Assembly (NCBI GenBank): GCA_944388145.1
Contig: CALXHQ010000003.1
Location: 52,296 to 116,295, forward strand
Direction of reading: 5' to 3'
DNA from: an uncultured Gemmiger sp.
Lineage (GTDB): Bacteria > Bacillota > Clostridia > Oscillospirales > Ruminococcaceae
DNA: 64,000 bases
A program made the position numbers and the translations under genes. Positions 1 through 64,000 of the stretch are shown in pieces. Below the pieces are notes generated by a model, which saw only the letters and a list, made by a program, of their open reading frames with translations, was not told the origin of the DNA and did not search any database. Positions within the stretch are counted from its first letter, which is position 1; every line of letters begins with the position of its first letter.

Positions 1-522
1 CATATGGGCGGCGGCGTTTCGGTGGGTGCTCACAGCAAGGGCAAGGTTGTGGATGTGAACAACATTCTGGACGGCGAGGGCTGCTTCAGCCCCGAGCGCG
101 CCGGTACTGTGCCCGTGGGCGATCTGATCAAGATGTGCTTCTCCGGCAAGTACACCCAGCAGGAGATCTACAAAAAGATCTGCGGCAACGGCGGCTTCAA
201 CGCCTACCTGCACACCAACGACGCCCGCGTGGTGGAGAAGATGGTGGAGCAGGGCGACGAGTACGCCAAGCTGATCCAGGACGCCTTTTACTACCAGATT
301 GCCAAGGATACCGGCGCCATGGCCGCCGTTCTGCACGGCAAGGTGGACCAGATCATCCTGACCGGCGGCATTGCCTACGCCCAGCTGACGGTGGACAAGC
401 TGACCGAGAGCATCGGCTGGATTGCCCCCATCACCGTCTACCCCGGTGAGGACGAGATGCTGGCCCTGGCCCAGGGCGGCCTGCGCGTGATGACCGGCGA
501 GGAGGAAGCCAAGGTCTACTGA
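1..522 (+). CDS. buk: Butyrate kinase, C-terminal part (5' end outside window)
   Basis: This is the last 173 residues of butyrate kinase, which transfers phosphate from butyryl phosphate to ADP in the cytoplasm and so yields ATP in butyrate fermentation. The frame is open to the left edge and begins at the family motif [11 protein letters not shown] (His plus Gly-rich loop of the acetokinase fold). A second conserved segment, [10 protein letters not shown], follows near residue 120 of the fragment. The reading frame ends at a TGA with a strong terminator 30 bp downstream. A phosphate butyryltransferase gene would be expected upstream but lies outside. Acetate kinase is a less likely alternative, because the spacing and sequence fit the butyrate kinase branch. 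Confidence 0.93.
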
Positions 523-550
523 GCCATACATCAAACCCAATATGCAATAG

Positions 551-595
551 CGCCGGCCGTCGGGAACTTCCCGCCGGCCGGCGTTTGTGTTTTGT
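551..595 (+). terminator. Rho-independent terminator of buk
   Basis: A 14-bp GC-rich stem (551-564 with 570-583, one mismatch) encloses a 5-nt loop and is followed by a T-rich tail. It separates buk from the convergent PadR module. Confidence 0.85.
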
Positions 596-713
596 ACAGG
601 AAGAAAAATGCTCAGGGCAGTGTGCCGCTGGGCGAGCAGGTGAGCGAGAGGCCGACCGGGAAGCTGACCGGGCCGGAGACAGTGGCGGTCAGATGGGCGG
701 TCGCACCGCTGCA

Positions 714-800
714 TCAGGTGGACTGGCCGCTGTACGACCAGCCGGAGGCAAGCAGACTGCCGGCGCGCCGGCAGTAATCCTTCACTTCCCTTTCATACAT
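714..800 (-). pseudogene. Truncated 28-codon partner of the PadR regulator
   Basis: A short minus-strand reading frame starts MYEREVKDYCRRAGSLL and stops after 28 codons. Its start has an ideal context: AGGAGG lies in the last codons of the PadR gene, 8 nt before the ATG, so translation would be coupled. In many Firmicutes a PadR gene is followed by a membrane protein of 100-250 residues that begins similarly, so I read this as the stump of that gene. A 20-bp perfect palindrome (756-775) sits inside it and may mark the lesion. It could instead be a genuine small ORF. Confidence 0.45.
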
Positions 801-802
801 GG

Positions 803-1192
803 TCATTCCTCCTTGTACAGCTTGCCATCCTGCGCCAGCAGGGAATCCAGCGCGCCGATCATCTCGCGGTAGGTGGGCAGAAGCTCGTCCAGATACCGCT
901 GCCCGGCGTCCGTCAGCTTGAAGTAGACCCTGAGGCGGTTGCCCGCCTCCTGCTTGCCGGCCTCGGTGATGTAGCCATGTTCCTGCAGGCGGTAGATGGC
1001 AAGATACAGCGTATTGAAGGTATAAACGCCGTCCGTCAGCCGCGTAAGCTCCTGTGACATCTCGTAGGTATACATCGGCTTTTGGCGCAGCAAAAATAGG
1101 ACCATCATCTCGGTGACGGCCTTTTTAATTGACTCCCGCATACCAGCGGTGGTGCCGCTGCGGGAAGCTCGGGGAGAGTTGGTATTTGCCAT
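803..1192 (-). CDS. PadR family transcriptional regulator
   Basis: This 129-residue winged-helix DNA-binding repressor belongs to the PadR family. After a basic 18-residue N-terminal extension, the HTH region (around residues 25-85) contains the family hallmark of short helices followed by the wing: ILxLLRQKPMYTYEMSQEL-like pattern, then YRLQEHGYIT and YFKLTDAGQRYL. A C-terminal dimerisation helix follows. The start at 1192 has AAAGG just upstream; Met18 is an alternative start. The gene is divergent from an AT-rich secreted-protein gene and overlaps the start signals of a downstream truncated ORF. PadR proteins usually repress their own operon, so the 1193-1435 interval is the likely operator region. 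The ligand is unknown. Confidence 0.88.
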   Translation of the reverse strand: MANTNSPRASRSGTTAGMRESIKKAVTEMMVLFLLRQKPMYTYEMSQELTRLTDGVYTFNTLYLAIYRLQEHGYITEAGKQEAGNRLRVYFKLTDAGQRYLDELLPTYREMIGALDSLLAQDGKLYKEE

Positions 1193-1234
1193 TGTTCTGC
1201 CTTTATCTGTTATAGGTTTGGTTCGACTGTATTT

Positions 1235-1263
1235 AGTTTATCATTGTAGTTATAAATTTTCAA
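1235..1263 (-). promoter_or_regulatory. Predicted promoter of the PadR gene
   Basis: On the minus strand, TTGAAA (1258-1263) and TAAACT (1235-1240) are separated by 17 bp, about 40 bp upstream of the PadR start codon. Confidence 0.55.
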
Positions 1264-1272
1264 TGCTTTTTA

Positions 1273-1301
1273 TTGACAAAATTTGTCCAATGACGTATAC
1301 T
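1273..1301 (+). promoter_or_regulatory. Strong sigmaA-type promoter upstream of the interrupted secreted-protein gene
   Basis: TTGACA (1273-1278) and TATACT (1296-1301) are spaced by exactly 17 bp. This is the best consensus match in the left part of the window. It lies back to back with the PadR promoter, so PadR could control both. A leader of about 130 nt with two GC-rich hairpins follows. Confidence 0.75.
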
Positions 1302-1435
1302 CTAACCAAGATAACACGGAAAAGGGGCCGCCGGGGCGGCTCGAATGATTACGGTACAAGCGCCAGCGCGCGGGCGCTTTGCAGTACGGCTCGAAACCCA
1401 ACCCAAACAAAACCTTTGAAAAGGAGGGCATCGAA

Positions 1436-2329
1436 ATGACAAAAGCAAAGAAACGCCTGCTTACCTTGTTGCTGGCTATGTTGATGGCTGTTGGTATGGC
1501 CGTGCCGACGTTTGCGGCTACACCCCAAGCGTCAACATTCCGCTCAACCAACAAGGCCAGATCTGTACAGGCATATGCGAAAGCCACAACAAATATTTTG
1601 GAAAATGTATCGTAAAATGAGGTACCTGAAGTTTGCGATTTAATGCTTGCTATGAAAGCCGCTGACTCCAGTAAAGTAATTATTGGCAGTGTAAGTCAAA
1701 ATGTTGCCGACCAAATCAATGAAGAATTTTATTTTTCGGGCGTAGGAATCCTGACAGAAGCCACGAAAACAGCAAGAACAAATAGCGGAAAAATGTATAC
1801 GTTAGACCTGTATCAGTTTGAAGATAACGAGGGTCTGATTTCCCCAGCTGAAGCTTTGACCGTGGCAAGATCACGCCCCATGACAGACACTTATGAGGAT
1901 GGAATGGACGAATACCATGTTGCCGGTGCAGTAAGAATCAATTTGGTATACAAAGAAGAGCTGATGCGAGATGAAATCACAATCACACAAGTATCTGCCA
2001 TGACATCGTGGACAGGATCCGTTCGCACCACTAAACTTGTTATGGTTGCCGTCGCAAGCCAGGGATTTAATACTTATACACACCGTATTCCGAATCCGGT
2101 TTCCAATCCCAGCCAAAACAGATGGTATAGTATGCAAACCGATTTTGTTGAAGAAGGTCTGTATAATAATTTGGGCCTTATAACTGATTAGTTACAAGGC
2201 GGCGCAAATTTCTATCTATCGAACGGGCACAGCTTCAGTCTCGGTATTGATGTACGTGATAGTGATACCATAATACCGTACGATCATCTGATTCAATACG
2301 ACGATCCCTGGAGCGAAGAACGGGAGTAA
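1436..2329 (+). pseudogene. Secreted protein gene interrupted by two in-frame stop codons
   Basis: A 298-codon frame starts with ATG at 1436, preceded by AAGGAGGG at 8 nt. It encodes a clear signal peptide (MTKAKKRLLTLLLAMLMAVG... ending VPTFAA). The same frame is broken by TAA at 1613-1615 and TAG at 2189-2191, then runs on to TAA at 2327-2329. The middle piece (1616-2188) is an open stretch of 191 sense codons with well-formed protein composition. The last piece reads LQGGANFYLSNGHSFSLGID. Base composition is far more AT-rich than the surrounding genes, which suggests horizontal acquisition. No domain was recognised. I read it as a decayed gene with an intact promoter and ribosome binding site; stop readthrough is possible but unlikely. 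Confidence 0.7.
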
Positions 2330-2413
2330 ACGGAAGTCCACTTAAAAACTACGTTTAACTGTTCTTTTTTTGCCGCATGACCACATTGTTGACAGAGAGG
2401 ATGACTTTACCAC

Positions 2414-3142
2414 ATGAGACGATTTGTTCGTGGTTTCCTTACCATGTTTCTGGCAATCTCGCTGGCCGGGTGCGAGAGCAGCGCCCCGACCTGGGACATG
2501 GAGGTGCCGGAGTATCCCTGGACGCTGACCTGTGACGAGTTTGCCGCCACCTTGCAGGAGCAGGGCGCCGACTATACCCGGCAGCAGAGCGGCACCGGGT
2601 ACAGCATCACCCTGCTGGAGGGGACCCTTTACGCGGTCCCGATGGACGCCGTCGCACTGTATTTCAACGCCGACCAGATACTGGAGAGCGTCTCGGCCAG
2701 CGTGCCGGCCGCCAGCCGGAACGATCTGCTGGCGGCACTGCAGGACGCCCTGGGCGAGCCGGTGGACAGCTACCGCCCCGCCGTTATCAGCGGGATGAGC
2801 CAGAAGTTTTCGGTCTACTGTTCCAGCGAGACGGTGCAGGAGGGGCTGTCATATGTCTGGCACAGCGCCCAGCCGCTGTCGGAAAGCTGGAGCGATGATC
2901 TGCGCGCCCAGTTTGCCGAGCAGCTCCAGTACAACTATGAGGAGGTCGGCCTATCGTTTGAGGAGCAGGACGCCGGCACCATCACGGTGAACGGCGAAGA
3001 TCAGCCCCAGTGGTACGGCAGCGAAGCGTTTGACCACTACTTTGCCAACAACTGGGAGTTTGTGGCCATGTTCCAGGGCGCCGAGGGCGAAGACGGGCGC
3101 TTTACCATGACCCGCATCCTGCCGCCGGAGCAGCAGGGGTAA
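2414..3142 (+). CDS. Lipoprotein of unknown function
   Basis: This 242-residue protein begins with a lipoprotein signal, MRRFVRGFLTMFLAISLAGC, with the lipobox LAGC. The mature protein should therefore be anchored on the outer face of the membrane through Cys20. The remainder is acidic and contains no TM segment and no motif I recognise. The ribosome binding site is weak (AGAGAGG about 16 nt upstream), so initiation may be inefficient. It follows the interrupted AT-rich gene but has the GC-rich codon usage of the host chromosome, so it is probably unrelated to it. A shared terminator follows. Confidence 0.75.
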   Translation: MRRFVRGFLTMFLAISLAGCESSAPTWDMEVPEYPWTLTCDEFAATLQEQGADYTRQQSGTGYSITLLEGTLYAVPMDAVALYFNADQILESVSASVPAASRNDLLAALQDALGEPVDSYRPAVISGMSQKFSVYCSSETVQEGLSYVWHSAQPLSESWSDDLRAQFAEQLQYNYEEVGLSFEEQDAGTITVNGEDQPQWYGSEAFDHYFANNWEFVAMFQGAEGEDGRFTMTRILPPEQQG

Positions 3143-3238
3143 CGGTATCCCCCCGCGGCGCTCTGCGGGTGGCTGACGTTTCCAGGTTGCCACAGTGTCC
3201 CCGGGTGATCTGCACCGCACATATCACATAAACCGAAA

Positions 3239-3275
3239 AAGCGCCGCCCCCATTTGGCCGGGGGACGGCGCTTTG
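3239..3275. terminator. Bidirectional terminator between the lipoprotein and M23 peptidase genes
   Basis: A 12-bp stem with one bulge (3239-3250 with 3261-3273) lies between convergent genes. A-rich and T-containing flanks suit termination from the plus side and, with its AAAAA left flank, from the minus side. Confidence 0.75.
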
Positions 3276-3300
3276 CGGCTTGTGTGTGGCGTCCGGCGCA

Positions 3301-4029
3301 TCATCCGGCAATGATCTCTGCCGGGTCCAGCCAGGTCTCGCCGTCAAGGCATTCCAGATGCAAATGCAGGCTGCCGGCCTCGGTGGGGATGGCGCCCGCT
3401 TTGCCCAGCAGCGCGCCGGTCTGCACCGCGTCCCCCTGCTGCACTGCGGCATCGTCCACGCCGCAGTATTTCCAAACACGGCCCTCGGCGTCGGTCACCT
3501 CCACCACGCCCCCCCACAGGGCGTCGCTGTACACGGCTGTCACCTGCCCCGCCGCGGCGGTCTGGATGCTGTCGCCGGAGACACAGGCGTAGTCGGTACC
3601 GTTGTGGGTGCGCCAGTCGCCCAGCGTCTCGTTGTAGACCAGGTCGTCGCCGCTGAAGGCCAGCAGCACCTCACCATTCACCGGCAATCCGTAGGAGGCG
3701 GCCGGCTGTGCGGAGGAGTCGGCATCCGTGCCAGACCTGCCCGACCCTGCGCCCGACTGTGATGACGCCCCAGAGGGCGAGGAGGACGCAGCCGGCGGTG
3801 CAGAGGGCCGCGGCGTGGTCTGCGGCACGTTGGATGCCGGGTTGTTTACGGTGGTATCGGGTGCTGTCCATGGGGATTCCTCCTGTGCGGGGTCAGATGC
3901 GCCCAGCATCTCGACGCCGCGCATCACATTGCGGATGGCCCAGATGCTGGTAACTGTGGCGGCCAGGATCAGCCCCAGGCAGACCAGGTACAGGCCCTTT
4001 TCCTTCAGGAACGTTTTCAAGCTGTCCAT
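3301..4029 (-). CDS. Membrane-anchored M23 (LytM-type) peptidase, SpoIIQ-like
   Basis: This 242-residue protein has a single N-terminal TM helix (residues ~12-34), a long Ser/Pro/Ala-rich linker (~50-110) and a C-terminal M23 domain. The zinc-ligand motifs are present: HNGTDY (His-x3-Asp) near residue 145 and HLHLE (His-x-His) near 222. It should act on peptidoglycan at the outer membrane face, or as a scaffold. The architecture matches SpoIIQ of spore formers, whose clostridial forms keep the His residues, but no other sporulation gene is in the window. A general cell-wall endopeptidase is equally possible. AAAGGA lies upstream of the ATG. Confidence 0.82.
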   Translation of the reverse strand: MDSLKTFLKEKGLYLVCLGLILAATVTSIWAIRNVMRGVEMLGASDPAQEESPWTAPDTTVNNPASNVPQTTPRPSAPPAASSSPSGASSQSGAGSGRSGTDADSSAQPAASYGLPVNGEVLLAFSGDDLVYNETLGDWRTHNGTDYACVSGDSIQTAAAGQVTAVYSDALWGGVVEVTDAEGRVWKYCGVDDAAVQQGDAVQTGALLGKAGAIPTEAGSLHLHLECLDGETWLDPAEIIAG

Positions 4030-4195
4030 TGTGTCCCATCCTTTTTGGCATAAATTGGTCGACGGTCGGGGGGGTGTTTCCCGGCGCGCTACAACTGACC
4101 TTAGTGTGGCGCCGGCAGGGCGGTTTTATGCAGAGTTCACCAAAAAAGCAGCGGGAATCGCTCCGCGATTTGTGCCAAAAAACGGCAATTTTCTA

Positions 4196-4224
4196 TGGTT
4201 CCCACTGCCAGGATGGAGTATAAT
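4196..4224 (+). promoter_or_regulatory. Possible promoter of the YitT family gene
   Basis: A perfect TATAAT stands at 4219-4224, but the -35 position 17 bp upstream (TGGTTC) is poor. It lies about 90 bp before the start codon. Confidence 0.4.
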
Positions 4225-4314
4225 AGGTCGGGTGGTGCCCGGCCTTTCCCCCGGATGCCGGCCGCATACGGGAGTGTATGCCATTTTGTGTCATGGAAAA
4301 GGATGGAACCGAAA

Positions 4315-5172
4315 ATGAAATTTGATCGCAAAAAAGACCCGCTTCGGCTGCTGGTGGTCTGCCTGGCCGCCGTGTTGATGGCGCTGAACATCAAATCCTT
4401 TGTGCGGACCGGTGGGCTGTACCCCGGCGGTGCCAACGGACTGACCCTGCTGCTGCAGCGCATTTTCGAGATGTTTGGCATCGCCATCCCCTTCACCTTT
4501 GTCAACCTGGTGCTCAATGCCTTCCCGGTTTATCTGGGCTTTCGGTACATCGGCAAAAAGTTTACGCTGTTGTCGCTGCTGATGATCATGCTGACCAACG
4601 TGCTGACCGACCTGCTGCCCTCCCTCCCCATCACCTACGACACGCTGCTCATCAGCATCTTCGGCGGTTTGATCAACGGCTTCTGCATCAGCCTCTGCCT
4701 GGCCATGAACGCCACCAGCGGCGGCACTGATTTTATCGCCATCTACTTATCTGAGAAAAAGGGCATTGATTCCTGGAACATGGTCTTTGGCCTGAACGCC
4801 GTCATCCTGCTGGCGGCCGGCCTGCTGTTCGGCTGGGACAAGGCGCTTTACTCCATCATTTTCCAGTTCACTTCCACCCAGGTGCTGCATATGACCTACA
4901 AGCGCTACCAGCAGCAGACGCTGTTTGTGGTCACCAACCGGCCCGACATGGTGGCTGAGGTCATCTCCCACCTGAGCCATCACGGTGCCACCGTCATTGA
5001 CGCCCAGGGCTCCTATGAGCACGCCGACCGCAAGATCGTCTACTCGGTAGTGTCCAGCGAGGAGAGCAAGTCGGTCATCCACGCCGTCAAGACCGCCGAC
5101 CCCAAAGCCTTTATCAATGTGGTCAAGACCCAGCAGATTTCCGGCCGCTTCTACCAAAAGCCCAACGACTGA
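4315..5172 (+). CDS. YitT family integral membrane protein (DUF161/DUF2179)
   Basis: This 285-residue protein has about five to six hydrophobic helices in residues 10-175 (DUF161) and a soluble C-terminal DUF2179 domain (~200-275). Family-typical segments are TGGLYPGGANGLTLL after the first helix and SGGTDFIAIYLSEKKGID in the loop of the second half. These proteins are widespread in Firmicutes; their transport or sensing role is not established. Start choice: the ATG at 4315 (MKFDRKKD) gives a cytoplasmic charged N-terminus and has AAAGG upstream, while longer frames add a non-conserved 40 residues. The gene is monocistronic, with a terminator directly after it. Confidence 0.85.
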   Translation: MKFDRKKDPLRLLVVCLAAVLMALNIKSFVRTGGLYPGGANGLTLLLQRIFEMFGIAIPFTFVNLVLNAFPVYLGFRYIGKKFTLLSLLMIMLTNVLTDLLPSLPITYDTLLISIFGGLINGFCISLCLAMNATSGGTDFIAIYLSEKKGIDSWNMVFGLNAVILLAAGLLFGWDKALYSIIFQFTSTQVLHMTYKRYQQQTLFVVTNRPDMVAEVISHLSHHGATVIDAQGSYEHADRKIVYSVVSSEESKSVIHAVKTADPKAFINVVKTQQISGRFYQKPND

Positions 5173-5180
5173 ACCTTTGC

Positions 5181-5216
5181 GCCGCGCATCCCGGGCCACC
5201 GGGTGCGCGGCTTTTT
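5181..5216 (+). terminator. Terminator of the YitT gene
   Basis: A 13-14 bp GC-rich stem with one bulge (5181-5194 with 5199-5211) has a GCCA loop and is followed by TTTTT. Confidence 0.88.
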
Positions 5217-5378
5217 CCATGCCGAACCCCGGCAGTTTTGCTGCGCCAAGCGCACAGTTTGCATTGTATTTCCCCCCGGTGCATGCTATAATATCCACAA
5301 ATCATGCCATCTGCGCCGCGCCCTGTCCGCCCTGCTGCCGGGTGGGATGCGGCATCCTTTTTTGCTGGAGTGTTTTTT

Positions 5379-6764
5379 ATGCCTTTTCTTTCCCGTGCGG
5401 AGAGCCGCTTTCTCCGCCACCGGCTGAGTGTCGTGCGCCATGTCACGCTGGACCCGGGCGGGCCCGGTGTGGTTCGCATTCATCTGGTACCCTGTCGCCG
5501 CAGCCTGCGGGAAGTTCCCTATATCGCCATCCTCAACGGGCGGGACATCCTGCCGCTGAGCGTCTCCTGGGCGATTCTGCTGGTCTGCCTGATCGACGCC
5601 CTGCAGCCCTTTGAGGGGCAGGAACTGCAGACCGGCCAGTGGAACGCCGTGGTGGAGCAGGCGGTAGGCGACACCCGCACTGTCTATTCCCACACGCCGG
5701 CGGAACAGATCCGCGCCGACCTGTCCGCCATGGTGGAGGCGTTCCAGGACATTGCCCAGGGCCGCACCCCCCAGCTGCCGGTGGAGCGGATGGACCTGGG
5801 GCAGTATGCGCCCCACATGCTGGCTCCCCACCGCATGGATCTGATGATCAGCTCCATGCAGAAGGACGGCGCCTGGCAGTGCAACCAGAAATGCCTGCAC
5901 TGCTACGCCGCCAACCAGCCCTACGGCAAGACGGCGGAGCTGGACACCGACCAATGGCTGGCCGTACTGCAGAAATGCCGGGATGCCGGCATCCCGCAGG
6001 TAACCTTCACCGGCGGCGAGCCCACCCTGCGCAACGACCTGGTCAAGCTGGTGCGGGCTGCCCAGTGGTTTGTAACCCGGCTGAACACCAATGGCCGCCT
6101 GCTGACCATCCCGCTCTGCCGCGAACTGTATGAGGCCAGCCTGGACGCTGTACAGGTCACGCTATATTCCGCCGACCCGGCCGTCCACAACGCGCTGGTT
6201 GGTGCCCCCGGTTTTGAGGACACGGTCAGCGGCATCCGCAACGCGGTGGCTGCCGGCCTGAACGTGAGCATCAACACACCGCTGTGCCGCCGCAACTGCG
6301 ACCTTGCCGCCACACTGGCGTTTGTCCACAGTCTGGGGGTGCGCTATTGCACCTGCAGCGGGCTGATCCCCGCCGGCGGCGCTGTGACCGGCAGCAGCGT
6401 TTCCACCCGGCTGTCCACCGCGGAGCTGACCGACGTGCTGCGCCAGGGCAAGCAGTATGCCGACGCAAACGGCATGGAGCTGGAGTTTACCAGTCCCGGC
6501 TGGCTGGATGACCGGACGCTGGAAAACCTTGGCTTTACGCTGATTCCCAGCTGCGGGGCCTGCCTGTCCAACATGGCGGTGGCGCCGGACGGCACCGTAC
6601 TGCCCTGCCAGAGCTGGCTGTCCGGCCCGGGGCTGGGCAATATCCTGCACCAGCCCTGGAGCCGGATCTGGAACAGCACCGATTGCCGCCGCATCCGCCA
6701 CGTCAGTGCGCGGATGGAGCACATCTGCCAACTGGGGGACCCCCGCCGGAAGGAGGACGCATGA
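5379..6764 (+). CDS. Radical SAM protein with N-terminal accessory domain and Cys-rich C-terminus
   Basis: This 461-residue protein carries the radical SAM signature CNQKCLHC (C168-x3-C172-x2-C175) followed by the FTGGEPTLR segment that binds SAM. About 165 residues precede the signature and look like a peptide-chaperone (PqqD-like) domain, including VPYIAILNGRDILPLS. The C-terminal part has clustered Cys (SCGACLSNMAVAPDGTVLPC) typical of SPASM/Twitch auxiliary Fe-S clusters, so a role in peptide or protein modification is likely. The start at 5379 is chosen over 5304 because of the TGGAG upstream and the better N-terminus. It overlaps the next gene by 4 bp (ATGA), so the two are translationally coupled. 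Substrate is unknown; the Cys-rich neighbour is the obvious candidate. Confidence 0.85.
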   Translation: MPFLSRAESRFLRHRLSVVRHVTLDPGGPGVVRIHLVPCRRSLREVPYIAILNGRDILPLSVSWAILLVCLIDALQPFEGQELQTGQWNAVVEQAVGDTRTVYSHTPAEQIRADLSAMVEAFQDIAQGRTPQLPVERMDLGQYAPHMLAPHRMDLMISSMQKDGAWQCNQKCLHCYAANQPYGKTAELDTDQWLAVLQKCRDAGIPQVTFTGGEPTLRNDLVKLVRAAQWFVTRLNTNGRLLTIPLCRELYEASLDAVQVTLYSADPAVHNALVGAPGFEDTVSGIRNAVAAGLNVSINTPLCRRNCDLAATLAFVHSLGVRYCTCSGLIPAGGAVTGSSVSTRLSTAELTDVLRQGKQYADANGMELEFTSPGWLDDRTLENLGFTLIPSCGACLSNMAVAPDGTVLPCQSWLSGPGLGNILHQPWSRIWNSTDCRRIRHVSARMEHICQLGDPRRKEDA

Positions 6765-7912
6765 AAGCACAAGTTCAGCACCGCACTGCCGTTGCGGCGA
6801 GCCTGCTGGCCGGCCTGATGCTGGCCGCCACGGTCTGTGCGCCGGCCGCTCTGGCCGATGCCGGCGATTATGACGAGATCACCAGCTATGTGGTCACGGT
6901 GGACCCCCGCCAGGACGGCAGCGCCGACATCACCTATGCGATCGACTGGAGCGTGGTGGGCGGCGGCGAGGACGACTATCTTTCCTGGGTGAACATCGGC
7001 CTGGCCAACGAGTACGCCGACGAGTTTGTGAACCTGACCCCTGACACGGTGGAGGATGTATGCCTGTACACTGAAAACGGCAGCTACGCCCAGGTGACCT
7101 TTCTGGACCGGTACTATGCCCCCGACGTAGCCCGGCGCAACGGCGGCGAAAGTCAGGTGCATTTTGCCTTTCAGGTACACCAGAGCCATCTGTTCACCGA
7201 AAATGCCGACAACACCGCCAGCTTTGCCTTCACCCCCGGGTGGTTTGATGAGATCTGCGTGGACAGCCTGACGGTGCGCTGGCGCAATTATGCGGGCTTT
7301 GAGGCGGACAACCAATCCGTGGAGGGAGACTATCTGGTGTGGCAGTTCGGCCCGCTGGACCACGGCGAGCAGGTGACCGTCAACGTGAAGGTGCCGGTCA
7401 CCACCGCCCAGGTGTTTGACCCCGCTGCCGCCCAAACCGGCGAGGAGCTGACCCCCGACGCTCCCAGGCACAGCAGCAGCGACGCGGGCGAGATCGCCAG
7501 CGCCCTGGTGCTGATCTTCCTGGCGCTGTTTGTCATCAGTGTGGTGTTCGCCGCCCGCCCGGCCCGCTGGCGGGGCGGTTTTGGCGCCTCCTACGACCCG
7601 ATGGCCTGGGTCTGGTTTTATAACGGCAGCCAGTATCTGCGCATGCGCCGCGGCGCTGCGCCGCCGCCGGGCTACCACGCATCCTCGCCGCCGCCGGGCT
7701 TTCATGCAGGCGGCGGCAAAACCCGCGGCGGCGGCGCCGGGCGGGATACCAGCCACCACGGCAGTTGTGTGTGCGCCTGTGCCTGCGTATCTTGCGCCTG
7801 CGCCTGTGCCTGTGCCGGCGGCGGCCGCGCCGGGTGCAGCGTGAAGAATTTCTACCGCGTCGGCCTGCCCCGGAAGGCCCGCCCCGATGAGGAACCCTAC
7901 AATGAGCATTGA
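6761..7912 (+). CDS. Exported membrane-anchored protein with alternating Cys-X tail
   Basis: This 383-residue protein has four parts: a signal peptide (residues 1-33, ending ALADAG); an extracellular beta-rich domain (~34-220) reminiscent of DUF2207-type domains; a TM helix near residues 247-267 (ALVLIFLALFVISVVFA); and a cytoplasmic tail. The tail contains two PPPGYH/PPPGFH units and then an alternating Cys segment (SCVCACACVSCACACACAG) plus RAGCS, nine Cys in all. This tail should face the cytoplasm, where a radical SAM enzyme could reach it. Start: ATG at 6761 with GGAAGGAGG upstream and overlap with the previous stop. No metal-thiol or RiPP family could be assigned with certainty. Confidence 0.8.
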   Translation: MKAQVQHRTAVAASLLAGLMLAATVCAPAALADAGDYDEITSYVVTVDPRQDGSADITYAIDWSVVGGGEDDYLSWVNIGLANEYADEFVNLTPDTVEDVCLYTENGSYAQVTFLDRYYAPDVARRNGGESQVHFAFQVHQSHLFTENADNTASFAFTPGWFDEICVDSLTVRWRNYAGFEADNQSVEGDYLVWQFGPLDHGEQVTVNVKVPVTTAQVFDPAAAQTGEELTPDAPRHSSSDAGEIASALVLIFLALFVISVVFAARPARWRGGFGASYDPMAWVWFYNGSQYLRMRRGAAPPPGYHASSPPPGFHAGGGKTRGGGAGRDTSHHGSCVCACACVSCACACACAGGGRAGCSVKNFYRVGLPRKARPDEEPYNEH

Positions 7913-9965
7913 AAGCCAGTATGACGCCTGGGTGCGGGGCCTGGTGGGCTCCGCCCGGTCCGGCAACCGCCAGGATGCGGATGCCGCCGCCCAGAGTGTA
8001 CAGGAGATGCAGAAAGCGCTGGACGAGCTGTCTGCCCAAAACACCCGGCACCGCACAGCCGCCGATCAGGCTGCCGGGGCCGTGAGCCGCGCCGCCGGAG
8101 CCACCATGGAACAGGTGCGCCGCATGAGTGATGAGCTGACCGCCTCGCTGCAGCGGGACGGATTGTTGGGCAAGACCGCCTCTGCCGCCCAGGCCGCGCC
8201 CGCAGCACCCCAGACCGCCGCCCACGGCAGCTTTGCAGGCCTGGCGGATCGGGTGCGCACCCGGGTGTTGGGGCAGGACGCCTTTGTCGGTGCCATTGTC
8301 AAGGCCTTCCGCCGCCCCTTTGTGATGGGTGTGCCGGACGCCGCCCACGCCCGCAGCGTAATGCTGTTGTGCGGTGCCGAGGGCACCGGCCGCCACTACG
8401 CCCTGCGCTGCGTGGCGGAGGAACTGGCCGCCCGGGGGCTGATCTCCACCGCCCGCATCGAGACGATGGACCTGGCCCTGTACCCCGGTCCCGCGCAGGA
8501 AAAGCTGTTTTTGCAGGACCTGTACGCCGCCCTGACCTGTGACGCTGAGATTCTGGCCTTTGACCATTACGAGGGTTGTGCCTCGGCCTACCTGAACATG
8601 CTGGCCACCCTGGCCATCGACGGCACACTGGCGCTGAACAGCCGGTATGTGCTGCAGCGGGGCATCCTGGTGGATGTGGGCACCGCACTGGCGCCCGACG
8701 CGGTGGGCGAACTGCAGGCGCGGGGCAAATATTTTGTCTTTTTCTCCGCCAACGGACCCGAAGCCCTGGCAGAACGGTTCGGCGCCCGGTTTGTGGATGC
8801 ACTTTCCGGCGACATCTGCCGTACCGAGCCTTTCACCCCCGAAAGTCTGAATGCCATCGCCGCCCGGGAGCTGAACGCCCTGGCCCAGAAGGTCAAGGCC
8901 CAGTGCCACCTGACCCTGACCGCCGGCAGCGAGGTGCGTGACCTGCTGGCGGGGCAGTATGGCCGCACCACCGGCGTGGACGCCATTCAGGAGTACGCCG
9001 GCAACGCCTACCGCGCGGTGGTGGAGTATGTGCTGGACCACGAGGCCCCGCTGCCGGAAGGGACCACCATCCGGCTGAGCGTGGCGGACGGCCGCCTGAT
9101 GGCTGCCGTAAATGAGGGCGAAGCCTTTGACCTTTTGAATCTGCTGCCCCAGCAGTACCGGGGCGATGTGGCCGCGGTGGAGGCCGAGCTGAACGCCATT
9201 GTGGGCCTGGATGAAGTCAAAGCCTTTGTGCGGGATATTGCCAGCAACGTGCAGGCCCAGCAGCGGCGCAAAGCTCAGGGGCTGAAAGCCGCCACCGTCA
9301 ACCTGCACATGATCTTTACCGGCAACCCGGGCACCGGCAAAACCACCATTGCCCGCATCCTGTCCAAGTATCTGAAGTCCATCGGCGCGCTGCGGGGCGG
9401 CCAGCTGGTGGAGGTGACCCGGGCCGACCTGGTGGGCCGGTATGTGGGCCACACGGCGCCGCTGACCAATCAGGTGATCCGCAGCGCCCTGGGCGGCGTG
9501 CTGTTCATCGATGAAGCGTACAGCCTTTACCGCGGCCGGGAGGACAGCTTTGGCCTGGAGGCCATCGACACGCTGGTCAAGGGCATTGAGGACCACCGGG
9601 ACGACCTGGTGGTGATCCTGGCCGGCTATACCCATGAGATGCAGCAGTTTTTGACCGCCAACTCAGGGCTGGCCAGCCGGTTTCCCAACCAGATCGAGTT
9701 CCCCGATTACACCGCCGGCCAGCTGTGGCAAATCAGCCAGTCCGTCGCCAAGGGCAAGGGTTACGTGCTGGACGCCGCCTGCGAGCCCCCGCTGAAGGCC
9801 TACTTTGCCCGCAAGCAGACTGAAAATCCGGGCAAAAACGGCAACGGCCGCATGGCCCGCAATGTGGTGGAACGCGCCATTCTGAACCAATCCAAACGGC
9901 TGGTGGCCGACCCGGACGCCTCGATGGAGCTGCTGCTGCCCGGTGACTTTGACCTGGATGACTGA
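7902..9965 (+). CDS. CbxX/CfqX-type AAA+ ATPase with two AAA modules
   Basis: This 687-residue cytoplasmic protein has a helical Ala/Gln-rich N-terminus (~1-115) and two AAA modules. The first (~120-400) is degenerate: its Walker A position reads CGAEGTGRH (no Lys-Thr) and Walker B reads ILAFDHYEG. The second (~430-670) is intact: Walker A GNPGTGKTT near residue 472, Walker B GGVLFIDEAY near 530, and the CbxX-like ILAGYTHEMQQFL segment. Relatives include SpoVK and rubisco-activase-type CbxX, which remodel protein complexes. It overlaps the Cys-tail gene by 11 bp, so it acts with that unit. ATG 7902 follows GAGGAA; ATG 7887 is an alternative start. Confidence 0.88.
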   Translation: MSIESQYDAWVRGLVGSARSGNRQDADAAAQSVQEMQKALDELSAQNTRHRTAADQAAGAVSRAAGATMEQVRRMSDELTASLQRDGLLGKTASAAQAAPAAPQTAAHGSFAGLADRVRTRVLGQDAFVGAIVKAFRRPFVMGVPDAAHARSVMLLCGAEGTGRHYALRCVAEELAARGLISTARIETMDLALYPGPAQEKLFLQDLYAALTCDAEILAFDHYEGCASAYLNMLATLAIDGTLALNSRYVLQRGILVDVGTALAPDAVGELQARGKYFVFFSANGPEALAERFGARFVDALSGDICRTEPFTPESLNAIAARELNALAQKVKAQCHLTLTAGSEVRDLLAGQYGRTTGVDAIQEYAGNAYRAVVEYVLDHEAPLPEGTTIRLSVADGRLMAAVNEGEAFDLLNLLPQQYRGDVAAVEAELNAIVGLDEVKAFVRDIASNVQAQQRRKAQGLKAATVNLHMIFTGNPGTGKTTIARILSKYLKSIGALRGGQLVEVTRADLVGRYVGHTAPLTNQVIRSALGGVLFIDEAYSLYRGREDSFGLEAIDTLVKGIEDHRDDLVVILAGYTHEMQQFLTANSGLASRFPNQIEFPDYTAGQLWQISQSVAKGKGYVLDAACEPPLKAYFARKQTENPGKNGNGRMARNVVERAILNQSKRLVADPDASMELLLPGDFDLDD

Positions 9966-9993
9966 CGGCATCTCTATCTAGACAGAACTGCAC

Positions 9994-10040
9994 AAAAACA
10001 TCCCCGGCAGAACCATAGGGTTCCGTCGGGGATGTTTTTT
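9994..10040. terminator. Bidirectional terminator between the AAA+ and LCP genes
   Basis: A long imperfect stem (AAAAACATCCCC with GGGGATGTTTTTT) with an inner arm lies between convergent genes. It has A/T runs on both sides, so it can work in both directions. Confidence 0.88.
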
Positions 10041-10057
10041 GTGCCGCGCGGCGGCAG

Positions 10058-12556
10058 TCAGCCAGCCGGCACCGTCAGCAATGCGGGGAAATAGTCGGCC
10101 GCAGGCGGGATGTCCTCCTCGCCGGGCTGGAAGAGCGGTACCCTGCTGGCAAAGGGGCTGTCTGCACCGTCCAGCCGCAGCCAGCTGCACCCGGTCAGTG
10201 CGTCGGGGGCACAGGCCTGCAGCAGCGGATAATCAAAGGTCCGATCGTTGGGCAGGGCCCTGTTCACATCCTCGGCGAGATACAGCACCCCCACCGCTTG
10301 CACCTGCCCTGCCACAGGTGAGCGGGAACTTTCCAGCAGGGCGGCGAAGGTCTGGTACTCGTCCTCGCCCCGCTCGGTCAGGGCGGTGGCGGAGGCCATC
10401 TTCAGGCTGAAATCCCCAAGGAAGCAGGCATCCTCCGGCAAAAGATCCTCAAATCGGCAGAAATTTTCATACATTTGCCGGGCGCGCTGCCCCTCGGTGC
10501 CGGTACCGTCCCGGAAGGATGCACTCGCCCCGGCATTGTCCGCCAGCAGGTCTGCCAAAGGCAGGCTGTCGCCAAACAGGGACGCCAGCGTGTCGCTGCT
10601 GCCCTGTTCCTGTTCCAGGCGCAGCAACAGATACTCGCCGGCCGTGACGGTGGGCTGTACGGCGCTCTGCCGCAGCCAGTAGTCGATGTCCTCTGTTTCT
10701 GCATTGGGCACGGCGGACGGGCTGCGCAACAGGGCAAGGGCGGCGGCGGTCATCCGGGGGGAGGTGTCCGGTCCAAGCCCCAGCAGATGCAGCTGCTCCC
10801 GGGGCTGCCGGTTGCTGTTAAACGCCCGCAGCCAGGTGTAAAATTCCCGCTGCAAATCGGTCACGTCCGTTTCCTGAAGGTCCGTGTACAGATCCAGCAG
10901 GGCCTCGTCGCCGCCGGTGATATAGGCGTCCAGCAAAACGCCGCCGGCCATGCTGTCCTCTGTCAGCAGGCAGCGCACGCCCGCATCTGCCAGCTGCTGA
11001 ACCATTGCCTGGCGCACCTGTGCGCCGGCAGCCGCGGTGAAGTCATCGCCCAGCAGCCAAACGCGTGTCTGGTCCATCGCGCTGCCGCTCTCTGCGTCGG
11101 TTCGGCCCGGCCCGGCGCCGCTTTCCGGGGTTTCCAGGCGGGCGAAATCGGCATCTGTCGGCCACAGTCCGGACCCGTCGGTCAAGTTCACCGCCAATGT
11201 ATTGGCGGCCAGGTACGCCCCAAAGTCCTCCAGCTGTTCCCCGGTGTAATCGCCCAAGGCAGTCTCGACGGTCTGACCGCGGGGATATGTATCGCTGTCA
11301 CTGTCCTCATCATAGAGGAAATCGTGCAGGATGGCGATATTTTCGGCCCAGTCAGGGTCGTACATCTGCCGGTTGTCCATGCCGGTGCGCACACCGTAGG
11401 TGCCCTGGGCCGGCAGCGACATCTGCTCCGCCGTCACCCCCAGAAAGCCCGGCAGCTGCACCAACAGCGCGGCGATCTCCGACTTGGTAAAGTTGGTCTG
11501 CACAAGCGGCAGCACGGTGTCCAGCAGGGTGTTCAATTCCAGCGGTGAGGCCGACTTGATCTGATCCAGCACCGCCTGGATGACCGTGCGCTGGCGCTGG
11601 ATGCGCATCCAGTCGCTGTCGATGGCCCGCAGCCGGGCGTACTGCAGGGCGGTATAGCCGTCCATGTGGTTGAGGCCGGGGGTAACCTTGTTGACGATCA
11701 GCATTGAGTTGGAGGGGACCTCCCAGTTGAGGGCGGCGGCCTCCTCCTCGGTCAGATTGATGTCCACCCCGCCCACGGCGTCCACGATCTGCACAAAAGA
11801 GTTGAAGTTGATGCGCACATAGTGGTCCACCGCCACGTTGAAGCAGTCCTCCACCGTCTCCATGGTCAGCTTGGCGCCGCCATAGCGGAAGGTGTGGGTG
11901 ATCCAGTCGTATTCCCCCTCGTAGCCGTCCAGCAGGATGGGCACGCCGGTGGCCCGCTCGATGGAAACCAGTTTGATGGTATCCTCCCGGATGTTCAGTG
12001 AGACGAGGATCAGGCTGTCGGCCCGCGCATCCTCACTGAACTCGGTGGTGGAGGAGGTGCCGTCCAGTTCATCAAGATGGGTGAACGCGTCCCAGTCATT
12101 GACGGCGTCGGTGCGCTCGTCGGTGCTGATGAGCAGGATGTTCAGCACGTCCGAATCCTCAAAGGGGCTGCCCTCCGGCATGACCATTTCATCGGTATTT
12201 TCCACCAGGCCGGTGGTGTCCAGATCCTGGTCCTCGTCAGCATCGATGGTTCCCACCGAATCGACGCTGCCGTCATGGTACTGGATCAGATCCAGCTTGC
12301 CATTGACATACAAAAACACGGCAGCGGCCAGCACCAGCACTGCGCAGGCAAGGCCCAGCAGCAGGCGCCCCCACAGCGGGATGCGCCGCCGTCTGCCGGC
12401 CCGCGGCGCATCCTGTGCGGCGTCGGCAGTGGCCACAGCGGCAGCGGTTTTCCCGGCAGTTGGATCTGTTTGCGGCTCGGCGGCAGGCTGCCCGGCGGAT
12501 GTACCGGCGAGGGTGGTGCTTGCCGGCGTGGTGTTGGAATGGTCTGGCTTTCTCAT
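10058..12556 (-). CDS. LytR-CpsA-Psr family protein fused to an erythromycin-esterase-like domain
   Basis: This 832-residue protein starts with a disordered Ala/Thr-rich cytoplasmic segment (1-55), a TM helix (~62-87) and an extracellular LCP domain (~135-420). LCP hallmarks are ILLISTDERTD, RADSLILVSLN, INFNSFVQIVDAVGGVDI and the Arg-rich DWMRIQRQR. LCP proteins attach anionic polymers to peptidoglycan. The extra C-terminus (~495-800) resembles the Ere/erythromycin-esterase fold: WLLGDD, LLTEDSMAGGVLLDAY, then EFYTWLRAFNSNRQPREQLHLLG. The catalytic His of the Ere GExxHG motif appears to be missing, so this part may be a binding domain. The fold assignment is by eye and is the weaker half of this call. 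Confidence 0.8.
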   Translation of the reverse strand: MRKPDHSNTTPASTTLAGTSAGQPAAEPQTDPTAGKTAAAVATADAAQDAPRAGRRRRIPLWGRLLLGLACAVLVLAAAVFLYVNGKLDLIQYHDGSVDSVGTIDADEDQDLDTTGLVENTDEMVMPEGSPFEDSDVLNILLISTDERTDAVNDWDAFTHLDELDGTSSTTEFSEDARADSLILVSLNIREDTIKLVSIERATGVPILLDGYEGEYDWITHTFRYGGAKLTMETVEDCFNVAVDHYVRINFNSFVQIVDAVGGVDINLTEEEAAALNWEVPSNSMLIVNKVTPGLNHMDGYTALQYARLRAIDSDWMRIQRQRTVIQAVLDQIKSASPLELNTLLDTVLPLVQTNFTKSEIAALLVQLPGFLGVTAEQMSLPAQGTYGVRTGMDNRQMYDPDWAENIAILHDFLYDEDSDSDTYPRGQTVETALGDYTGEQLEDFGAYLAANTLAVNLTDGSGLWPTDADFARLETPESGAGPGRTDAESGSAMDQTRVWLLGDDFTAAAGAQVRQAMVQQLADAGVRCLLTEDSMAGGVLLDAYITGGDEALLDLYTDLQETDVTDLQREFYTWLRAFNSNRQPREQLHLLGLGPDTSPRMTAAALALLRSPSAVPNAETEDIDYWLRQSAVQPTVTAGEYLLLRLEQEQGSSDTLASLFGDSLPLADLLADNAGASASFRDGTGTEGQRARQMYENFCRFEDLLPEDACFLGDFSLKMASATALTERGEDEYQTFAALLESSRSPVAGQVQAVGVLYLAEDVNRALPNDRTFDYPLLQACAPDALTGCSWLRLDGADSPFASRVPLFQPGEEDIPPAADYFPALLTVPAG

Positions 12557-12742
12557 AGGGTTCCTCTGTTTTGCTGCCCGGCAGCGGAACTGCGGGGCAC
12601 TTGGTTACATTTTGGATACAAATTATCATAGCACATTTTCCGACAGTTTGCACCCATTTTCGCCCACCTTTCACATTTGCCGGGCCGTTGCCGCCGGAGC
12701 GCCGGACCCCGGCGGCAATTTACAAAAAAGCAAAGCATCTTG

Positions 12743-12771
12743 TTGAAATGTTCTCATGCATCCTGTACAAT
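12743..12771 (+). promoter_or_regulatory. Promoter of the hydrogenase operon
   Basis: TTGAAA (12743-12748) and TACAAT (12766-12771) are separated by 17 bp. The start codon is about 200 bp downstream, leaving a long leader. Confidence 0.7.
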
Positions 12772-12777
12772 AGGATA

Positions 12778-12975
12778 TATCAGCGGGCCGATGCTGCGGC
12801 CCAGCCACCCGCGCCGCCGGCTGTTTTGCCCCGGCGGCGTCCCAGGGTGTATTTGATCCATCAAGTTGGCCAAAAGCGCCAAATCTCCGCGCGGAAAAAG
12901 CAGCAGGTGCCGCCCCGGCAGAACCAGGCGATGCCGAGGATTGGTCAGATACACCCCACCATCAGGAGGTAACAA
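12778..12975 (+). promoter_or_regulatory. Long structured 5' leader of the hydrogenase operon
   Basis: The ~200-nt stretch between promoter and GTG start has no ORF. An 8-bp long-range stem (12845-12852 GGGTGTAT with 12949-12956 ATACACCC) encloses small hairpins at 12853-12864, 12866-12882, 12886-12895 and 12908-12920. It ends 8 nt before the AGGAGGT. Upstream there is a further GC hairpin (GCCGCCGG...CCGGCGGC). This may be a regulatory RNA; I do not match it to a known riboswitch class. Confidence 0.4.
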
Positions 12976-14811
12976 GTGTCAAGACTTTCCATCGAGACCC
13001 CGGACCGTGCCCAGCAGGTGGTCGAGGACCTGTGCCGGGACATGGGGCACCGCATCGCGGCCAACCCGCCGGGCCTGTGCCCGGTGGACATGGCGCTGAA
13101 TTTTCTGCGCCTGTGCCACGCCCAGACCTGCGGCAAGTGTGTGCCCTGCCGCATCGGGCTTTCCCAGCTGGAAACGCTGATCGAGAGCGTTTTGGACCAG
13201 ACTGCCCCCGAGGGCACCATCGATCTGATTGAATCCACCGCCGCCGCCATTGTGGATTCGGCCGACTGCGCCATCGGGTATGAGGCCGCCGCCATGGTGC
13301 TGGAGGGGGTGCGGGGCTTCCGGGAGGATTACGAGGAGCACGCCTACTATGGCCGCTGCATCTGCAGCCTGAAACAGCCGGTGCCCTGCGTAACCACCTG
13401 CCCCGCCCATGTGGACATCCCCGGCTATATTGCACTGGTGCGGGAGGGCCGCTTTGACGACGCGGTGGACCTGATCCGCAAGGACAATCCCTTCCCCTAC
13501 GCCTGCGCCTATGTCTGCGAGCATCCCTGTGAGCGGCAGTGCCGCCGGCGCCTGGTGGATGACGCAGTAAATATCTGCGGCCTGAAGCGCTACGCGGTGG
13601 ACCACTCCACCCGGCATGCGCCCCCGCCCGCGGCCCCGGCCACCGGCAAACGGGTGGCAGTGGTGGGCGGCGGTCCCAGCGGCCTGACAGCCGCCTACTA
13701 TCTGACCCAGATGGGCCACAGCGTGACCGTGTTTGAACAGCGGGAAAAGCTGGGCGGCATGCTGCGTTACGGCATCCCCGACTACCGCCTGCCGCCCGAT
13801 GTGCTGGACCACGACATCGACTATATCCTGTCCGCCGGCATGGAGGTCAAAACCGGCGTCTGCGTGGGGCGGGAGGTCCAGGTGCCCGAGCTGCAAAAAA
13901 CCTATGACGCCGTCTATGTGGCCATCGGCGCCCACGCCGACAAAAAGCTGGGCCTGGAGGGCGAAAACAGCGAGAATGTGCTTTCTGCCGTTGAGTTTTT
14001 GCGCAACTGCGGCGAGGGCAATGCCCCCGATTTTACTGGCAAGCGGGTGGTGGTGATCGGCGGCGGCAACGTGAGCATGGACGCCACCCGGACTTCCATC
14101 CGGCTGGGCGCCGAGAGCGTCACCTGCGTCTACCGCCGCCGGGTGGACGACATGACCGCCCTGCCGGAGGAGATTGAGGACGCCCTGGCCGAGGGCTGCC
14201 AGATCCTGCCCCTGCAGGCGCCCCACCGCATCGAGGCGGACGAGAACGGCAAAGTGGCCGCCCTGTGGACCCGGCCGCAGATCATCGGCGGTTATGGCCG
14301 CGACGGCCGCCCCGGCCCCCGCAATGCCGCCGAGAAGGAGTTCCGCATCCCGGCGGATTACATCATCATCGCCATCGGCCAGCGCATTGAGTCCGATGAG
14401 TTCGAGAAGGTGGGCATTGAGACAAGCCACGGTGCCCTCAAGGCCGACCTGTCCGGCTATGTGCCCGGCACCCCCAATGTGTTTGCCGGCGGCGATGCGG
14501 TCACCGGCCCGGCCACCGTCATCCGCGCGGTGGCGGCGGGCAAGGTGGGCGCCGCCAACATTGACGCCTTTCTGGGCTGCCACCACACCATCGGCACCCA
14601 GGTGCATATTCCGCCCGCCAAGCTGTCCAACACGCCGCCCTGCGGCCGCATCCAGCTGAAAAGCCGCAACCCGCTGGAGGCCCGTCAGGACTTTGCGCTG
14701 GCCACCTGCGGCATGAGCGCCGAGGAGGCCGTGCAGGAGGCCAGCCGCTGCCTGCGCTGTGACCACTTCGGTTACGGCATCTTCAAGGGAGGGAGGTCGA
14801 CCCAATGGTAA
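12976..14811 (+). CDS. FAD/NAD(P)-dependent oxidoreductase with NuoF-type and GltD-type Fe-S domains
   Basis: This 611-residue protein has three modules. The N-terminal ~115 residues carry a NuoF-like 4Fe-4S binding motif (CGKCVPCRIG). Residues ~125-215 form the GltD/NfnB-type double 4Fe-4S domain (CSLKQPVPCVTTCP, CEHPCERQCRR). Residues ~220-560 form a two-dinucleotide fold with FAD site VAVVGGGPSGLTAAYYL and NAD(P) site VVVIGGGNVSMDATR. A C-terminal CLRCD adds another Cys pair. Start is GTG with AGGAGGT at ideal spacing. It overlaps the hydrogenase gene by 7 bp, so it most likely passes electrons between NAD(P)H and the hydrogenase. Direction and possible bifurcation cannot be read from the sequence. 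Confidence 0.88.
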   Translation: MSRLSIETPDRAQQVVEDLCRDMGHRIAANPPGLCPVDMALNFLRLCHAQTCGKCVPCRIGLSQLETLIESVLDQTAPEGTIDLIESTAAAIVDSADCAIGYEAAAMVLEGVRGFREDYEEHAYYGRCICSLKQPVPCVTTCPAHVDIPGYIALVREGRFDDAVDLIRKDNPFPYACAYVCEHPCERQCRRRLVDDAVNICGLKRYAVDHSTRHAPPPAAPATGKRVAVVGGGPSGLTAAYYLTQMGHSVTVFEQREKLGGMLRYGIPDYRLPPDVLDHDIDYILSAGMEVKTGVCVGREVQVPELQKTYDAVYVAIGAHADKKLGLEGENSENVLSAVEFLRNCGEGNAPDFTGKRVVVIGGGNVSMDATRTSIRLGAESVTCVYRRRVDDMTALPEEIEDALAEGCQILPLQAPHRIEADENGKVAALWTRPQIIGGYGRDGRPGPRNAAEKEFRIPADYIIIAIGQRIESDEFEKVGIETSHGALKADLSGYVPGTPNVFAGGDAVTGPATVIRAVAAGKVGAANIDAFLGCHHTIGTQVHIPPAKLSNTPPCGRIQLKSRNPLEARQDFALATCGMSAEEAVQEASRCLRCDHFGYGIFKGGRSTQW

Positions 14812-16562
14812 ACGTGACTGTCAACGGCATAGCCGTGCAGGTGCCGGAGGGCACCACCATCCTGAATGCCGCCCTGGCCGCCGGGGTGGAGATCCCCCAC
14901 CTGTGCTATCTGAAGCACCTCAATGAGATCGGCGCCTGCCGTATCTGCTGCGTGGAGATCGAGGGCGAGCGCAACCTGGTGCCCAGCTGTAACAACCCGG
15001 TGTTCGAGGGGATGGTCATCCGCACCAACACCGACCGGGTGCGCCGCACCCGCCGCATCAATGTGGAGCTGATCCTCTCCCAGCACGACTGCAAGTGCGC
15101 CACCTGCGTGCGCAGCGGCAACTGCCAGCTGCAAAGCATCGCCAACGACCTGGGCATTCTGGAAAATCCCTACCCCACCGACCTGGTCACCGGTGTGCGC
15201 GCCCTGTGGCCCAAAGATTTTCCCCTCTACCGCGACACCAATAAGTGCATCAAGTGTATGCGCTGCATCCAGGTCTGCGACAAGATGCAGGGCGTCAACG
15301 TCTGGGACCTGTCCGGCACCGGCAGCCGCACCCGGGTGGACGTCAGTCACAACCGGCGCATCAAGGCGTCCGACTGCGCACTGTGCGGCCAGTGCATCAC
15401 CCACTGCCCGGTGGGCGCCCTGCGGGAGCGGGACGACACCGGCCGCCTGATGCGGGCCATTGCCGATCCGGACAAGATCACGGTGGTGCAGATTGCCCCT
15501 GCCGTGCGCGCCGCCTGGGGCGAGAGCCTGGGCCTGCCGCCCGAGAAGGCCAGCGTCAACCGCATCGCCGCGGTGCTGCGCCGGCTGGGTTTTGACTATG
15601 TGTTCGACACCAGCTTTTCCGCCGACCTGACCATCATGGAGGAGGGCACCGAATTTCTGAAGCAGTACACCGCCGGCAAGACAAAGGACCTGCCCATGTT
15701 CACCAGCTGCTGCCCCGGCTGGGTGCGGTATCTGAAGAGCCATTACCCCGAGTGGACCGGCCGCCTTTCCACCGCCAAAAGCCCCCAGCAGATGTTCGGC
15801 GCAGTGGCCAAAGCCTGCTTCGCCGGGCGCATCGGGGTGGAGCCGGAAAAGATTTTCAGCGTTTCCATCATGCCCTGCGTGGCAAAAAAGGCCGAGTGTG
15901 ACCTGCCTACCATGCGCACCGAGGCCGGGCAGGACGTGGACCTGGTGCTGACCACCCGGGAGCTGGTACGCCTGGTGCGGGCCGAGCGGCTGCACCCGGA
16001 GGACATCCCCGAGGAGGGCTTTGACTCCCCCATGGGGGTGTACAGCGGCGCGGGCGTCATCTTCGGCGCCACCGGCGGCGTGATGGAGGCCGCCCTGCGC
16101 ACCGCCTACTACCTGCATAACGGCAAAAACCCCAAGCCGGACGATTTCCGGGCGGTGCGGGGCGACGCCACCGGCGCGGCCGGCTGGACCGAGGCCGAGT
16201 TTGACCTGGGCGGCGGCGCCATCGTGCGCACCGCGGTGGTCAGCGGCCTGGCAAATACCGGCCGCCTGCTGGCCGAATTGAAGGCCGGCCGGGTCCACTA
16301 CGATTTTGTCGAGGTCATGGCCTGCCCCGGCGGCTGCGTCGGCGGCGGCGGACAGCCCATCCACACCGATGATGTGGAGCGGGCGGCCCAGCGCGGCAAG
16401 GTTCTGTATAACATCGACCGCATCCAGACGGTGCGCTTCAGCCACGAAAACCCCGAGGTCAACGCCCTCTACCGGGACGACTTGGGCGAACCTGGCAGCG
16501 AGCGCGCCGAGGCGCTGCTCCACACCGACCATACCGCCTGGCAGATGCCCGTCCAGGCGTAG
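14805..16562 (+). CDS. [FeFe] hydrogenase, catalytic subunit
   Basis: This 585-residue enzyme interconverts protons and H2. Domains in order: a 2Fe-2S ferredoxin domain (residues ~1-80; CRICCVEIEG and a distal Cys); a His-Cys 4Fe-4S site (HDCKCATCVRSGNC); two 4Fe-4S clusters (CIKCMRCIQVC, CALCGQCITHCP); then the H-cluster domain. The three H-cluster signatures are complete: TSCCPGW (~300), MPCVAKKAE (~355) and ACPGGCVGGGGQP (~507). A C-terminal small-subunit-like tail follows. The layout is that of group A, M3-type enzymes. It is coupled to the FAD/NAD(P) oxidoreductase upstream. Maturases HydEFG are not in the window. A strong terminator follows. Confidence 0.95.
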   Translation: MVNVTVNGIAVQVPEGTTILNAALAAGVEIPHLCYLKHLNEIGACRICCVEIEGERNLVPSCNNPVFEGMVIRTNTDRVRRTRRINVELILSQHDCKCATCVRSGNCQLQSIANDLGILENPYPTDLVTGVRALWPKDFPLYRDTNKCIKCMRCIQVCDKMQGVNVWDLSGTGSRTRVDVSHNRRIKASDCALCGQCITHCPVGALRERDDTGRLMRAIADPDKITVVQIAPAVRAAWGESLGLPPEKASVNRIAAVLRRLGFDYVFDTSFSADLTIMEEGTEFLKQYTAGKTKDLPMFTSCCPGWVRYLKSHYPEWTGRLSTAKSPQQMFGAVAKACFAGRIGVEPEKIFSVSIMPCVAKKAECDLPTMRTEAGQDVDLVLTTRELVRLVRAERLHPEDIPEEGFDSPMGVYSGAGVIFGATGGVMEAALRTAYYLHNGKNPKPDDFRAVRGDATGAAGWTEAEFDLGGGAIVRTAVVSGLANTGRLLAELKAGRVHYDFVEVMACPGGCVGGGGQPIHTDDVERAAQRGKVLYNIDRIQTVRFSHENPEVNALYRDDLGEPGSERAEALLHTDHTAWQMPVQA

Positions 16563-16594
16563 TCCCCGCACCTCCTGCGCCAACCGTACGCGCG

Positions 16595-16637
16595 AAAGCC
16601 CGCTGCACCGGATTGTTCCAGTGCAGCGGGCTTTTCT
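16595..16637. terminator. Terminator after the hydrogenase operon
   Basis: A 14-bp perfect stem (16595-16608 with 16621-16634) has a 12-nt loop and TTTT. It is shared with the convergent gene at 16654. Confidence 0.9.
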
Positions 16638-16653
16638 GCGCGGCGGCGGGAGA

Positions 16654-17106
16654 TCAGCGTTGTGCCCGCAGATCAACCCAGACGGCCAGGCGGCAGCGGC
16701 CCTGACGCGGATCGACCAGCACGGTACTGGCCATGGCCATCAGCTTGGAAACATTTTTGCAGGCGCTGCTGTCCCCCGCTGCCAGAATCAGGCAGCCGTC
16801 ACCCGCCAGAACGATGTGACCGGTACACGCCTGCATATCATCCTCGATCAAAAGGTCGATGCCCGCCCCTTTGGCCAGTGCGGCAAGTTGCAGCGCGATA
16901 TGGCGGAACCGCCGCAGCCGCCCCCTGTCCAGCCCCCTTCTTGCGGGAAGGGGCGCCTTTCCACAACGAGGAACAGGGAACGGCCTCTTCTGCCGGGATA
17001 CCGGTATAGGAAGTTTGCAATGTGTCTGCGGCAAATTTTCCATCTGCTTCCAGATCCGCTGCCACCTTGCCTGCGCCTTTTCTGCAAAATGATAAGTAAT
17101 CCGCAT
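16654..17106 (-). CDS. Hypothetical protein, 150 residues
   Basis: I do not recognise this protein. The start at 17106 (MRITYHFAEKAQARW) is preceded by GGAAAGGA at good spacing. The N-terminal third is basic and helical. The centre is Arg/Pro-rich and looks less like a folded protein. The C-terminal ~70 residues (GAGIDLLIEDDMQACTGHIVLAGDGCLIL onward) look like a compact alpha/beta domain ending VWVDLRAQR. The poor centre could mean a small insertion or frameshift inside an older gene. It sits alone between the hydrogenase terminator and a promoter-like AT-rich spacer shared with a ribbon-helix-helix gene, so the pair may be divergently co-regulated. Confidence 0.5.
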   Translation of the reverse strand: MRITYHFAEKAQARWQRIWKQMENLPQTHCKLPIPVSRQKRPFPVPRCGKAPLPARRGLDRGRLRRFRHIALQLAALAKGAGIDLLIEDDMQACTGHIVLAGDGCLILAAGDSSACKNVSKLMAMASTVLVDPRQGRCRLAVWVDLRAQR

Positions 17107-17184
17107 GACTGTTTGTCCTTTCCACTTCATGTCTGCATTTTTGTAATACACAATAGAATCACAAAACATATCACAATTTTACTA

Positions 17185-17231
17185 TATAATGTAGCATAGA
17201 TTCGTGTTCTATTGCAAATCTATAATGTAGC
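17185..17231 (+). promoter_or_regulatory. Operator/promoter-like repeats before the RHH gene
   Basis: TATAATGTAGC occurs twice (17185-17195 and 17221-17231), 36 bp apart. Between and overlapping them, ATAGATT (17196-17202) and AATCTAT (17217-17223) form an inverted repeat. The copies contain -10-like TATAAT. This is the usual layout for autoregulation by a small ribbon-helix-helix repressor. Confidence 0.55.
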
Positions 17232-17255
17232 CAAAACGAATGGAGGGCCTGCATT

Positions 17256-17438
17256 ATGGATAAATTTATTATTACCCCCAAGGAGGACCGGACCGTCATT
17301 ATGACAATCCGCATCGACCGTACCCTGCAGGAAGCCTACACTGCGCTGGCTGCCCGCACCAATCGCTCCCGAAACGAACTGATCTGTATGGCACTGCAAT
17401 ATGCTCTGGACCATATGGAAATAAAAACAGACAAGTGA
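17256..17438 (+). CDS. Small ribbon-helix-helix DNA-binding protein
   Basis: This 60-residue protein fits the Arc/CopG ribbon-helix-helix fold. A short beta strand (VIMTIRID) is followed by two helices (TLQEAYTALAARTN and RSRNELICMALQYALDHM) joined by the R-S-R turn. Such dimers insert the paired strands into the major groove. The ATG is preceded by GGAGGG at 9-11 nt. Codon usage and base composition are more AT-rich than in neighbouring genes. The repeats at 17185-17231 immediately upstream make autorepression likely. No toxin partner is recognisable downstream, where the next ORF is a glycosyltransferase 200 bp away, but the divergent hypothetical gene at 16654 could be its target. Confidence 0.75.
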   Translation: MDKFIITPKEDRTVIMTIRIDRTLQEAYTALAARTNRSRNELICMALQYALDHMEIKTDK

Positions 17439-17521
17439 TCCTCCCGCCGGCTCTGTATCCAGGGCCCCACAGCGCTGTCACCTTCACGGTTTTCTGATAC
17501 AGTTGTTGCCAACTTGTAAAA

Positions 17522-17556
17522 ATTCACCCCGGCCGCTTCATGCTGCCGGGGTGAAT
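17522..17556. terminator. Hairpin after the RHH gene, possible terminator
   Basis: A 12-bp stem (17522-17533 with 17545-17556) lies 85 bp after the stop. On the plus strand the tail is not a T-run (CGTCATTTC); on the minus strand it is (TTTTTAC). Function in the plus direction is therefore doubtful. Confidence 0.45.
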
Positions 17557-17636
17557 CGTCATTTCATTATAGATAAAGCCAATCCTGCTTTCAGAGAACG
17601 CTGCCCGCTGTTACAGGGCAAAATGAGGTGAACGGC

Positions 17637-18839
17637 ATGAGAATTTTATTGACTTCCGACACATATGCGCCTGCCGTCAACGGGGTGGTGACCTCTCTTT
17701 TGACCTTGCGCCGGGAACTGACCCGCCGCGGCCATGAGGTACGGGTGCTGACCCTTTCAGGCGAGGGACATGGCTGGCAGGCGGATGGCGTCTATGCGGT
17801 GGGCTCACTGGATGCGGGGCGGATCTATCCCGGTGCTAGGCTGATGGCCCCGGCGCTCTCCTCCCCCATGGGCCAGCTGATCGCCTGGTGCCCGGATGTG
17901 GTGCACAGCCAGTGCGAGTTTTCCACCTTCGGCATGGCGCGGCGCATCGCCAAAGCCTGCCATGCACCGCTGGTCCACACCTACCACACCGTCTACGAGG
18001 ATTACACCCACTACTTTTCCCCCAGCCGCCGCTGGGGCAGGGCGATGGTGCGGTGGTTCACTCGGGCTGTCACTGCCCGCACCGACGCGGTGATTGCCCC
18101 CACCGAAAAGGTCCGCCGCCTGCTGGAGGGCTACGGCGTGAAAAAGCCGGTGCGGGTCATCCCCACCGGCATCGACCTGGACCGTTTTGCCGCCGCCCCC
18201 GCTCCGGCACTGGTACAGGCCCGCCGGGCGGCGCTTGGCATCCCGGATGGGCATACCGTGCTGCTGTTTGTGGGACGCCTTGCACGGGAAAAATCCATAG
18301 ACGAGCTGCTGGAGAGCCGCGCTGCCCTGGGTGCCGCCCCGGTTACGCTGCTTTTGGCGGGCGGCGGCCCGGACGAGCCCCGGCTGCGCCGCAAGGCCGC
18401 CAGCCTGGGGCTTTCCGCCCCGGCAGTGGTATTTGCCGGCATGGTATCGCCCGCCGAGGTGCCGCTGTACTACCATCTGGGGGACGTGTTTGTCAGCGCC
18501 TCCCGCAGCGAGACCCAGGGCCTGACCTACATCGAGGCAATGGCCGCCGGGCTGCCGCTGATCTGCCGTGCCGATCCCTGCCTGGAGGGTGTGGTGACCG
18601 GCGGCGTGAACGGCTGGCAATATGACACCTCAACCGGACGGGATACCGCCCTGACCGCGCTGCTGGCCGACCCCGGGATGCGCCGGGCTATGGGGCGTCA
18701 GAGCGCACGCACGGCGGAGCAGTTCTCGGCGCAGCAGTTTGCGCTGCGCGTGGAAGCTTTGTACCGGGAGGCCTGCCTGGCCAAGGCGGCAGACAGTCGG
18801 CCGCTGTTTGGCCGCGGCCTGGTACCGGCGGGGCGATGA
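17637..18839 (+). CDS. GT4 family glycosyltransferase, probable diacylglycerol glucosyltransferase
   Basis: This 400-residue GT-B enzyme of family GT4 starts MRILLTSDTYAPAVNGVVTS, the N-terminus typical of bacterial 1,2-diacylglycerol 3-glucosyltransferases (alMGS type). HTYHTVYEDYTHYF and the nucleotide-sugar motif SRSETQGLTYIEAMAAGLP with its EX7E-like acidic pair are present. It would place the first sugar on diacylglycerol at the membrane surface, making glycolipid and lipoteichoic-acid anchors. ATG 17637 has GAGGTGA upstream; a GTG at 17628 is an alternative start. It is followed by a VTT membrane protein and a second GT4, a layout that supports a two-step glycolipid pathway. A mannosyltransferase role cannot be excluded. 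Confidence 0.82.
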   Translation: MRILLTSDTYAPAVNGVVTSLLTLRRELTRRGHEVRVLTLSGEGHGWQADGVYAVGSLDAGRIYPGARLMAPALSSPMGQLIAWCPDVVHSQCEFSTFGMARRIAKACHAPLVHTYHTVYEDYTHYFSPSRRWGRAMVRWFTRAVTARTDAVIAPTEKVRRLLEGYGVKKPVRVIPTGIDLDRFAAAPAPALVQARRAALGIPDGHTVLLFVGRLAREKSIDELLESRAALGAAPVTLLLAGGGPDEPRLRRKAASLGLSAPAVVFAGMVSPAEVPLYYHLGDVFVSASRSETQGLTYIEAMAAGLPLICRADPCLEGVVTGGVNGWQYDTSTGRDTALTALLADPGMRRAMGRQSARTAEQFSAQQFALRVEALYREACLAKAADSRPLFGRGLVPAGR

Positions 18840-18856
18840 AGCCCAAGGAGGGAAAT

Positions 18857-19453
18857 ATGGCAAAAACAATGCCGATGAAATGGATGCAGGCAGCCTCAAT
18901 TTTGGGGCTGGCGGCCTGCGTGGTGCTGGGCATCTGGTTTTGGCAGCAGGGGCTGCTCTCCAGCCAGGAGGCGCTGCGCCGGTTTGTGGATGGATTTGGT
19001 CCCGGCGGGCCGGCGGTGTTCATGGTGTTCCAGGCGGTGCAGGTGGTGGTGCCCATCCTGCCCGGCGGGCTGGGTTGCCTGGCCGGGGTGGTGCTGTTTG
19101 GGCCGTGGATGGGGTTTGTGTACAATTATGCGGGCATCTGCGCCGGCAGCCTGATGGCTTTTGCCATCGCCCGCAGCTGCGGCAGACCGCTGCTGTACCG
19201 GATGTTCCCCCAAAAGCTGATTGACAAATACGACCGCTGGACCACCGAGAAAAACCGGTTTGCCCGTTGGTTCGCGTTGCTGATCTTCCTGCCGGTGGCG
19301 CCGGATGATTACCTTTGCTTTTTGGCCGGCACCACCGGCATGAGCTGGCGGGTCTATACCGCCATCATCCTGCTGTGCAAGCCCTTTTCCATTGCCCTGT
19401 ACAGCCTTGGGCTGACGGTGCTGTTCCAGCAGATATTGGGTCTTTGGAGGTGA
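18857..19453 (+). CDS. TVP38/TMEM64 (VTT domain, DedA-like) membrane protein
   Basis: This 198-residue polytopic protein has about five hydrophobic segments and the VTT-domain core. Re-entrant-type segments appear as PILPGGLGCLAGVVLFGPW and FARWFALLIFLPVAPDDYLCFLAGTTGM. Members of this superfamily are thought to move or scramble lipids. ATG 18857 is chosen because AAGGAGGG lies just before it; an in-frame ATG at 18836 overlaps the preceding stop. It sits between two glycolipid-type glycosyltransferases and 4 bp before the second, which points to a role in moving their lipid substrate or product. Confidence 0.85.
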   Translation: MAKTMPMKWMQAASILGLAACVVLGIWFWQQGLLSSQEALRRFVDGFGPGGPAVFMVFQAVQVVVPILPGGLGCLAGVVLFGPWMGFVYNYAGICAGSLMAFAIARSCGRPLLYRMFPQKLIDKYDRWTTEKNRFARWFALLIFLPVAPDDYLCFLAGTTGMSWRVYTAIILLCKPFSIALYSLGLTVLFQQILGLWR

Positions 19454-19457
19454 TCCC

Positions 19458-20468
19458 ATGCGGGTACATTTGTATAACGGCTCACTGAAGCTGGTGGGCC
19501 GCAGCGGTGTAGGGCAGGCGTTCTACCACCAAAAGGCTATGCTGGAGAAGGCGGGTGTTGCCGTGACTGAGAGCTGGCAGGGCCACGCCGACGCCGTGCA
19601 CATCAACACGGTACTGCCCGACGCGGTGTTCGCCGCCCTGCGCGCCCGGCTGCGGGGTGAGCTGGTGGTGTACTACGGCCATTCCACCATGCAGGACTTC
19701 CGGGACTCCTTCCCCGGGTCCAATTTGGCGGCGCCGCTGTTCAAGCAGTGGATCAAATTCTGCTACCGGCTGGGGGATGTGGTCATCACCCCCACCCCTT
19801 ACTCCAAGGGGATTTTGGACGGCTACCACCTGCACCGCCCAGTCTGCGCGCTGACAAACGGTGTGGACACCGGCTTCTTCGCCCCCGACCCGGCGCGGCG
19901 GGCGGCCTTCCGGCAGGCGTACCAATTGGAGGATGATACCCCGGTGGTGGTATCCGTCGGGCACTACTTTGCCCGCAAGGGCATCCTTGATTTTATCGAG
20001 CTGGCGCGGGCCATGCCCCAGGTGACCTTTTTCTGGTTCGGTTACACCGACCCGGCGCTGACGCCCGCACCCATCCGCAGAGCCATTGCCAAAGCGCCGG
20101 GCAACCTGCACTTTCCGGGCTTTGTCAGCCAAAGCCAGCTGCGGGACGCCTACTGCGGCGCCGACGCCTTTGTCTTTTGCAGCCATGAGGAGACCGAGGG
20201 CATTGTGGTGCTGGAGGCGTTGGCCTGCGGCGTGCCGGTGGTGGTACGGGACATCCCGGTATATCGGGACTGGCTGACCGATGGACAGCAGGTACTCAAA
20301 CGGCGGGATACGGCGGGCTTCCGGTCCGCGGTGGGGGACATTCTGGGCGGCGCCTGGCCGGAACTGGGCCGCCGTGGCCGCGCCGCTGCCGAAGAGCGCA
20401 GCCTTGCCGCCGCCGGGCAGCAGCTTTGCGGGCTGTACCGGCAGTATGCCCGCCGCAGCGCCGGGTAA
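19458..20468 (+). CDS. GT4 family glycosyltransferase, CpoA-like (second glycolipid sugar)
   Basis: This 336-residue GT-B enzyme starts MRVHLYNGSLKLVGRSGVGQ, an N-terminus characteristic of the CpoA-type enzymes that add a second sugar to glucosyl-diacylglycerol. The C-terminal half has SVGHYFARKGILDFIELA and the donor-binding FCSHEETEGIVVLEALACGVP. It shares an operon with the first GT4 (17637) and the VTT protein, with a 4-bp gap to the latter. Together they would make mono- and diglycosyl-diacylglycerols. Sugar identity (Glc or Gal) cannot be set from the sequence. The stop is followed by a GC-rich spacer with many inverted repeats. Confidence 0.82.
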   Translation: MRVHLYNGSLKLVGRSGVGQAFYHQKAMLEKAGVAVTESWQGHADAVHINTVLPDAVFAALRARLRGELVVYYGHSTMQDFRDSFPGSNLAAPLFKQWIKFCYRLGDVVITPTPYSKGILDGYHLHRPVCALTNGVDTGFFAPDPARRAAFRQAYQLEDDTPVVVSVGHYFARKGILDFIELARAMPQVTFFWFGYTDPALTPAPIRRAIAKAPGNLHFPGFVSQSQLRDAYCGADAFVFCSHEETEGIVVLEALACGVPVVVRDIPVYRDWLTDGQQVLKRRDTAGFRSAVGDILGGAWPELGRRGRAAAEERSLAAAGQQLCGLYRQYARRSAG

Positions 20469-20618
20469 AAGCTGCCCGCTGTCATACCCGGCGGAACCAC
20501 CGCATACCCTTGGGATGAACACGGCGGCAGGCCCGGTCAGCCGGGCTGGCTGTGCCGCCAAAACATTTGGGGCACCCGGGTTCAACGGGCAGCTCCGCCA
20601 AGCCAAGGGGGCGGCACT

Positions 20619-21275
20619 ATGTTTCTGTTTACCATGACAAAGCCCGGCCTGCGCCAGGCCGGCGCGCTGGCACTGTGCGGGGTCTGCCTGGCCGGGGCCA
20701 TCACGGCGGCAGTGCACTTTACGGGCGAGCCCGTGCCGGCCGGCGCCCAGGCCCAGCCCGACATCGAGACCACCCAAGACATCGCCGAGTTTTTTACCGG
20801 CCACGGGTTCGAGGTGGACCTGGCCACCGCCGCGGTGGATAAGGTCAAAATCCCAAAAAAGTGGGATGACAGTTTTTCCGCTTTTGACCAGGTGGTGGGG
20901 GAAAGCGGCATGAGCCTGGCCGATTACAAAGGCAAGACGGTGGAAAAGTGGACGGTGCTGTGCCCTGCCCTGTCCAACGGCGAACAGGATACCTACTGTG
21001 TGCTGCTGGTGAACAAGGGCCAGGCGGTTGGCGCCTACCTGCTGGAAAAACCTTCCGGTGAGGTGAGCGGCCTGATCTCCGCTGCCCAGACCATGGCTGA
21101 GGCCCAGGCCGCCGCTGAGGAAGCCGCTGCCGGGGCCGACTCTCCCGCCGAAGAGACCGCCGGCACAGAGGCCGGAGACAGTGCCGAGGTGTCCGCCGAT
21201 GCGGGCACCGAGGCTGCCGGCGACACCGAAGTCTCGCTGGACCTGGGCGAGGCGGGCATCTGGCCGGTGGACTGA
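20619..21275 (+). CDS. Secreted or anchored DUF4830 protein
   Basis: This 218-residue protein has an N-terminal hydrophobic segment (residues ~14-35) that could be a signal peptide or anchor. A domain at ~45-145 follows, with the DUF4830 pattern: DIAEFFTGHGFEVD, VKIPKKWDDSFSAFDQV, SLADYKGKTVEKWT and LLVNKGQAVGAYLLEKP. The last 70 residues are an acidic Ala/Glu/Gly-rich low-complexity tail. DUF4830 proteins are common in clostridia and have no known function. AAGGGGG lies before the first ATG; Met6 is an alternative start. The gene is followed by an exceptional 25-bp stem terminator. Confidence 0.75.
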   Translation: MFLFTMTKPGLRQAGALALCGVCLAGAITAAVHFTGEPVPAGAQAQPDIETTQDIAEFFTGHGFEVDLATAAVDKVKIPKKWDDSFSAFDQVVGESGMSLADYKGKTVEKWTVLCPALSNGEQDTYCVLLVNKGQAVGAYLLEKPSGEVSGLISAAQTMAEAQAAAEEAAAGADSPAEETAGTEAGDSAEVSADAGTEAAGDTEVSLDLGEAGIWPVD

Positions 21276-21342
21276 GGCTGCCGCCCCGTCAATTTTCGGC
21301 CGGCGGAGGAGGCTGCGGGCCTCGCCGCCTTGCCGGTGGATT

Positions 21343-21406
21343 CCATACAAACCGCCGCCCCGCGGCCCTGCTGTAATGGCAGGCCGCGGGGCGGCGGTTT
21401 GTATGG
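21343..21406. terminator. Bidirectional terminator with a 25-bp perfect stem
   Basis: The arms 21343-21367 and 21382-21406 are perfectly complementary over 25 bp, with a 14-nt loop. The element separates the convergent DUF4830 and P-loop kinase genes. It ends in GTTTGTATGG rather than a long T-run. Confidence 0.8.
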
Positions 21407-21429
21407 GCAATATGATTTCGCATGACCGA

Positions 21430-21924
21430 TTACAACGCGGCGATGGCACGGGCGGTTCCGGCGGGGGTCAGACAGGTGGTATCCAGTTTGCAGGTGTTCA
21501 GCGCCGCATACAGCGGCAGACGGGCCAGGCTGCGCGCCAGCACATCCGGCTGGCGCAGGCCGCGGTCAATGTCCCCCATCAGCCGGGCGCGCAGGGCTTC
21601 CGGCGTGCAGGTCAGCGAGACACAGACCACCCGGCAGTCTGCCGTGTCCAACCTGGCCAACAGCGCGTCCAGAATATCTTGCCGGTGCATCACCCAGCCG
21701 AACACCACATTCCGGTAGGCGCTGCAGTGCAAAAAATTGTTCAACAGGTGGCAGATATTATCCTGCACCATGGCCTGCGTCTCCGGCGTGACCACAAAGG
21801 GGTCAGCGTCCCAACACCAGTCGCCGTCCAGAAAAACACAGTCCGGCAGCAGTCGCTTGAGCTGCTGGCAGGCGGCCGTCTTGCCAACGCCCATAGCACC
21901 GCCAATCAAATACAGCGTTTTCAT
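21430..21924 (-). CDS. P-loop nucleotide kinase-like protein
   Basis: This 164-residue protein starts MKTLYLIGGAMGVGKTAACQ, with a textbook Walker A (GGAMGVGKT). DGDWCWDADPF follows near residue 35, as in small-molecule kinases of the AAA_33 / gluconate-kinase-like group. CVSLTCTPEALRARLMGDID suggests the lid region. The substrate is not evident. The start at 21924 overlaps the stop of the upstream Wzy-like gene (ATGA arrangement), so it is translationally coupled to it; functional linkage to polysaccharide assembly is uncertain. It ends just before the 25-bp stem terminator. Confidence 0.75.
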   Translation of the reverse strand: MKTLYLIGGAMGVGKTAACQQLKRLLPDCVFLDGDWCWDADPFVVTPETQAMVQDNICHLLNNFLHCSAYRNVVFGWVMHRQDILDALLARLDTADCRVVCVSLTCTPEALRARLMGDIDRGLRQPDVLARSLARLPLYAALNTCKLDTTCLTPAGTARAIAAL

Positions 21925-23270
21925 GCCGCGTTTTCCTCCACTGTACCGTGCTCCGGCGGGGCGGCATCCAACCGGGGCCAAACCGCCGCAGGCAGGCAGT
22001 AAACCACTCCGCACAGCAAAAGTGCCGTGGGGTTGGTGGTCAAATGGAAGGGCTGGCATTCCATGTAAGCGTAGACCAGCATCACCGCCAGGCAAAGGAA
22101 CTCTGGGTAACGGCGGGTTTTGGCCAGCCCCCAAAGCGCCGCTGCCAGCAGCACCAGCAGGATGGCCAGCACCACCGGCCCAAACTGATATAAAGTGAAA
22201 GCAAAGGAATTGTCCAACGGCGGCCAGGGGTCCAGCACCTGCCCGGCGATCTTGATATCCAACAGCCAGTAGGCGCTCCAGGTCAGGGAAAGGCGATTGG
22301 TCAGCGCATTGTCGATGGCGGCGATCCAGGCGGGACCAAAGTCATTGTTCCAGGGGCCGGTCTTGACCAAAAACAGCGGCAGAATAAAGCTGACTGCTGC
22401 CAGCAGGGCCACAAAGGCCACGCCCAGCCCCGGCACAGCCCGCCCGGCCAGCAGCTTGGGGCACAGCTTGTGCACCGTAAGCGCCGCCGCCAAAAGCAGC
22501 GTGCACAGCGCCGCACTGCGGGAAGCCGGCCCCGCCCACAAAAACACACCGGACGCCGCGATCAGGGCGATGTCCCGCCAGCGCATCCGGCCTGCCCGCA
22601 GCATGGCATAGGCCATCGTCAGGCCAAATACCAGCCCGCCGAAGGTATTAGGGTGCCCGTAGCCGAAGGTTCCGCGCACCTTCCCCACCCGGTCGCTGCC
22701 GGAACCGGCAGGGATCAGACCGGCAAAGTGCAGCGACACGGTGAGCAGTACCCCCGCCAGCCCGGCGCCAAAGTAGGCGCGCAGCGGTTTGCGCAGCGCC
22801 GTGCCCTTGGCTGCCAGCACTGCCAGGATGATGCCGATCCACCAGACGTTCTGGCTGTTGAAGTAGGTCCACCGCCCGATGAAGTACAGGCAGCCCGCCA
22901 CCCCCAGCGACCGCCAGGTATAGCGGGTGCCCAGCAGGATCTTGACCCCGAAACAGAGGAAGGCGATCCAGTCCAGCACCGGGGACAGTGCCCCCTGCAC
23001 CCAGTCCCACTGCACCCGGGCCATACTGTTGCAGAAACAGACGGTAAACTCGTAGGCGGCCAGGCCCACGGCAAACAGCCAAGCGCCGGCCTTCTCCCGC
23101 CAGAGGGCACCCCAGCCGCCGAACAAAAAATGTTCCCGCTGCCACCGGTCCAAAAAGGCGGCACGGATGCGGCCAAAGCCCCTGCCCGGGGCGGCGGCCA
23201 CCGCCGTTACAGCGTCAAAGGCTGCGGCGGCAAACAGCGCCAGCAGCAGATAATTGGCAAATTCAAACAA
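21921..23270 (-). CDS. Polytopic O-antigen ligase/polymerase-like (Wzy_C) membrane protein
   Basis: This 449-residue protein has about ten to twelve TM helices. A large periplasmic-type loop in the middle carries the family-typical RVGKVRGTFGYGHPNTFGGL (R..GxF.HPN pattern), as found in O-antigen ligases and Wzy polymerases. A second loop (FLVKTGPWNNDF to PWPPLDNSF) holds the conserved Asn. It probably joins lipid-linked repeats of a surface polysaccharide at the outer membrane leaflet. It has its own promoter (TTGCAC-17-TATAAT) divergent from the PAP2 gene. PAP2 proteins recycle undecaprenyl pyrophosphate, so the pair may serve the same pathway. Confidence 0.75.
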   Translation of the reverse strand: MFEFANYLLLALFAAAAFDAVTAVAAAPGRGFGRIRAAFLDRWQREHFLFGGWGALWREKAGAWLFAVGLAAYEFTVCFCNSMARVQWDWVQGALSPVLDWIAFLCFGVKILLGTRYTWRSLGVAGCLYFIGRWTYFNSQNVWWIGIILAVLAAKGTALRKPLRAYFGAGLAGVLLTVSLHFAGLIPAGSGSDRVGKVRGTFGYGHPNTFGGLVFGLTMAYAMLRAGRMRWRDIALIAASGVFLWAGPASRSAALCTLLLAAALTVHKLCPKLLAGRAVPGLGVAFVALLAAVSFILPLFLVKTGPWNNDFGPAWIAAIDNALTNRLSLTWSAYWLLDIKIAGQVLDPWPPLDNSFAFTLYQFGPVVLAILLVLLAAALWGLAKTRRYPEFLCLAVMLVYAYMECQPFHLTTNPTALLLCGVVYCLPAAVWPRLDAAPPEHGTVEENAA

Positions 23271-23335
23271 AAGTACTCTCCTGTTTTTGTGCGGTAAAAC
23301 GGGCGGGCGGTGCCGCCGCGCCGGGATACAGGCCT

Positions 23336-23364
23336 ATTATACGGCAAGGCTGTGCGCGGTGCAA
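23336..23364 (-). promoter_or_regulatory. Promoter of the Wzy-like gene
   Basis: On the minus strand, TTGCAC (23359-23364) and a perfect TATAAT (23336-23341) have a 17-bp spacer. Confidence 0.75.
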
Positions 23365-23385
23365 GTGCGGGGCCTGCCGCGCGGT

Positions 23386-23414
23386 TTGACAAGCCTTGAC
23401 CCGGATGCTATGCT
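23386..23414 (+). promoter_or_regulatory. Promoter of the PAP2 gene
   Basis: TTGACA (23386-23391) and TATGCT (23409-23414) are spaced by 17 bp, divergent from the Wzy-like promoter 22 bp away. Confidence 0.75.
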
Positions 23415-23448
23415 GTAAGAAGGACCACAGAGGGAGGAATTGCAATTG

Positions 23449-23943
23449 ATGACGGCTGAGCGCTACTCCGCCATGCTGAGCCGCCTGCGTGCCCACCCCG
23501 GGCTCTGCCGGGCGATCCATCTGGCCGCACAGGCTTCGGTGATGCTGGTGTACCTGATCTTTGCCGGCACGCTGGGCTGGTTGGCCTGGCAGCGGGACAC
23601 CCGCCTGCTGCGGGCCGTACTGGTACCGGCGGCGGTGTTTGTGTTGGGCACAATACTGCGGGCGGCCATCAATCGTCCCCGCCCCTACGAGGCCTTCGGC
23701 CAGCCGCCGCTGTTTCCCAGGGACACAAAGGGGAAAAGTATGCCCAGCCGCCACTGCTTCTCAGCGGCGGGCATCGCAGTGACGGCATTTTTCATCTGGC
23801 CGCCGCTGGGCATCCTGGCGGGCATACTGGCGCTGGTCATCGCCGTGACCCGCATTTTGAGCGGCGTCCACTACCCCAGCGATGTGCTGGCCGGGCTTGC
23901 CTTTGGCAGCGCGGCAGCCTGGGCGGGGCTGTACCTGATCTGA
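23449..23943 (+). CDS. PAP2 family membrane phosphatase
   Basis: This 164-residue membrane protein has the three PAP2 (type 2 phosphatidic acid phosphatase) motifs: RAAINRPRPYE (motif 1), MPSRHCFSAAG (motif 2, catalytic His) and RILSGVHYPSDV (motif 3, nucleophile-assisting His and Asp). About four TM helices surround them. Small PAP2 proteins in Firmicutes act on undecaprenyl pyrophosphate (BcrC-like) or on phosphatidylglycerol phosphate. ATG 23449 is used because AGGGAGGA lies 10 nt upstream; TTG 23440 is too close to it. The divergent neighbour is a polymerase of lipid-linked polysaccharide, which favours the undecaprenyl role. Confidence 0.88.
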   Translation: MTAERYSAMLSRLRAHPGLCRAIHLAAQASVMLVYLIFAGTLGWLAWQRDTRLLRAVLVPAAVFVLGTILRAAINRPRPYEAFGQPPLFPRDTKGKSMPSRHCFSAAGIAVTAFFIWPPLGILAGILALVIAVTRILSGVHYPSDVLAGLAFGSAAAWAGLYLI

Positions 23944-24040
23944 GTGCGCGGCGCGCCCATAAGCGTGCATAGATATGGTTTTTCGCAGGGCGGCGCCTGG
24001 CGCCGCCCCGCATCGGCAGTTGCCAGAAGGAGGCTTTTGC

Positions 24041-24598
24041 ATGGAACAGGAAGCATTGCTTGAAATTTCCCGCCAGGCACGCCAGGCGGTGGAAGAACTT
24101 TTGAACGTGGCCAACCTGAAACCCGGCGACATCTTTGTCATCGGCTGTTCCAGCAGCGAGATCGTGGGCGGTCACATCGGCAAGGACAGCAGCATGGAGG
24201 CTGCCAGGGCTGTGCTGGACGGCGTGCTGCCCACCCTGAAAGCCCGGGGCATCTATCTGGCCGCCCAGTGCTGCGAGCATCTGAACCGTGCCATCGTGCT
24301 GGAGCGGGCCGCCGCCGAAAAGTATGGCTATGAGGAAGTCAACGCCGTGCCACAGCCCCATGCGGGCGGCAGCTGGGCCACCAACTGCTGGCAGGCCTTC
24401 ACAGACCCGGTACTGGTGGAGGAGATCCGTGCCGGGGCAGGCATTGACATCGGCGGCACACTGATCGGCATGCATCTGCGCCGGGTGGCGGTGCCGGTGC
24501 GGCTGAGCTTTGATCATATCGGCAAAGCGCACTTTCTGTGTGCCCGCTGCCGTCCCAAGTATATCGGCGGCGAGCGCGCCGTTTACCAGACCATGTGA
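24041..24598 (+). CDS. UPF0340 / TIGR01440 family protein (YwlG-like)
   Basis: This 185-residue protein matches the UPF0340 family: DIFVIGCSSSEIVGGHIGKDSS near residue 30, LAAQCCEHLNRA near 85, and VPQPHAGGSWATNCW and GIDIGGTLIGMHLRRVAVPVR in the C-terminal half. The length equals that of the family. Function is unknown; it is usually a stand-alone cytoplasmic protein. AAGGAGG lies 8 nt before the ATG. It is followed 37 bp later by the YggS-family gene, and the two probably form a housekeeping operon. Confidence 0.9.
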   Translation: MEQEALLEISRQARQAVEELLNVANLKPGDIFVIGCSSSEIVGGHIGKDSSMEAARAVLDGVLPTLKARGIYLAAQCCEHLNRAIVLERAAAEKYGYEEVNAVPQPHAGGSWATNCWQAFTDPVLVEEIRAGAGIDIGGTLIGMHLRRVAVPVRLSFDHIGKAHFLCARCRPKYIGGERAVYQTM

Positions 24599-24635
24599 TA
24601 CCGGGCGGCCCGCCCGTGGAAATGAGGGGATAACG

Positions 24636-25352
24636 ATGGCAACCAAAGAACAGATGGCCGAGGCCGTGGCCCGCATCCGTGCCAACATGGCGGATGCCGC
24701 CCGCGCCGCCGGCCGCGACCCGGCCGACATTTTGCTGTGCGCTGCCTGCAAGACCCGCACGGTGGAGGAAGTGCGGGAGAGTGCCGCGCTGGACATTGAC
24801 CTGTTTGGTGAAAACCATGTGCAGGAGCTGGTGGAAAAGACCGACGCCGGGGCTTACCTGGGCAAGCCTGGGCATTTTATCGGCCACTTGCAGACCAACA
24901 AGGTGAATAAGGTGGTGGGCCGCGCCGCCATGATCGAGAGCGTGGACAGCCTCCACCTTCTGGACAAGGTGGAAGCTGCCGCCGCCCGGCTGGGCATCGT
25001 TCAGGACATTCTGATCGAGATCAACATCGGCGCCGAGGCAAGCAAAAGCGGCGTTTCGCCCGAGGGCTTGTGGGCGCTGGCCGATGCCGCCGAGGCAGCC
25101 GGGCACCTGCGGCTGCGGGGGCTGATGGCTATCCCGCCCGCCGATGCCTCCCCCGATGAGACCCGGGCCTTCTTTGCCCGGATGCGCCGGCTGCTGACCG
25201 AGCTGCAGGACCGCCGCTACGCCACCGCCCGGCCGGACACCCTGTCCATGGGCATGAGCGGCGACTACGAGTCCGCCATCCGGGAAGGCGCCACCATCGT
25301 ACGCATCGGCACCGCCATCTACGGCGCGCGGGATTACAGCAAAAAGCCATAA
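24636..25352 (+). CDS. YggS/PLPBP family pyridoxal phosphate-binding protein
   Basis: This 238-residue alanine-racemase-like barrel belongs to the PLP homeostasis family (UPF0001, YggS/PROSC). The Schiff-base Lys lies in LCAACKTRT near residue 37. Further family motifs are LFGENHVQELVEK, HFIGHLQTNKVNKV, EINIGAEASKSG, LMAIPP, LSMGMSGDYESAI and VRIGTAIYGAR. It carries PLP and keeps B6 and amino-acid pools balanced; it is not itself a racemase. GAGGGGA lies before the ATG. The usual partners sepF/ylmG are absent; instead a UPF0340 gene precedes it. Confidence 0.93.
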   Translation: MATKEQMAEAVARIRANMADAARAAGRDPADILLCAACKTRTVEEVRESAALDIDLFGENHVQELVEKTDAGAYLGKPGHFIGHLQTNKVNKVVGRAAMIESVDSLHLLDKVEAAAARLGIVQDILIEINIGAEASKSGVSPEGLWALADAAEAAGHLRLRGLMAIPPADASPDETRAFFARMRRLLTELQDRRYATARPDTLSMGMSGDYESAIREGATIVRIGTAIYGARDYSKKP

Positions 25353-25389
25353 CCCCGTGCCGCACATTTGATATCTGCTTGATACAGCC

Positions 25390-25430
25390 AACGCCCCGCC
25401 GGGCTTGTCCATCCGGCGGGGCGTTCTTTA
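25390..25430. terminator. Bidirectional terminator between the YggS and pentapeptide genes
   Basis: A 13-bp perfect stem (25390-25402 with 25413-25425) has a 10-nt loop and a TTCTTTATT tail. Its right end touches the stop of the convergent gene. Confidence 0.88.
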
Positions 25431-26000
25431 TTCAATCCTGATGCCCGTCCCGTCCAGCAGGCGCACCACATCGGGGAAGGAAAACCGTGCCCCTTTCAGT
25501 GTGTTGTCCGCCGGCGAGATGACATACCCCTGGGCGTCCCGGAAATCGGCTTTGTCCAGCGCACAGCGGGTAAACTGGCTTTCCCCCAGGCGGACACCGT
25601 TAAAGTCTGCACCGGCCAGTTTGCAGCTGTCAAACCGGCAGTCCCGGAACTCACAGCTGGAAAAATCGTACCCTGCCAGTGCCATGCCGGAAAAATCATT
25701 GTACTGGAACATACAGTTTTTGGTCTCCGCCAGCGGCCGGGCCAGGGCGCTTTTGCCCTGCAGGCCGCCCCAGGCAATGCCCCGGAAGGCGCAGCCCGCA
25801 AAGCAACCCTCCCGCATCTGGGTAAAGCTGAACACCACATTCGACCACTGGCAGCCCACAAAGCGGCAGCCCGCGAAGGTACAGTTTTCCACCCGCAGTT
25901 CCTGCCAGCGGCAGCGGGTGAAGGTACATTCGAAAAACTCCTGTCCCTGCAGGCTGCCGGTGAGGTTTTGCCCGTCAAAGGCTTCGTTTGTGTGGCGCAT
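25428..26000 (-). CDS. Pentapeptide repeat protein, MfpA/Qnr-like fold
   Basis: This 190-residue protein is built almost wholly of pentapeptide repeats (A/C-D/N-L/F-x-x): FFECTFTRCRWQELRVENCTF early, and YDFSSCEFRDCRFDSCKL then ADFNGVRLGESQFTRCALDKADF later. A non-repeat spacer near residues 72-95 splits the quadrilateral helix in two, as in Qnr proteins. The C-terminus (RFSFPDVVRLLDGTGIRIE) forms the capping helix typical of this group. Such proteins can mimic DNA and protect gyrase, but most chromosomal members have no proven role. It lies last in a minus-strand operon after an SMC-like AAA protein. GGGAGG precedes the ATG. Confidence 0.85.
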   Translation of the reverse strand: MRHTNEAFDGQNLTGSLQGQEFFECTFTRCRWQELRVENCTFAGCRFVGCQWSNVVFSFTQMREGCFAGCAFRGIAWGGLQGKSALARPLAETKNCMFQYNDFSGMALAGYDFSSCEFRDCRFDSCKLAGADFNGVRLGESQFTRCALDKADFRDAQGYVISPADNTLKGARFSFPDVVRLLDGTGIRIE

Positions 26001-26032
26001 GGGGCTGCCCTCCCAATCAGCTGTCCGGCCGG

Positions 26033-26926
26033 TTATCCGCGGCCACGTTCTGCTTGCCCGCCGTCAGGCTCGTTAAATTCACCGGCGTGGCTGGCAAAAA
26101 AACGGCGGTAGAGCTGCACGTTCTCCAGCTCCGTCCAGCGGCGCGGCCGGGGCGGGTCGGCATCCAAATCGTAAACTTTGGCCCCTTTCAGCGCCAGCAG
26201 GAAAGGAGAATGGGTAGCGATAACCAGCTGGCAGCCGAAAAACCGGGTCGCATCCTGCAAAAAATCCGCCAGCTCCAGCACGCGAGCGGGGGCCAGGCTA
26301 TTCTCCGGCTCGTCCAACAGGTAGAGGGCGTTCTCGGTGATCTTTTGGGTAAAATAGAGCATGGCGCTCTCGCCGTTGGAGCGGGTGCGCACATTGCCCA
26401 TCAGCTGGCCGCGGGTATAGCGGGATTTCGACTTGCTGCGGGCGGCGTTTGCCCGCTTGAGCTGTTCGTAGTCCTCCAGCGAGTGGAGCTGAAAATGGGC
26501 GTAGCGGGCGTCGGTATACTCGGCAAAGACTTCCTCCCGCCGGCGGTCGATCCCGTCGTTCAGCGCCCGCAGGTCCAGCATCCAGGAAAACACATCGTCA
26601 CTGGTGATGATGCGGCTGCCCGGCGGGGGTTCGCCCCCGTCGGCGCTGCACAGCCGCAGATAGTCCGGCAGGAAGCTGGTGCGGTTGAAGGCCGCATCCC
26701 GGGCCAGGCCCAGCTTTTCAGCCATGACATTCAGCGCGGTGGTCTTTCCGCAGCCATTGCCGCCGTACAGGATGGTGACCGGCTCAAATTCCAGCTCGGA
26801 GATTCCCCGGCCGGCCAGCACCCGGAAGGGATAATAGCTGTCATAGCAGGTCATGCGCTGCCGGGCAAAAAAGCGCCATTCCGCCTCCCTGTCCGGGAAC
26901 CGAAAGCGGGTCAAATACAAAGCCAT
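26033..26926 (-). CDS. SMC/RecF-like AAA ATPase
   Basis: This 297-residue ABC-type ATPase has Walker A (ILYGGNGCGKTT) near residue 55, a Q-loop region, the signature helix SNGESAM near 203, Walker B (ALYLLDEPENSLAP) near 220 and the His switch VIATHSPFLL near 250. The short helical arm (~120-190) is much smaller than in SMC proteins. It resembles the stand-alone predicted ATPases that annotate as AAA family and YbbL-like. Its target is unknown. It stands in an operon between a GDPD gene (33 bp upstream) and a pentapeptide repeat gene (32 bp downstream), a combination that might act in stress or DNA protection. Confidence 0.82.
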   Translation of the reverse strand: MALYLTRFRFPDREAEWRFFARQRMTCYDSYYPFRVLAGRGISELEFEPVTILYGGNGCGKTTALNVMAEKLGLARDAAFNRTSFLPDYLRLCSADGGEPPPGSRIITSDDVFSWMLDLRALNDGIDRRREEVFAEYTDARYAHFQLHSLEDYEQLKRANAARSKSKSRYTRGQLMGNVRTRSNGESAMLYFTQKITENALYLLDEPENSLAPARVLELADFLQDATRFFGCQLVIATHSPFLLALKGAKVYDLDADPPRPRRWTELENVQLYRRFFASHAGEFNEPDGGQAERGRG

Positions 26927-26959
26927 TGGGGGCCTCCGGCGGCTGCACGACGCGCCGCA

Positions 26960-27814
26960 TTATTTTTGATACCTGGCCGAGGGCAGATACCACTGGAAAA
27001 TCACCGCATCGTTTGTCTCTTCCAGTCGGGCGGTGTCATCGGTGGGCAGGGCGGTCCAGTAGAGCATCATGGCGCCCAGCCGCCTGGCCAGTCTGACGGC
27101 GCTGTTGCGGGGGGCCGGGCACCAGGCGATAAAATCCGGCCTGCCCAAAAAGTTGCCCGCCAGGTGGCTCATCACAAAGGCAGGGACCAGGCCGGCACCT
27201 TCCCGGCGGAAGCTGCTGGTGGAATCCGCCAGCTGGCCACGCAGCACATGCGGCGCAAATTTGCGGATGCGCCGCACCACCCGGGGGTCAAAGCTCTCGA
27301 TGCAGTAGCACCCCGCATACCCCTGCAGCTGATCCAGCACCGCCCGGCACAGTGCGTCCAGATAAGCGCCACTGTAAGATGCCCGGCTTTTGATCTCGAC
27401 AATCAGCGGCACGCGCCCTTCCACCAGATCCAGCGCCTGAGAAAACAGGGGTGGATGATGGGCAGTGCCTGCCAGCCGCAGGCCGGAAACCTGCTGCCAG
27501 GTAAAGTCCCGCACCCAGCCGTGGACGCCGGTCATACGGTCCAGTGTATCGTCATGAAAGACCACCAGCTGCCGGTCGCTGGTGAACTGCACATCCAGCT
27601 CGATGCCGTAGCCCGCATTGACCGCCGCCGCAAAGGCGGGCAGGCTGTTTTCCGGCGTGGACTGATCCCGGGCAAACAAGCCCCGGTGGGCATAGTTCCA
27701 CCCCGCAAAGGGCGGCCGCAATGCCCTGCGCCCCCGAGATGGGCAGACCAGAAACAGCGTGCCAGCGCAGACCAGCGCTGCACAGGCCAGCAACACAATA
27801 CAGCAGACAAGCAT
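26960..27814 (-). CDS. Glycerophosphodiester phosphodiesterase, membrane-anchored
   Basis: This 284-residue protein has an N-terminal TM anchor (residues 1-24, LVCCIVLLACAALVCAGTLF) and a GDPD TIM barrel. Catalytic motifs are YAHRG, PENSLPAF, GIELDVQ, FHDDTLDRMTG and VPLIVEIKS. It would hydrolyse glycerophosphodiesters, or the glycerol phosphates of lipoteichoic acid, at the membrane surface. ATG 27814 follows GAAAGGA; the longer frame adds a non-conserved basic stretch. It is first in the operon with the AAA and pentapeptide genes and has its own promoter. Confidence 0.88.
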   Translation of the reverse strand: MLVCCIVLLACAALVCAGTLFLVCPSRGRRALRPPFAGWNYAHRGLFARDQSTPENSLPAFAAAVNAGYGIELDVQFTSDRQLVVFHDDTLDRMTGVHGWVRDFTWQQVSGLRLAGTAHHPPLFSQALDLVEGRVPLIVEIKSRASYSGAYLDALCRAVLDQLQGYAGCYCIESFDPRVVRRIRKFAPHVLRGQLADSTSSFRREGAGLVPAFVMSHLAGNFLGRPDFIAWCPAPRNSAVRLARRLGAMMLYWTALPTDDTARLEETNDAVIFQWYLPSARYQK

Positions 27815-27908
27815 TTCCGGTTTCCTTTCTCCCTGCGCGCTGCGGGGGCAGGCGGCATCCGCCGCCGGGTTATTTTCTCTTGTTTTGTTGTTTTCTCTGT
27901 TTTTTATT

Positions 27909-27937
27909 ATTGTACCGCGAACGGCGGGCGATGGCAA
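27909..27937 (-). promoter_or_regulatory. Promoter of the GDPD operon
   Basis: On the minus strand, TTGCCA (27932-27937) and TACAAT (27909-27914) are spaced by 17 bp. The 27815-28127 gap holds this promoter and, on the plus side, AT-rich sequence before the two-component operon (GATAAT and TATTAT elements at 28021-28036 without a good -35). Confidence 0.65.
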
Positions 27938-28127
27938 CCGTTCCGGCGATGGGGGCGGGCATTGCAGACAAATTTGTAAAAAACTTTCAGAAACATTTCA
28001 CAATTCAGCCATACCTGGCGGATAATATGGTATTATACAAAATAAGGGATAGAAGGCGCCCGGCGGTATGGCTGTCCGGGGGCAATTGTGCGGCGGGCCA
28101 TTTTCCGCCCGCCAAGGAGGGGTTATT

Positions 28128-28814
28128 ATGGCAAAGATCCTGATCGTTGATGACGAGCCGCGCATCCGGGACTTGATCCGGGAGCATCTGCAGCACGCCG
28201 GCTTTACCTGCCTGGAGGCAGGCGACGGCACCGCGGCGCTGTCCACCCTGTCCGGCGAGAGCGTGGATCTGGTGATCCTGGATATTATGATGCCCTTTAT
28301 GGACGGCATGACCTGCCTGCGGGAGATGCGTACCCGCCGCATAATGACGCCGGTGATCATGCTGACCGCCCGCAGCGAGGAATACGACAAGCTGGCCGGT
28401 CTGGAGGGCGGCGCCGATGACTACGTGGTCAAGCCCTTCTCTCCGCGGGAGCTGGTGGCCCGGGTGAAGGCGGTGCTCTCCCGCACCATGCCCAAGGGCG
28501 AGGGAACCGGCAGCGTCTACCGTTTTGGCGACCTGACCATTGACACCGCCAGCCACACCGTCAAGGTGGATGGGCAGGAGTGCTCGCTGACACCCAAGGA
28601 GTTTGACCTGCTGGTCTTTCTGGTCAGCAACAAAGGCATTGCCCTCTCCCGGGAGAAGATCCTGCAGAAGGTGTGGAACTACGATTATTACGGTGAGGAC
28701 CGCACCGTGGACACGCACATCAAGATGCTGCGCAGCCACCTGGGGAAATGCCGCAGCTACATTGTGACAGTGTGGGGCATCGGGTACAAGTTTGACCCCG
28801 ATGTTACCCTGTGA
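28128..28814 (+). CDS. OmpR/PhoB family response regulator
   Basis: This 228-residue regulator has a receiver domain (residues 1-115) and a C-terminal winged helix (~130-225). The acidic pocket (DDEPR), phospho-acceptor Asp in LVILDIMMPFMDGM, Thr in LTARSE and Lys in VVKPFSP are all present. The effector has the typical LTPKEFDLLVFLVSN and the recognition-helix region TVDTHIKMLRSHL. ATG 28128 follows AAGGAGGGG. The sensor kinase gene starts 24 bp after the stop, so they form one operon. Its signal is not evident; the neighbouring C39 protease gene may be a target. Confidence 0.93.
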   Translation: MAKILIVDDEPRIRDLIREHLQHAGFTCLEAGDGTAALSTLSGESVDLVILDIMMPFMDGMTCLREMRTRRIMTPVIMLTARSEEYDKLAGLEGGADDYVVKPFSPRELVARVKAVLSRTMPKGEGTGSVYRFGDLTIDTASHTVKVDGQECSLTPKEFDLLVFLVSNKGIALSREKILQKVWNYDYYGEDRTVDTHIKMLRSHLGKCRSYIVTVWGIGYKFDPDVTL

Positions 28815-28838
28815 CCCTGCCGGGAGGCCTGACCTGAT

Positions 28839-30377
28839 TTGAAGCGGAACCATTTGCCCGCTGCCGGCAAAAAACACCCCCACAGCATCCAGCTGGGGGT
28901 GCAGGGGCAGCTGATCCTGTTTATGGGCGGCGTGACGCTGGTGGCGCTGCTGAGCGTGTGGGTGCTGATCACCTTTATCCTGCAGCCCCAGTACAATCGT
29001 ACCATGCGCGCCAGCATGGAGAGCAAGCTGGCCGCCGTGATTACCCGCATCGACGCCAGCGATGCGCCGCTGGTCCAGTACAGCCTGTGGGGCACCACCC
29101 CCAACAGCCAGTTCTGGCAGGACTTTTACGCCGACATTGAAAACGGCACCCTGGATGTGGACAACTGCTGTGTGGACATCAGCGACCGCACCTGCCGCAG
29201 CATCCAGTATATCGAGAATCTTTACCCCTGTATCCTGCACGAGAGCATGGGCTCCCTGGGCGGTCTGTCAATGACCACCGCCAATACCCCGCTGTCCATC
29301 CAGCTGCGCCAGCAGCTGTTTGACAGCGGCAACCTCTACAAGATCATCGATTCCGGCGGCAGCCGGCAGATGGTGGTGGGCGGCCTTTCAGCCAACGGCG
29401 ATTATGCGGTGATCATTTCCACCAGCTTGGCCCAAATCGAGACGGCGGCACTGGTGCTTTCCAAGATGCTGCCGCCCATCGCGCTGGCCACCCTGGTGGC
29501 GGTGGTACTGTTCGCCGTGGTGTTCAGCCGCTGGTTCACCCAGCCGGTACGCAAGCTCAGCGCCGGCGCCCGGGAGATGGCCGAAGGCAACTATGACATT
29601 CACGTGGACGTGCGCCGCCGGGATGAGCTGGGCCTGCTGGCACAGGAGTTCAACCACATGGCCGATGAGGTCAAGCGATCGGCGCAGCTGGAGCGGGACA
29701 TCTTAGCCAACGTCAGCCATGACCTGCGCACCCCGCTGACCCTCATCAAGGGCTACGCCGAGACGGTGCGGGACATCACCGGCGACAATGCCGACCGCCG
29801 CACCGAGCAGTGCAACATCATTGTGGATGAGACCGACCGTCTGTCCAACCTGGTCAACAGTGTTATGGAGCTGAGCAAGGTTTCCAGCGGTGCCGAAAAG
29901 CCCAACCTGGTCACCTTTGACATGAGCCAGCTCTGCTTTGAGGTGGCCGGCCGCTACGACGCCGTCTGTGATCAGAACGGCTGGACGCTGAAGCTGGAGG
30001 CTGACCAGGAGTGCATTGTCCAGGCCGACCCGGATATGATGGAGCGGGTGCTGCACAACCTGCTGGGCAATGCCACCCACCACATAGGGCAGGACGGCAT
30101 TTTTGTGCTGCGCTGCCTGCCGATGCAGGCCGGCGGCTGCCGGGTGGAAGTGGAGGACCACGGCCCCGGCATCCTGCCCGAGGACCTGCCCCACGTGTTT
30201 GATCGATACTACCGTGCCCGCAGCGATCAGGGCAAGGCGGGTTCCGGCCTGGGGCTGTCCATCACCAAGGCGATCCTGCAGCAGCACGGGTTTGCCTTCG
30301 GCGTCAACAGCACGCCGGGCCACGGTGCAACCTTCTGGTTTGAGATGAAGGACACCCGCACACAGCCAAAGGAGTAA
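28839..30377 (+). CDS. Membrane sensor histidine kinase
   Basis: This 512-residue kinase is the partner of the preceding response regulator. Two TM helices (~25-48 and ~205-230) flank an extracellular sensor domain of ~155 residues that contains three Cys. HAMP follows (~230-282), then the HisKA box NVSHDLRTPLTLIKGYAE, an N box (HNLLGNATHH), the G1 motif EDHGPGILPEDL and G2 GSGLGLSI. Translation appears to start at TTG 28839 with GGGAGG upstream; no ATG is available before the first TM helix. The extracellular Cys could make it sensitive to redox state. A terminator follows 10 bp after the stop. Confidence 0.92.
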   Translation: MKRNHLPAAGKKHPHSIQLGVQGQLILFMGGVTLVALLSVWVLITFILQPQYNRTMRASMESKLAAVITRIDASDAPLVQYSLWGTTPNSQFWQDFYADIENGTLDVDNCCVDISDRTCRSIQYIENLYPCILHESMGSLGGLSMTTANTPLSIQLRQQLFDSGNLYKIIDSGGSRQMVVGGLSANGDYAVIISTSLAQIETAALVLSKMLPPIALATLVAVVLFAVVFSRWFTQPVRKLSAGAREMAEGNYDIHVDVRRRDELGLLAQEFNHMADEVKRSAQLERDILANVSHDLRTPLTLIKGYAETVRDITGDNADRRTEQCNIIVDETDRLSNLVNSVMELSKVSSGAEKPNLVTFDMSQLCFEVAGRYDAVCDQNGWTLKLEADQECIVQADPDMMERVLHNLLGNATHHIGQDGIFVLRCLPMQAGGCRVEVEDHGPGILPEDLPHVFDRYYRARSDQGKAGSGLGLSITKAILQQHGFAFGVNSTPGHGATFWFEMKDTRTQPKE

Positions 30378-30387
30378 ACACAATCCA

Positions 30388-30455
30388 GGTGCCTGCCCAG
30401 GGGCGCGATCGGTGAGCAATGTTCTGCGAAACCGCGCCCGGGGCAGGCACTTTTA
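30388..30455 (+). terminator. Terminator of the two-component operon
   Basis: Long arms (GTGCCTGCCC with GGGCAGGCAC, extended by GGGCGCG/CGCGCCC) close around a ~25-nt loop and are followed by TTTTAC. Confidence 0.8.
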
Positions 30456-30569
30456 CATTTCTGATACAACTTTGATGCACAACTGCGGCTTTCCGGATAC
30501 AATCCGCTGGTATGATACCATCAACAGCCCGGGGGAGCTTCCCCAGGGCAGGAAAGGTGGTAATCGGGA

Positions 30570-31412
30570 ATGCGGCAATCTCACAGGAACGTACGCCGCC
30601 ATGGCGGTACGGCGGTGCTTTGGGGAATCAGCTTTTTGCTGGTCGCCTTTGCGCTGCTTTTGATGACCAGCTGCGACAATGCCAAGGCGGTGGCCGCCAT
30701 GGCGGATTTTTTGCAACCGAAGGCCTGCCCTGCCACCCCCGCCGGGGGTAAGACTTTGCTCCCTGAGGAACCCGCCGCGGACGCCCTGCCCGGTCAGGCA
30801 GCCCCCGTCCCCGAGGTGGAACTGCAGCTGCAAAACCCGGAGCTGCCCAACGGCTGCGAGGTGACCAGCCTGGCGATGGTGCTTTCCGCCCAGGGCTACC
30901 CGGCCGACAAGGTGGCACTGGCCGAGACCAGCCTGCCCCGGGAAGAGTTCTGGTACGACGACACCGGTATGCGCCATGGTCCCGACCCGGATACCGCCTA
31001 CGCCGGTGACCCGGCCAGCCAGACCGGCGGCTGGTACTGCCTGGAAGGGCCCATTGTGGAAGCTGCCAATGACTGGATTGCAGCAAACGGCGGCGGTGCT
31101 TCGGCCTATGTGCTCACCGGTATGACCCGGGACACGCTGGATGCGCTGGCTCAGGCGGGCACGCCGCTGGTGGTCTGGGTCACCCGGGAATACGCGCCGG
31201 TGGAATACGCCGACTACTTTGCCTGGCAGCTGCCGGACGGCAGCAATTACACCCCCTACAACAACCTGCACTGCGTGGTTCTGGCCGGGGAGCAGGACGG
31301 CATGTACCGCATTGCCGACCCGCTGAACGGCTGGCAGCAGGTGGACCCCGAAACCTTCTGGCAGAGCTTTTCCGCCATGGGCTGCCGCGCTGTGGCCATC
31401 AATCCGGACTGA
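30570..31412 (+). CDS. Secreted C39-like cysteine peptidase
   Basis: This 280-residue protein has an N-terminal hydrophobic export/anchor segment (residues 14-34, ending LLLMTSC; a lipobox is possible), a linker and a C39_2-type papain-like domain. The catalytic Cys is in NPELPNGCEVTSLAMVL near residue 97, the His in NLHCVVLAGEQDGMY near 237, and the Asp in RIADPLNGW. Family members cleave after double Gly or act on the cell wall; the substrate here is unknown. It directly follows the two-component operon and could belong to its regulon. It is followed by a perfect-stem terminator. Confidence 0.82.
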   Translation: MRQSHRNVRRHGGTAVLWGISFLLVAFALLLMTSCDNAKAVAAMADFLQPKACPATPAGGKTLLPEEPAADALPGQAAPVPEVELQLQNPELPNGCEVTSLAMVLSAQGYPADKVALAETSLPREEFWYDDTGMRHGPDPDTAYAGDPASQTGGWYCLEGPIVEAANDWIAANGGGASAYVLTGMTRDTLDALAQAGTPLVVWVTREYAPVEYADYFAWQLPDGSNYTPYNNLHCVVLAGEQDGMYRIADPLNGWQQVDPETFWQSFSAMGCRAVAINPD

Positions 31413-31418
31413 CAACAC

Positions 31419-31456
31419 AAAACCGCTGCCCCTTCAACCGGGGCAGCGGTTTTTGT
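31419..31456. terminator. Bidirectional terminator between the C39 peptidase and cyclophilin genes
   Basis: AAAACCGCTGCCCC pairs with GGGGCAGCGGTTTT around a short loop, with T and A runs on both flanks. Confidence 0.92.
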
Positions 31457-31477
31457 ATTGTCAGCAGAAAGCGGTGC

Positions 31478-31954
31478 TTACGCCTCCACCACGCGGACAG
31501 TGGCCATCACCACAGGGGTGCGGGGGCAGTCGTTCCAGTCGGTGGGGGTGTTGGCAATCTCATCCACCACATCCATGCCGGCGACCACATGGCCAAAAGC
31601 CGCATAGTCACCGTCCAGATGGGGCGCGTCGGCATGCATGATAAAGAACTGGCTGCCGGCAGAGTTGGGGTCCATGGCGCGGGCCATGCTGATGACGCCC
31701 CGGGTGTGTTTGATGGGATTGGGCACACCATTGCGGGCAAATTCGCCCTTGATGCTCCAGCCGGGACCGCCGGTACCATTGCCCACCGGGTCACCGCCCT
31801 GGATCATAAAGCCGGGAATGATGCGGTGGAAGGTCAGGCCGTCGTAAAAGCCCTGGTTCACCAGCTTGAGAAAATTTTCGCAGGTGATGGGGGCTGCGGT
31901 GGGGTCCAGTTCAATGTCGATGGTTTTGCCGTTTTGCATGGTGATACGTACCAT
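31478..31954 (-). CDS. Cyclophilin-type peptidyl-prolyl isomerase
   Basis: This 158-residue cyclophilin catalyses cis-trans isomerisation of Xaa-Pro bonds. Catalytic and binding residues are visible in FHRIIPGFMIQGGDP (Arg, Phe, Gln), GSQFFIMHADAPHLDG and YAAFGHVVAGMDVVD. No signal peptide is present, so it should be cytoplasmic. The start at 31954 follows AAGGAGAG. The upstream gene is a zinc-dependent phospholipase C-like protein, 61 bp away on the same strand. The length matches minimal bacterial cyclophilins. Confidence 0.95.
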   Translation of the reverse strand: MVRITMQNGKTIDIELDPTAAPITCENFLKLVNQGFYDGLTFHRIIPGFMIQGGDPVGNGTGGPGWSIKGEFARNGVPNPIKHTRGVISMARAMDPNSAGSQFFIMHADAPHLDGDYAAFGHVVAGMDVVDEIANTPTDWNDCPRTPVVMATVRVVEA

Positions 31955-32015
31955 ACCATTTCTCTCCTTTGGTGTTTTTTGTGGGATCGGCGCCGCCGCG
32001 GCGGCATCCGTCGGA

Positions 32016-32963
32016 TCAGTTGGCTGCAGAGGCCGGCGGCTCGGGGGCCGGCGGGGTCTCAGGGGTGTGCAGCGGATCACTCTGGGCGGTGGGACGCCCC
32101 TCGGTGTAGCTCATACTGCCCAGCAGCGTAAAAAAGCGGGAGGCGGGCATTTTGCCGGTCCAGTATTCCAGCGCGCCCAATATGTACAGGGCGCTGCGCT
32201 TTTCCGCCTGGCGCAGCAGCGTGAAGGCGCCGCCCTGGCATTGTTCCCCGGTGAAAGGGTTCTGCCAGGTTTCGGGCAGGTTGCCGGTCAGCTGCCGCGG
32301 GCTGACATGCCCGGTGATAAACCCGCGTCCGCCAAACAGCGGTTCCACCAGCCAGAACAATGCCCGCCGGATTCCCCACCGGGAGGGAAACAACCCACGC
32401 ACCCGGTACAGGTGATAGAAGGCATCGGCCAGATGTTCCACCGTCACATCCATGCCGTATACCTCCAACAGGCAGGTGTGCAGCAGCGCCGTTACCTCAG
32501 CCAGATCAGGGCCGGGCATCATGGGGCTGGTATCTCCGGCGGGTACCAGCGCCGAACCGGTATCCTCGGCGTGGAGGGTGGAGTCCAGCGCGATCTCAAA
32601 ATAGCCGTGCCCGCCTGCCCCGGCGTAGGGCATGCCGGGCTGGCAGACCGCCGCCACATAGGGGTGCAGCACCGTGTCTGCTGCATAGTGGCTCAAAAAA
32701 CCCAGCGCATAATCGATCTGCGCCCGGGTCTTGACATGGCTGAGCAGGCTCTTCAAAAAGGCGCCGGTGTTCTCCTCATGCATACGGTTGCCAAGCTCCG
32801 GCAGGTTTACGCTGCGCTTGCGGGCGGGTTTCCACACCTCAAAGCAGAACAGCGCGTCCGGGCCGTTGGCGCCTGCGGCAAAGGCTTCCGGGCAGTGGAT
32901 TGTATAGTGCGCCGCCTTTGCCGCGCGGCGGGCGGTGCGCAGATGGGTATATCCTTCCGGCAT
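32016..32963 (-). CDS. Zinc-dependent phospholipase C-like protein
   Basis: This 315-residue protein fits the zinc-dependent PLC family (S1-P1 nuclease/PLC fold). Likely metal ligands lie in GYTHLRTAR, HYTIHCPEAFAAGANGPD and LGFLSHYAADTVLHPY, plus a later HGYFEIALDS. There is no signal peptide, unlike classical secreted alpha-toxins, and housekeeping-like PLC-domain proteins of this type are common in clostridia. Start: of three closely spaced ATGs, 32963 (MPEGYTH) is best placed relative to AGAAGG. A Pro/Ala-rich tail of ~30 residues ends the protein. It is probably co-transcribed with the cyclophilin gene. Confidence 0.8.
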   Translation of the reverse strand: MPEGYTHLRTARRAAKAAHYTIHCPEAFAAGANGPDALFCFEVWKPARKRSVNLPELGNRMHEENTGAFLKSLLSHVKTRAQIDYALGFLSHYAADTVLHPYVAAVCQPGMPYAGAGGHGYFEIALDSTLHAEDTGSALVPAGDTSPMMPGPDLAEVTALLHTCLLEVYGMDVTVEHLADAFYHLYRVRGLFPSRWGIRRALFWLVEPLFGGRGFITGHVSPRQLTGNLPETWQNPFTGEQCQGGAFTLLRQAEKRSALYILGALEYWTGKMPASRFFTLLGSMSYTEGRPTAQSDPLHTPETPPAPEPPASAAN

Positions 32964-33007
32964 GGTCATCATCCTTCTGGGGCGGCAGTTGCCCGCCCTG
33001 CCCCACT

Positions 33008-33036
33008 ATTGTACACGAAACCGCGCCGGGATGCAA
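33008..33036 (-). promoter_or_regulatory. Promoter of the PLC-like/cyclophilin operon
   Basis: On the minus strand, TTGCAT (33031-33036) and TACAAT (33008-33013) are spaced by 17 bp. It overlaps the terminator hairpin of the upstream MFS gene. Confidence 0.65.
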
Positions 33037-33059
33037 TGCGCAGCGCATCCCGGCGCGGT
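33020..33059 (-). terminator. Hairpin after the MFS gene
   Basis: A 15-bp perfect stem (33020-33034 with 33045-33059) has a 10-nt loop. Only TTTCG follows on the minus strand, so termination may be partial. Confidence 0.65.
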
Positions 33060-33094
33060 CACAGTTTGAGCGGGAAATCACCTGCCCCGCAGGA

Positions 33095-34462
33095 TCACAT
33101 CTTCTGACCGCTCTCCTTCAGCTTTTTGGGCAGCACAAAGAAGTAAAGCGCGCCGCCCACGCCCACAATCAGCAGGATGGACAGGATGCCGTAGGGGCCG
33201 GAGGCCGCGTTGATGGCGTCCACCTGCTCCGGGGTGGCGGTGGCGGCGGTCAGGCCCTGCTCCGCCAGCAGCCGGTTGGCCACCAGCGAGCTGACCACAC
33301 CCACCAGCGCTGGGCCAATGATCGAGCTGAACTTACCGAAGATGTCAAAAAAGCCGAAGAACTCGCCGCTGCGCTCCTTGTCGGGGATCAGTTTGCCGTA
33401 CATACTGCGGGACAACGCCTGGATACCACCCTGGCTGGTGGCACACAGCACCGCCAGCATCCAGAACTGCCACAGGCTGTTCATGAAATAGCCGAACACG
33501 CAGATGAACATATAGACGCAGATGCCCACGCCCACCATGGTGCGGGCACCGAATTTGGCGCTGAGCTTCATGTACAACAGGCAGAAGGGCAGGCCCAGCA
33601 CCTGCACCAGCAGCAAAGCCAGCAGCATGCCGGTCTGGTTCAGGCCCAGGTTGGTGCCGTAGGTGGTGGCCATGCTGATGACGGTGTGCACGCCGTCAAT
33701 GTAGAAGAAGTAAGCGATGATGTAGACCAGCATCGGCTTGTTGCGGCCGATCTCCTTCATGGTGGAGACAACGCCCCGGATGTTCCGGCCAATGTCCCCC
33801 TTCTCGTAGGGTTTGCCGCCCTTCTGCTTGCAGTTTTTCAGCAGCGGCAGGCTGAACACCAGCCACCACACCGCCGTGAAGGCGAAGATGAAGGCCAGGC
33901 AGACCAGCATATCGATGTTCAGCAGGTTCATGACCAGAAAGACCACCAGCGGGATGGTGGAACCGCCGATGTAGCCCAGGCCGTAGCCCAGCGTGGAGAC
34001 CCGGTCCATCCGATCCTCGGTGGTAATGTCAGTCAAAAAGGCATCGTAGTAGATGCAGGAGGCGTCAAATCCGATGGTACTGATGATGTACAGCACCAGG
34101 ATGAACATGGCCACCCGGCCCGCCGCCGCGGTGGAGGAGGTGAAATCCATCATGGGCGCAAAGGCCAGCCCCGCCACCGAAAGCACGCCCATGCCAAGAA
34201 ATACCCCGAACAGCTTTTTGCGCATGCCGCGGATGTCGCCAAACACCCCCAGGAAAGGGGCGGCCAGCGCCACGATGGCCATGGCAATGCTGGTGGCATA
34301 CCCCCAGGTGCTCATGCTGGAGACACTGTCGGCGGTGCACTCGGCCACCGAGTCAAAAAAAATGGGCAGGATGGTCACAATGATGACCGAGTGGGCGCTG
34401 TTGGCCCAGTCGTACATCATCCAGCTGACCTCCTGTTTGGTGTATCCCTTCAGAATCGACAT
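33095..34462 (-). CDS. MFS permease of the UMF1/Atg22-like family
   Basis: This 455-residue protein has about twelve TM helices. The N-terminus (EVSWMMYDWANSAHSVIIVT) has the YDWANSA motif diagnostic of UMF1/Atg22-type major facilitators. GDIRGMRKKLFGVFLG corresponds to the MFS loop 2-3 motif, and QGGIQALSRSMYGKLIPDKERSGEFFGF is the conserved second-half signature. Substrates of bacterial members are not established (amino acids are suspected). ATG 34462 follows AGGAGGAA at good spacing. The gene is monocistronic with its own promoter. Confidence 0.9.
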   Translation of the reverse strand: MSILKGYTKQEVSWMMYDWANSAHSVIIVTILPIFFDSVAECTADSVSSMSTWGYATSIAMAIVALAAPFLGVFGDIRGMRKKLFGVFLGMGVLSVAGLAFAPMMDFTSSTAAAGRVAMFILVLYIISTIGFDASCIYYDAFLTDITTEDRMDRVSTLGYGLGYIGGSTIPLVVFLVMNLLNIDMLVCLAFIFAFTAVWWLVFSLPLLKNCKQKGGKPYEKGDIGRNIRGVVSTMKEIGRNKPMLVYIIAYFFYIDGVHTVISMATTYGTNLGLNQTGMLLALLLVQVLGLPFCLLYMKLSAKFGARTMVGVGICVYMFICVFGYFMNSLWQFWMLAVLCATSQGGIQALSRSMYGKLIPDKERSGEFFGFFDIFGKFSSIIGPALVGVVSSLVANRLLAEQGLTAATATPEQVDAINAASGPYGILSILLIVGVGGALYFFVLPKKLKESGQKM

Positions 34463-34516
34463 GAAGATTCCTCCTGTTCGATTTTTCTGCGCCGAAGATT
34501 GCACAGATTTACTTGT

Positions 34517-34545
34517 ATTGTAGCACGCGCCCCTTTCAAAAACAA
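34517..34545 (-). promoter_or_regulatory. Promoter of the MFS gene
   Basis: On the minus strand, TTGTTT (34540-34545) and TACAAT (34517-34522) are spaced by 17 bp, about 55 bp before the start codon. Confidence 0.6.
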
Positions 34546-34625
34546 TGGCGGCGGTGGCCAAAACCCGCGCCGCCGTGCAAAATCGCGGTAAAATCCCGGT
34601 GAACCCGGCGCGCTCCGTACCGCAC

Positions 34626-34657
34626 AAAAAAGCCCCCCGGGCAGGAAACCGGAGGGT
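34626..34657 (-). terminator. Terminator of the folT-HD operon
   Basis: On the minus strand, CCCTCCGG and CCGGGGGG arms (one wobble) are followed by CTTTTTT, 30 bp after the HD gene stop. Confidence 0.75.
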
Positions 34658-34686
34658 GTCAGATAAAAAAGCAACCGCCGGACGGC

Positions 34687-35259
34687 TCAGGCCTTGGGGC
34701 CGATGCCCAGCTCAGCGGCAAAGGGCTTCATCCCCTCAATGCACAGGGCAATCACGTCGGCCAGATCCATGCCCAGTCGGTCGCAGCCATCCTGGATGAC
34801 GGCGCGGTCGATCTTGGCGGCAAAGCGCTTGTCCTTGAACTTTTTGCGCACGCTGGAAGCTTTCAGCTCGGCAATGCCGGCGGGGTGCACCCGGGCGGCG
34901 GCTGCAATCAGGCCGGACAGCTCGTCCACCTTGTACAGGCTTTTCTCCAGGTCGGTCTGCGGCTCCACATCGGTGCACAGGCCGTAGCCGTGGGCCAGGA
35001 TGGCGCGGATGCTCTCCTCGTCCACACCCGCTTGTCGCAGCGGCTGCTCGGTGTGCTTCAAGTGCTCCTCGGGGAATTGCTCAAAGTCGTAGTCATGCAG
35101 GTACCCCACCGCCTGCCAATAGGCTTCGTCGGCACCAAAGTGCTTTGCCATCGCGCCCATGCAGGCGGACACGCCCAGTGCGTGCTCAAACAGATGCCCT
35201 TCGGTGGTGGTTTGGGCCAACAGTTCTTTGGCCCGGTCCAGGGTCAGTTTTTCACTCAT
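34687..35259 (-). CDS. HD domain phosphohydrolase-like protein
   Basis: This 190-residue cytoplasmic protein has an HD domain. The first metal-binding His is in LFEHALGVSACM, the HD pair in AVGYLHDYDFEQFPEEH, a third His in AILAHGYGLC, and the distal Asp in LYKVDELSGLI. Small HD proteins of this type hydrolyse nucleotides or phosphodiesters; the substrate is unknown. The gene starts 27 bp after the folT stop and lies in the same transcription unit under the THF riboswitch, which would make it part of the folate regulon. An ideal AAGG-type site lies upstream. A terminator follows. Confidence 0.82.
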   Translation of the reverse strand: MSEKLTLDRAKELLAQTTTEGHLFEHALGVSACMGAMAKHFGADEAYWQAVGYLHDYDFEQFPEEHLKHTEQPLRQAGVDEESIRAILAHGYGLCTDVEPQTDLEKSLYKVDELSGLIAAAARVHPAGIAELKASSVRKKFKDKRFAAKIDRAVIQDGCDRLGMDLADVIALCIEGMKPFAAELGIGPKA

Positions 35260-35286
35260 AGCAGAATTTCACCCTTTCCGGAACGA

Positions 35287-35844
35287 TCAGATGCGACGGG
35301 CCTTTTGGTACTGTTCACAGGCGCGCAGCACCAGCATCAGAAGGACCACGTCCACCGGGAACTTGACGGCGTTTTTTACGATGCGGATGCTGCTCAGCAC
35401 CACGAAGGCCTGTCCGTACATGATGTGCAGCCACAGCGGCGTGAGAAAAAAGTTGAACAGCACCGTGACGGTCAGCTTGCAGCAGATGATCCGCCACAGC
35501 CGCACCGGGCGGCGGTAATACCACAGCCCATAGACGATGCCCAACAGCAGCGCACTGAGGGTAAAGCCGGGAAAATAAGGGCCGTTGGGGCGCAGCAGAT
35601 AACCCAGCAGGTCGGTGGCAACGCCGGACAAGGCGGCCACCCAGGGCCCGCACAGATACCCGGCCGCCGCCGAGGCCAGAAAATCAAAGCTGATCTCCAG
35701 ATAGGCGGACACCGGGATGCTGAACTGGTTCAGCGCCAGGTTGATGGCGCTGAGCACGGCGGCCAGCGCCAGGGTGCGGGGATTGTGCAGTTCCGCCGCC
35801 GCGCGGGTCAGGCGGGCGGCATCGGGTACCAGGGGTCGGGTCAT
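35287..35844 (-). CDS. folT: ECF transporter S component for folate
   Basis: This 185-residue, five- to six-helix membrane protein is an S component of an energy-coupling factor transporter. Conserved parts are PRTLALAAVLSAINLALNQF at the N-terminus, AGYLCGPWVAALSGVATDLLGYLLRPNGPYFPGFTLSALL split across helices 3-4, and the C-terminal PVDVVLLMLVLRA. The FNFFLTPLWL segment and the THF riboswitch directly upstream point to folate. ATG 35844 follows AAGGAGGAA. A hairpin (TTGTGCG...CGCACAA) ends just before that site and may mask or free it. The ECF ATPase/T subunits are elsewhere. Confidence 0.85.
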   Translation of the reverse strand: MTRPLVPDAARLTRAAAELHNPRTLALAAVLSAINLALNQFSIPVSAYLEISFDFLASAAAGYLCGPWVAALSGVATDLLGYLLRPNGPYFPGFTLSALLLGIVYGLWYYRRPVRLWRIICCKLTVTVLFNFFLTPLWLHIMYGQAFVVLSSIRIVKNAVKFPVDVVLLMLVLRACEQYQKARRI

Positions 35845-35940
35845 GGTCAGGTTCCTCCTTTGTGCGCATCGCCGCACAAGGGAGAAAACGCCGCCAAACG
35901 GGCACAGAACGCCCGTGACCGCCTCTGCACTCCGTCATGC

Positions 35941-36070
35941 AGCAGTGGGATGCGGGATCTGCACCGCGGGCACCATTGTCCGTTCGGCCACTTCGTCCTG
36001 CCACAACTCCCCGTTGGTCAGGCACTTTGGCAGTATTGCACTGCCGTACGCGCAGATCCCTACTCTGCGT
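35941..36070 (-). promoter_or_regulatory. Tetrahydrofolate (THF) riboswitch upstream of folT
   Basis: Read on the minus strand, the leader starts GCAGAGTAGGGATCTGCGCG and ends CGCGGTGCAGATCCCGCATCC. These are the two conserved blocks of the THF-I aptamer (GAGAGTAG...CGCGT and GCGGTG...GCATCC), here held together by a GGATCTG/CAGATCC stem. Between them lie AAGTGCCTGACC and a variable hairpin (GGCAGTGCAATACTGCC). A GCAG/CTGC pairing closes the element. Its position, between a TATAAT promoter and folT, is the classical one. Binding should reduce folT expression when folate is plentiful. Confidence 0.8.
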
Positions 36071-36116
36071 TTGCCGGGATTGCCCCGGAACAGCGGTCCA
36101 GCCGCTGTATGGGTCT

Positions 36117-36144
36117 ATTATATCGCGCCGGGGCCGTTTTGCAA
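36117..36144 (-). promoter_or_regulatory. Promoter of the THF riboswitch-folT-HD operon
   Basis: On the minus strand, TTGCAA (36139-36144) and a perfect TATAAT (36117-36122) have a 16-bp spacer. It lies 47 bp upstream of the aptamer. Confidence 0.75.
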
Positions 36145-36155
36145 GGGGGCGGACG

Positions 36156-36188
36156 CAAAAACCGCCCTGCACCGAACGTGCAGGGCGG
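36156..36188 (-). terminator. Terminator of the secreted C39-like/Bsp-like gene
   Basis: An 11-bp perfect stem (36162-36172 with 36178-36188) has a 5-nt loop and is followed on the minus strand by TTTTTGCG. Confidence 0.88.
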
Positions 36189-36221
36189 CATTGCCTGTCC
36201 TTTTGTTGGAGCAGCCGGGGA

Positions 36222-37475
36222 TCAGGTCACCCGCTGCTGATCGGCCACCAGGCCGCTTTCCTCGTTGTCATCCACGGTCACACGGACCATCAGGGTGCCG
36301 CGGGCAGAGTTGCCGTCGCGGTCCATGACCGTGATGTTGATCAGGAAGTTGTCAATGCCCAGCACCGCCGCCTCGGCGTCGATGTGGACAGTATAGGTGT
36401 CGTCGGGGCCCTTGTCGCCCAGCATGCTGCGGGCGAACTGCTCGCCGTCCGCCCAGGCGGAGAAGGTGACCATGGTCACCTCGTCATCCGGGTCGGTGGC
36501 GTTGACCTCCACGTCAAAGCCGGTGTCCGTCAGGTTGATGGAGTTGGGGTTGGACAGGGTGGGCACCGTGCCGGAATACTCGGCCAGCGTGGTGCTGCCA
36601 CTGGAGACCATCATGGTCCTGCGCAGGTTCAGCCGCCCGCCGAAGTCATCATCGGCCGTGAGCAGGAAGGTATACTGCCCGGCGGGCAGATCCTGAAAAT
36701 GCACCTGGTCTGCCAGCTCTGCCAGATCAAAGGTGGGCTGCTGGGGCTCGGCAGTGGCGGTCTGCACCACACTGCCGCTCTCGGTCAGGACAGTCAGGTT
36801 GACGCGGGTGATGTTGCCGGGCGAGGTGATGGTACCGGAAGGCACAAAGGCTTCCCCGGTTTTGAGATGGCTGGGATAAACCGCCGCGGTGGCGGTCAGG
36901 GCCGGCCCCAGGCCGCTGGAACGGTTGCCGTCACTGGCAACAAACCAGTAGGAATCGGCGTTGGCGATCAGGATGGTCGCCTGGTCCGCCGGGATACGGC
37001 CGCCGGGGGCTGCCGGAGAGGGGTCCGCACAGTAGAACTGGCCGCCGGTGTAATCGGTTACAAGAACGGCGTGGGGTTTGGCGCGGTCATAGACCACAAT
37101 GCCCTCGGGGTGTTCCCGAAGCAATTCCCGCACCTGGTCCTCAACGTCACGGCTCTTATCGAACCAGGCGTGCTGGACCTCGATGCTCAGCATGGAAAAG
37201 TCGTGGGAAAGGCCGACATAGCTCCAGGCCACGCGGCGCAGGCTGGTTTCATTGATGTCGTCCCAATTGTCCAGGCCGTCCAGATAGGCGCGGCGGCGCA
37301 TCATCATGGCAGCCGACGCCAGTGTGCAGGTATCGCCGCGCAGCTGTTTGGCATAAAACACATCCATATCGCGGATGTCCTCGGCGAAAGTGGCCGGCAC
37401 GGCAGCCAGCAGCAGGCAGAGCGCCAGCAAAAACGCCAGAAGGCGCTTGTGCAGCGCGAGCGGTTTTGTGTGCAT
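36222..37475 (-). CDS. Secreted papain-like (C39-like) protein with Bsp-like C-terminal repeats
   Basis: This 417-residue exported protein has a signal peptide (LLAFLLALCLLLAAVPATFAED). A cysteine-peptidase-like N-terminal domain follows: Cys in LRGDTCTLASAAMMMRRR, His in RAKPHAVLVTDYTGGQFYCADPS. The C-terminal two thirds are beta-rich repeats, with TATAAVYPSHLKTGEAFVPSG and a second module with ATDPDDEVTMVTFSAWAD, similar in feel to the GBS Bsp-like repeats found in secreted streptococcal and clostridial proteins. ATG 37475 is preferred (GAAAGGAAG upstream, compact signal peptide); ATG 37514 would add 13 residues. It has its own strong promoter and terminator. Confidence 0.72.
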   Translation of the reverse strand: MHTKPLALHKRLLAFLLALCLLLAAVPATFAEDIRDMDVFYAKQLRGDTCTLASAAMMMRRRAYLDGLDNWDDINETSLRRVAWSYVGLSHDFSMLSIEVQHAWFDKSRDVEDQVRELLREHPEGIVVYDRAKPHAVLVTDYTGGQFYCADPSPAAPGGRIPADQATILIANADSYWFVASDGNRSSGLGPALTATAAVYPSHLKTGEAFVPSGTITSPGNITRVNLTVLTESGSVVQTATAEPQQPTFDLAELADQVHFQDLPAGQYTFLLTADDDFGGRLNLRRTMMVSSGSTTLAEYSGTVPTLSNPNSINLTDTGFDVEVNATDPDDEVTMVTFSAWADGEQFARSMLGDKGPDDTYTVHIDAEAAVLGIDNFLINITVMDRDGNSARGTLMVRVTVDDNEESGLVADQQRVT

Positions 37476-37538
37476 GGGCAGGGTGACTTCCTTTCGTGAG
37501 AAAGCAGGCGGCAAACGCCACCCGCGGTTTTGCCTATT

Positions 37539-37567
37539 AGTTTACAACTTTATGACAGGATTGTCAA
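37539..37567 (-). promoter_or_regulatory. Promoter of the secreted C39-like gene
   Basis: On the minus strand, perfect TTGACA (37562-37567) and TAAACT (37539-37544) are spaced by 17 bp. Confidence 0.78.
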
Positions 37568-37752
37568 TTCGACAAAGTGACGGTTTGCCGCCGCCTTTTT
37601 TCCCAACTTCCAGCCGATGCGCCAAAATTTCTCTTTATTTCGTGTAATTTTATCTGCATTGAATTCTCGTTATTTTGTCGCTGCGGGCTGCCGCAAGGGC
37701 GGCAGCCCGCAGGGCAAAGCCTGTGCAGCTTGTCCGCGCGGCGCCCCGCAAA

Positions 37753-37854
37753 AAGAGCCGGACACCGGCGCGGGCCATTGCGAACCAGGGCTTCCGCAGA
37801 AATGTGCGGCCCTGTTTCTCGATGGAAACGCGCAGAAGGCTGTGTCCGGCTCTT
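37753..37854 (-). other. Branched RNA-like element after the decarboxylase beta gene
   Basis: A 13-bp perfect closing stem (37753-37765 with 37842-37854) encloses a GCGCG/CGCGC helix. Two further hairpins lie inside: CAGGGC...GCCCTG capped by CCGCA/TGCGG, and GTTTC-TCGAT-GAAAC like. On the minus strand the closing stem is followed by TTTTT, so it may be an unusually large terminator or a structured 3' RNA of the oadG-oadB transcript. The rest of the 37515-37878 gap holds only the promoter at 37539. Confidence 0.5.
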
Positions 37855-37878
37855 GCGCAGGGCAGACGGAGCAAAGGC

Positions 37879-39072
37879 TCACATGCCCTGGCACATATTG
37901 ATCAGGATGCCTGCCGCCACGGCGGAGCCGATCACGCCGGCCACGTTGGGGCCCATGGCGTGCATCAGCAGGTAGTTGCGGGGATTGTATTCCTGGCCGA
38001 CTTTCTGGGAGACGCGGGCGGCCATGGGCACAGCGGACACGCCGGCCGAGCCGATCAGGGGGTTGATCTTGCCCTTGGTGACAAAGCACATGATCTTGCC
38101 CAGGATCACGCCGCCGGCGGTGCCGAAAGCGAAGGCCACCACGCCCAGCACAATGACCAGCACGGTGCGCATGTTCAGGAAAGTCTCGGCGTTGGTGGTG
38201 CAGCCGACGCTGAAGCCCAGGAAGATGGTGATGATGTTCATCAGCTCGTTGCCGGCGGTTTTGGTAATGCGCTCGACCACACCGGTCTCCTTCATCAGGT
38301 TGCCCATCATCAGGCAGCCCACCAGGATGGCCGCGTCAGGCAGCAGCAGGCTGACCAGCAGCGTAACAATGATGGGGAACAGAATCTTCTCGGTACGGCT
38401 GACCTTGCGGGGGGCCTCCATGACAATCTTGCGCTCCTTGTCGGTGGTCAGCAGCTTCATGATGGGGGGCTGAATCACCGGCACAAGCGCCATGTAACAG
38501 TAGGCTGCCACCGCAACCGAGCCCAGCAGCGCCGGGGCCAGGCGGGTGGTGGTGAAGATGGCGGTGGGACCGTCGGCACCGCCGATGATGCCGATGGAGG
38601 CCGCCTCGGCCGGGGTGAAGCCCAGCAGCCGGGCGCCGATGTAGGCAACAAAGATGCCCAGCTGTGCCGCCGCGCCCATCAGCAGGCTGGAGGGGCGGGC
38701 GATCAGCGGTTCAAAGTCGGTCATGGTGCCGATGCCCAGGAAGATCAGCGGCGGGTAGATGCCAAGCTTGACGCCTAAGTACAGGTAATCGGCCAGGCCG
38801 CCGGATTCCCCCAGCAGCTGCCAGTTGATGTGCTGGGTGTCATTGATAAAGATTTCCATGTGGATGATGTTGTCCAGCGGCAGGTTGGCCATCAGCATGC
38901 CAAATCCAATGGGCAGCAGCAGCAGCGGCTCAAACTGGTGGACAATGGCCAGATACAGCAGCACGCAGGCCACCGCAATCATAATGACGTAGCGGTAGCC
39001 GCCGTCCACAAAGAACTGGGCAAACCCAGAATTGGCCAGGATGGACTGCAGGTTGGAAATGATGGCGGACAT
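37879..39072 (-). CDS. Sodium ion-translocating decarboxylase, beta subunit
   Basis: This 397-residue membrane protein is the Na+ channel subunit of oxaloacetate/glutaconyl-CoA/methylmalonyl-CoA decarboxylase complexes (OadB/GcdB/MmdB). It has about nine to eleven TM helices. The Na+ site signature GIIGGADGPTAIF near residue 160 and the C-terminal conserved SVGCTTNAETFLNM and NPLIGSAGVSAVPMAARV are intact. It exports Na+ driven by decarboxylation. The gamma subunit gene lies 78 bp upstream on the same strand. No carboxyltransferase (alpha) gene is near, so the substrate cannot be told; glutaconyl-CoA or methylmalonyl-CoA forms are known in related gut bacteria. Confidence 0.93.
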   Translation of the reverse strand: MSAIISNLQSILANSGFAQFFVDGGYRYVIMIAVACVLLYLAIVHQFEPLLLLPIGFGMLMANLPLDNIIHMEIFINDTQHINWQLLGESGGLADYLYLGVKLGIYPPLIFLGIGTMTDFEPLIARPSSLLMGAAAQLGIFVAYIGARLLGFTPAEAASIGIIGGADGPTAIFTTTRLAPALLGSVAVAAYCYMALVPVIQPPIMKLLTTDKERKIVMEAPRKVSRTEKILFPIIVTLLVSLLLPDAAILVGCLMMGNLMKETGVVERITKTAGNELMNIITIFLGFSVGCTTNAETFLNMRTVLVIVLGVVAFAFGTAGGVILGKIMCFVTKGKINPLIGSAGVSAVPMAARVSQKVGQEYNPRNYLLMHAMGPNVAGVIGSAVAAGILINMCQGM

Positions 39073-39149
39073 ACAGTCGATTACCCCCTTTTGTCAAAAA
39101 TTGCGCCCCGTCGGGGCGGGACGCAGCGGTATACGGATGAAAAGCCAGC

Positions 39150-39584
39150 TCAAAACACAAACGGGCGCGTATTCTGCACCACGCCGGCCTGACCCCAGGC
39201 CCCGCGGCGGGAACCGGCGGGCTGCTGCTTGCGGCGGATGCTCTTGACGGTGACGCTGCCGCCCTCCAGGCAGTAAACCGCAGCGGCAATGGCAGCCACC
39301 ACCTCACCGGGGATGCCGGCTTCCACCGCAGGCGCGGGGGCAGGGGCAGGTGCCGCAGCCTTGGGGGCAGCCGGGGCAGGGGCAGCCTTTTTCGGGGCGG
39401 CCTTGCTCAGCTCGCTGCGGGCCGCTGCGGAGCGTTTTTGGGCCAGCGCGTCGAACAGTTTGCCCTCCAGCATCACGATCACACACAGGGCGACCAGCAG
39501 GGAAAACACCAGCACCAAACTGGTGGAAACCAGCGAGCCGTCAAAGGCGTCCAGGCCGGCGGCAGTCAGCATGGCAGTATTCAT
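39150..39584 (-). CDS. Decarboxylase gamma-type (OadG-like) subunit
   Basis: This 144-residue protein has an N-terminal extracellular start (MNTAMLTAAGLDAFDGSLVS), one TM helix (VLVFSLLVALCVIVML), an Ala/Pro-rich linker (~75-100) and a conserved C-terminal piece with VVAAIAAAVYCLEGG and VQNTRPFVF. This is the usual plan of OadG/MmdD proteins, which assemble the decarboxylase on the membrane and help bind Zn or the biotin carrier. No biotin-attachment MKM is seen, so the carrier is encoded elsewhere. AGGAGGAA precedes the ATG. It is the first gene of the beta/gamma operon. Confidence 0.82.
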   Translation of the reverse strand: MNTAMLTAAGLDAFDGSLVSTSLVLVFSLLVALCVIVMLEGKLFDALAQKRSAAARSELSKAAPKKAAPAPAAPKAAAPAPAPAPAVEAGIPGEVVAAIAAAVYCLEGGSVTVKSIRRKQQPAGSRRGAWGQAGVVQNTRPFVF

Positions 39585-39662
39585 AAACAGATTCCTCCTA
39601 AAACGCGGTTCTTCCTGCTTGTCCGGGGCCATGCCCCGGCCATACAGACCGAAATTATAGTT

Positions 39663-39671
39663 ATTATAACA
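39663..39671 (-). promoter_or_regulatory. Extended -10 promoter element of the decarboxylase operon
   Basis: TGTTATAAT on the minus strand (TATAAT at 39663-39668 with an upstream TG) lies ~80 bp before the gamma start. The -35 region is poor. A second TATAAT lies 10 bp further downstream. Confidence 0.5.
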
Positions 39672-39734
39672 CGCTGCACGGTTTTTGGGTAGACTTTTCA
39701 AAATTTTTTGGTCGGTTCTATCCCCTGCTTTCCC

Positions 39735-39763
39735 TTGCAAATCCGGCAGGGCAGCGCTATACT
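39735..39763 (+). promoter_or_regulatory. Promoter of the ECF S-component gene at 39836
   Basis: TTGCAA (39735-39740) and TATACT (39758-39763) have a 17-bp spacer, with a ~70-nt leader to the ATG. Confidence 0.7.
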
Positions 39764-39835
39764 GAACCTTGCGGCAAATCCGCAAATAATGCGCTGTACC
39801 CCGAGGAAGGGACGGCAGCAGGAGGAAAATTGAAT

Positions 39836-40444
39836 ATGAAAATGAGCAAAAACGTCCGCCTTCTGACCCAGCTGGCGCTGTTGACAGCGCTGATGCTGGT
39901 GATGGCAAACACCTTTTTGGGCTACATCCGCGTCGGTGTGCTGAACATGAGCCTTCTGACGGTGCCGCTGGCCATCGGCGCCATGCTGTGCGGCCCCGCG
40001 GCGGGTGCCTGGCTGGGTTTTGTCTTTGGCATGACCAGCTTTTTCAGCGCCATCAACGGCAGCGGCGGCCTGACCAATCTGGCCTTTCAGTACAGCCCGG
40101 TGCTTTGCTTTGTCATGTGCGTGGGCGCGCGGGTCCTGTGCGGGCTGCTGGTGGGGCTGATCTACCGGGGCCTGTCCGCCGCCATGCCCCGGCGCCCCAA
40201 ACTCTGCTGCGTGCTGAGCGGCTTGAGCGCCCCGCTTTTGAACACGATCCTGTTCATGGGCAGCATGGTGGCTTTCTTCTACAATATGGACTTTGTGCAG
40301 GAAAAAGTGGCCCAGCTGGGTGCTGCCAACCCGCTGATGTTTATCATCCTGACGGTGGGTGCCCAGGGCGCGCTGGAGGCCGTGATTTGTACGGTCATCT
40401 CGGCCGCCGTGACCGTACCGTTGAAGAAGGTTTTGAAGCAGTAA
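39836..40444 (+). CDS. ECF transporter S component, vitamin specificity unknown
   Basis: This 202-residue membrane protein of about six helices has the S-component N-terminus (LLTQLALLTALMLVMANTFLGYIRVG). AMLCGPAAGAWLGFVFGMTSFFSAINGS lies in the middle and a C-terminal GAQGALEAVICTVISAAV helix follows. The RVG...LNMSLLTVPLAIGAMLCGP pattern is like S components for pantothenate or pyrimidine precursors, but I cannot decide the vitamin. ATG 39836 lies 9 nt after AGGAGGA; TTG 39830 is too close. The gene is transcribed alone from its own promoter and ends at a strong terminator. Confidence 0.82.
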   Translation: MKMSKNVRLLTQLALLTALMLVMANTFLGYIRVGVLNMSLLTVPLAIGAMLCGPAAGAWLGFVFGMTSFFSAINGSGGLTNLAFQYSPVLCFVMCVGARVLCGLLVGLIYRGLSAAMPRRPKLCCVLSGLSAPLLNTILFMGSMVAFFYNMDFVQEKVAQLGAANPLMFIILTVGAQGALEAVICTVISAAVTVPLKKVLKQ

Positions 40445-40495
40445 CTGCCTGTGCCTGCCGCCGCAAAGTTGTGGCCGGCCCGGCCTGACGCTTTA

Positions 40496-40535
40496 CCCGG
40501 AAATGCCGGCTTGCGGCATTTCCGGGCTTTTTTTG
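40496..40535 (+). terminator. Terminator of the S-component gene
   Basis: A 13-bp perfect stem (40496-40508 with 40514-40526) has a 5-nt loop and is followed by CTTTTTTT. Confidence 0.93.
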
Positions 40536-40578
40536 TGCCGGAACCTTTCCAAATCCGGTTCTGGCCGCCCCGGCGCAC

Positions 40579-40607
40579 TTGCTGTTTGCCAGCCGGCAGG
40601 GTATAAT
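40579..40607 (+). promoter_or_regulatory. Promoter of the nonulosonate cluster
   Basis: TTGCTG (40579-40584) and perfect TATAAT (40602-40607) are spaced by 17 bp. A ~115-nt leader precedes the aminotransferase gene. Confidence 0.75.
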
Positions 40608-40728
40608 GTTTTGTGTATATCTATATCGGTACCTCCGGCCTGACGCCGGGGTCCCGGGATGTTACAGTGATTTTTCCCGCCGGGCGGGCTGTGCGGCCAG
40701 CCGCGGCTGTTTCAGGAGGTTTGTATCC

Positions 40729-41898
40729 ATGTCTGACTTTATCCCCCTTTCCGTCCCCAATTTCGGTGAGCGGGAGGCCGATGCCGCCCGCGAGGCGGTG
40801 GCCTCCGGCTGGGTGTCCACCAGTGGCGCCCGCGTGGCCGAGTTTGAAACGGCCATTGCCGACTATGTGGGCATGCCCCGGGCGGTGGCCACCAACGCCG
40901 GCAGCTCGGCGCTGCACCTGGCCGCCATGGCCGCCGGCATCGGCCCCGGTGACGAGGTCATCGTGCCCACGCTGACCTTCATCGCCGCTGTCAACCCGCT
41001 GACCCGCTACGTGGGGGCGGAACCGGTCTTTATCGGCTGTGACGACTCGCTGTGCATCGACCCGGACGCGGTGGAGGACTTCTGCGCCAACCACTGCGCC
41101 CTGCGGGACGGCAAACTCTATAACGCCAAGACCGGCGCCCGGGTCAAGGCGCTGGGCGTGGTGCATGTGTTCGGCAACATGGCGGACATGCCCCGCCTGC
41201 TGGACATTGCCAGACGCTACGGCCTGACCCTGATTGAGGATGCTACCGAGGCGCTGGGCACCCATTACACCGCCGGCCCGCTGGCCGGAAAGTTCGCGGG
41301 CACCATGGGCGATATCGGCTGTTACAGCTTCAACGGCAACAAGATCATCACCACCGGCGCCGGCGGCATGCTGGTGTCCAACCACGCCGATTGGGCAGCC
41401 CACGCCAAGCACCTGTCCACCCAGGCCAAGGCGGACGTGCTGCAGTTTTTGCACGACGAGGTGGGCTACAACTACCGCATGACCAACGTGCAGGCCACGC
41501 TGGGCCTGGTGCAGCTGGACCGGCTGGAGGGCTTTATTGACCACAAAAAGGCCCGCTATGACCAGTATGTGGCGGGGCTGGACGGCAAGCACGGCCTGCG
41601 CATCCTGCCTTTCCGGGACGAAAGCCAGGGCGTGCGGCCCAACCGGTGGTTCTACAGCCTGTACCTGGGCGGCAGCGGCCTGCGCCGGGACGATGTGATT
41701 GCCCGCCTGCAGGAACAGGGCATCCAGACCCGGCCGGTCTGGGCGCTGATCCATGAGCAGGCCGACTACCCGAAAAACGAAGCCTACGGCCTGGACAAGG
41801 CGCTGGACTACCGCCGCAACATTGTCAACCTGCCCTGCTCCACCGACCTGACCGAGGAAGCCTGCCAGCGCGTCATAGACGCCGTCCTGGCACTGTAA
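40729..41898 (+). CDS. DegT/DnrJ/EryC1 aminotransferase, LegC-like
   Basis: This 389-residue PLP enzyme transfers an amino group to C4 of a 4-keto-6-deoxy nucleotide sugar. Motifs are GWVSTSGARVAEFE, TNAGSSALHLAAMA (phosphate binding), VVHVFGNMADM, LIEDATEALGT (Asp stacking on PLP) and CYSFNGNKIITTGAGGML (Lys Schiff base). The SFIPLSVP-type N-terminus and the downstream synthase, epimerase and CMP-transferase match LegC of legionaminic acid clusters. AGGAGGT precedes the ATG. It is the first gene of the cluster. The 4,6-dehydratase that supplies its substrate is not in this window. Confidence 0.87.
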   Translation: MSDFIPLSVPNFGEREADAAREAVASGWVSTSGARVAEFETAIADYVGMPRAVATNAGSSALHLAAMAAGIGPGDEVIVPTLTFIAAVNPLTRYVGAEPVFIGCDDSLCIDPDAVEDFCANHCALRDGKLYNAKTGARVKALGVVHVFGNMADMPRLLDIARRYGLTLIEDATEALGTHYTAGPLAGKFAGTMGDIGCYSFNGNKIITTGAGGMLVSNHADWAAHAKHLSTQAKADVLQFLHDEVGYNYRMTNVQATLGLVQLDRLEGFIDHKKARYDQYVAGLDGKHGLRILPFRDESQGVRPNRWFYSLYLGGSGLRRDDVIARLQEQGIQTRPVWALIHEQADYPKNEAYGLDKALDYRRNIVNLPCSTDLTEEACQRVIDAVLAL

Positions 41899-42038
41899 GC
41901 AAGTCCCCTATGTGGGCCTTGCACGCCTGTTTGCTGACGTGCCGGCCCACACCCCGGTGTTCCATCCGCGGCCAAGGGCCGCACCCGAATTCCGAACTCT
42001 TCATTTCTCTGATCTTGACACCCAAGGGAGGGCCCCCT

Positions 42039-43088
42039 TTGCTGAAAGTGGAAGAACTGTTCATCGCGCCCGAGGCGACGATCCTGGACAGCATGAAAAA
42101 ACTGGACGAAACCGGCCAGCGCATCCTGTTTGTGGCGCCCCAGGGCAAGCTGCAGGCGGTGCTGACCGACGGCGACCTGCGCAAATTCCTGCTGCGGGGC
42201 GGCACGCTGGAGGACCCGGTGTCCAAGGCGGCCAACTACTCGCCCAAAAGCCTGCCGGTATCCGAGCGGGGGCGGGCCCGCAGCCTGATGAAGGAGTACG
42301 GCATCGACGCGGTGCCGATCCTCGACCGCAGCGGCGTCATCACCGACATTGTGTTCGCCCACGGGCTGGACATCGACAACCGCAAGCAGGCGCCCATCCC
42401 GGTGGTGATGATGGCCGGCGGCCTGGGCACCCGGCTGTACCCCTACACCAAGATCCTGCCCAAGCCGCTGATCCCGGTGGGCGAGCACCCCATCTCGGAA
42501 TTGATCATCGACCGGTTCCGGGATTTCGGCTGCCGGCGGGTCATTATGATTGTCAACTACAAAAAGAACATGATCAAGTCCTATTTTGGCGATCTGGAGA
42601 CTGACTACACAGTGGAGTTTGCCGACGAGACCGAGTTTCTAGGCACCGGCGGCGGGCTTTGCCTGCTGAAAGGCAAGATGGATTCCACCTTCTTTTTCAC
42701 CAACTGCGACACATTGCTGGATGTGGATTTTGGCGATGTGTACGCCTACCACAAGCACCAGGGCAACCTGATCACGATGATCTGCGCCTTCAAGCATTAC
42801 ACGGTGCCCTACGGCGTGGTGGATCTCGGCCCGGACGGCAGCATCGCCGCCATGCGGGAAAAGCCGGAACTGAATTTTCTGACCAACACCGGCGTCTATG
42901 TGGTGGAACCCCGCGTGGTGGAGGAGATGCGCGACGGCGAGAAGATCGGCTTCCCCGATGTGATCGAGCGCTACCGTGCCGCCGGCGAAAAAGTGGGCAT
43001 CTACCCCATCAACGAGAGCTGCTGGATGGACATGGGCCAGATGGAGGAGCTGGAAAAGATGCGCCGCAAGCTGGAGGAGCAGACATAA
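42039..43088 (+). CDS. CBS-domain nucleotidyltransferase (PtmE-like, sugar-1-phosphate guanylyltransferase)
   Basis: This 349-residue protein joins two CBS motifs (~1-115; ILFVAPQGKLQAVLTDGDLRKFLL and AVPILDRSGVITDIV) to a nucleotidyltransferase domain (~120-345). The catalytic loop is MMAGGLGTRLYPYTKILPKP. FFTNCDTLLDVD and ESCWMDMGQMEELEKM follow. The same architecture is found in PtmE, which makes GDP-glucosamine for legionaminic acid in Campylobacter. Start is TTG 42039 with AAGGGAGG 7 nt upstream; no in-frame ATG with a site is near. The 140-nt gap before it holds nothing I recognise. Specificity for GTP is inferred from context only. Confidence 0.85.
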   Translation: MLKVEELFIAPEATILDSMKKLDETGQRILFVAPQGKLQAVLTDGDLRKFLLRGGTLEDPVSKAANYSPKSLPVSERGRARSLMKEYGIDAVPILDRSGVITDIVFAHGLDIDNRKQAPIPVVMMAGGLGTRLYPYTKILPKPLIPVGEHPISELIIDRFRDFGCRRVIMIVNYKKNMIKSYFGDLETDYTVEFADETEFLGTGGGLCLLKGKMDSTFFFTNCDTLLDVDFGDVYAYHKHQGNLITMICAFKHYTVPYGVVDLGPDGSIAAMREKPELNFLTNTGVYVVEPRVVEEMRDGEKIGFPDVIERYRAAGEKVGIYPINESCWMDMGQMEELEKMRRKLEEQT

Positions 43089-43178
43089 GGCGGCGGGGCG
43101 CCTGTTTCCTTCCCCTGCCGCCACATTTCTCATCCCTGATTTTTCATTTTTGATGTGTTTCCCCAAAGGAGGGTGCTT

Positions 43179-44174
43179 ATGCCAGTTACCATCATTGCCG
43201 AGGCCGGCGTCAACCATAACGGCAGCCTGGAAATGGCCAAGGAGATGGCCCGCGTCGCCAAGGAGTGCGGCGCCGACATCGTCAAATACCAGACCGCAGT
43301 GCCCGAGCTGGTGGTCAGCCGCTTTGCCGAGAAGGCCGCCTATCAAAAACAGACCACCGATGCCGCCGAAAGTCAGCTGGACATGATCCGCCGGCTGCAC
43401 TTTTCCTTTGACGGCCACCGGGAACTGAAAGAATACTGCGATGAAATCGGCATCCAGTACCTGTCGGCGCCGTTCGACATTCCCAGCGTGCGGTTCCTGG
43501 CGTCGCTGAAGCTGCCGCTTTTGAAGATTCCCTCCGGCGAGATCACCAACCTGCCCTATCTGGAGGAGGTTGGCAAGACCAAAATCCCGGTGCTGCTCTC
43601 CACCGGCATGAGCACGCTGAACGAGATCACCGATGCGCTGGGCATCCTGGATGACAACGGATGCCCCGAGGCCACCGTCCTGCACTGCAACACCCAGTAC
43701 CCCACCCCCTACGAAGACGCCAACCTGAACGCCATGCTGGAGCTGTTCGACCAGTTCGGGCTGCCGGTGGGGCTTTCCGACCACACCCCCGGCTGGGAGT
43801 GTGACGTGGCCGCCGCCGTGCTGGGCGCCAGCGTGATCGAAAAGCACTTCACGCTGGACAAGAGCCTGCCCGGCCCTGACCAGAAGGCCAGCCTGGACCC
43901 CGCCGAGTTCAAGGCCATGGTGGACGCGGTGCGCCATGTGGAGGCCGCCCTGGGCGACGGCCGCAAGCATGTCACCGCCAGTGAGGCGCCCAACAAGCCC
44001 ATCGCCCGCAAGAGCATCGTGGCCGCAAAGCCCATCCGCGCCGGCGAGGTGTTCACCGCCGACAACCTGACCACCAAGCGTCCCGACGACGGCATCAGCC
44101 CGATGCGCTGGTACGAAGTGCTGGGCCAGACCGCCAAGCGGGATTTTGCCGAGGACGAGAAGATCGAGCTGTGA
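43179..44174 (+). CDS. NeuB family nonulosonate synthase (legionaminic/sialic acid synthase)
   Basis: This 331-residue enzyme condenses phosphoenolpyruvate with a C6 amino sugar to give a nine-carbon acid. The NeuB barrel has TIIAEAGVNHNGSLEMAKEM, KIPSGEITNLPYL, VLLSTGMSTLNEI, LHCNTQYPTPYEDANL and GLSDHTPGWE. A C-terminal antifreeze-like SAF domain (~270-331; ARKSIVAAKPIRAGEVFTAD and KRPDDGISP) closes the active site. AAAGGAGGG precedes the ATG. Cluster partners favour a legionaminic-type product (LegI) over plain sialic acid, but substrate choice cannot be read off the sequence. Confidence 0.92.
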   Translation: MPVTIIAEAGVNHNGSLEMAKEMARVAKECGADIVKYQTAVPELVVSRFAEKAAYQKQTTDAAESQLDMIRRLHFSFDGHRELKEYCDEIGIQYLSAPFDIPSVRFLASLKLPLLKIPSGEITNLPYLEEVGKTKIPVLLSTGMSTLNEITDALGILDDNGCPEATVLHCNTQYPTPYEDANLNAMLELFDQFGLPVGLSDHTPGWECDVAAAVLGASVIEKHFTLDKSLPGPDQKASLDPAEFKAMVDAVRHVEAALGDGRKHVTASEAPNKPIARKSIVAAKPIRAGEVFTADNLTTKRPDDGISPMRWYEVLGQTAKRDFAEDEKIEL

Positions 44175-44290
44175 CGCGGGCGGATGCTTTTGCGTTGCGC
44201 GGCCCCGGCGGCTGCCGCCGTGGCATCGGGCCGCCTGCATTTTTGTCCCTTCCGTTCCAACATACACCACATCCGCAAAGGAGGGTTTCC

Positions 44291-44743
44291 ATGAAACTTG
44301 CACAGGCTCTTTCCGACCGTGCCGACCTGCAAACACGTATCGAAGTGCTGCGCGAGCGGCTGGTGGCAAACGCCAAGGTCCAGGAGGGGGAAGCCCCTGC
44401 CGAGGACCCAGCTGAGCTGATGGCTCAGCTGGAGGACTGCACCACCGCGCTGGAAACGCTTATCACGCGCATTAACCTGACCAACGCCGCCACGCTGGCC
44501 GACGGCGAAACCCTGACCGCCAAACTGGCCCGGCGGGACTGCCTGGGCCGCAGGATTGAGGTGCTGCGGGCGTTTGCCTCCTCGGCCAGCGCCACCGTCA
44601 TGCGCGGCACCCGTTCCGAAATCAAAATCAAGAGCACCCTGCCGGTGGCGCCGCTGCAAAAACAGATTGATGCCCTGGCCAAGCAGCTGCGGGAACTGGA
44701 TGCCCGCATCCAGGAGCTGAACTGGACCACCGAACTGCAGTAA
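44291..44743 (+). CDS. DIP1984 family coiled-coil protein
   Basis: This 150-residue, mostly helical protein fits the DIP1984 (septicolysin-like) family: MKLAQALSDRADLQTRIEVLRERL at the N-terminus, a middle LETLITRINLTNAATLADGETLTAKLARRD, and a helical C-terminus (QIDALAKQLRELDARIQELNWTTEL). No enzymatic motif is visible and the function of the family is unknown. AAGGAGGG lies before the ATG. It stands between nonulosonate synthase and epimerase genes, where it is not normally expected; it may be a late insertion, supported by the tRNA-like sequence that follows. Family members are often found as isolated accessory genes. Confidence 0.8.
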   Translation: MKLAQALSDRADLQTRIEVLRERLVANAKVQEGEAPAEDPAELMAQLEDCTTALETLITRINLTNAATLADGETLTAKLARRDCLGRRIEVLRAFASSASATVMRGTRSEIKIKSTLPVAPLQKQIDALAKQLRELDARIQELNWTTELQ

Positions 44744-44781
44744 GGCGGCAGTGGTACCTGCATTGGGCGAGCGCATCTCCG

Positions 44782-44856
44782 CGGCTGAGAGTGAGCCGTA
44801 TGAACATGGCCATACACCGGGCCCGTATGGTGCGGGTTCGAATCCCGCATGATTCA
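44782..44856 (+). other. tRNA-like remnant with intact T-arm
   Basis: GCGGGTTCGAATCCCGC (44832-44848) is a perfect tRNA T-arm with the canonical GGTTCGAATCC. Upstream, CGGCT-GAGAGTG-AGCCG (44782-44798) resembles a D-arm and GTATG...CATAC (44798-44815) an anticodon arm with CAT in the loop. The 3' flank ATGATTCA has no 5' partner, so no acceptor stem can form. It is probably a tRNA pseudogene or an integration scar. The rest of the 44744-45031 gap shows nothing else. Confidence 0.4.
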
Positions 44857-45031
44857 TCACAAAGTCCGGCCCCGAACCTGGCACATAGGCACAACAACAT
44901 CGCATCCTTACTACCATTGCGCTGACAATGCGGCGAGGGCGGGTCTGGGGCCTGCCGCTTTTCTGTATGGTTCCTCCGGAACCGTTCTTTCTTCCTGCAT
45001 CCGCGTTTTTTCTGCCACAGGAGTTTTGCCT

Positions 45032-46231
45032 ATGCCAAATCCCATCGTCACCGTTGTCACCGCCACGCGGGCGGAATACGGACTGCTGCGGCCGGTGATC
45101 CGCAGGATTGCGGCCGGCAGCAAACTGGAATTGCGCCTGGTGGTCACCGGGGCGCATCTCTGCCGGCGGCTGGGCGCCACCGTGGCCGAGATCGAGGCGG
45201 ACGGGCTGCCCATCGCGGCGCGGCTGCCGATCTTTTTGGAGGAGGACGGCGAGCCGGCGGCCCGCACCATCGCCCGCACGCTGACGGTGTTCGACGATCA
45301 TTTTGCCGCCCACCGTCCCGATGTGGTGCTGCTGTTGGGCGACCGGTTCGAGATTTTTGCGGTGGCAGCCGCCGCCGCGGCCCGGCATATTCCCATCGCC
45401 CACATCTCGGGCGGGGATGTGACGCTGGGCGCCGCCGATGAATACTATCGCCACTGCATCACCAAGATGGCGGCGGTGCATTTTCCCTCCTGCGCCGACA
45501 GCGCCCGGCGGCTGGTGCGCATGGGCGAAGAGCCGGGCCGCGTCTTCTGCGTGGGCGGCCTGGGAGACGAGAATATCCGCACCCTGCCCAAAATGACCCG
45601 GCAGGAATTGTGCGAATCGACAGGCTTTGACCTGATGCAGCCCTTCGCGCTGGTGACTTTCCACCCGGAAACCGGCGCCGCCGCCCCCGACCCGGCCATC
45701 CAGGTGCAGGCACTCTGCCGCGCCATGGAGGCGGTGGACGGCGTGTTCTGGCTGATCACCGGTTCCAACGCCGACGCGGGCGGGCAGGTCTGCACCGCCG
45801 CCATGCAGGCGTTTGCCGCCGCCCATCCCGACCGGGCGGGCTTTGTGCAGAGCCTGGGCCTGGTGCGCTATCTGTCGGCCATGCAGTACGCCGCGCTGGT
45901 GGCGGGCAATTCCAGCTCCGGCGTGGTGGAGACCCCCACCTTCGGGGTGCCCGCCGTCAACATTGGCAGCCGGCAGGCCGGGCGCATCCTGTGCGCGAAT
46001 GTCCTTTCCTGCCCCGGCGAGGCCGCCGCCATCGAGGCCGCCATCCGCGCCGCCCTGACGCCGGAATTTGCCGCCCGGGCCAAGACCGCCCGCAGCCCCT
46101 ATTTTGGCGGCGACACCAGCGGCAAGATCGTCCGGGTGCTGGAACAGCTGGCAGGCGGTGCGCTGCTTGCCGCCCCCAAGCCCTTCTACGACGGCCCTGT
46201 GCCGGAGTTTGACCCGCAAAATATTGTATAA
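45032..46231 (+). CDS. NeuC-type NDP-sugar hydrolysing 2-epimerase (LegG-like)
   Basis: This 399-residue GT-B fold enzyme releases the nucleotide from an NDP-hexosamine and inverts C2, giving the substrate for the NeuB-type synthase. Motifs are VVTATRAEYGLLRPVI (N-terminal, general family signature), LLLGDRFEIFAVAAAA, IAHISGGDVTLGAADE, VTFHPETG and the donor-binding AGNSSSGVVETPTFGVP. ATG 45032 follows CAGGAG at 8 nt. Together with the LegC-like aminotransferase and PtmE-like gene it is most like LegG, acting on a GDP- or UDP-2,4-diacetamido sugar. Confidence 0.9.
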   Translation: MPNPIVTVVTATRAEYGLLRPVIRRIAAGSKLELRLVVTGAHLCRRLGATVAEIEADGLPIAARLPIFLEEDGEPAARTIARTLTVFDDHFAAHRPDVVLLLGDRFEIFAVAAAAAARHIPIAHISGGDVTLGAADEYYRHCITKMAAVHFPSCADSARRLVRMGEEPGRVFCVGGLGDENIRTLPKMTRQELCESTGFDLMQPFALVTFHPETGAAAPDPAIQVQALCRAMEAVDGVFWLITGSNADAGGQVCTAAMQAFAAAHPDRAGFVQSLGLVRYLSAMQYAALVAGNSSSGVVETPTFGVPAVNIGSRQAGRILCANVLSCPGEAAAIEAAIRAALTPEFAARAKTARSPYFGGDTSGKIVRVLEQLAGGALLAAPKPFYDGPVPEFDPQNIV

Positions 46232-46244
46232 GGAAGTGTTCCCG

Positions 46245-47231
46245 ATGAAACTGTTGATCGTTGGCCTGGGCAGCATGGGCAAGCGCCGTGCCCGGCTGGC
46301 CAAGGGTATCGATGCCGCCATCCGCATCGCCGGCGTGGACACCAATGCCGCCCGCCGGGAGGAAGCGCTCGGCCTTGGCCTGGCAGATGCCGCCTACCCG
46401 GACATTCCCGCCGCCGTGGCGGGGTTCGCCCCTGACGCGGCCCTGGTCTGCACCGCGCCGCTGTCCCACGCGACGGTCATCGGCCAGCTGCTGGATGCCG
46501 GCCTGCCGGTATTTACCGAGCTGAACCTGGTGGAGGACGGCTACGACGAGAACACCGCCAAGGCTGCCGCCAAGGGCGTGCCGCTGTTTCTCTCCTCCAC
46601 CATGCTCTACCGGCGGGAGACCCAGTACATCAAGCAGCAGGTACAGCAGTTCGGCAAGCCGGTGCACTACATCTACCACATCGGCCAGTACCTGCCCGAC
46701 TGGCACCCCTGGGAAAATTACAAGAACTTTTTTGTCGGCCAGGCGCGGACCGGCGGCGTGCGGGAGATTTTGGGCATCGACCTGCCCTGGCTGCTGGATG
46801 CCTTCGGCCCGGTGGAGGGCCTGACCGTCCAGGTGGACAGCATCAGCGGCCTGGGCCTGCCCTACCCCGACTGCGCCACCCTGCTGCTGCGCCATGCTTC
46901 CGGCGCGCAGGGCGTGCTGGCCGCCGATGTAGTCAGCCCCAAGGCGGTGCGCAACTTTGAGTGCTTCGGTGATGGTCTCCACCTGTTCTGGGAGGGCAAC
47001 CCCAAAGCGCTCTACCGCTTTGCCGATGGCGAAAAGCAGGCTGTGGACACCTACGGCGATTTTACCCACGACCCACGCTACAGCGACAACATTGTGGAGA
47101 ACGCCTATGTGGATGAGCTGGCCAACTTTTTCGCGGTGCTGAAGGGTGAGGAATCCCCCCGCTGGAGCTTTGAAAAAGACCGCGCTGCCATCGCCATCAT
47201 GGACAAGGTGCAGGAGGCAGGTGAACGCTGA
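46245..47231 (+). CDS. Gfo/Idh/MocA family protein lacking the EKP lysine
   Basis: This 328-residue protein starts with the Rossmann motif MKLLIVGLGSMGKRRARL and has the two-domain Gfo/Idh shape. At the position where the family has E-K-P (catalytic Lys), it reads VFTELNLVEDGY, so the Lys is absent. The C-terminal domain contains YHIGQYLPDWHPWENYKNFF and GGVREILGIDLPWLLDAFG, also seen in Gfo/Idh proteins of nonulosonate clusters. It begins 13 bp after the epimerase gene and is followed by a second, complete Gfo/Idh gene. It may be a non-catalytic partner or use another residue. Confidence 0.82.
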   Translation: MKLLIVGLGSMGKRRARLAKGIDAAIRIAGVDTNAARREEALGLGLADAAYPDIPAAVAGFAPDAALVCTAPLSHATVIGQLLDAGLPVFTELNLVEDGYDENTAKAAAKGVPLFLSSTMLYRRETQYIKQQVQQFGKPVHYIYHIGQYLPDWHPWENYKNFFVGQARTGGVREILGIDLPWLLDAFGPVEGLTVQVDSISGLGLPYPDCATLLLRHASGAQGVLAADVVSPKAVRNFECFGDGLHLFWEGNPKALYRFADGEKQAVDTYGDFTHDPRYSDNIVENAYVDELANFFAVLKGEESPRWSFEKDRAAIAIMDKVQEAGER

Positions 47232-47263
47232 ATCCCGCACCGCCTGGAAAGGAGAAGCTGACC

Positions 47264-48226
47264 ATGTCCGATTTTACCGCCCTGTTTGTGGGGCTGGGGT
47301 CCATCGGCACCCGGCACTTGAAAAACCAGGCCGCTCTGTGCGCCCAGCGGGGCCTGTCGCTGCGGGCCGACGCACTGCGCAGCGACCCGGCCCGCCCGCT
47401 GCGCCTCGGTGCAGCCGAACTGCTGAGCCATCAGTTTACCTCTCTGGATGACCCTGCCGCTCTGCCCCGGTATGATGCCGCCTTTATCACCAACCCCACC
47501 AGCCTGCATGCCACTGCGCTGGAACAGCTGCGCGGCCGGGCCGGGGCGCTGTTTATCGAAAAGCCCATCGTCTCGGCGGAGCAGGCGGGCATCGACCTGG
47601 GCGCGCTGCTGCCCGCCGGGCAGAAAGCCTATGTGGCGGCGCCCATGCGCTGGTGCGGCGCCATGCTGGCGCTGAAACAGCGGCTGGCCTCCGGCGTGGA
47701 CGGCGCGCCCTACTGCGCCCGGGTACTCTGCTCCTCCTACCTGCCCGACTGGCGGCCGGGGGTGGATTACCGCACCGTGTACAGCGCCCACAAAGCCTTG
47801 GGCGGCGGCGTGACCATCGACCTGATCCACGAGTGGGACTATCTGGTGGACCTGTTCGGCCCGCCGGAAGCCCTGTACAATTTCAAGGGGCAGTATTCCG
47901 AATTGGAGATCGACTCGGACGATGTATCGCTGTACATTGCCCGGTGGCCCCATATGCTGGGCGAGGTTCACCTGGACTATTTCGGCCGGGGCTACCGCCG
48001 CAGCATCGAGCTGTTCACCCCTGCCGGCAGCCTGGTGGCCGACTTCGGCGCCGGCACGCTGACCCTGCCCGACGGCACCGTGGAAAATTACGCCGAGGAT
48101 GTGAACCAGCGGTACCTGCGGGAAATGGGGTATTTTATCGGCTACGCCCTGGGCGGTGCCGCTGAGAGCCTGAACCCGCCGGCAACCGCGCTGGCGGTGC
48201 TGAACCTGACCCTGGGGAAGGTTTGA
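47264..48226 (+). CDS. Gfo/Idh/MocA family oxidoreductase
   Basis: This 320-residue NAD(P)-dependent sugar oxidoreductase has the nucleotide site LFVGLGSIGTRHLKNQ, the catalytic FIEKPIVSAEQAG and the C-terminal GGGVTIDLIHEWDYLVDLFG with its conserved His. The sequence SYLPDWRPGVDYRTVY parallels the preceding paralogue, so the two arose by duplication. Similar genes accompany legionaminic acid and CMP-sugar clusters (PtmF-type), where they are thought to act on glucosamine precursors or the final sugar. GGAAAGGAGA lies upstream of the ATG. Confidence 0.87.
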   Translation: MSDFTALFVGLGSIGTRHLKNQAALCAQRGLSLRADALRSDPARPLRLGAAELLSHQFTSLDDPAALPRYDAAFITNPTSLHATALEQLRGRAGALFIEKPIVSAEQAGIDLGALLPAGQKAYVAAPMRWCGAMLALKQRLASGVDGAPYCARVLCSSYLPDWRPGVDYRTVYSAHKALGGGVTIDLIHEWDYLVDLFGPPEALYNFKGQYSELEIDSDDVSLYIARWPHMLGEVHLDYFGRGYRRSIELFTPAGSLVADFGAGTLTLPDGTVENYAEDVNQRYLREMGYFIGYALGGAAESLNPPATALAVLNLTLGKV

Positions 48227-48415
48227 CTTTCCTGTTTTCTGCGGCGGGAAGGGAATTGTGGCTTTTTTCTCGGCTTGGCGGGGCTGGCAGTTTCGATTTT
48301 TCCATTGCATGGCGGCGGACGTAAATACCCGCCCTGCCGGGCGGACGTTATGTTCAGGCGGTGCAGAAAAATCCCGCCTTGTCACAATACAAATCACATT
48401 GGGAGGTACCTATCC

Positions 48416-49183
48416 ATGAACAAGGAGCGCCTTTTGATCTCTGTCTGCGGGCGCGCGGGCAGCAAGGGCTTCGCCAACAAAAACCTGAAAGTTTTTAACG
48501 GCCATCCGCTGGTTTACTATACCCTCAGCGCCGCTGAGCTGTTTTGCAAGGCACACCCGGAGCTTTCGGTGGACATTGCCCTGAACACCGACAGCCAGCC
48601 TCTGGCCGACCTGGTGGCCGCCAAATACCCCGAGGTTGTCTATCTGCCCCGGGGCGCCGAGCTGGGCGGCGACCGGGTGCCCAAGATGGCGGTCTTTCAG
48701 GACACGCTCCGCCGCATGGAGGCCCGCACAGGTGCGCCTTACAACTGGCACATGGACCTGGACATCACCAGCCCACTGCGCACTGCCGCCGATGTGGAAA
48801 ACGCGGTGAACACAAAACGGCAGCGCCCCGACCTGGACCTGGTGTTCAGCGTCACCGAGGCGCGCCGCAACCCCTGGTTCAACATGGTCAAGGAGGTGGG
48901 CGACCATGTGGAGCAGGTCATCCACAGCCCCTTCACCGCGCGGCAGCAGGCGCCCAACGTCTACGATGTGAACGCCTCGATCTACGTGTTTGAGCGGGAC
49001 TTTCTGGCAAACAACACCGACGGCATGCTGTGGAGCGGCAAGATCGGCGTTTCGGTGATGATGGACACCGGCATCATCGACATTGACTCGGAGGCGGACT
49101 TCAAGCTGATGGAGGCCATCGGCGCCCATCTTTGTGCCGAGCTGCCCGCCTTTGCCCAGGTGCGGGACAACATCCGGCAATGA
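48416..49183 (+). CDS. CMP-nonulosonate cytidylyltransferase (NeuA/LegF-like)
   Basis: This 255-residue enzyme activates the nine-carbon sugar with CTP. The nucleotide loop is VCGRAGSKGFANKNLKVFNG, with Ala-Gly where many members have Gly-Gly. HPLVYYTLSAAEL, LPRGAELGGDRVPK and MDLDITSPLRTAADV are family motifs, and DTGIIDIDSEADFKLME is the C-terminal signature. GGGAGGT precedes the ATG. The 189-bp gap before it contains a GC hairpin but no ORF. It overlaps the next membrane protein gene by 4 bp, which implies that the product is used in membrane-linked glycosylation. Confidence 0.9.
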   Translation: MNKERLLISVCGRAGSKGFANKNLKVFNGHPLVYYTLSAAELFCKAHPELSVDIALNTDSQPLADLVAAKYPEVVYLPRGAELGGDRVPKMAVFQDTLRRMEARTGAPYNWHMDLDITSPLRTAADVENAVNTKRQRPDLDLVFSVTEARRNPWFNMVKEVGDHVEQVIHSPFTARQQAPNVYDVNASIYVFERDFLANNTDGMLWSGKIGVSVMMDTGIIDIDSEADFKLMEAIGAHLCAELPAFAQVRDNIRQ

Positions 49184-50469
49184 GGTTCCGCACCTTTTCC
49201 ACCCTGCCCGGACCTTTGCAGCAGCGGCGGACGCTGTGGCTTGCCCTGGCCTGCAGTTTGGGCCTGGTGCTGGCTTTGTATCTGGCGGGCGGCTGGCGTC
49301 CCTATGTCAGCGCCCCGGCCGGGTTCCACTACGGCATCAACAGCCCCTTTGACATGCTGGCCTTTTTGCTGCCGCCGGGCTGGTGGGTACAGGCCCAACA
49401 GGCTCTGCTGATCCTGCGCACCGCCCTGGCCGGATGGTGCATTTGCCTGTATCTTGTGCGGCATTTCGGCAGCAGCTGCCGGCTGTTTGCCCCGCTGTCC
49501 GCCGGGTATGCGGCAGCCGTGTATACCGGGTGTATCATCAACCTGGTCTGGGTGGATGCGGCACTGCTGCTGCCGCTGCTTCTTGCGGCGGCGGACCGGG
49601 CCCTGCGCGGGCAGGGCGGCCGGGCAATGGCGGCGCTGTGCTTTGTATGCGTGGTGTCCAACTGTTACACGGCCTGGCCGGTCTGCCTGTTCTGCCTGCT
49701 GTACGGGCTGTGGCAGTTGCTGGCTTTACCCGGCGCGCTGGACTGGCGCCGGGTGTGCCGGGCGATGCGCCGCCTGGCGGCTGCCATGCTGCCCGGCGTG
49801 GCATTGGCCCTGCTGCTGGTTTTGCCCGTGGTGATAACCCAGTACCACAGCGATGCCTTCCAGTTTTTACCCGGGTCTGCCGATTTTGGGTTCGGTCCCA
49901 TGGCGCTGGCTTACTGCCTGTTTTTCGGGCGGTATTCCTCGGCCTGCGCGGCGGCGGGGATGCCCTATCTCTACATCGGCAGCGCGGCGCTGATGCTGGC
50001 GCTGTGCTACTTTTTGGGCAGTGCCCCCACCCGGGCCAAGTTCGTCTCGGCGCTGCTCACAGCGGGCGTGGCGGCCAGCTACCTGTTGGAACTGCCCGGT
50101 GTAAGCTGGCAAAACGGTGACGACCTGGCGGTGTTCCCCTTCCGGTACGGCTTCCTGCTCAGCGCCATGCTGATACTTTTTGCTGCGGATACGCTGGTTC
50201 ATGCCGCCCCGCCGGTGCCTGCCCTGGGCGCCGGGCTGTTTTTGGCTGCCATCTACCTGCTGGGCTACCGGGGCACGGTGGGCAGTGCAGCACGGCTATG
50301 GCGGCTGGCCGCCGGCGCAGTGCTGTACCTGGCCTGCTGTGTGCTGCTGCGGCAGCGGGCCAGGCACGGTTGGCAGCGGCAGGCCGGCAAGGTGCTGGCG
50401 GTTCTCATGCTGGCCGACGTGGTGGTCAGCAGCTGTATCTCGTTGTATGGAGGGTTTTTATGGCTGTAA
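49180..50469 (+). CDS. Half-length YfhO-like polytopic membrane protein
   Basis: This 429-residue protein has about eleven to twelve TM helices. The N-terminal half recalls YfhO (GT-C like, lipid-linked sugar transfer to lipoteichoic acid): HYGINSPFDMLAFLLPPGWW, a loop with LSAGYAAAVYTGCIINLVWVDAALLLPLLLAA, and SNCYTAWPVCLFCLLYG. Typical YfhO proteins are about twice as long, with a large C-terminal extracellular domain that is absent here. It overlaps the CMP-transferase stop (ATGA) and the next ThrE-like gene by 10 bp, so it is expressed with the nonulosonate genes. Catalytic identity is not certain. Confidence 0.65.
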   Translation: MRFRTFSTLPGPLQQRRTLWLALACSLGLVLALYLAGGWRPYVSAPAGFHYGINSPFDMLAFLLPPGWWVQAQQALLILRTALAGWCICLYLVRHFGSSCRLFAPLSAGYAAAVYTGCIINLVWVDAALLLPLLLAAADRALRGQGGRAMAALCFVCVVSNCYTAWPVCLFCLLYGLWQLLALPGALDWRRVCRAMRRLAAAMLPGVALALLLVLPVVITQYHSDAFQFLPGSADFGFGPMALAYCLFFGRYSSACAAAGMPYLYIGSAALMLALCYFLGSAPTRAKFVSALLTAGVAASYLLELPGVSWQNGDDLAVFPFRYGFLLSAMLILFAADTLVHAAPPVPALGAGLFLAAIYLLGYRGTVGSAARLWRLAAGAVLYLACCVLLRQRARHGWQRQAGKVLAVLMLADVVVSSCISLYGGFLWL

Positions 50470-51266
50470 GCGAGACGGGCCGCAAGCCCCGCCCCACCCC
50501 GATGGCGGGTACCGGGTACCGCCGCGCGCTGATGCTGGTGATCGACGCGGGCAGCACCCTGCTGGAAAACGGCGGTGAGGTGTTCCGGGTGCAACAGACG
50601 ATGCAGATCATGGCGGACAGCCTGGGCATCACCGATTTCAATGTCTATGTGCTGGCAAACGGCATTTTTGTATCCTCCCACGGGCGCACCGAGATCCGCC
50701 ATGTACCCGCCACCGCCATCCACCTGGGCCGGGTGGAGGCGGTGAACGAGCTTTCCCGCGAGCTGGCCGCCGGGCGGCTGGACCTGGCGGGGGCCGAGGC
50801 GCGCCTGGCTGAAATTCGGGCGGTCCCCTCCCGTCGGGCTGCCGCACTGGCAGCAGCATCGGCGGCGGGCAGCGCCTGCTTTGCCTATCTGTTCGGCGGC
50901 TTTCTGGCTGAGGCTGTCGTTGCCCTGGCAGCCGGCGCCGCCGAGAGCCTGCTGGTTCAACTGTGCCGAAAAAAGCGGATCAGCCGCATTTTTTCGGACA
51001 TCCTGTCTGCTGCGGCGGGCACAACGGTGGCACTGTTTTGCCGGGCCGTTCTGCTCCCGGAGCTGGATGCCGACACGGCCATCATCGGTGCGCTGATGGT
51101 GCTGACCCCCGGCGTCAGCCTGACCATGGGCGTGCGGGACATTATCAACGCGGACTATCTTTCCGGCGCTATCCGGCTGCTGGACGCGATTTTGGTGGCG
51201 GGCTGCCTGGCCTGCGGCGTGGGCCTGGCGTACACCGCAGCCTTTGCCCTGCGGGAGGTGCTGTGA
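50460..51266 (+). CDS. Threonine/serine exporter family protein, N-terminal type (ThrE/DUF1212)
   Basis: This 268-residue protein corresponds to the larger half of ThrE. A cytoplasmic domain (~1-125) carries STLLENGGEVFRVQQTM and DFNVYVLANGIFVSS. Five TM helices (~130-265) follow, including GALMVLTPGVSLTMGVRDIINADYLSG, the conserved loop of the family. In many Firmicutes this is a separate gene, followed by the short DUF3815 subunit as here (1-bp overlap, TGATG). The pair exports small amino acids. GGAGGG precedes the ATG. Link to the sugar cluster is by operon position only. Confidence 0.9.
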   Translation: MAVSETGRKPRPTPMAGTGYRRALMLVIDAGSTLLENGGEVFRVQQTMQIMADSLGITDFNVYVLANGIFVSSHGRTEIRHVPATAIHLGRVEAVNELSRELAAGRLDLAGAEARLAEIRAVPSRRAAALAAASAAGSACFAYLFGGFLAEAVVALAAGAAESLLVQLCRKKRISRIFSDILSAAAGTTVALFCRAVLLPELDADTAIIGALMVLTPGVSLTMGVRDIINADYLSGAIRLLDAILVAGCLACGVGLAYTAAFALREVL

Positions 51267-51730
51267 TGGAGTATCTGTTCCAGTTTGTGGTGGCGGCGGT
51301 GTCCACACTGTGCTTCGGCATCACCTTTCAGGTTCCGCGGCGACATCTGCTTGCCTGCGGCATCGGCGGCGGCATCGCCTGGCTGTGCTATGTGCTGTGC
51401 TTGGCGCTGGGGCTTTCCCCTGCCATGGCCACCTTTGCGGCCGCCCTGCCGCTGACGCTGGCCTGCCGGCTGTTTGCCATCCGCTTCCGCGCGCCGGTCA
51501 CGCTGTTTTTGCTGTGCGGCATCTTCCCGCTGGTGCCCGGCGCCGGAATCTATTACACCGCCTATTACTTTTTGCAGGGTGCCGGGCAGCAGATGGCTGA
51601 CAAAGGCTTTGAAACCGCCAAGATCGCCATTGCGCTGGCGCTGGGCATCGCGCTGGTTTCCTCGCTGCCGCTGCCGCGGCACCGCAGGGCAAGGCCCGCC
51701 GGGCCGCGCAATGCCGGCGAAAACCCCTGA
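51266..51730 (+). CDS. Threonine/serine exporter, C-terminal type (DUF3815)
   Basis: This 154-residue, five-helix membrane protein is the small partner of the split ThrE exporter. FGITFQVPRRHLLACGIGGGIAWLCY and FLLCGIFPLVPGAGIYYTAYYF are the family signatures; the second mirrors the TPGVS loop of the larger subunit. The start overlaps the stop of the preceding gene by one base. A Lys/Arg/Pro-rich cytoplasmic tail ends the protein. The terminator shared with the convergent glycosyltransferase operon follows 80 bp later. Confidence 0.9.
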   Translation: MEYLFQFVVAAVSTLCFGITFQVPRRHLLACGIGGGIAWLCYVLCLALGLSPAMATFAAALPLTLACRLFAIRFRAPVTLFLLCGIFPLVPGAGIYYTAYYFLQGAGQQMADKGFETAKIAIALALGIALVSSLPLPRHRRARPAGPRNAGENP

Positions 51731-51809
51731 GCCGCCTGCCCTTCACAAGCGAAACGTCGGAGTCGCCGTTTCGTTACAGAATTTCCCTCCAAATTTTTGA
51801 ATACGGAAA

Positions 51810-51853
51810 CTCCCCGGGGACGGCATCCGTCCCCGGGGAGAAATTGTTTTTTA
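51810..51853. terminator. Bidirectional terminator between the ThrE and polysaccharide operons
   Basis: A 14-bp perfect stem (51810-51823 with 51827-51840) has a 3-nt loop. A run of T (51847-51852) lies on the right side and an ATTTTTG stretch lies to the left. Confidence 0.9.
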
Positions 51854-51861
51854 CATCAGAT

Positions 51862-53724
51862 TTACAACGTCATACCGCCGTTCTTCAGGTTGCGCAGGTC
51901 AGCGCTCTCGCGGAAATCCTCGTAGTCCAGCGAGAGGTTGGGGTTATAGTAGGGGTCATGCAGGATGTTGTCGCGGCCGTGGCGGGCATACAGGCGGGCG
52001 CGCTCGGCATCGAAGCGAGCTTTCTTGGCCGGGTCCTGCTCATCGCTGCCGCGGCTCTTGCTCTCATAGTGGTAGAGTTCGGCGTAGGGCGTCCAGACGA
52101 TGCGCCAGCCGGCCTGCCGGATGCGCAGGCAGAAGTCCACATCATTGAAGGCGACGGTGAACTGTTCGTCCAGGCCGCCCAGGGCGTCGTAGACCTCCGC
52201 CCGCACCAGCAGGCAGGCGGCGGTGACGGCGCTGTAATCCTGCACGGTGGCCAGCCGGAACAGATAGCCGCTGGCCCCCCGCCGGTGATACTTGTGGCTG
52301 TGGCCCGCGTAGCCGCCCAGGCCGGTGATGACCCCCGCGTGCTGGATGGTGTCATCGGGATAGTAAAGCATGGCGCCGCAGGCCGCCACGCCGGGCTGGC
52401 TGGCTTCGGCCACCAGCTCGCCCAGCCAGTCGTGGCTGATTACCTCCACATCGTTGTTGAGCAGCAGCAGATACTGCCCCTTCGCCGCCTGGCGGCCAAA
52501 GTTGTTGATGGCTGAAAAGTTGAACCCGCCCCGGTAAGTTACCACCCGGCAGCCCTCGTATCGCTGGGGCAGCGTTTTGTAGTAGTCGAAGGTGGCGGGG
52601 TCGGTGGAGTTGTTCTCGATGACAATGACCTCGTAGTGGTCATAGTTGGTCTTGGCGTAAATGCTGTGCAGGCAGGTTTCCAGGTCGCCCGTGTGGTCTT
52701 TGTTGGGGATCAGGATGCTGACCAGCGGCGGCGGGTCGGGCAGATCCCACCGCACATGGCACAGGCCGGGGTATTTGCCCGGCTCCACCCTGCCCTTGCG
52801 GCCGGTGGCGGCCAGGTGGTCGGCCACGGCCTTCCGCGCGGCGGCCTCCACATAGGGCTTTGCGCCGGTGCCGCCGCTGGTGGATGCCGCGTGCACCCGC
52901 CAGTAATACAGCACCTGGGGGATGTGCACCGGCGCGGCGGAGGCATTGCGGCGCTGCATCTCGTCGATCATGCGCAGGAACAGGTCGTGGTCCTGGGCTC
53001 CGTCACATTCGGGGCGCTCGCCGCCCACCGCCTCGAACAGCGCCCGGGTGAACACTGCCAGGTGGCAGATGTAATTGCAGGCCATCAGGTATTCGGGGGC
53101 ATAGTCGGGCTTGAAGTGGGCCACATGGGCGTCTTTGGGCGTGCGGAGGAAAAGCGCCTCGTCACTGTAGAGGAACTGCGGCTTCACGCCATCTTTTGCC
53201 CCGGCCAGGATTGCTTTGCCCATCGTGTAGACGGCGTGGGGCGCCAGCTCATCATCGTGGTCGGCCAGGGCCAGGTATTCACCGTCCACCAGCGCCGCCG
53301 CCCGGTTGGTGTTGGCGGCGATACCGCCGTTTTCAATCTTGATATAGCGGATGCGCGGGTCTGCGGCGGCCAGGCGGCGCACCGTCTGCCCCACGTAGGC
53401 ATGGGCTTCGTCCGAGGCGTCCGCCAGGCAGAGCTGCCAGGCCCCGCAGGTCTGCCCCTGCACGCTGGACAAGAAGCGTTCCAGGTACTTCTGCGGGGTG
53501 TTGTACAGCGGCGTCAGGATGCTGATGACCGGGAACCGGCTGGTATCCTCCGCCCGCTGGGCCGCCAATGCCTTTTTGCAGGGCAGGTACCGCCCCGGCC
53601 GGGGCAGCAGCCGCCGCCGGGCGAACCCCGCCGCCCGGCCCAGCATGGTGCCCAGGCCCTGCTCCTTTGTCAGGGTACGGGCATAGCCCACCAGCTCCCG
53701 CAGGCGTTTCAATCTCAGATTCAT
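51862..53724 (-). CDS. Double-domain GT2 glycosyltransferase (second copy of tandem pair)
   Basis: This 620-residue protein carries two GT-A domains. The first (~65-260) has VISILTPLYNTPQKYLERFL and YLALADHDDEL (DxD). The second (~335-570) has VSILIPNKDHTGDLETCL, YLLLLNNDVEVIS and FNDVDFCLRIRQAGWRIVW. This arrangement occurs in enzymes that build rhamnan or O-antigen-like chains, and the operon includes rfbC of the dTDP-rhamnose pathway. GGGAGAG lies before the ATG. It is about as long as, and closely similar to, the next gene upstream (53751), so the two are tandem paralogues. No TM segment is present. Confidence 0.87.
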   Translation of the reverse strand: MNLRLKRLRELVGYARTLTKEQGLGTMLGRAAGFARRRLLPRPGRYLPCKKALAAQRAEDTSRFPVISILTPLYNTPQKYLERFLSSVQGQTCGAWQLCLADASDEAHAYVGQTVRRLAAADPRIRYIKIENGGIAANTNRAAALVDGEYLALADHDDELAPHAVYTMGKAILAGAKDGVKPQFLYSDEALFLRTPKDAHVAHFKPDYAPEYLMACNYICHLAVFTRALFEAVGGERPECDGAQDHDLFLRMIDEMQRRNASAAPVHIPQVLYYWRVHAASTSGGTGAKPYVEAAARKAVADHLAATGRKGRVEPGKYPGLCHVRWDLPDPPPLVSILIPNKDHTGDLETCLHSIYAKTNYDHYEVIVIENNSTDPATFDYYKTLPQRYEGCRVVTYRGGFNFSAINNFGRQAAKGQYLLLLNNDVEVISHDWLGELVAEASQPGVAACGAMLYYPDDTIQHAGVITGLGGYAGHSHKYHRRGASGYLFRLATVQDYSAVTAACLLVRAEVYDALGGLDEQFTVAFNDVDFCLRIRQAGWRIVWTPYAELYHYESKSRGSDEQDPAKKARFDAERARLYARHGRDNILHDPYYNPNLSLDYEDFRESADLRNLKNGGMTL

Positions 53725-53750
53725 GGCGATTGCTCTCCCATAGGCACGGC

Positions 53751-55628
53751 TTATTTCAGCCCGAAGTTTTCATACAGATTGTTGAAATGTGGATTATAGT
53801 ACGGATCGTAGTTGTCAATCCACTGGCGGTATTTGGCGTAGAAAGCCGCCTTCTCCCGCTGGTAGCGGCGGGCGTTCTCGTCGGTGGTGTCCAGGCCGCG
53901 GCTCTTGCTCTCGTAGTGGTAGGCCTCGGCGCGGGGGGTGTAAACGTTCAACAGCCCCTTCTGCCACAGTTTCAGGCAGTAGTCCACGTCGTTGTAGGCC
54001 ACGGCGAAGTCCTGCTCGTCCAGGCCACCCATCTCCCGGTAAAGGCTGGCTCGGGTCATCAGGCAGGCGCCGGTGACGGCCATGTAGTCCTGGGTGGTCA
54101 CCAGCCGGTACATATCCCCCACCGCGGTGCGGGGGTAACTCTTGTGGCTGTGCCCTGCCGAGCCGTTGATGCCCATCAGCACGCCCGCGTGCTGGATGGT
54201 GTCGTCCGGGTAGTAAAGCTTGGCGCCCACCGCGCCCACATCGGGCCGCTGGGCATAGCTGAGCAGTTCCCGCAGGAAGTCGTGGCTCAGCACCTCGATG
54301 TCGTTGTTGAGCAACAGCAGGTATTCGCCCCTGGCCTGCCGGGCGCCAAAGTTGTTGATGGCCGAAAAGTTGAACCCGCCCTGGTAGCGGAGTACCCGGC
54401 AGTTGGGCTTTGCCGGGTCGGCGGCCAGCTTTTGATAGTAGCTGAAGGTGGCCGGGTCGGTGGAGTTGTTCTCAATGACCAGCACCTCAAAGTTATCATA
54501 GCCCGCATTTTGGTACAGGCTTGTCAGGCAGCGGTCCAGGTCGTCAATGTGGTCCTTGCTGGGGATCAGCACGCTGATGAGGGGATGGCCGGTCAGCTCG
54601 TACCGCACCTGGAAAGCCCCCGGCGCGCCGGGCACCTGCATGGCCTTGCCGGGCAGGCCCAGGCGCCCCAGCTGGGCGTCGATGGCGCGGACGCCCGCCT
54701 CCAGCGCATAGGGCTTGGCCTCGATACCGGCGGCGGTGGAACCCGCGTGCCCCCGCCAGATATACAATACCTGCTTGATATGGGCGATACGCTTTGCCCG
54801 CTCGGTCAGGCGCAGGAACAGGTCATGGTCCTGGGCGCCGTCGTACTCTTTATACTCGGCGGCGCCGGCGGCGTCCAGCAGTGGCCGGGTAAACACCGCC
54901 AGGTGGGTGATGTAATTGCAGCCCCGCAGGTAGTCGGGGGCAAAATCCGGCTTGAAATGGTAGCCGCCCAGCTGCTTCAGGTTGGCCGAGAGCACAATCT
55001 CGTCCGAATAGACAAAATCTGCGCCGGCGTTCAGCGCTTTGGCGCACTCGTACAGGGCGTTAGGGTAGAGCAGGTCATCGTGGTCCAGCAGCGCGATGGC
55101 GCCGCCGGTGGCAATGGCAAAGCCCGCGGTGGTATTCTCGGCAATGCCGCGGTTGTCAATCTTTTTGTAAAGGATCCGGCTGTCCCTGGCCGCCAGTTTT
55201 TGGGCGTAGGCCCCGGGCTGAGGGTGGGCATCGTCAGAAGCATCCATCAAAACCAGCTGCCAATGGCGGTAGGTCTGGCGGCGGACGCTGTCCACCATCT
55301 GCCGGAAAAACCGCATCGGGGTGTTGTAGACCGGCACCACCACCGAGATGTCCGGCCCGGCCAGGTCCTCGGCCCGCTGGGCCTTCAGGGTGCGGCGTAG
55401 CGGGATGTCCGCCCGGTGCCGCCAGCCGTCGTGGTGGAAGGCCAGCCCTACCCGGAAGGCCACATCCCGCCACAGCTGTTCCGGGCCCTGCTCTTTCAGG
55501 GTGGCGGCGCTTCGGGCGGCCAGATCCCTCAGGTGGGCGGGATTCAGCAGGCGGCGGGCCATGCCGGACACACTGTCCGGCGCAGCCACATCCGCCGGGC
55601 GGTTCTGGTCCTCGGGGACTGGTTTCAT
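53751..55628 (-). CDS. Double-domain GT2 glycosyltransferase (first copy of tandem pair)
   Basis: This 625-residue protein has the same plan as its neighbour at 51862. GT-A domain 1 has ISVVVPVYNTPMRFFRQMV and GGAIALLDHDDLLYPNALY; domain 2 has ISVLIPSKDHIDDLDRCL, YLLLLNNDIEVLSHDF and YNDVDYCLKLWQKG. Both DxD-type motifs look intact, so it could make two different linkages. It starts 17 bp after the ABC ATPase stop. AAGGAGG is 11 nt before the ATG. The pair with the Wzm/Wzt exporter suggests synthesis of a linear polymer at the inner face followed by ABC export. Confidence 0.87.
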   Translation of the reverse strand: MKPVPEDQNRPADVAAPDSVSGMARRLLNPAHLRDLAARSAATLKEQGPEQLWRDVAFRVGLAFHHDGWRHRADIPLRRTLKAQRAEDLAGPDISVVVPVYNTPMRFFRQMVDSVRRQTYRHWQLVLMDASDDAHPQPGAYAQKLAARDSRILYKKIDNRGIAENTTAGFAIATGGAIALLDHDDLLYPNALYECAKALNAGADFVYSDEIVLSANLKQLGGYHFKPDFAPDYLRGCNYITHLAVFTRPLLDAAGAAEYKEYDGAQDHDLFLRLTERAKRIAHIKQVLYIWRGHAGSTAAGIEAKPYALEAGVRAIDAQLGRLGLPGKAMQVPGAPGAFQVRYELTGHPLISVLIPSKDHIDDLDRCLTSLYQNAGYDNFEVLVIENNSTDPATFSYYQKLAADPAKPNCRVLRYQGGFNFSAINNFGARQARGEYLLLLNNDIEVLSHDFLRELLSYAQRPDVGAVGAKLYYPDDTIQHAGVLMGINGSAGHSHKSYPRTAVGDMYRLVTTQDYMAVTGACLMTRASLYREMGGLDEQDFAVAYNDVDYCLKLWQKGLLNVYTPRAEAYHYESKSRGLDTTDENARRYQREKAAFYAKYRQWIDNYDPYYNPHFNNLYENFGLK

Positions 55629-55644
55629 AAGCGGGGGTGCCTCC

Positions 55645-56430
55645 TTATTTTGTTTCTGCGCCAGTTTTCTCCGCCGGGATGCTGTCCGCCTTGTTAAAGC
55701 TGCGGTACTCGGCGGCGATGGGGGCGGTGGGGCCGTTGCGGCGCAGGTGGCCGTGGTCCAGCCATGCCACCTTGTTGCACATGCGCTCGATCTGCTCGAT
55801 GGAATGGCTGACCAGGATCACCGTGGTGCCGCCGCTCATCAGCTCGGCCATGCGCTTTTCGCACTTTTGCTGGAACAGGAAGTCGCCCACCGACAAAATT
55901 TCGTCCGCGATCAGGATATCCGGCTTGGTCATGGTGGCGATGGCAAAGGCCAGGCGCGCCACCATGCCGCTGGAATAGTTTTTCAGCGGCACATCCAGGA
56001 AGTCCTTCAGCTCGCTGAAATCCACGATCTCGTCAAATTTCGAGTCGAGGTACTTGGGGGTGTAGCCCAGCACGGTGCCGTTCAGGTAGATATTTTCCCG
56101 GGCGGTCAGGTCCATGTCAAAGCCGGCGCCCAGCTCGATCAGCGGCGCGATGCTGCCCCGCACCGTCACCTTGCCGGCGGAGGGCTTGTACACGCCGGAG
56201 ATGATCTTGAGCAGGGTGGATTTGCCGCTGCCGTTCAGGCCGATCAGGCCGTAGAAATCGCCGGGCATGATGTCGAAGGTGACGTCCTTCAGCGCGAAGA
56301 ACTCGTCAAAGCGGATGCCGCCGTGGGTCAGGGCGATGAAGTATTCCTTCAGGCTCTCGTGCTTTTCCTTGGCCAGGTTGAACCGCATCGAGACGTGGTC
56401 GATGGAGATGATGGGTGTATTTTTGTCCAT
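55645..56430 (-). CDS. Polysaccharide ABC exporter ATPase (Wzt/TagH-like)
   Basis: This 261-residue ATPase has Walker A GLNGSGKSTLLKIISG, the ABC signature variant YSSGMVARLAFAIAT (typical for Wzt/TagH rather than LSGGQ), Walker B DILIADEILSVGD and the His switch VSHSIEQIERM. It lacks the C-terminal carbohydrate-binding extension of long Wzt proteins, which suggests a teichoic-acid-like exporter or one that does not select chain ends. It is encoded 12 bp after the permease gene; the ribosome binding site lies at its end. With the permease it moves undecaprenyl-linked polymer to the outside. Confidence 0.93.
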   Translation of the reverse strand: MDKNTPIISIDHVSMRFNLAKEKHESLKEYFIALTHGGIRFDEFFALKDVTFDIMPGDFYGLIGLNGSGKSTLLKIISGVYKPSAGKVTVRGSIAPLIELGAGFDMDLTARENIYLNGTVLGYTPKYLDSKFDEIVDFSELKDFLDVPLKNYSSGMVARLAFAIATMTKPDILIADEILSVGDFLFQQKCEKRMAELMSGGTTVILVSHSIEQIERMCNKVAWLDHGHLRRNGPTAPIAAEYRSFNKADSIPAEKTGAETK

Positions 56431-56442
56431 GCCGCGCCTCCG

Positions 56443-57240
56443 TTACATATACAGGACAAACTTGTCCTGGGTTTTCTTGAACACGAACAATCCCAGCGCC
56501 ATGCTGACCGCCGCGCAGAGGAAATCCACCAGCAGCATACTGGCGGTCAGCCCTTCGCCCCACATGACGCAGCTGCGGAAGGAGGTGATGTACCAGTAGA
56601 TGGGGTTCAGATTGATGACCGCCTGTACCCAGCCCATCATCTGCCGCGGGTCATAGAAGATGGCGCTGCCGTAGACCAGCAGCGTGCAGAATACCTCCCA
56701 GATATGCATGATATCCCGCACAAACACGTACAGGGCCGACAGCAGCAGCCCGATGCCCAGGCTGAAAAAGAAGAGCATGACCAGTGGGTAAAGCGCCAGC
56801 AGCGCCGTCTCGAAGCTGACGGGCGACCAGGTGACCACCACAACGATCAAAAACGCCACAAAGCTGAACAGGCAGTTGACCAGCGCAAAGCAGGTTTTTT
56901 CCAGCGGGAACACGTATTTGGGGATATAAACCTTGCGCAGCAGGGGGGCGTTTTTCAAAACGCTCTCCATGGCCATGGAGGTGGATTCCCGGAAAAAGTT
57001 GAACAGCAGCTGGCCGATGATCAAAAACACCGGGAAATTCTCAATGCCCTGGCCGCGGGCGTTGAACAGCGAGCCGAACACCGCCCACATGACCAGGCAG
57101 GTCAAAAGCGGGTTAAGCACGCTCCAGGCCACGCCCAGCACACTGCGGCGGTACTTCAGCTTGAAATCGCGGGTGATCAGATTTTGCAGCAGATACCGGT
57201 ATTTCCAGAAACTGGCAAAAGATTTTTTGATGGTAAGCAA
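56443..57240 (-). CDS. Polysaccharide ABC exporter permease (Wzm/TagG-like)
   Basis: This 265-residue ABC-2 type permease has about six TM helices. Family motifs are LLQNLITRDFKLKYRRSVLG at the N-terminus, GVAWSVLNPLLTCLVMWAVFG, the middle KVYIPKYVFPLEKTCFALVNCLF and the C-terminal AVINLNPIYWYITSFRSCVM. It forms the channel for the exporter together with the ATPase. Start: TTG 57240 with AAAGGCGG at 7 nt; a TTG at 57294 directly after the rfbC stop is also possible. The gene is second in the operon after rfbC. Confidence 0.9.
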   Translation of the reverse strand: MLTIKKSFASFWKYRYLLQNLITRDFKLKYRRSVLGVAWSVLNPLLTCLVMWAVFGSLFNARGQGIENFPVFLIIGQLLFNFFRESTSMAMESVLKNAPLLRKVYIPKYVFPLEKTCFALVNCLFSFVAFLIVVVVTWSPVSFETALLALYPLVMLFFFSLGIGLLLSALYVFVRDIMHIWEVFCTLLVYGSAIFYDPRQMMGWVQAVINLNPIYWYITSFRSCVMWGEGLTASMLLVDFLCAAVSMALGLFVFKKTQDKFVLYM

Positions 57241-57294
57241 ACGGGTTCCGCCTTTCGGTGTGATGACAAATGGGGTGCGGATGCAGCCGGGCAA

Positions 57295-57861
57295 TCAATA
57301 TTGTTCAAACCAGGCAAAGTCCTGCTGGGCAAAGGGAGTGTGCAGCTTGTCCTTGGCGCTGGTCTTGTGTTCGCAGCCGCAGTCCGGCCAGACCACGCCC
57401 ACGGTGGGGTCATCGTAGGGGATGCCTCCCTCCGAGGTGGGATCATAGACGTCCGTGCACTTGTAGGTGAACTCGGCCACGTCGGACAGCACCAGGAACC
57501 CGTGGGCAAAGCCCTCCGGGATATAGAACATCCGCTTGTTCTCCGCCGAGAGGGTTACGCCCACCCACTTGCCAAAGGTGGCGCTGTGGGGGCGGCAGTC
57601 CACGGCCACATCGTACACCTCGCCCTGGGTCACACGCACCAGCTTGCCCTGGGTGTGGTTTTTCTGGAAATGCAGGCCCCGCAGCACGCCCTTGCTGGAA
57701 CGGCTCTCGTTGTCCTGCACAAAGGGGTGGTCAATACCGGCGGCGGCAAACTCGTCCGCCTGGAAGGTCTCCATAAAATACCCCCGGTCATCGCCATAAA
57801 CGGTGGGTTCGATGATGATGACGCCGGGGATCTCGGTCTGGATAAAATGAAACTTTCCCAT
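57295..57861 (-). CDS. rfbC: dTDP-4-dehydrorhamnose 3,5-epimerase
   Basis: This 188-residue cupin epimerises C3 and C5 of dTDP-4-keto-6-deoxyglucose on the way to dTDP-L-rhamnose. GVLRGLHFQKN (catalytic His), VYDVAVDCRPHSATFG, FYIPEGFAHGFLVLSD and the Tyr region EFTYKCTDVYDP are conserved. The length is typical. ATG 57861 follows AAGGAG. It is the first gene of the minus-strand polysaccharide operon. rfbA, rfbB and rfbD are not in the window. Its presence makes rhamnose the likely sugar moved by the downstream glycosyltransferases. Confidence 0.95.
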   Translation of the reverse strand: MGKFHFIQTEIPGVIIIEPTVYGDDRGYFMETFQADEFAAAGIDHPFVQDNESRSSKGVLRGLHFQKNHTQGKLVRVTQGEVYDVAVDCRPHSATFGKWVGVTLSAENKRMFYIPEGFAHGFLVLSDVAEFTYKCTDVYDPTSEGGIPYDDPTVGVVWPDCGCEHKTSAKDKLHTPFAQQDFAWFEQY

Positions 57862-57981
57862 GTTGTTTTCTCCTTTTCCCTTGCAAAATTGCACATCCGC
57901 CGCATCAGGGGGACGCAGTGCTCCCCGGCGGCAGGGATAAGCCCGGAACGCCCCGGGCATACTTTGTCTAGTGTAATAGCT

Positions 57982-58010
57982 ATTTTACTCTGTTTTGGCA
58001 GCATACGCAA
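57982..58010 (-). promoter_or_regulatory. Promoter of the rfbC polysaccharide operon
   Basis: On the minus strand, TTGCGT (58005-58010) and TAAAAT (57982-57987) have a 17-bp spacer, 120 bp before rfbC. The 57862-58192 gap contains this and the divergent fthC promoter; nothing else is seen. Confidence 0.55.
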
Positions 58011-58126
58011 GCCAAACCGGGGATTTGAGAATAATTTGCCCGCCCCCTGTAACATTCCCCTGCTTTTTCCGTGTATTACGGCAGAGAGGCAACAGGAAAT
58101 CCTTCCTGTTTGCTCCGGCCAACGGC

Positions 58127-58155
58127 TGTACAAGGGCGGCCGGGTGTGCTACAAT
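58127..58155 (+). promoter_or_regulatory. Promoter of the 5-formyl-THF cyclo-ligase gene
   Basis: TGTACA (58127-58132), a 17-bp spacer and TGCTACAAT (extended -10, hexamer 58150-58155) lie 38 bp before the ATG. Confidence 0.65.
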
Positions 58156-58192
58156 AATCGCCGGAATTTTCCCGCAGGGGAGGGCGAATCAG

Positions 58193-58744
58193 ATGCTGAC
58201 AAAACGGGAAGCCCGCGCCGCTGCCAGAGCGCGCCTGAAGGCACTGGACACGGACAGCCTGCGGCGGGCCGGACAGCGGATTGCCGGGCAGCTGTTTGCC
58301 CGGCCGGAATGGCAGCAGGCGGGCACAGTGTTCTGCTTTGTGCCCATGGCGACGGAGCCGGATGTGACGCCGGTGCTGCGCCGGGCGCTGCACGAGAGCA
58401 AACGGCTGTGTGTGCCCCGTATGCTGGAGGCAGGCCAAATGGAGCTGGTGGAGATCGCCGGTCTGGACGCCCTGCGGCCCAACCGGTTCGGCATCCGGGA
58501 GCCGGTGGATGGCAAAGTGGTGCCCCCTGCCCTGCTGGGACCCGCCGCGCTGGCGGTGGTGCCCTGCCTGGCAGCATCCCGGGATGGGGTGCGGTTGGGG
58601 CGCGGCGGCGGGTACTACGACCGTTTTCTGGCCGGGTTTGCCGGCCGGGCACTGCTGGCCTGCCCGGAAGCGCTGCTGTTTGACGCCCTGCCGGCCGACG
58701 ACTGGGACATCCGGTTTTGCCCTGAGGACATTCTGCTTGGCTGA
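58193..58744 (+). CDS. 5-formyltetrahydrofolate cyclo-ligase
   Basis: This 183-residue enzyme converts 5-formyl-THF and ATP to 5,10-methenyl-THF. The Lys/Arg-rich N-terminus MLTKREARAAARARLKALD, the FVPMATEPDVTPVLRRAL segment, and the C-terminal signature LGRGGGYYDRFLA are diagnostic. No THF riboswitch is seen upstream, in contrast to folT at 35844. GGGGAGGG precedes the ATG. A lipoprotein gene follows 44 bp later without a separate promoter. The product is cytoplasmic. Size matches the family. Confidence 0.92.
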   Translation: MLTKREARAAARARLKALDTDSLRRAGQRIAGQLFARPEWQQAGTVFCFVPMATEPDVTPVLRRALHESKRLCVPRMLEAGQMELVEIAGLDALRPNRFGIREPVDGKVVPPALLGPAALAVVPCLAASRDGVRLGRGGGYYDRFLAGFAGRALLACPEALLFDALPADDWDIRFCPEDILLG

Positions 58745-58788
58745 GCACCCTCTCGACATATGTTTGAAACAAAGGAAGGAGAACCCCC

Positions 58789-59487
58789 ATGAAAAAAGTG
58801 ATTGCCCTGCTCTGCGCGGCTGCCCTGGCTGCAAGCCTGGCCGCCTGCGGCGGTGAGACATCCTCCCCTGCTGCAACCGCCGCGCCGGAACCGACGCCCA
58901 CCGCCACCCCCGATGTGGACGCCGACCAGCCGGCCACCCCGCCGGAGGGGGAAACCGGGGAAAATGCCGATGATATCAACTCCCCGGAAATGCCTGCGGT
59001 GGACCCCGAGCTGAACGCTTTGGTGGACAGCATCTACGCCGAGTACGAGGTGCCTATCATGACCGCCACCAGTGCCATTGACCTGAGCGATCCCGCCTGG
59101 GTCAAGCAGTACACCGGCCTGGATGACGGCAGCCAGCTGGAGGCTGCCGTTGCCAGCGAGGCGATGATCAGCAGTCAGGCATACAGCCTGGTGCTGGTCC
59201 GCGTTGCCGAGGGCGCCGACGCCGCTGAGATTGCCGACCAGATGGCCGCCGGCATCAACCCCGCCAAGTGGATCTGTGTGCAGGCCGACGATGTGATGGT
59301 GGGCGCCGCCGGCAATGTCGCCATGCTGGTGATGGTGGACAGCCAGCTGGACATTCCCGCCCAGAGTGTGGCCGACGCCTTTGTGGCCGCCGCGGGCGAG
59401 GGCGCCAGCTGCTGGAAGCCGGAAAATGTGAGCACCATTACCGTTGACGACGGCGGTACCGTCGATGGTCTGACCCCCGTGGGCTGA
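58789..59487 (+). CDS. Lipoprotein, DUF4358-like
   Basis: This 232-residue protein has a lipoprotein signal (MKKVIALLCAAALAASLAAC, lipobox LAAC), a Pro/Thr/Glu-rich linker (~25-65) and a folded C-terminal domain of ~150 residues. IDLSDPAWVKQYTGLDDGSQ and ASEAMISSQAYSLVLVRVAEG resemble the DUF4358 family of secreted clostridial proteins, whose function is unknown; the assignment is tentative. AAGGAAGGAG lies before the ATG. It is likely co-transcribed with the cyclo-ligase gene and ends before a strong terminator. Confidence 0.72.
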   Translation: MKKVIALLCAAALAASLAACGGETSSPAATAAPEPTPTATPDVDADQPATPPEGETGENADDINSPEMPAVDPELNALVDSIYAEYEVPIMTATSAIDLSDPAWVKQYTGLDDGSQLEAAVASEAMISSQAYSLVLVRVAEGADAAEIADQMAAGINPAKWICVQADDVMVGAAGNVAMLVMVDSQLDIPAQSVADAFVAAAGEGASCWKPENVSTITVDDGGTVDGLTPVG

Positions 59488-59526
59488 TGCCGCATAACGG
59501 GGTCTGATAACAGCGCATCAACGCCG

Positions 59527-59566
59527 CAGGGCGGCAGCCGGGAATCCGGCTGCCGCCCTGCTTTTG
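59527..59566 (+). terminator. Terminator after the cyclo-ligase/lipoprotein operon
   Basis: CAGGGCGGCAGCCGG pairs with CCGGCTGCCGCCCTG (15 bp) around a short loop, followed by CTTTTGC. Confidence 0.9.
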
Positions 59567-59613
59567 CATTTGTGCGGGCACTTGCTCCCCTGTGCCGGCA
59601 TCCTGTTCCGCAC

Positions 59614-59656
59614 AAAAAGCCCCCGAAGGGAACCGAAGATTCCTTCCGGGGGCTTT
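59614..59656 (-). terminator. Terminator of the butyrate operon
   Basis: On the minus strand, AAAGCCCCCGGAAGG pairs with CCTTCGGGGGCTTT, followed by TT, 33 bp after the etfA stop. Confidence 0.88.
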
Positions 59657-59688
59657 GCAGTGGTAAAGCTTGGCTTTTGGCGCCGGGA

Positions 59689-60795
59689 TTACTCGGCAGC
59701 CTTGATGGCGCGGATCTGCTTGATCAGCTCGGGCACAACCTTGAACAGGTCGCCGACAATGCCGTAGGTGGCGGCCTCAAAGATGGGGGCGCCCTCGTTC
59801 TTGTTCACAGCGATGATGGTGTCGGAGTCCTGCATGCCGGCCAGGTGCTGGATGGCACCGGAGATGCCCAGGGCCACGTAGATGCGGGGATGAACGGTCT
59901 TGCCGGTCTGGCCAACCTGATGGTCGGCGGACAGCCAGCCCGCGTCAGTGACAGCGCGGGAAGCGCCCACAACGCCGCCCAGGACACCGGCCAGCTCCTC
60001 GGCCAGGGCGATGCCTTTCTCGGGGTCGGCGCTGATGCCACGGCCCACCGAGACAACCACATCGGCGCCGATCAGGTCAACCAGCTTCTTGGCGCTCTTC
60101 TTGATGTCCAGGATCTCCACGTGGATGTCGTCGGCGGTCAGGGCCGGGGTGATCTTCTCCACCACGACCTTGGCGGCGCCGGCCTCATCGTAGGGCTGGG
60201 TCTGCATGACGCCGGGACGGACAGTGGACATCTGCGGGCGGAAGCGGGGGCAGATGATGGTGGCCATCAGGTGGCCGCCAAACGCCGGGCGGGTCATCTT
60301 CAGGTTAGTGTTCTGCTCAAACTTGGTGTTGTCCACATCAATGTTGGAGGTGGTGCGCAGGAAGTCCTTGTACTTTTCCACATCCACGTCCAGGTGGGTG
60401 CAGTCGGCGGTCAGGCCGGTGTGCAGGCGGGCAGCACAGCGGGGGCCCAGGTCACGGCCCAGGTTGGTGGCGCCGATCAGCACGATCTCGGGCTTTTTCT
60501 CCATCACCAGGTCGCACAGGGCCTTGGCGTAGCCGTCGGTGGTGTAGTCCTTCAGCAGGGGGCTGTCGATGTAGTAGACGCGGTCAGCGCCGTAGCCGCC
60601 CAGGGCCTTGACGTAATCCTGGTTCAGGTCGCTGCCCATGATGACGCCGCAGAGCTCGACGCCCAGGTCGTTGGCCAGCTTGCGGCCCTCGCTCAGCAGC
60701 TGATAGCTGATGGTCTGGATCTGGCCTTCGCGCTGCTCGCAGAAGACCCAAACGCCCTTGAAGGCGGCGGTGTCCATGCTATTGTATTCAGCCAT
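59689..60795 (-). CDS. etfA: Electron transfer flavoprotein, alpha subunit
   Basis: This 368-residue subunit binds FAD in its C-terminal domain: VVSVGRGISADPEKG, GASRAVTDAGWLSADHQVGQTGK, and GISGAIQHLAGMQDSD are the family signatures. With EtfB it takes electrons from NADH and passes them to butyryl-CoA dehydrogenase; in clostridial Bcd complexes this is coupled to ferredoxin reduction (bifurcation), which is the likely role here. It is the last gene of the operon, 18 bp after etfB. The N-terminal ~15 residues (MAEYNSMDTAAFKGV) are typical for Bcd-linked EtfA. Confidence 0.96.
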   Translation of the reverse strand: MAEYNSMDTAAFKGVWVFCEQREGQIQTISYQLLSEGRKLANDLGVELCGVIMGSDLNQDYVKALGGYGADRVYYIDSPLLKDYTTDGYAKALCDLVMEKKPEIVLIGATNLGRDLGPRCAARLHTGLTADCTHLDVDVEKYKDFLRTTSNIDVDNTKFEQNTNLKMTRPAFGGHLMATIICPRFRPQMSTVRPGVMQTQPYDEAGAAKVVVEKITPALTADDIHVEILDIKKSAKKLVDLIGADVVVSVGRGISADPEKGIALAEELAGVLGGVVGASRAVTDAGWLSADHQVGQTGKTVHPRIYVALGISGAIQHLAGMQDSDTIIAVNKNEGAPIFEAATYGIVGDLFKVVPELIKQIRAIKAAE

Positions 60796-60813
60796 TTGTA
60801 CTTCTCTCCTCTC

Positions 60814-61599
60814 TCAAATCAGGTGCTTGTCGTTCAGGATACCGACGAGCTGGTCGACGCTCTCGACCATCATGCCGGCGCCCTTGACCGGGGGAGCGAA
60901 AGACTTGTAAACGTTGGTCGGGGAGCCCTTCAGGCCGATGGTGTCGGTCTCGATGAGGGGATCGTCCTTCAGCGCATTGTAATCAAAGACTTCCAGCGGC
61001 TTGTCGTAGCACTCAAAGATGCCGGACACGCTCATGTAGCGGGGCTGGTTCAGCTCCTTGATGCAGGTCAGCAGGCAGGGAGTGTGGACCTTCAGCTCCA
61101 TGTAGCCGTCCTCCAGCTGGCGCTTGACCACCAGCTCGTCGCCGTCCTTCTTGATGTCGGTGACGTAGGTGACCTGGGGCAGGTGCAGCTTCTCGGCGAT
61201 CTGGGGGCCGACCTGGGCGGTATCGCCGTCGATGGCCTGGCGGCCGCAGAAGACGATATCCTCAGGGCCGACGCCGATCTTGTTGACAGCGGCAGCCAGA
61301 ATCTGGCTGGTGGCAAAGGTATCGGAGCCGCCGAACTCACGGCCGGAAACCAGCACAGCGCGGTCGGCGCCGCGGGCAATCAGCTCGCGCAGCATGCCCT
61401 CGGCCGGCGGCGGGCCCATGGTGACGACAACAACCTCGCAGCCGGTCTCATCCTTCAGCTGCAGGGCGGCCTCAACGGCGTTCAGGTCGTCGGGGTTGGT
61501 GATGGTGGCCATGGCGGCGCGGTCCATCGTGCCGTCCGGCTTGACGGCCACTTTGCCCTGGGTATCAGGGACCTGTTTGACACAAACGATAGCTTTCAT
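60814..61599 (-). CDS. etfB: Electron transfer flavoprotein, beta subunit
   Basis: This 261-residue subunit has the adenine nucleotide-binding fold. MKAIVCVKQVPDTQGKVAVK, DLNAVEAALQLKDETG, VVVTMGPPPAEGMLREL and DKHLI at the C-terminus are family features. IDGDTAQVGPQIAEKLHLPQVTY is the EtfB signature region. It is encoded between bcd (15 bp) and etfA (18 bp), the standard order of clostridial crotonyl-CoA reduction operons. In the complex it carries the second, bifurcating flavin. Confidence 0.96.
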   Translation of the reverse strand: MKAIVCVKQVPDTQGKVAVKPDGTMDRAAMATITNPDDLNAVEAALQLKDETGCEVVVVTMGPPPAEGMLRELIARGADRAVLVSGREFGGSDTFATSQILAAAVNKIGVGPEDIVFCGRQAIDGDTAQVGPQIAEKLHLPQVTYVTDIKKDGDELVVKRQLEDGYMELKVHTPCLLTCIKELNQPRYMSVSGIFECYDKPLEVFDYNALKDDPLIETDTIGLKGSPTNVYKSFAPPVKGAGMMVESVDQLVGILNDKHLI

Positions 61600-61615
61600 T
61601 GTACGTTTTGCCTCC

Positions 61616-62785
<1,170 letters not shown>

Positions 62786-62860
62786 AATGCAACCTCCTAT
62801 GCAAACAAATTCCTCCTGCCGCCGGCAGGACCCTGCGGCAGGAGAAACTTTTATCATTTG

Positions 62861-63733
62861 TTACAGCTGGTCCACCGGGGTCTTGGTGCGGTCAGCGTTG
62901 TAGACGTAGAAGCCACGGCCGCTCTTGCAGCCCAGATGGCCGGCGCGGACCATCTTGCGCAGCAGCGGGCAGGCACGGTACTTCGAGTCGCCGGTTTCCT
63001 TGTACAGCACGTCCATGATGGCCAGGCAGATGTCCAGGCCGACATAGTCGCCCAGCTCCAGGGGGCCCATGGGATGGTTGGCGCCCAGCTTCATGGCGGT
63101 GTCGATACCCTCGATGTCAGAGACACCCTCCATCTTGATGAAGGCGGCCTCGTTGATCATGGGGATCAGGATGCGGTTGACCACGAAACCGGCGGCCTCG
63201 TTGACCTGGACCGGGGTCTTGCCGATGTCGGCGGAGATCTTCTTGATGGTCTCAACGGTCTCGGCGGGGGTGTTGGCGCCGGCGATGACCTCGATCAGCT
63301 TCATGCGGTCGGCGGGGTTGAAGAAGTGCATGCCGATGGTGGGACGGGACAGGCCCTTGCCGATCTCGGTGATGGACAGGCTGGAGGTGTTGGAGGCAAA
63401 GATGCACTCCGGCTTGCAGATCTTGTCCAGCTCGGCGAAGGTGGTCTGCTTGACCTTCATATCCTCGAAGGCGGCCTCGACGATCAGGTCGCAGTCAGCG
63501 CACAGGTCCTCTTTCAGGCCGGGGGTGATGGCGGCCAGGATGGCGTCCACCTTCTCCTGGGTCAGCTTGCCCTTGGCGACCAGGCGGTCGTAGCCCTTGG
63601 CGATCTTCGCCTTGCCGTTCTCGGCCCATTCCTGCTTGATGTCGCACAGGGCAACGGTGAAGCCCTCACACTGTGCAAATGCCTTTGCGATGCCCTGGCC
63701 CATGGTGCCAGCGCCAATAACGCCAACTTTCAT
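62861..63733 (-). CDS. hbd: 3-hydroxybutyryl-CoA dehydrogenase
   Basis: This 290-residue NAD(P)-dependent enzyme reduces acetoacetyl-CoA to 3-hydroxybutyryl-CoA. The nucleotide site is MKVGVIGAGTMGQGIAKAFA. The Ser/His catalytic region reads SNTSSLSITEIGKGL and GMHFFNPADRMKLIEV, and the C-terminal domain has GFVVNRILIPMINEA. AGGAGGT precedes the ATG. It follows crt by 51 bp and precedes bcd by 75 bp. Thiolase is not in the window. Confidence 0.97.
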   Translation of the reverse strand: MKVGVIGAGTMGQGIAKAFAQCEGFTVALCDIKQEWAENGKAKIAKGYDRLVAKGKLTQEKVDAILAAITPGLKEDLCADCDLIVEAAFEDMKVKQTTFAELDKICKPECIFASNTSSLSITEIGKGLSRPTIGMHFFNPADRMKLIEVIAGANTPAETVETIKKISADIGKTPVQVNEAAGFVVNRILIPMINEAAFIKMEGVSDIEGIDTAMKLGANHPMGPLELGDYVGLDICLAIMDVLYKETGDSKYRACPLLRKMVRAGHLGCKSGRGFYVYNADRTKTPVDQL

Positions 63734-63784
63734 AGTTGTAACCTCCTGAAAATTGTGATCGTATCAAATAAAAAGTGATGGAAA

Positions 63785-64000
63785 TCAGTTGTTGGTAAAG
63801 ACGGCCTTCGGCTTCGGTTTTTCCTTGGACAGGAAGCAGGCCATACCTTCCTTCTGGTCATGGGTCTCGAAGCAGTCGCCAAACAGCTTCTCCTCCACCT
63901 CGACGGCCTTCTCGATGGGCAGGCTGATGCCCTCGTTCATGGCCTTCTTGCAGTTGCGCACGGCGATGGGGGCGTTCTTGGCGATCTTGTTGGCCAGCTT
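63785..64000 (-). CDS. crt: Crotonase (3-hydroxybutyryl-CoA dehydratase), C-terminal part
   Basis: The last 71 residues of an enoyl-CoA hydratase are encoded on the minus strand and continue past the right window edge. Read in order, KLANKIAKNAPIAVRNCKKA, MNEGISLPIEKAVEVEEKLF and TKDQKEGM-like THDQKEGMACFLSKEKPK are hallmarks of the C-terminal helices of crotonase. The enzyme dehydrates 3-hydroxybutyryl-CoA to crotonyl-CoA. Its position upstream of hbd makes it the first visible gene of the butyrate operon. The 5' end, promoter and any upstream thiolase lie outside. Confidence 0.93.
   Translation of the reverse strand, partial: KLANKIAKNAPIAVRNCKKAMNEGISLPIEKAVEVEEKLFGDCFETHDQKEGMACFLSKEKPKPKAVFTNN

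Follow-up and report, generated by a model that had tools for sequence, protein, structure and literature searches.

A radical SAM/SPASM enzyme paired with a Cys-Ala-tailed membrane protein: a candidate two-gene modification system in Gemmiger and other bacteria

What might a radical SAM enzyme do when the next gene encodes a membrane protein ending in a ladder of alternating cysteines, and the gene after that an AAA+ ATPase? This question is raised by a locus in the window, the stretch of 64,000 nucleotides from an uncultured Gemmiger sp. that was analysed here. The genes for the enzyme (5379..6764; 461 aa), the tail protein (6761..7912; 383 aa) and the ATPase (7902..9965) all lie on the + strand, as do all features given below. 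A previous, sequence-only reading of this DNA described the three genes as overlapping and as sharing a terminator, and both descriptions hold. The enzyme and tail genes overlap by 4 bp (ATGA), and the tail and AAA+ genes by 11 bp if the latter starts at 7902, with a second in-frame ATG at 7887. The AAA+ gene is followed by an intrinsic terminator-like hairpin with a T run (about 9990..10044; -38.6 kcal/mol; z -7.76; 0 of 200 shuffles equally stable), which is, yet, absent from the list of the consensus terminator scan.

The assignment of the first gene to the radical SAM enzymes is borne out by Pfam matches to Radical_SAM (PF04055; E 3.8e-20) and SPASM (PF13186; E 1.4e-8; 35.3 bits, above the Pfam cut-off of 21.5). 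The cysteines of the CxxxCxxC cluster motif (C168, C172, and C175) are invariant in 66 of 66 aligned family sequences, and the structure model has a pLDDT of 92.1. Cysteine counts over the same 66 sequences reveal a conserved auxiliary set that, in the SPASM-type C-terminal domain (6552..6731), is reduced to C392, C395, C410, C436, and C450; the CxxCxxxxxCGGxC-type run is missing from all seven aligned enzymes of the window clade and a variant group and present in all six distant ones, and the fuller SPASM Cys set is retained in six distant-clade enzymes. C303 is invariant in the 66 enzymes but is Val in the variant group of three, where the tails are still there in both members with the tail end on the contig. 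In a profile search against solved structures, SkfB is the best match (E 2.3e-22; residues 166-443), and a search with the predicted fold ranks SkfB and SuiB at the top. The TM-scores by query for SkfB, SuiB, and the 5wgg/5why entries, which we take as CteB (PMC8326336), are moderate (0.44-0.59), with a large rmsd; BlsE, an enzyme that does not mature peptides, and anSME are also among the fold matches.

Residues 20-126 of the enzyme (5436..5756) form an N-terminal domain that had been read as an apparent peptide chaperone, an idea that the predicted fold renders plausible and the sequence supports weakly. The domain is predicted to consist of four strands (20-24, 32-37, 48-52, and 56-60) followed by three helices (62-78, 85-100, and 108-126); the RiPP recognition element (RRE, PqqD-like) is described in PMC8326336 as a winged-helix fold of three strands and three helices. 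The profile probability is 99% against the same domain in one distant clade, and only 17% in the direct comparison with PqqD (0.5% for one distant clade); there is no Pfam match, and PqqD is not found even at E 10. Direct PqqD homology was dropped on these grounds, and, judging from the predicted structure, the domain is possibly an RRE-like peptide binder.

The second gene had been read as encoding an exported protein with an alternating Cys-X tail, a description that agrees with the architecture we observe: an N-terminal hydrophobic helix predicted to be a signal segment, an ectodomain, a predicted membrane helix at residues 241-264 (7481..7552), with a hydrophobic segment at a similar place in relatives, and the Cys-X array itself at residues 335-359. 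Together with the end motif, the Cys-Ala ladder (SCVCACACVSCACACACAGGGRAGCSVKNFY; residues 335-365; 7763..7855) is conserved in the genus and across lineages, and no part of the protein is better conserved than this tail, which has the form (Cys-Ala)n-GGGRAGC. The array cannot be put down to chance because it is retained in all 30 genus members with the tail gene end present, which were found via similarity of the whole protein, not via the tail motif. Across lineages, the mean identity among 54 aligned proteins is 88% in the tail vs 41% in the ectodomain, the tail core being invariant by construction in this alignment because 53 of the 54 were selected by the tail motif. The residue between the cysteines is Ala at 278 of the 282 positions that the search pattern left free, the last 80 residues contain 4 to 11 Cys (122 tails), and a conserved (S/T)xKDFY segment lies after the array. 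In Lachnospiraceae members, a stretch with two CxxC motifs is located between the membrane helix and the tail, which fits a cytoplasmic location of the latter.

The structure model of the tail protein is confident for the ectodomain and low-confidence for the tail. The protein has no Pfam match at E 1 and two NCBIfam matches, both far under cut-off; the only match of its profile to a solved structure (E 0.05) is regarded as chance. The ectodomain model resembles parts of beta-sandwich domains, and the fold search returned partial matches only, including oligosaccharyltransferase subunits and aminopeptidase N (TM-score by query <=0.36). There are resemblances to DUF2207 (PF09972), namely, a weak ectodomain match at locus L108 (E 0.01; 16.5 bits vs the gathering threshold of 24.4), the TPM and LemA genes, partners of DUF2207, that adjoin the tail gene at the distant-clade locus L234, and the Gly-rich ends of 12 of 20 DUF2207 frames among the matches listed. 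However, those ends lack a Cys array, the profile probability of 73% covers only 31 residues (<5% for two distant clades), and PF09972 is not found in the window tail protein; with the bit score below the threshold and so short a profile match, membership was rejected as too weak. A phage origin was likewise discarded, the tail pattern having no matches in viral contigs.

The connection between enzyme and tail is apparent from genome comparison. A scan of public genomes recovered at least 122 tail-motif genes, of which 116 are assessable (6 at contig edges were left out), and an orthologous radical SAM gene adjoins 115 of these 116: 96, plus 17 via contig coordinates, plus L071 and L086, where a divergently placed enzyme is shared with a second tail gene. 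The sole unlinked tail gene is without its own start region. Two tail genes lie beside a single enzyme at several loci (L071, L129, L154, and L201). Profile searches of 391 genomes of the window's class, its own included, found the enzyme in 10, the tail protein in 11, and both in 10 (hypergeometric 5e-19); the eleventh tail genome (G800) is the contig of locus L077, which begins with the last 131 residues of the enzyme at the contig edge. An extra tail piece in two genomes (G635 and G818) lies on a separate contig, again at the edge. The linkage is strict across records labelled Clostridia, Bacilli, and Coriobacteriia, and carriers of the pair include the named strains Gemmiger formicilis ATCC 27749 and Hungatella hathewayi WAL-18680. 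Tail variants track the enzyme clades: a Cys-Ala tail adjoins a more distant enzyme in 13 of 14 genomes (the remaining locus is masked), GG(G/R)GAGC lies beside one distant clade, and other distant clades go with proteins that terminate in SSGGCT or GGGGCT. When 119 locus stretches, each <=8 kb, were compared, four gene clusters stood out (112, 93, 73, and 68 stretches), made up of the enzyme, the tail protein, and antisense shadows of the two. Every other family is limited to 18 stretches or fewer, and a conserved third gene was rejected: the next clusters reach 18 stretches, with a periplasmic-binding/GGDEF protein as a representative, and 14, with an ABC transporter as a representative.

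Enzyme and tail gene, then, belong together, and therefore the tail is very probably the substrate of the enzyme, and the product would stay in the membrane as a modified protein instead of being secreted as a peptide; on both counts, the linkage favors what had been proposed from the sequence. The near-constant adjacency suggests that a resident membrane protein is chemically modified in a way not yet described. The best explanation overall, and a probable one, is a two-gene system in which the radical SAM enzyme modifies the cytoplasmic tail, best classed as radical SAM peptide maturation whose proposed substrate is a resident membrane protein. The tail protein would be exported via its signal segment and held by one helix, with the Cys-Ala tail, under the topology that we infer, in the cytoplasm. 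The cytoplasmic enzyme, with its possible peptide-binding N-terminal domain, would recognize the tail, perhaps, via the conserved (S/T)xKDFY segment, and would modify (CA)n-GGGRAGC by means of the 5'-deoxyadenosyl radical, with the help of an auxiliary Fe-S cluster. The simplest product would be a set of thioether rungs, the type of bond that defines sactipeptides and ranthipeptides, with the Cys sulfurs bonded to neighboring Ala or Gly carbons; we give such crosslinks an even chance.

Known systems offer partial parallels. SkfB and the other sactisynthases, radical SAM enzymes that link Cys to an alpha carbon by a thioether, include the best solved-structure match by profile and by fold, and they too have an adjoining Cys-rich partner, but the enzyme scores only 52.5 bits against the skfB family (cut-off 300) and 55.6 against StsB (cut-off 625), none of its best 25 NCBIfam families being above its own cut-off, and the partner here is a membrane protein of 300-500 aa, not a small peptide. 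In the SuiB/streptide and CteB/SCIFF systems, the alignment columns of the fold matches are about as many as the whole enzyme has residues, but the partners are short peptides, whereas the proposed core here lies in a membrane protein, close to its C-terminal end. The ACGX-repeat system (TIGR04340), presumably also a radical SAM/SPASM enzyme tied to Cys repeats, differs in that the enzymes score 55.5 bits (L101) and 63.6 bits (distant-clade L229) vs its cut-off of 400, and its model is outside the top 25 NCBIfam families for the window enzyme. Nor does the partner match a classic RiPP precursor, which is short, has a leader, and is set free by cleavage: it comprises 383 aa and a predicted membrane helix.

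The enzyme might instead oxidize Cys in the manner of anaerobic sulfatase-maturating enzymes, consistent with anSME being among the fold matches, or epimerize residues, in either case forming no crosslinks, but the tail contains no CxPxR-type motif, the motif of sulfatases. Radical SAM epimerases of peptides are indeed described in PMC8326336; however, the closest enzyme by both sequence profile and fold is SkfB, which PMC6231123 describes as thioether-forming, and we consider oxidation or epimerization unlikely. It is rather improbable that the tail is an unmodified scaffold handling metals, clusters, or redox equivalents, with which the enzyme works, for example by receiving electrons or a cluster, instead of acting on it. 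An alternating array with that many cysteines could bind metal unmodified, and the enzyme carries its conserved auxiliary Cys set, but peptide maturases are the closest matches to the predicted fold, the near-constant Ala between the cysteines goes beyond the need of metal binding, and the tail variants differ between enzyme clades.

The third gene had been interpreted as a two-module AAA+ remodeller acting on the modified tail protein to assemble or extract it. The C-terminal half does match AAA (PF00004; 75.6 bits) and the AAA lid (PF17866; 42.1 bits), both above the Pfam cut-off, but the N-terminal module yields only matches under cut-off (Torsin, 22.3 bits; ClpA, 26.3 bits). The C-terminal module is SpoVK/CbxX-like and resembles the SpoVK/CbbX/EccA ATPases, and yet the protein falls below each equivalog cut-off (in the SpoVK and CbbX comparisons, 307.7 bits vs 422.95, TIGR02881, and 248.2 vs 459.25) and has the additional N-terminal part with its weak AAA matches. 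In favor of a three-part unit, the genes overlap in the window, and the AAA+ gene adjoins the pair in all but one of the 31 genus genomes that carry both genes, the contig of the exception stopping inside the tail gene. However, only 8 of the 119 stretches have it behind the tail gene; these records carry the labels Gemmiger and Fournierella and, in one case, Faecalibacterium (a MAG). Where the contig continues for at least 2.5 kb past the tail gene, the count is 7 of 78. Moreover, two species of the genus Gemmiger (G011 and G028), which the AAA+ tree places as sisters nested within the genus, have the AAA+ gene and lack both enzyme and tail. The co-occurrence expected of the three families is thus seen for enzyme and tail (115/116) and not for the ATPase; on this distribution, the ATPase was rejected as a core partner, and its assembly or extraction of the modified tail is distinctly improbable. 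By the test set in the earlier reading, the core consists of two genes, and their combination with a third is a local arrangement; the ATPase looks like a local, clade-specific companion of the pair and, in the window genus, would be an added partner with a role of its own. That the enzyme modifies some other substrate, with the tail protein as its membrane sensor or tether, would fit the conservation of the ectodomain and its resemblance to parts of beta-sandwich domains but is very improbable, given that no further family exceeds 18 of the 119 stretches (a distant substrate would escape this comparison) and that some loci have two tail proteins per enzyme.

A literature search, with thin coverage of subscription journals, found no description of the enzyme/tail pair. 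More tentatively, the enzymes of three clades, paired with a tail variant specific to each clade, might build a covalent thioether ladder on resident membrane proteins, at the cytoplasmic end of an ectodomain protein, and so represent a widespread, undescribed class; on the same, equally tentative reading, the cell would gain a permanent modified anchor or switch, not an exported peptide. If a two-gene modification system of this kind is confirmed, radical SAM peptide chemistry would extend beyond small peptides and cofactors to standing membrane proteins, such maturation would occur in common gut and rumen bacteria, and a tail family unnamed by Pfam and NCBIfam scans would receive its first function, from a pair that is compact, only two genes, and carried by named strains.

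The three genes follow one another on the forward strand of the window, the radical SAM/SPASM enzyme gene at 5379-6764, the gene for a membrane protein with a Cys-X tail at 6761-7912, overlapping both neighbors, and the AAA+ ATPase gene at 7902-9965, with a strong terminator-like hairpin 3' of it; coordinates, domain matches and hairpin all agree with the sequence-only reading, whose description of three overlapping genes was accurate. A YitT-family membrane protein (PF02588, PF10035) is encoded upstream, at 4195-5172. Among 35 genomes of the genus (G000-G034), the enzyme is present in 31 and the tail protein in the same 31, and similarity search recovered neither in G011, G017, G025 and G028; a radical SAM match in G028 (29% identical) was dropped as a different enzyme. 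The ATPase is present in 33 of the 35, one copy being partial and interrupted by a contig end (G017), and was not found in G023 and G025. The order enzyme, tail protein, ATPase holds in 30 of the 31 genomes with the pair, the window counted as the thirtieth; in the remaining one, G023, the contig stops inside the tail gene. The overlap of tail and ATPase genes is not universal, because some spacings are about 200-300 bases (G016, G029). The three families keep company and order in most of the genus, but a core role of the ATPase is not supported, given that G011 and G028 keep it without the pair. In the ATPase protein tree (read for topology alone), these two genomes are sisters nested inside the genus, and therefore, the pair was probably lost once in their lineage while the ATPase was retained.

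The association of enzyme and tail protein extends beyond the genus. The pattern for CACACAGGGRAGC matched at least 119 stretches in genome_contigs and none in viral contigs, and the 119 listed contain 122 tail genes, 96 of which have an enzyme (a match to the genus profile) no more than 1500 bases away on their own strand. When the genomes of the other 26 were searched, the enzyme was found in 22. For 17 of these tail genes, it is adjacent by coordinates just beyond the stored stretch (within about 1.2 kb of its edge, on the correct side and strand, provided that numbered contig and stretch come from one record); in L071 and L086, the enzyme is divergently placed and shared with a second tail gene; and six lie at contig edges (L098, L104, L120, L131, L134, L151). 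With the edge cases set aside, 115 of the 116 assessable tail genes among the matches listed are therefore paired, which upholds the part of the earlier idea that joined enzyme and tail. The sole unpaired gene, L092, is a frame without a start region, alongside an unrelated gene, and a search of its genome yielded no enzyme. Several loci (L071, L129, L154, L201 and L082/L086) combine one enzyme with two tail genes, arranged in tandem or divergently. In one MAG, two contigs (L146 and L151) each end within the tail repeat, which may therefore be a cause of assembly breaks.

Record labels among the matches listed comprise Lachnospiraceae, Oscillospiraceae, other Clostridia, Bacilli/Acholeplasmatales/Anaeroplasma, Eggerthellaceae, Coriobacteriaceae and one Victivallales MAG. 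The four Coriobacteriia-labeled loci (L096, L116, L155, L157) come from Eggerthellaceae- or Coriobacteriaceae-labeled MAGs, and their enzymes are closest to each other. These enzymes share 74-93% mutual identity and up to 69% with Clostridia enzymes, which suggests transfer between phyla. The Victivallales record, with an enzyme 95% identical to that of another MAG, may be a binning error.

Profile searches that do not use the tail motif recover the same association. Of 391 genomes in the class to which the window belongs (its own genome among them), 10 had a match to the enzyme profile (E 1e-60) and 11 to the tail-protein profile (E 1e-10), and the second set contains the whole of the first (hypergeometric 5e-19). 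The additional genome, G800, shares 4 kb of identical sequence with L077, whose contig begins with the last 131 residues of the enzyme. The two genes adjoin in nine of the ten and lie about 2.1 kb apart in G758; G635 and G818 each have additional tail pieces, located at the edges of separate contigs. Apart from the window's own genome, 14 of 398 genomes of the phylum gave lower-scoring matches to the enzyme profile (209 to 351 bits), and in 13 of these distant loci, a Cys-Ala repeat frame adjoins the enzyme, the tail position in the last (G402) being masked by N. Nine of the 13 tails read CACACVSCACA..., the eight uncut ones ending GG(G/R)GAGC(A/T)xKF, and the other four have SSGGCT or GGGGCT right at the C-terminus. 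Three enzymes of the class sample form a variant group; one tail reads GGGRVGC, another VGGRVGC, and the contig of the third stops short of the tail. In one distant clade, TPM-domain and LemA-family genes follow the tail gene (L234), and similar frames are seen in L235 and L236; in another (L229, L230, L231), the order is tail gene, enzyme, third protein, the latter showing weak TraK_N/DUF4097 similarity where tested (L229).

Across clades, the tail proteins share a signal segment, an ectodomain of about 200 residues, a hydrophobic helix (for most of them around residues 225-265) and a part with the tail near the C-terminus; uncurated starts leave a few frames longer or cut. Mean identity among 54 aligned proteins is 88% in the tail, 41% in the ectodomain and 17% in the helix. 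The 122 motif-selected tails hold 3 to 7 unbroken Cys-X units, with Ala in 644 of 648 X positions, 366 of them fixed by the pattern and the remainder Ala in 278 of 282; the genus set, collected by whole-protein similarity, has the same motif. Structure prediction gave a confident ectodomain and a low-confidence tail, and the nearest fold matches of the model are portions of oligosaccharyltransferase subunits and aminopeptidase N. In profile comparison, the ectodomain is linked to its counterparts in both distant clades tested (99.8% and 93.5%) and weakly to DUF2207 (73% over 31 residues). Of the 20 DUF2207 frames listed (L270-L289), 12 end Gly-rich, as in GGGFSGGGGGGGGGGGAGAF, recalling the GGG part of Cys-Ala tails. 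Some Lachnospiraceae members (L101, L107, L130 and others) carry a zinc-ribbon-like two-CxxC stretch (CPxCGAPRPEGKxxCxYCG) between helix and tail, for which a Pfam scan of L101 named no family.

The enzymes form a tight family, with no pair among 74 sequences below 41% identity, and the enzyme model is confident (pLDDT 92). SkfB and SuiB lead the fold search, followed by BlsE and 5why/5wgg (TM-scores by query 0.44 to 0.59), the last being CteB according to PMC8326336; SkfB is also first by sequence profile. The N-terminal domain is modeled as four strands and three helices, a predicted fold that closely resembles the peptide-binding domain of that paper. Sequence support for such a domain is indirect and mixed: the main-clade profile matches the same domain of one distant clade at 99% and of the other at 8%, and PqqD is matched at 17% by the main clade, 0.5% by the first distant clade and 82% by the other. 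In the auxiliary domain of 66 enzymes, C392, C410 and C450 are invariant, C436 is present in 59 and C395 in 58, and among the aligned enzymes, a CxxCxxxxxCGGxC-type run is absent from the main clade and present in the distant ones; the main-clade enzyme therefore probably holds one auxiliary cluster.

Among known systems, radical SAM peptide maturases come nearest; Pfam and NCBIfam scans gave nothing above cut-off for the architecture of the partner, and no account of it turned up in the literature open to search. Given the pairing, the two-tail loci, the tail variants that track enzyme clades and the fold class, the tail is likely the enzyme's substrate. From signal segment and helix, the tail would lie in the cytoplasm, the compartment of the enzyme. 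By analogy with SkfB, an alternation of Cys with Ala/Gly would most simply undergo thioether formation; oxidation, epimerization or other Cys chemistry is possible instead. A modified tail, rigid and thiol-free, could, at a guess, be a signaling or assembly platform for the ectodomain.
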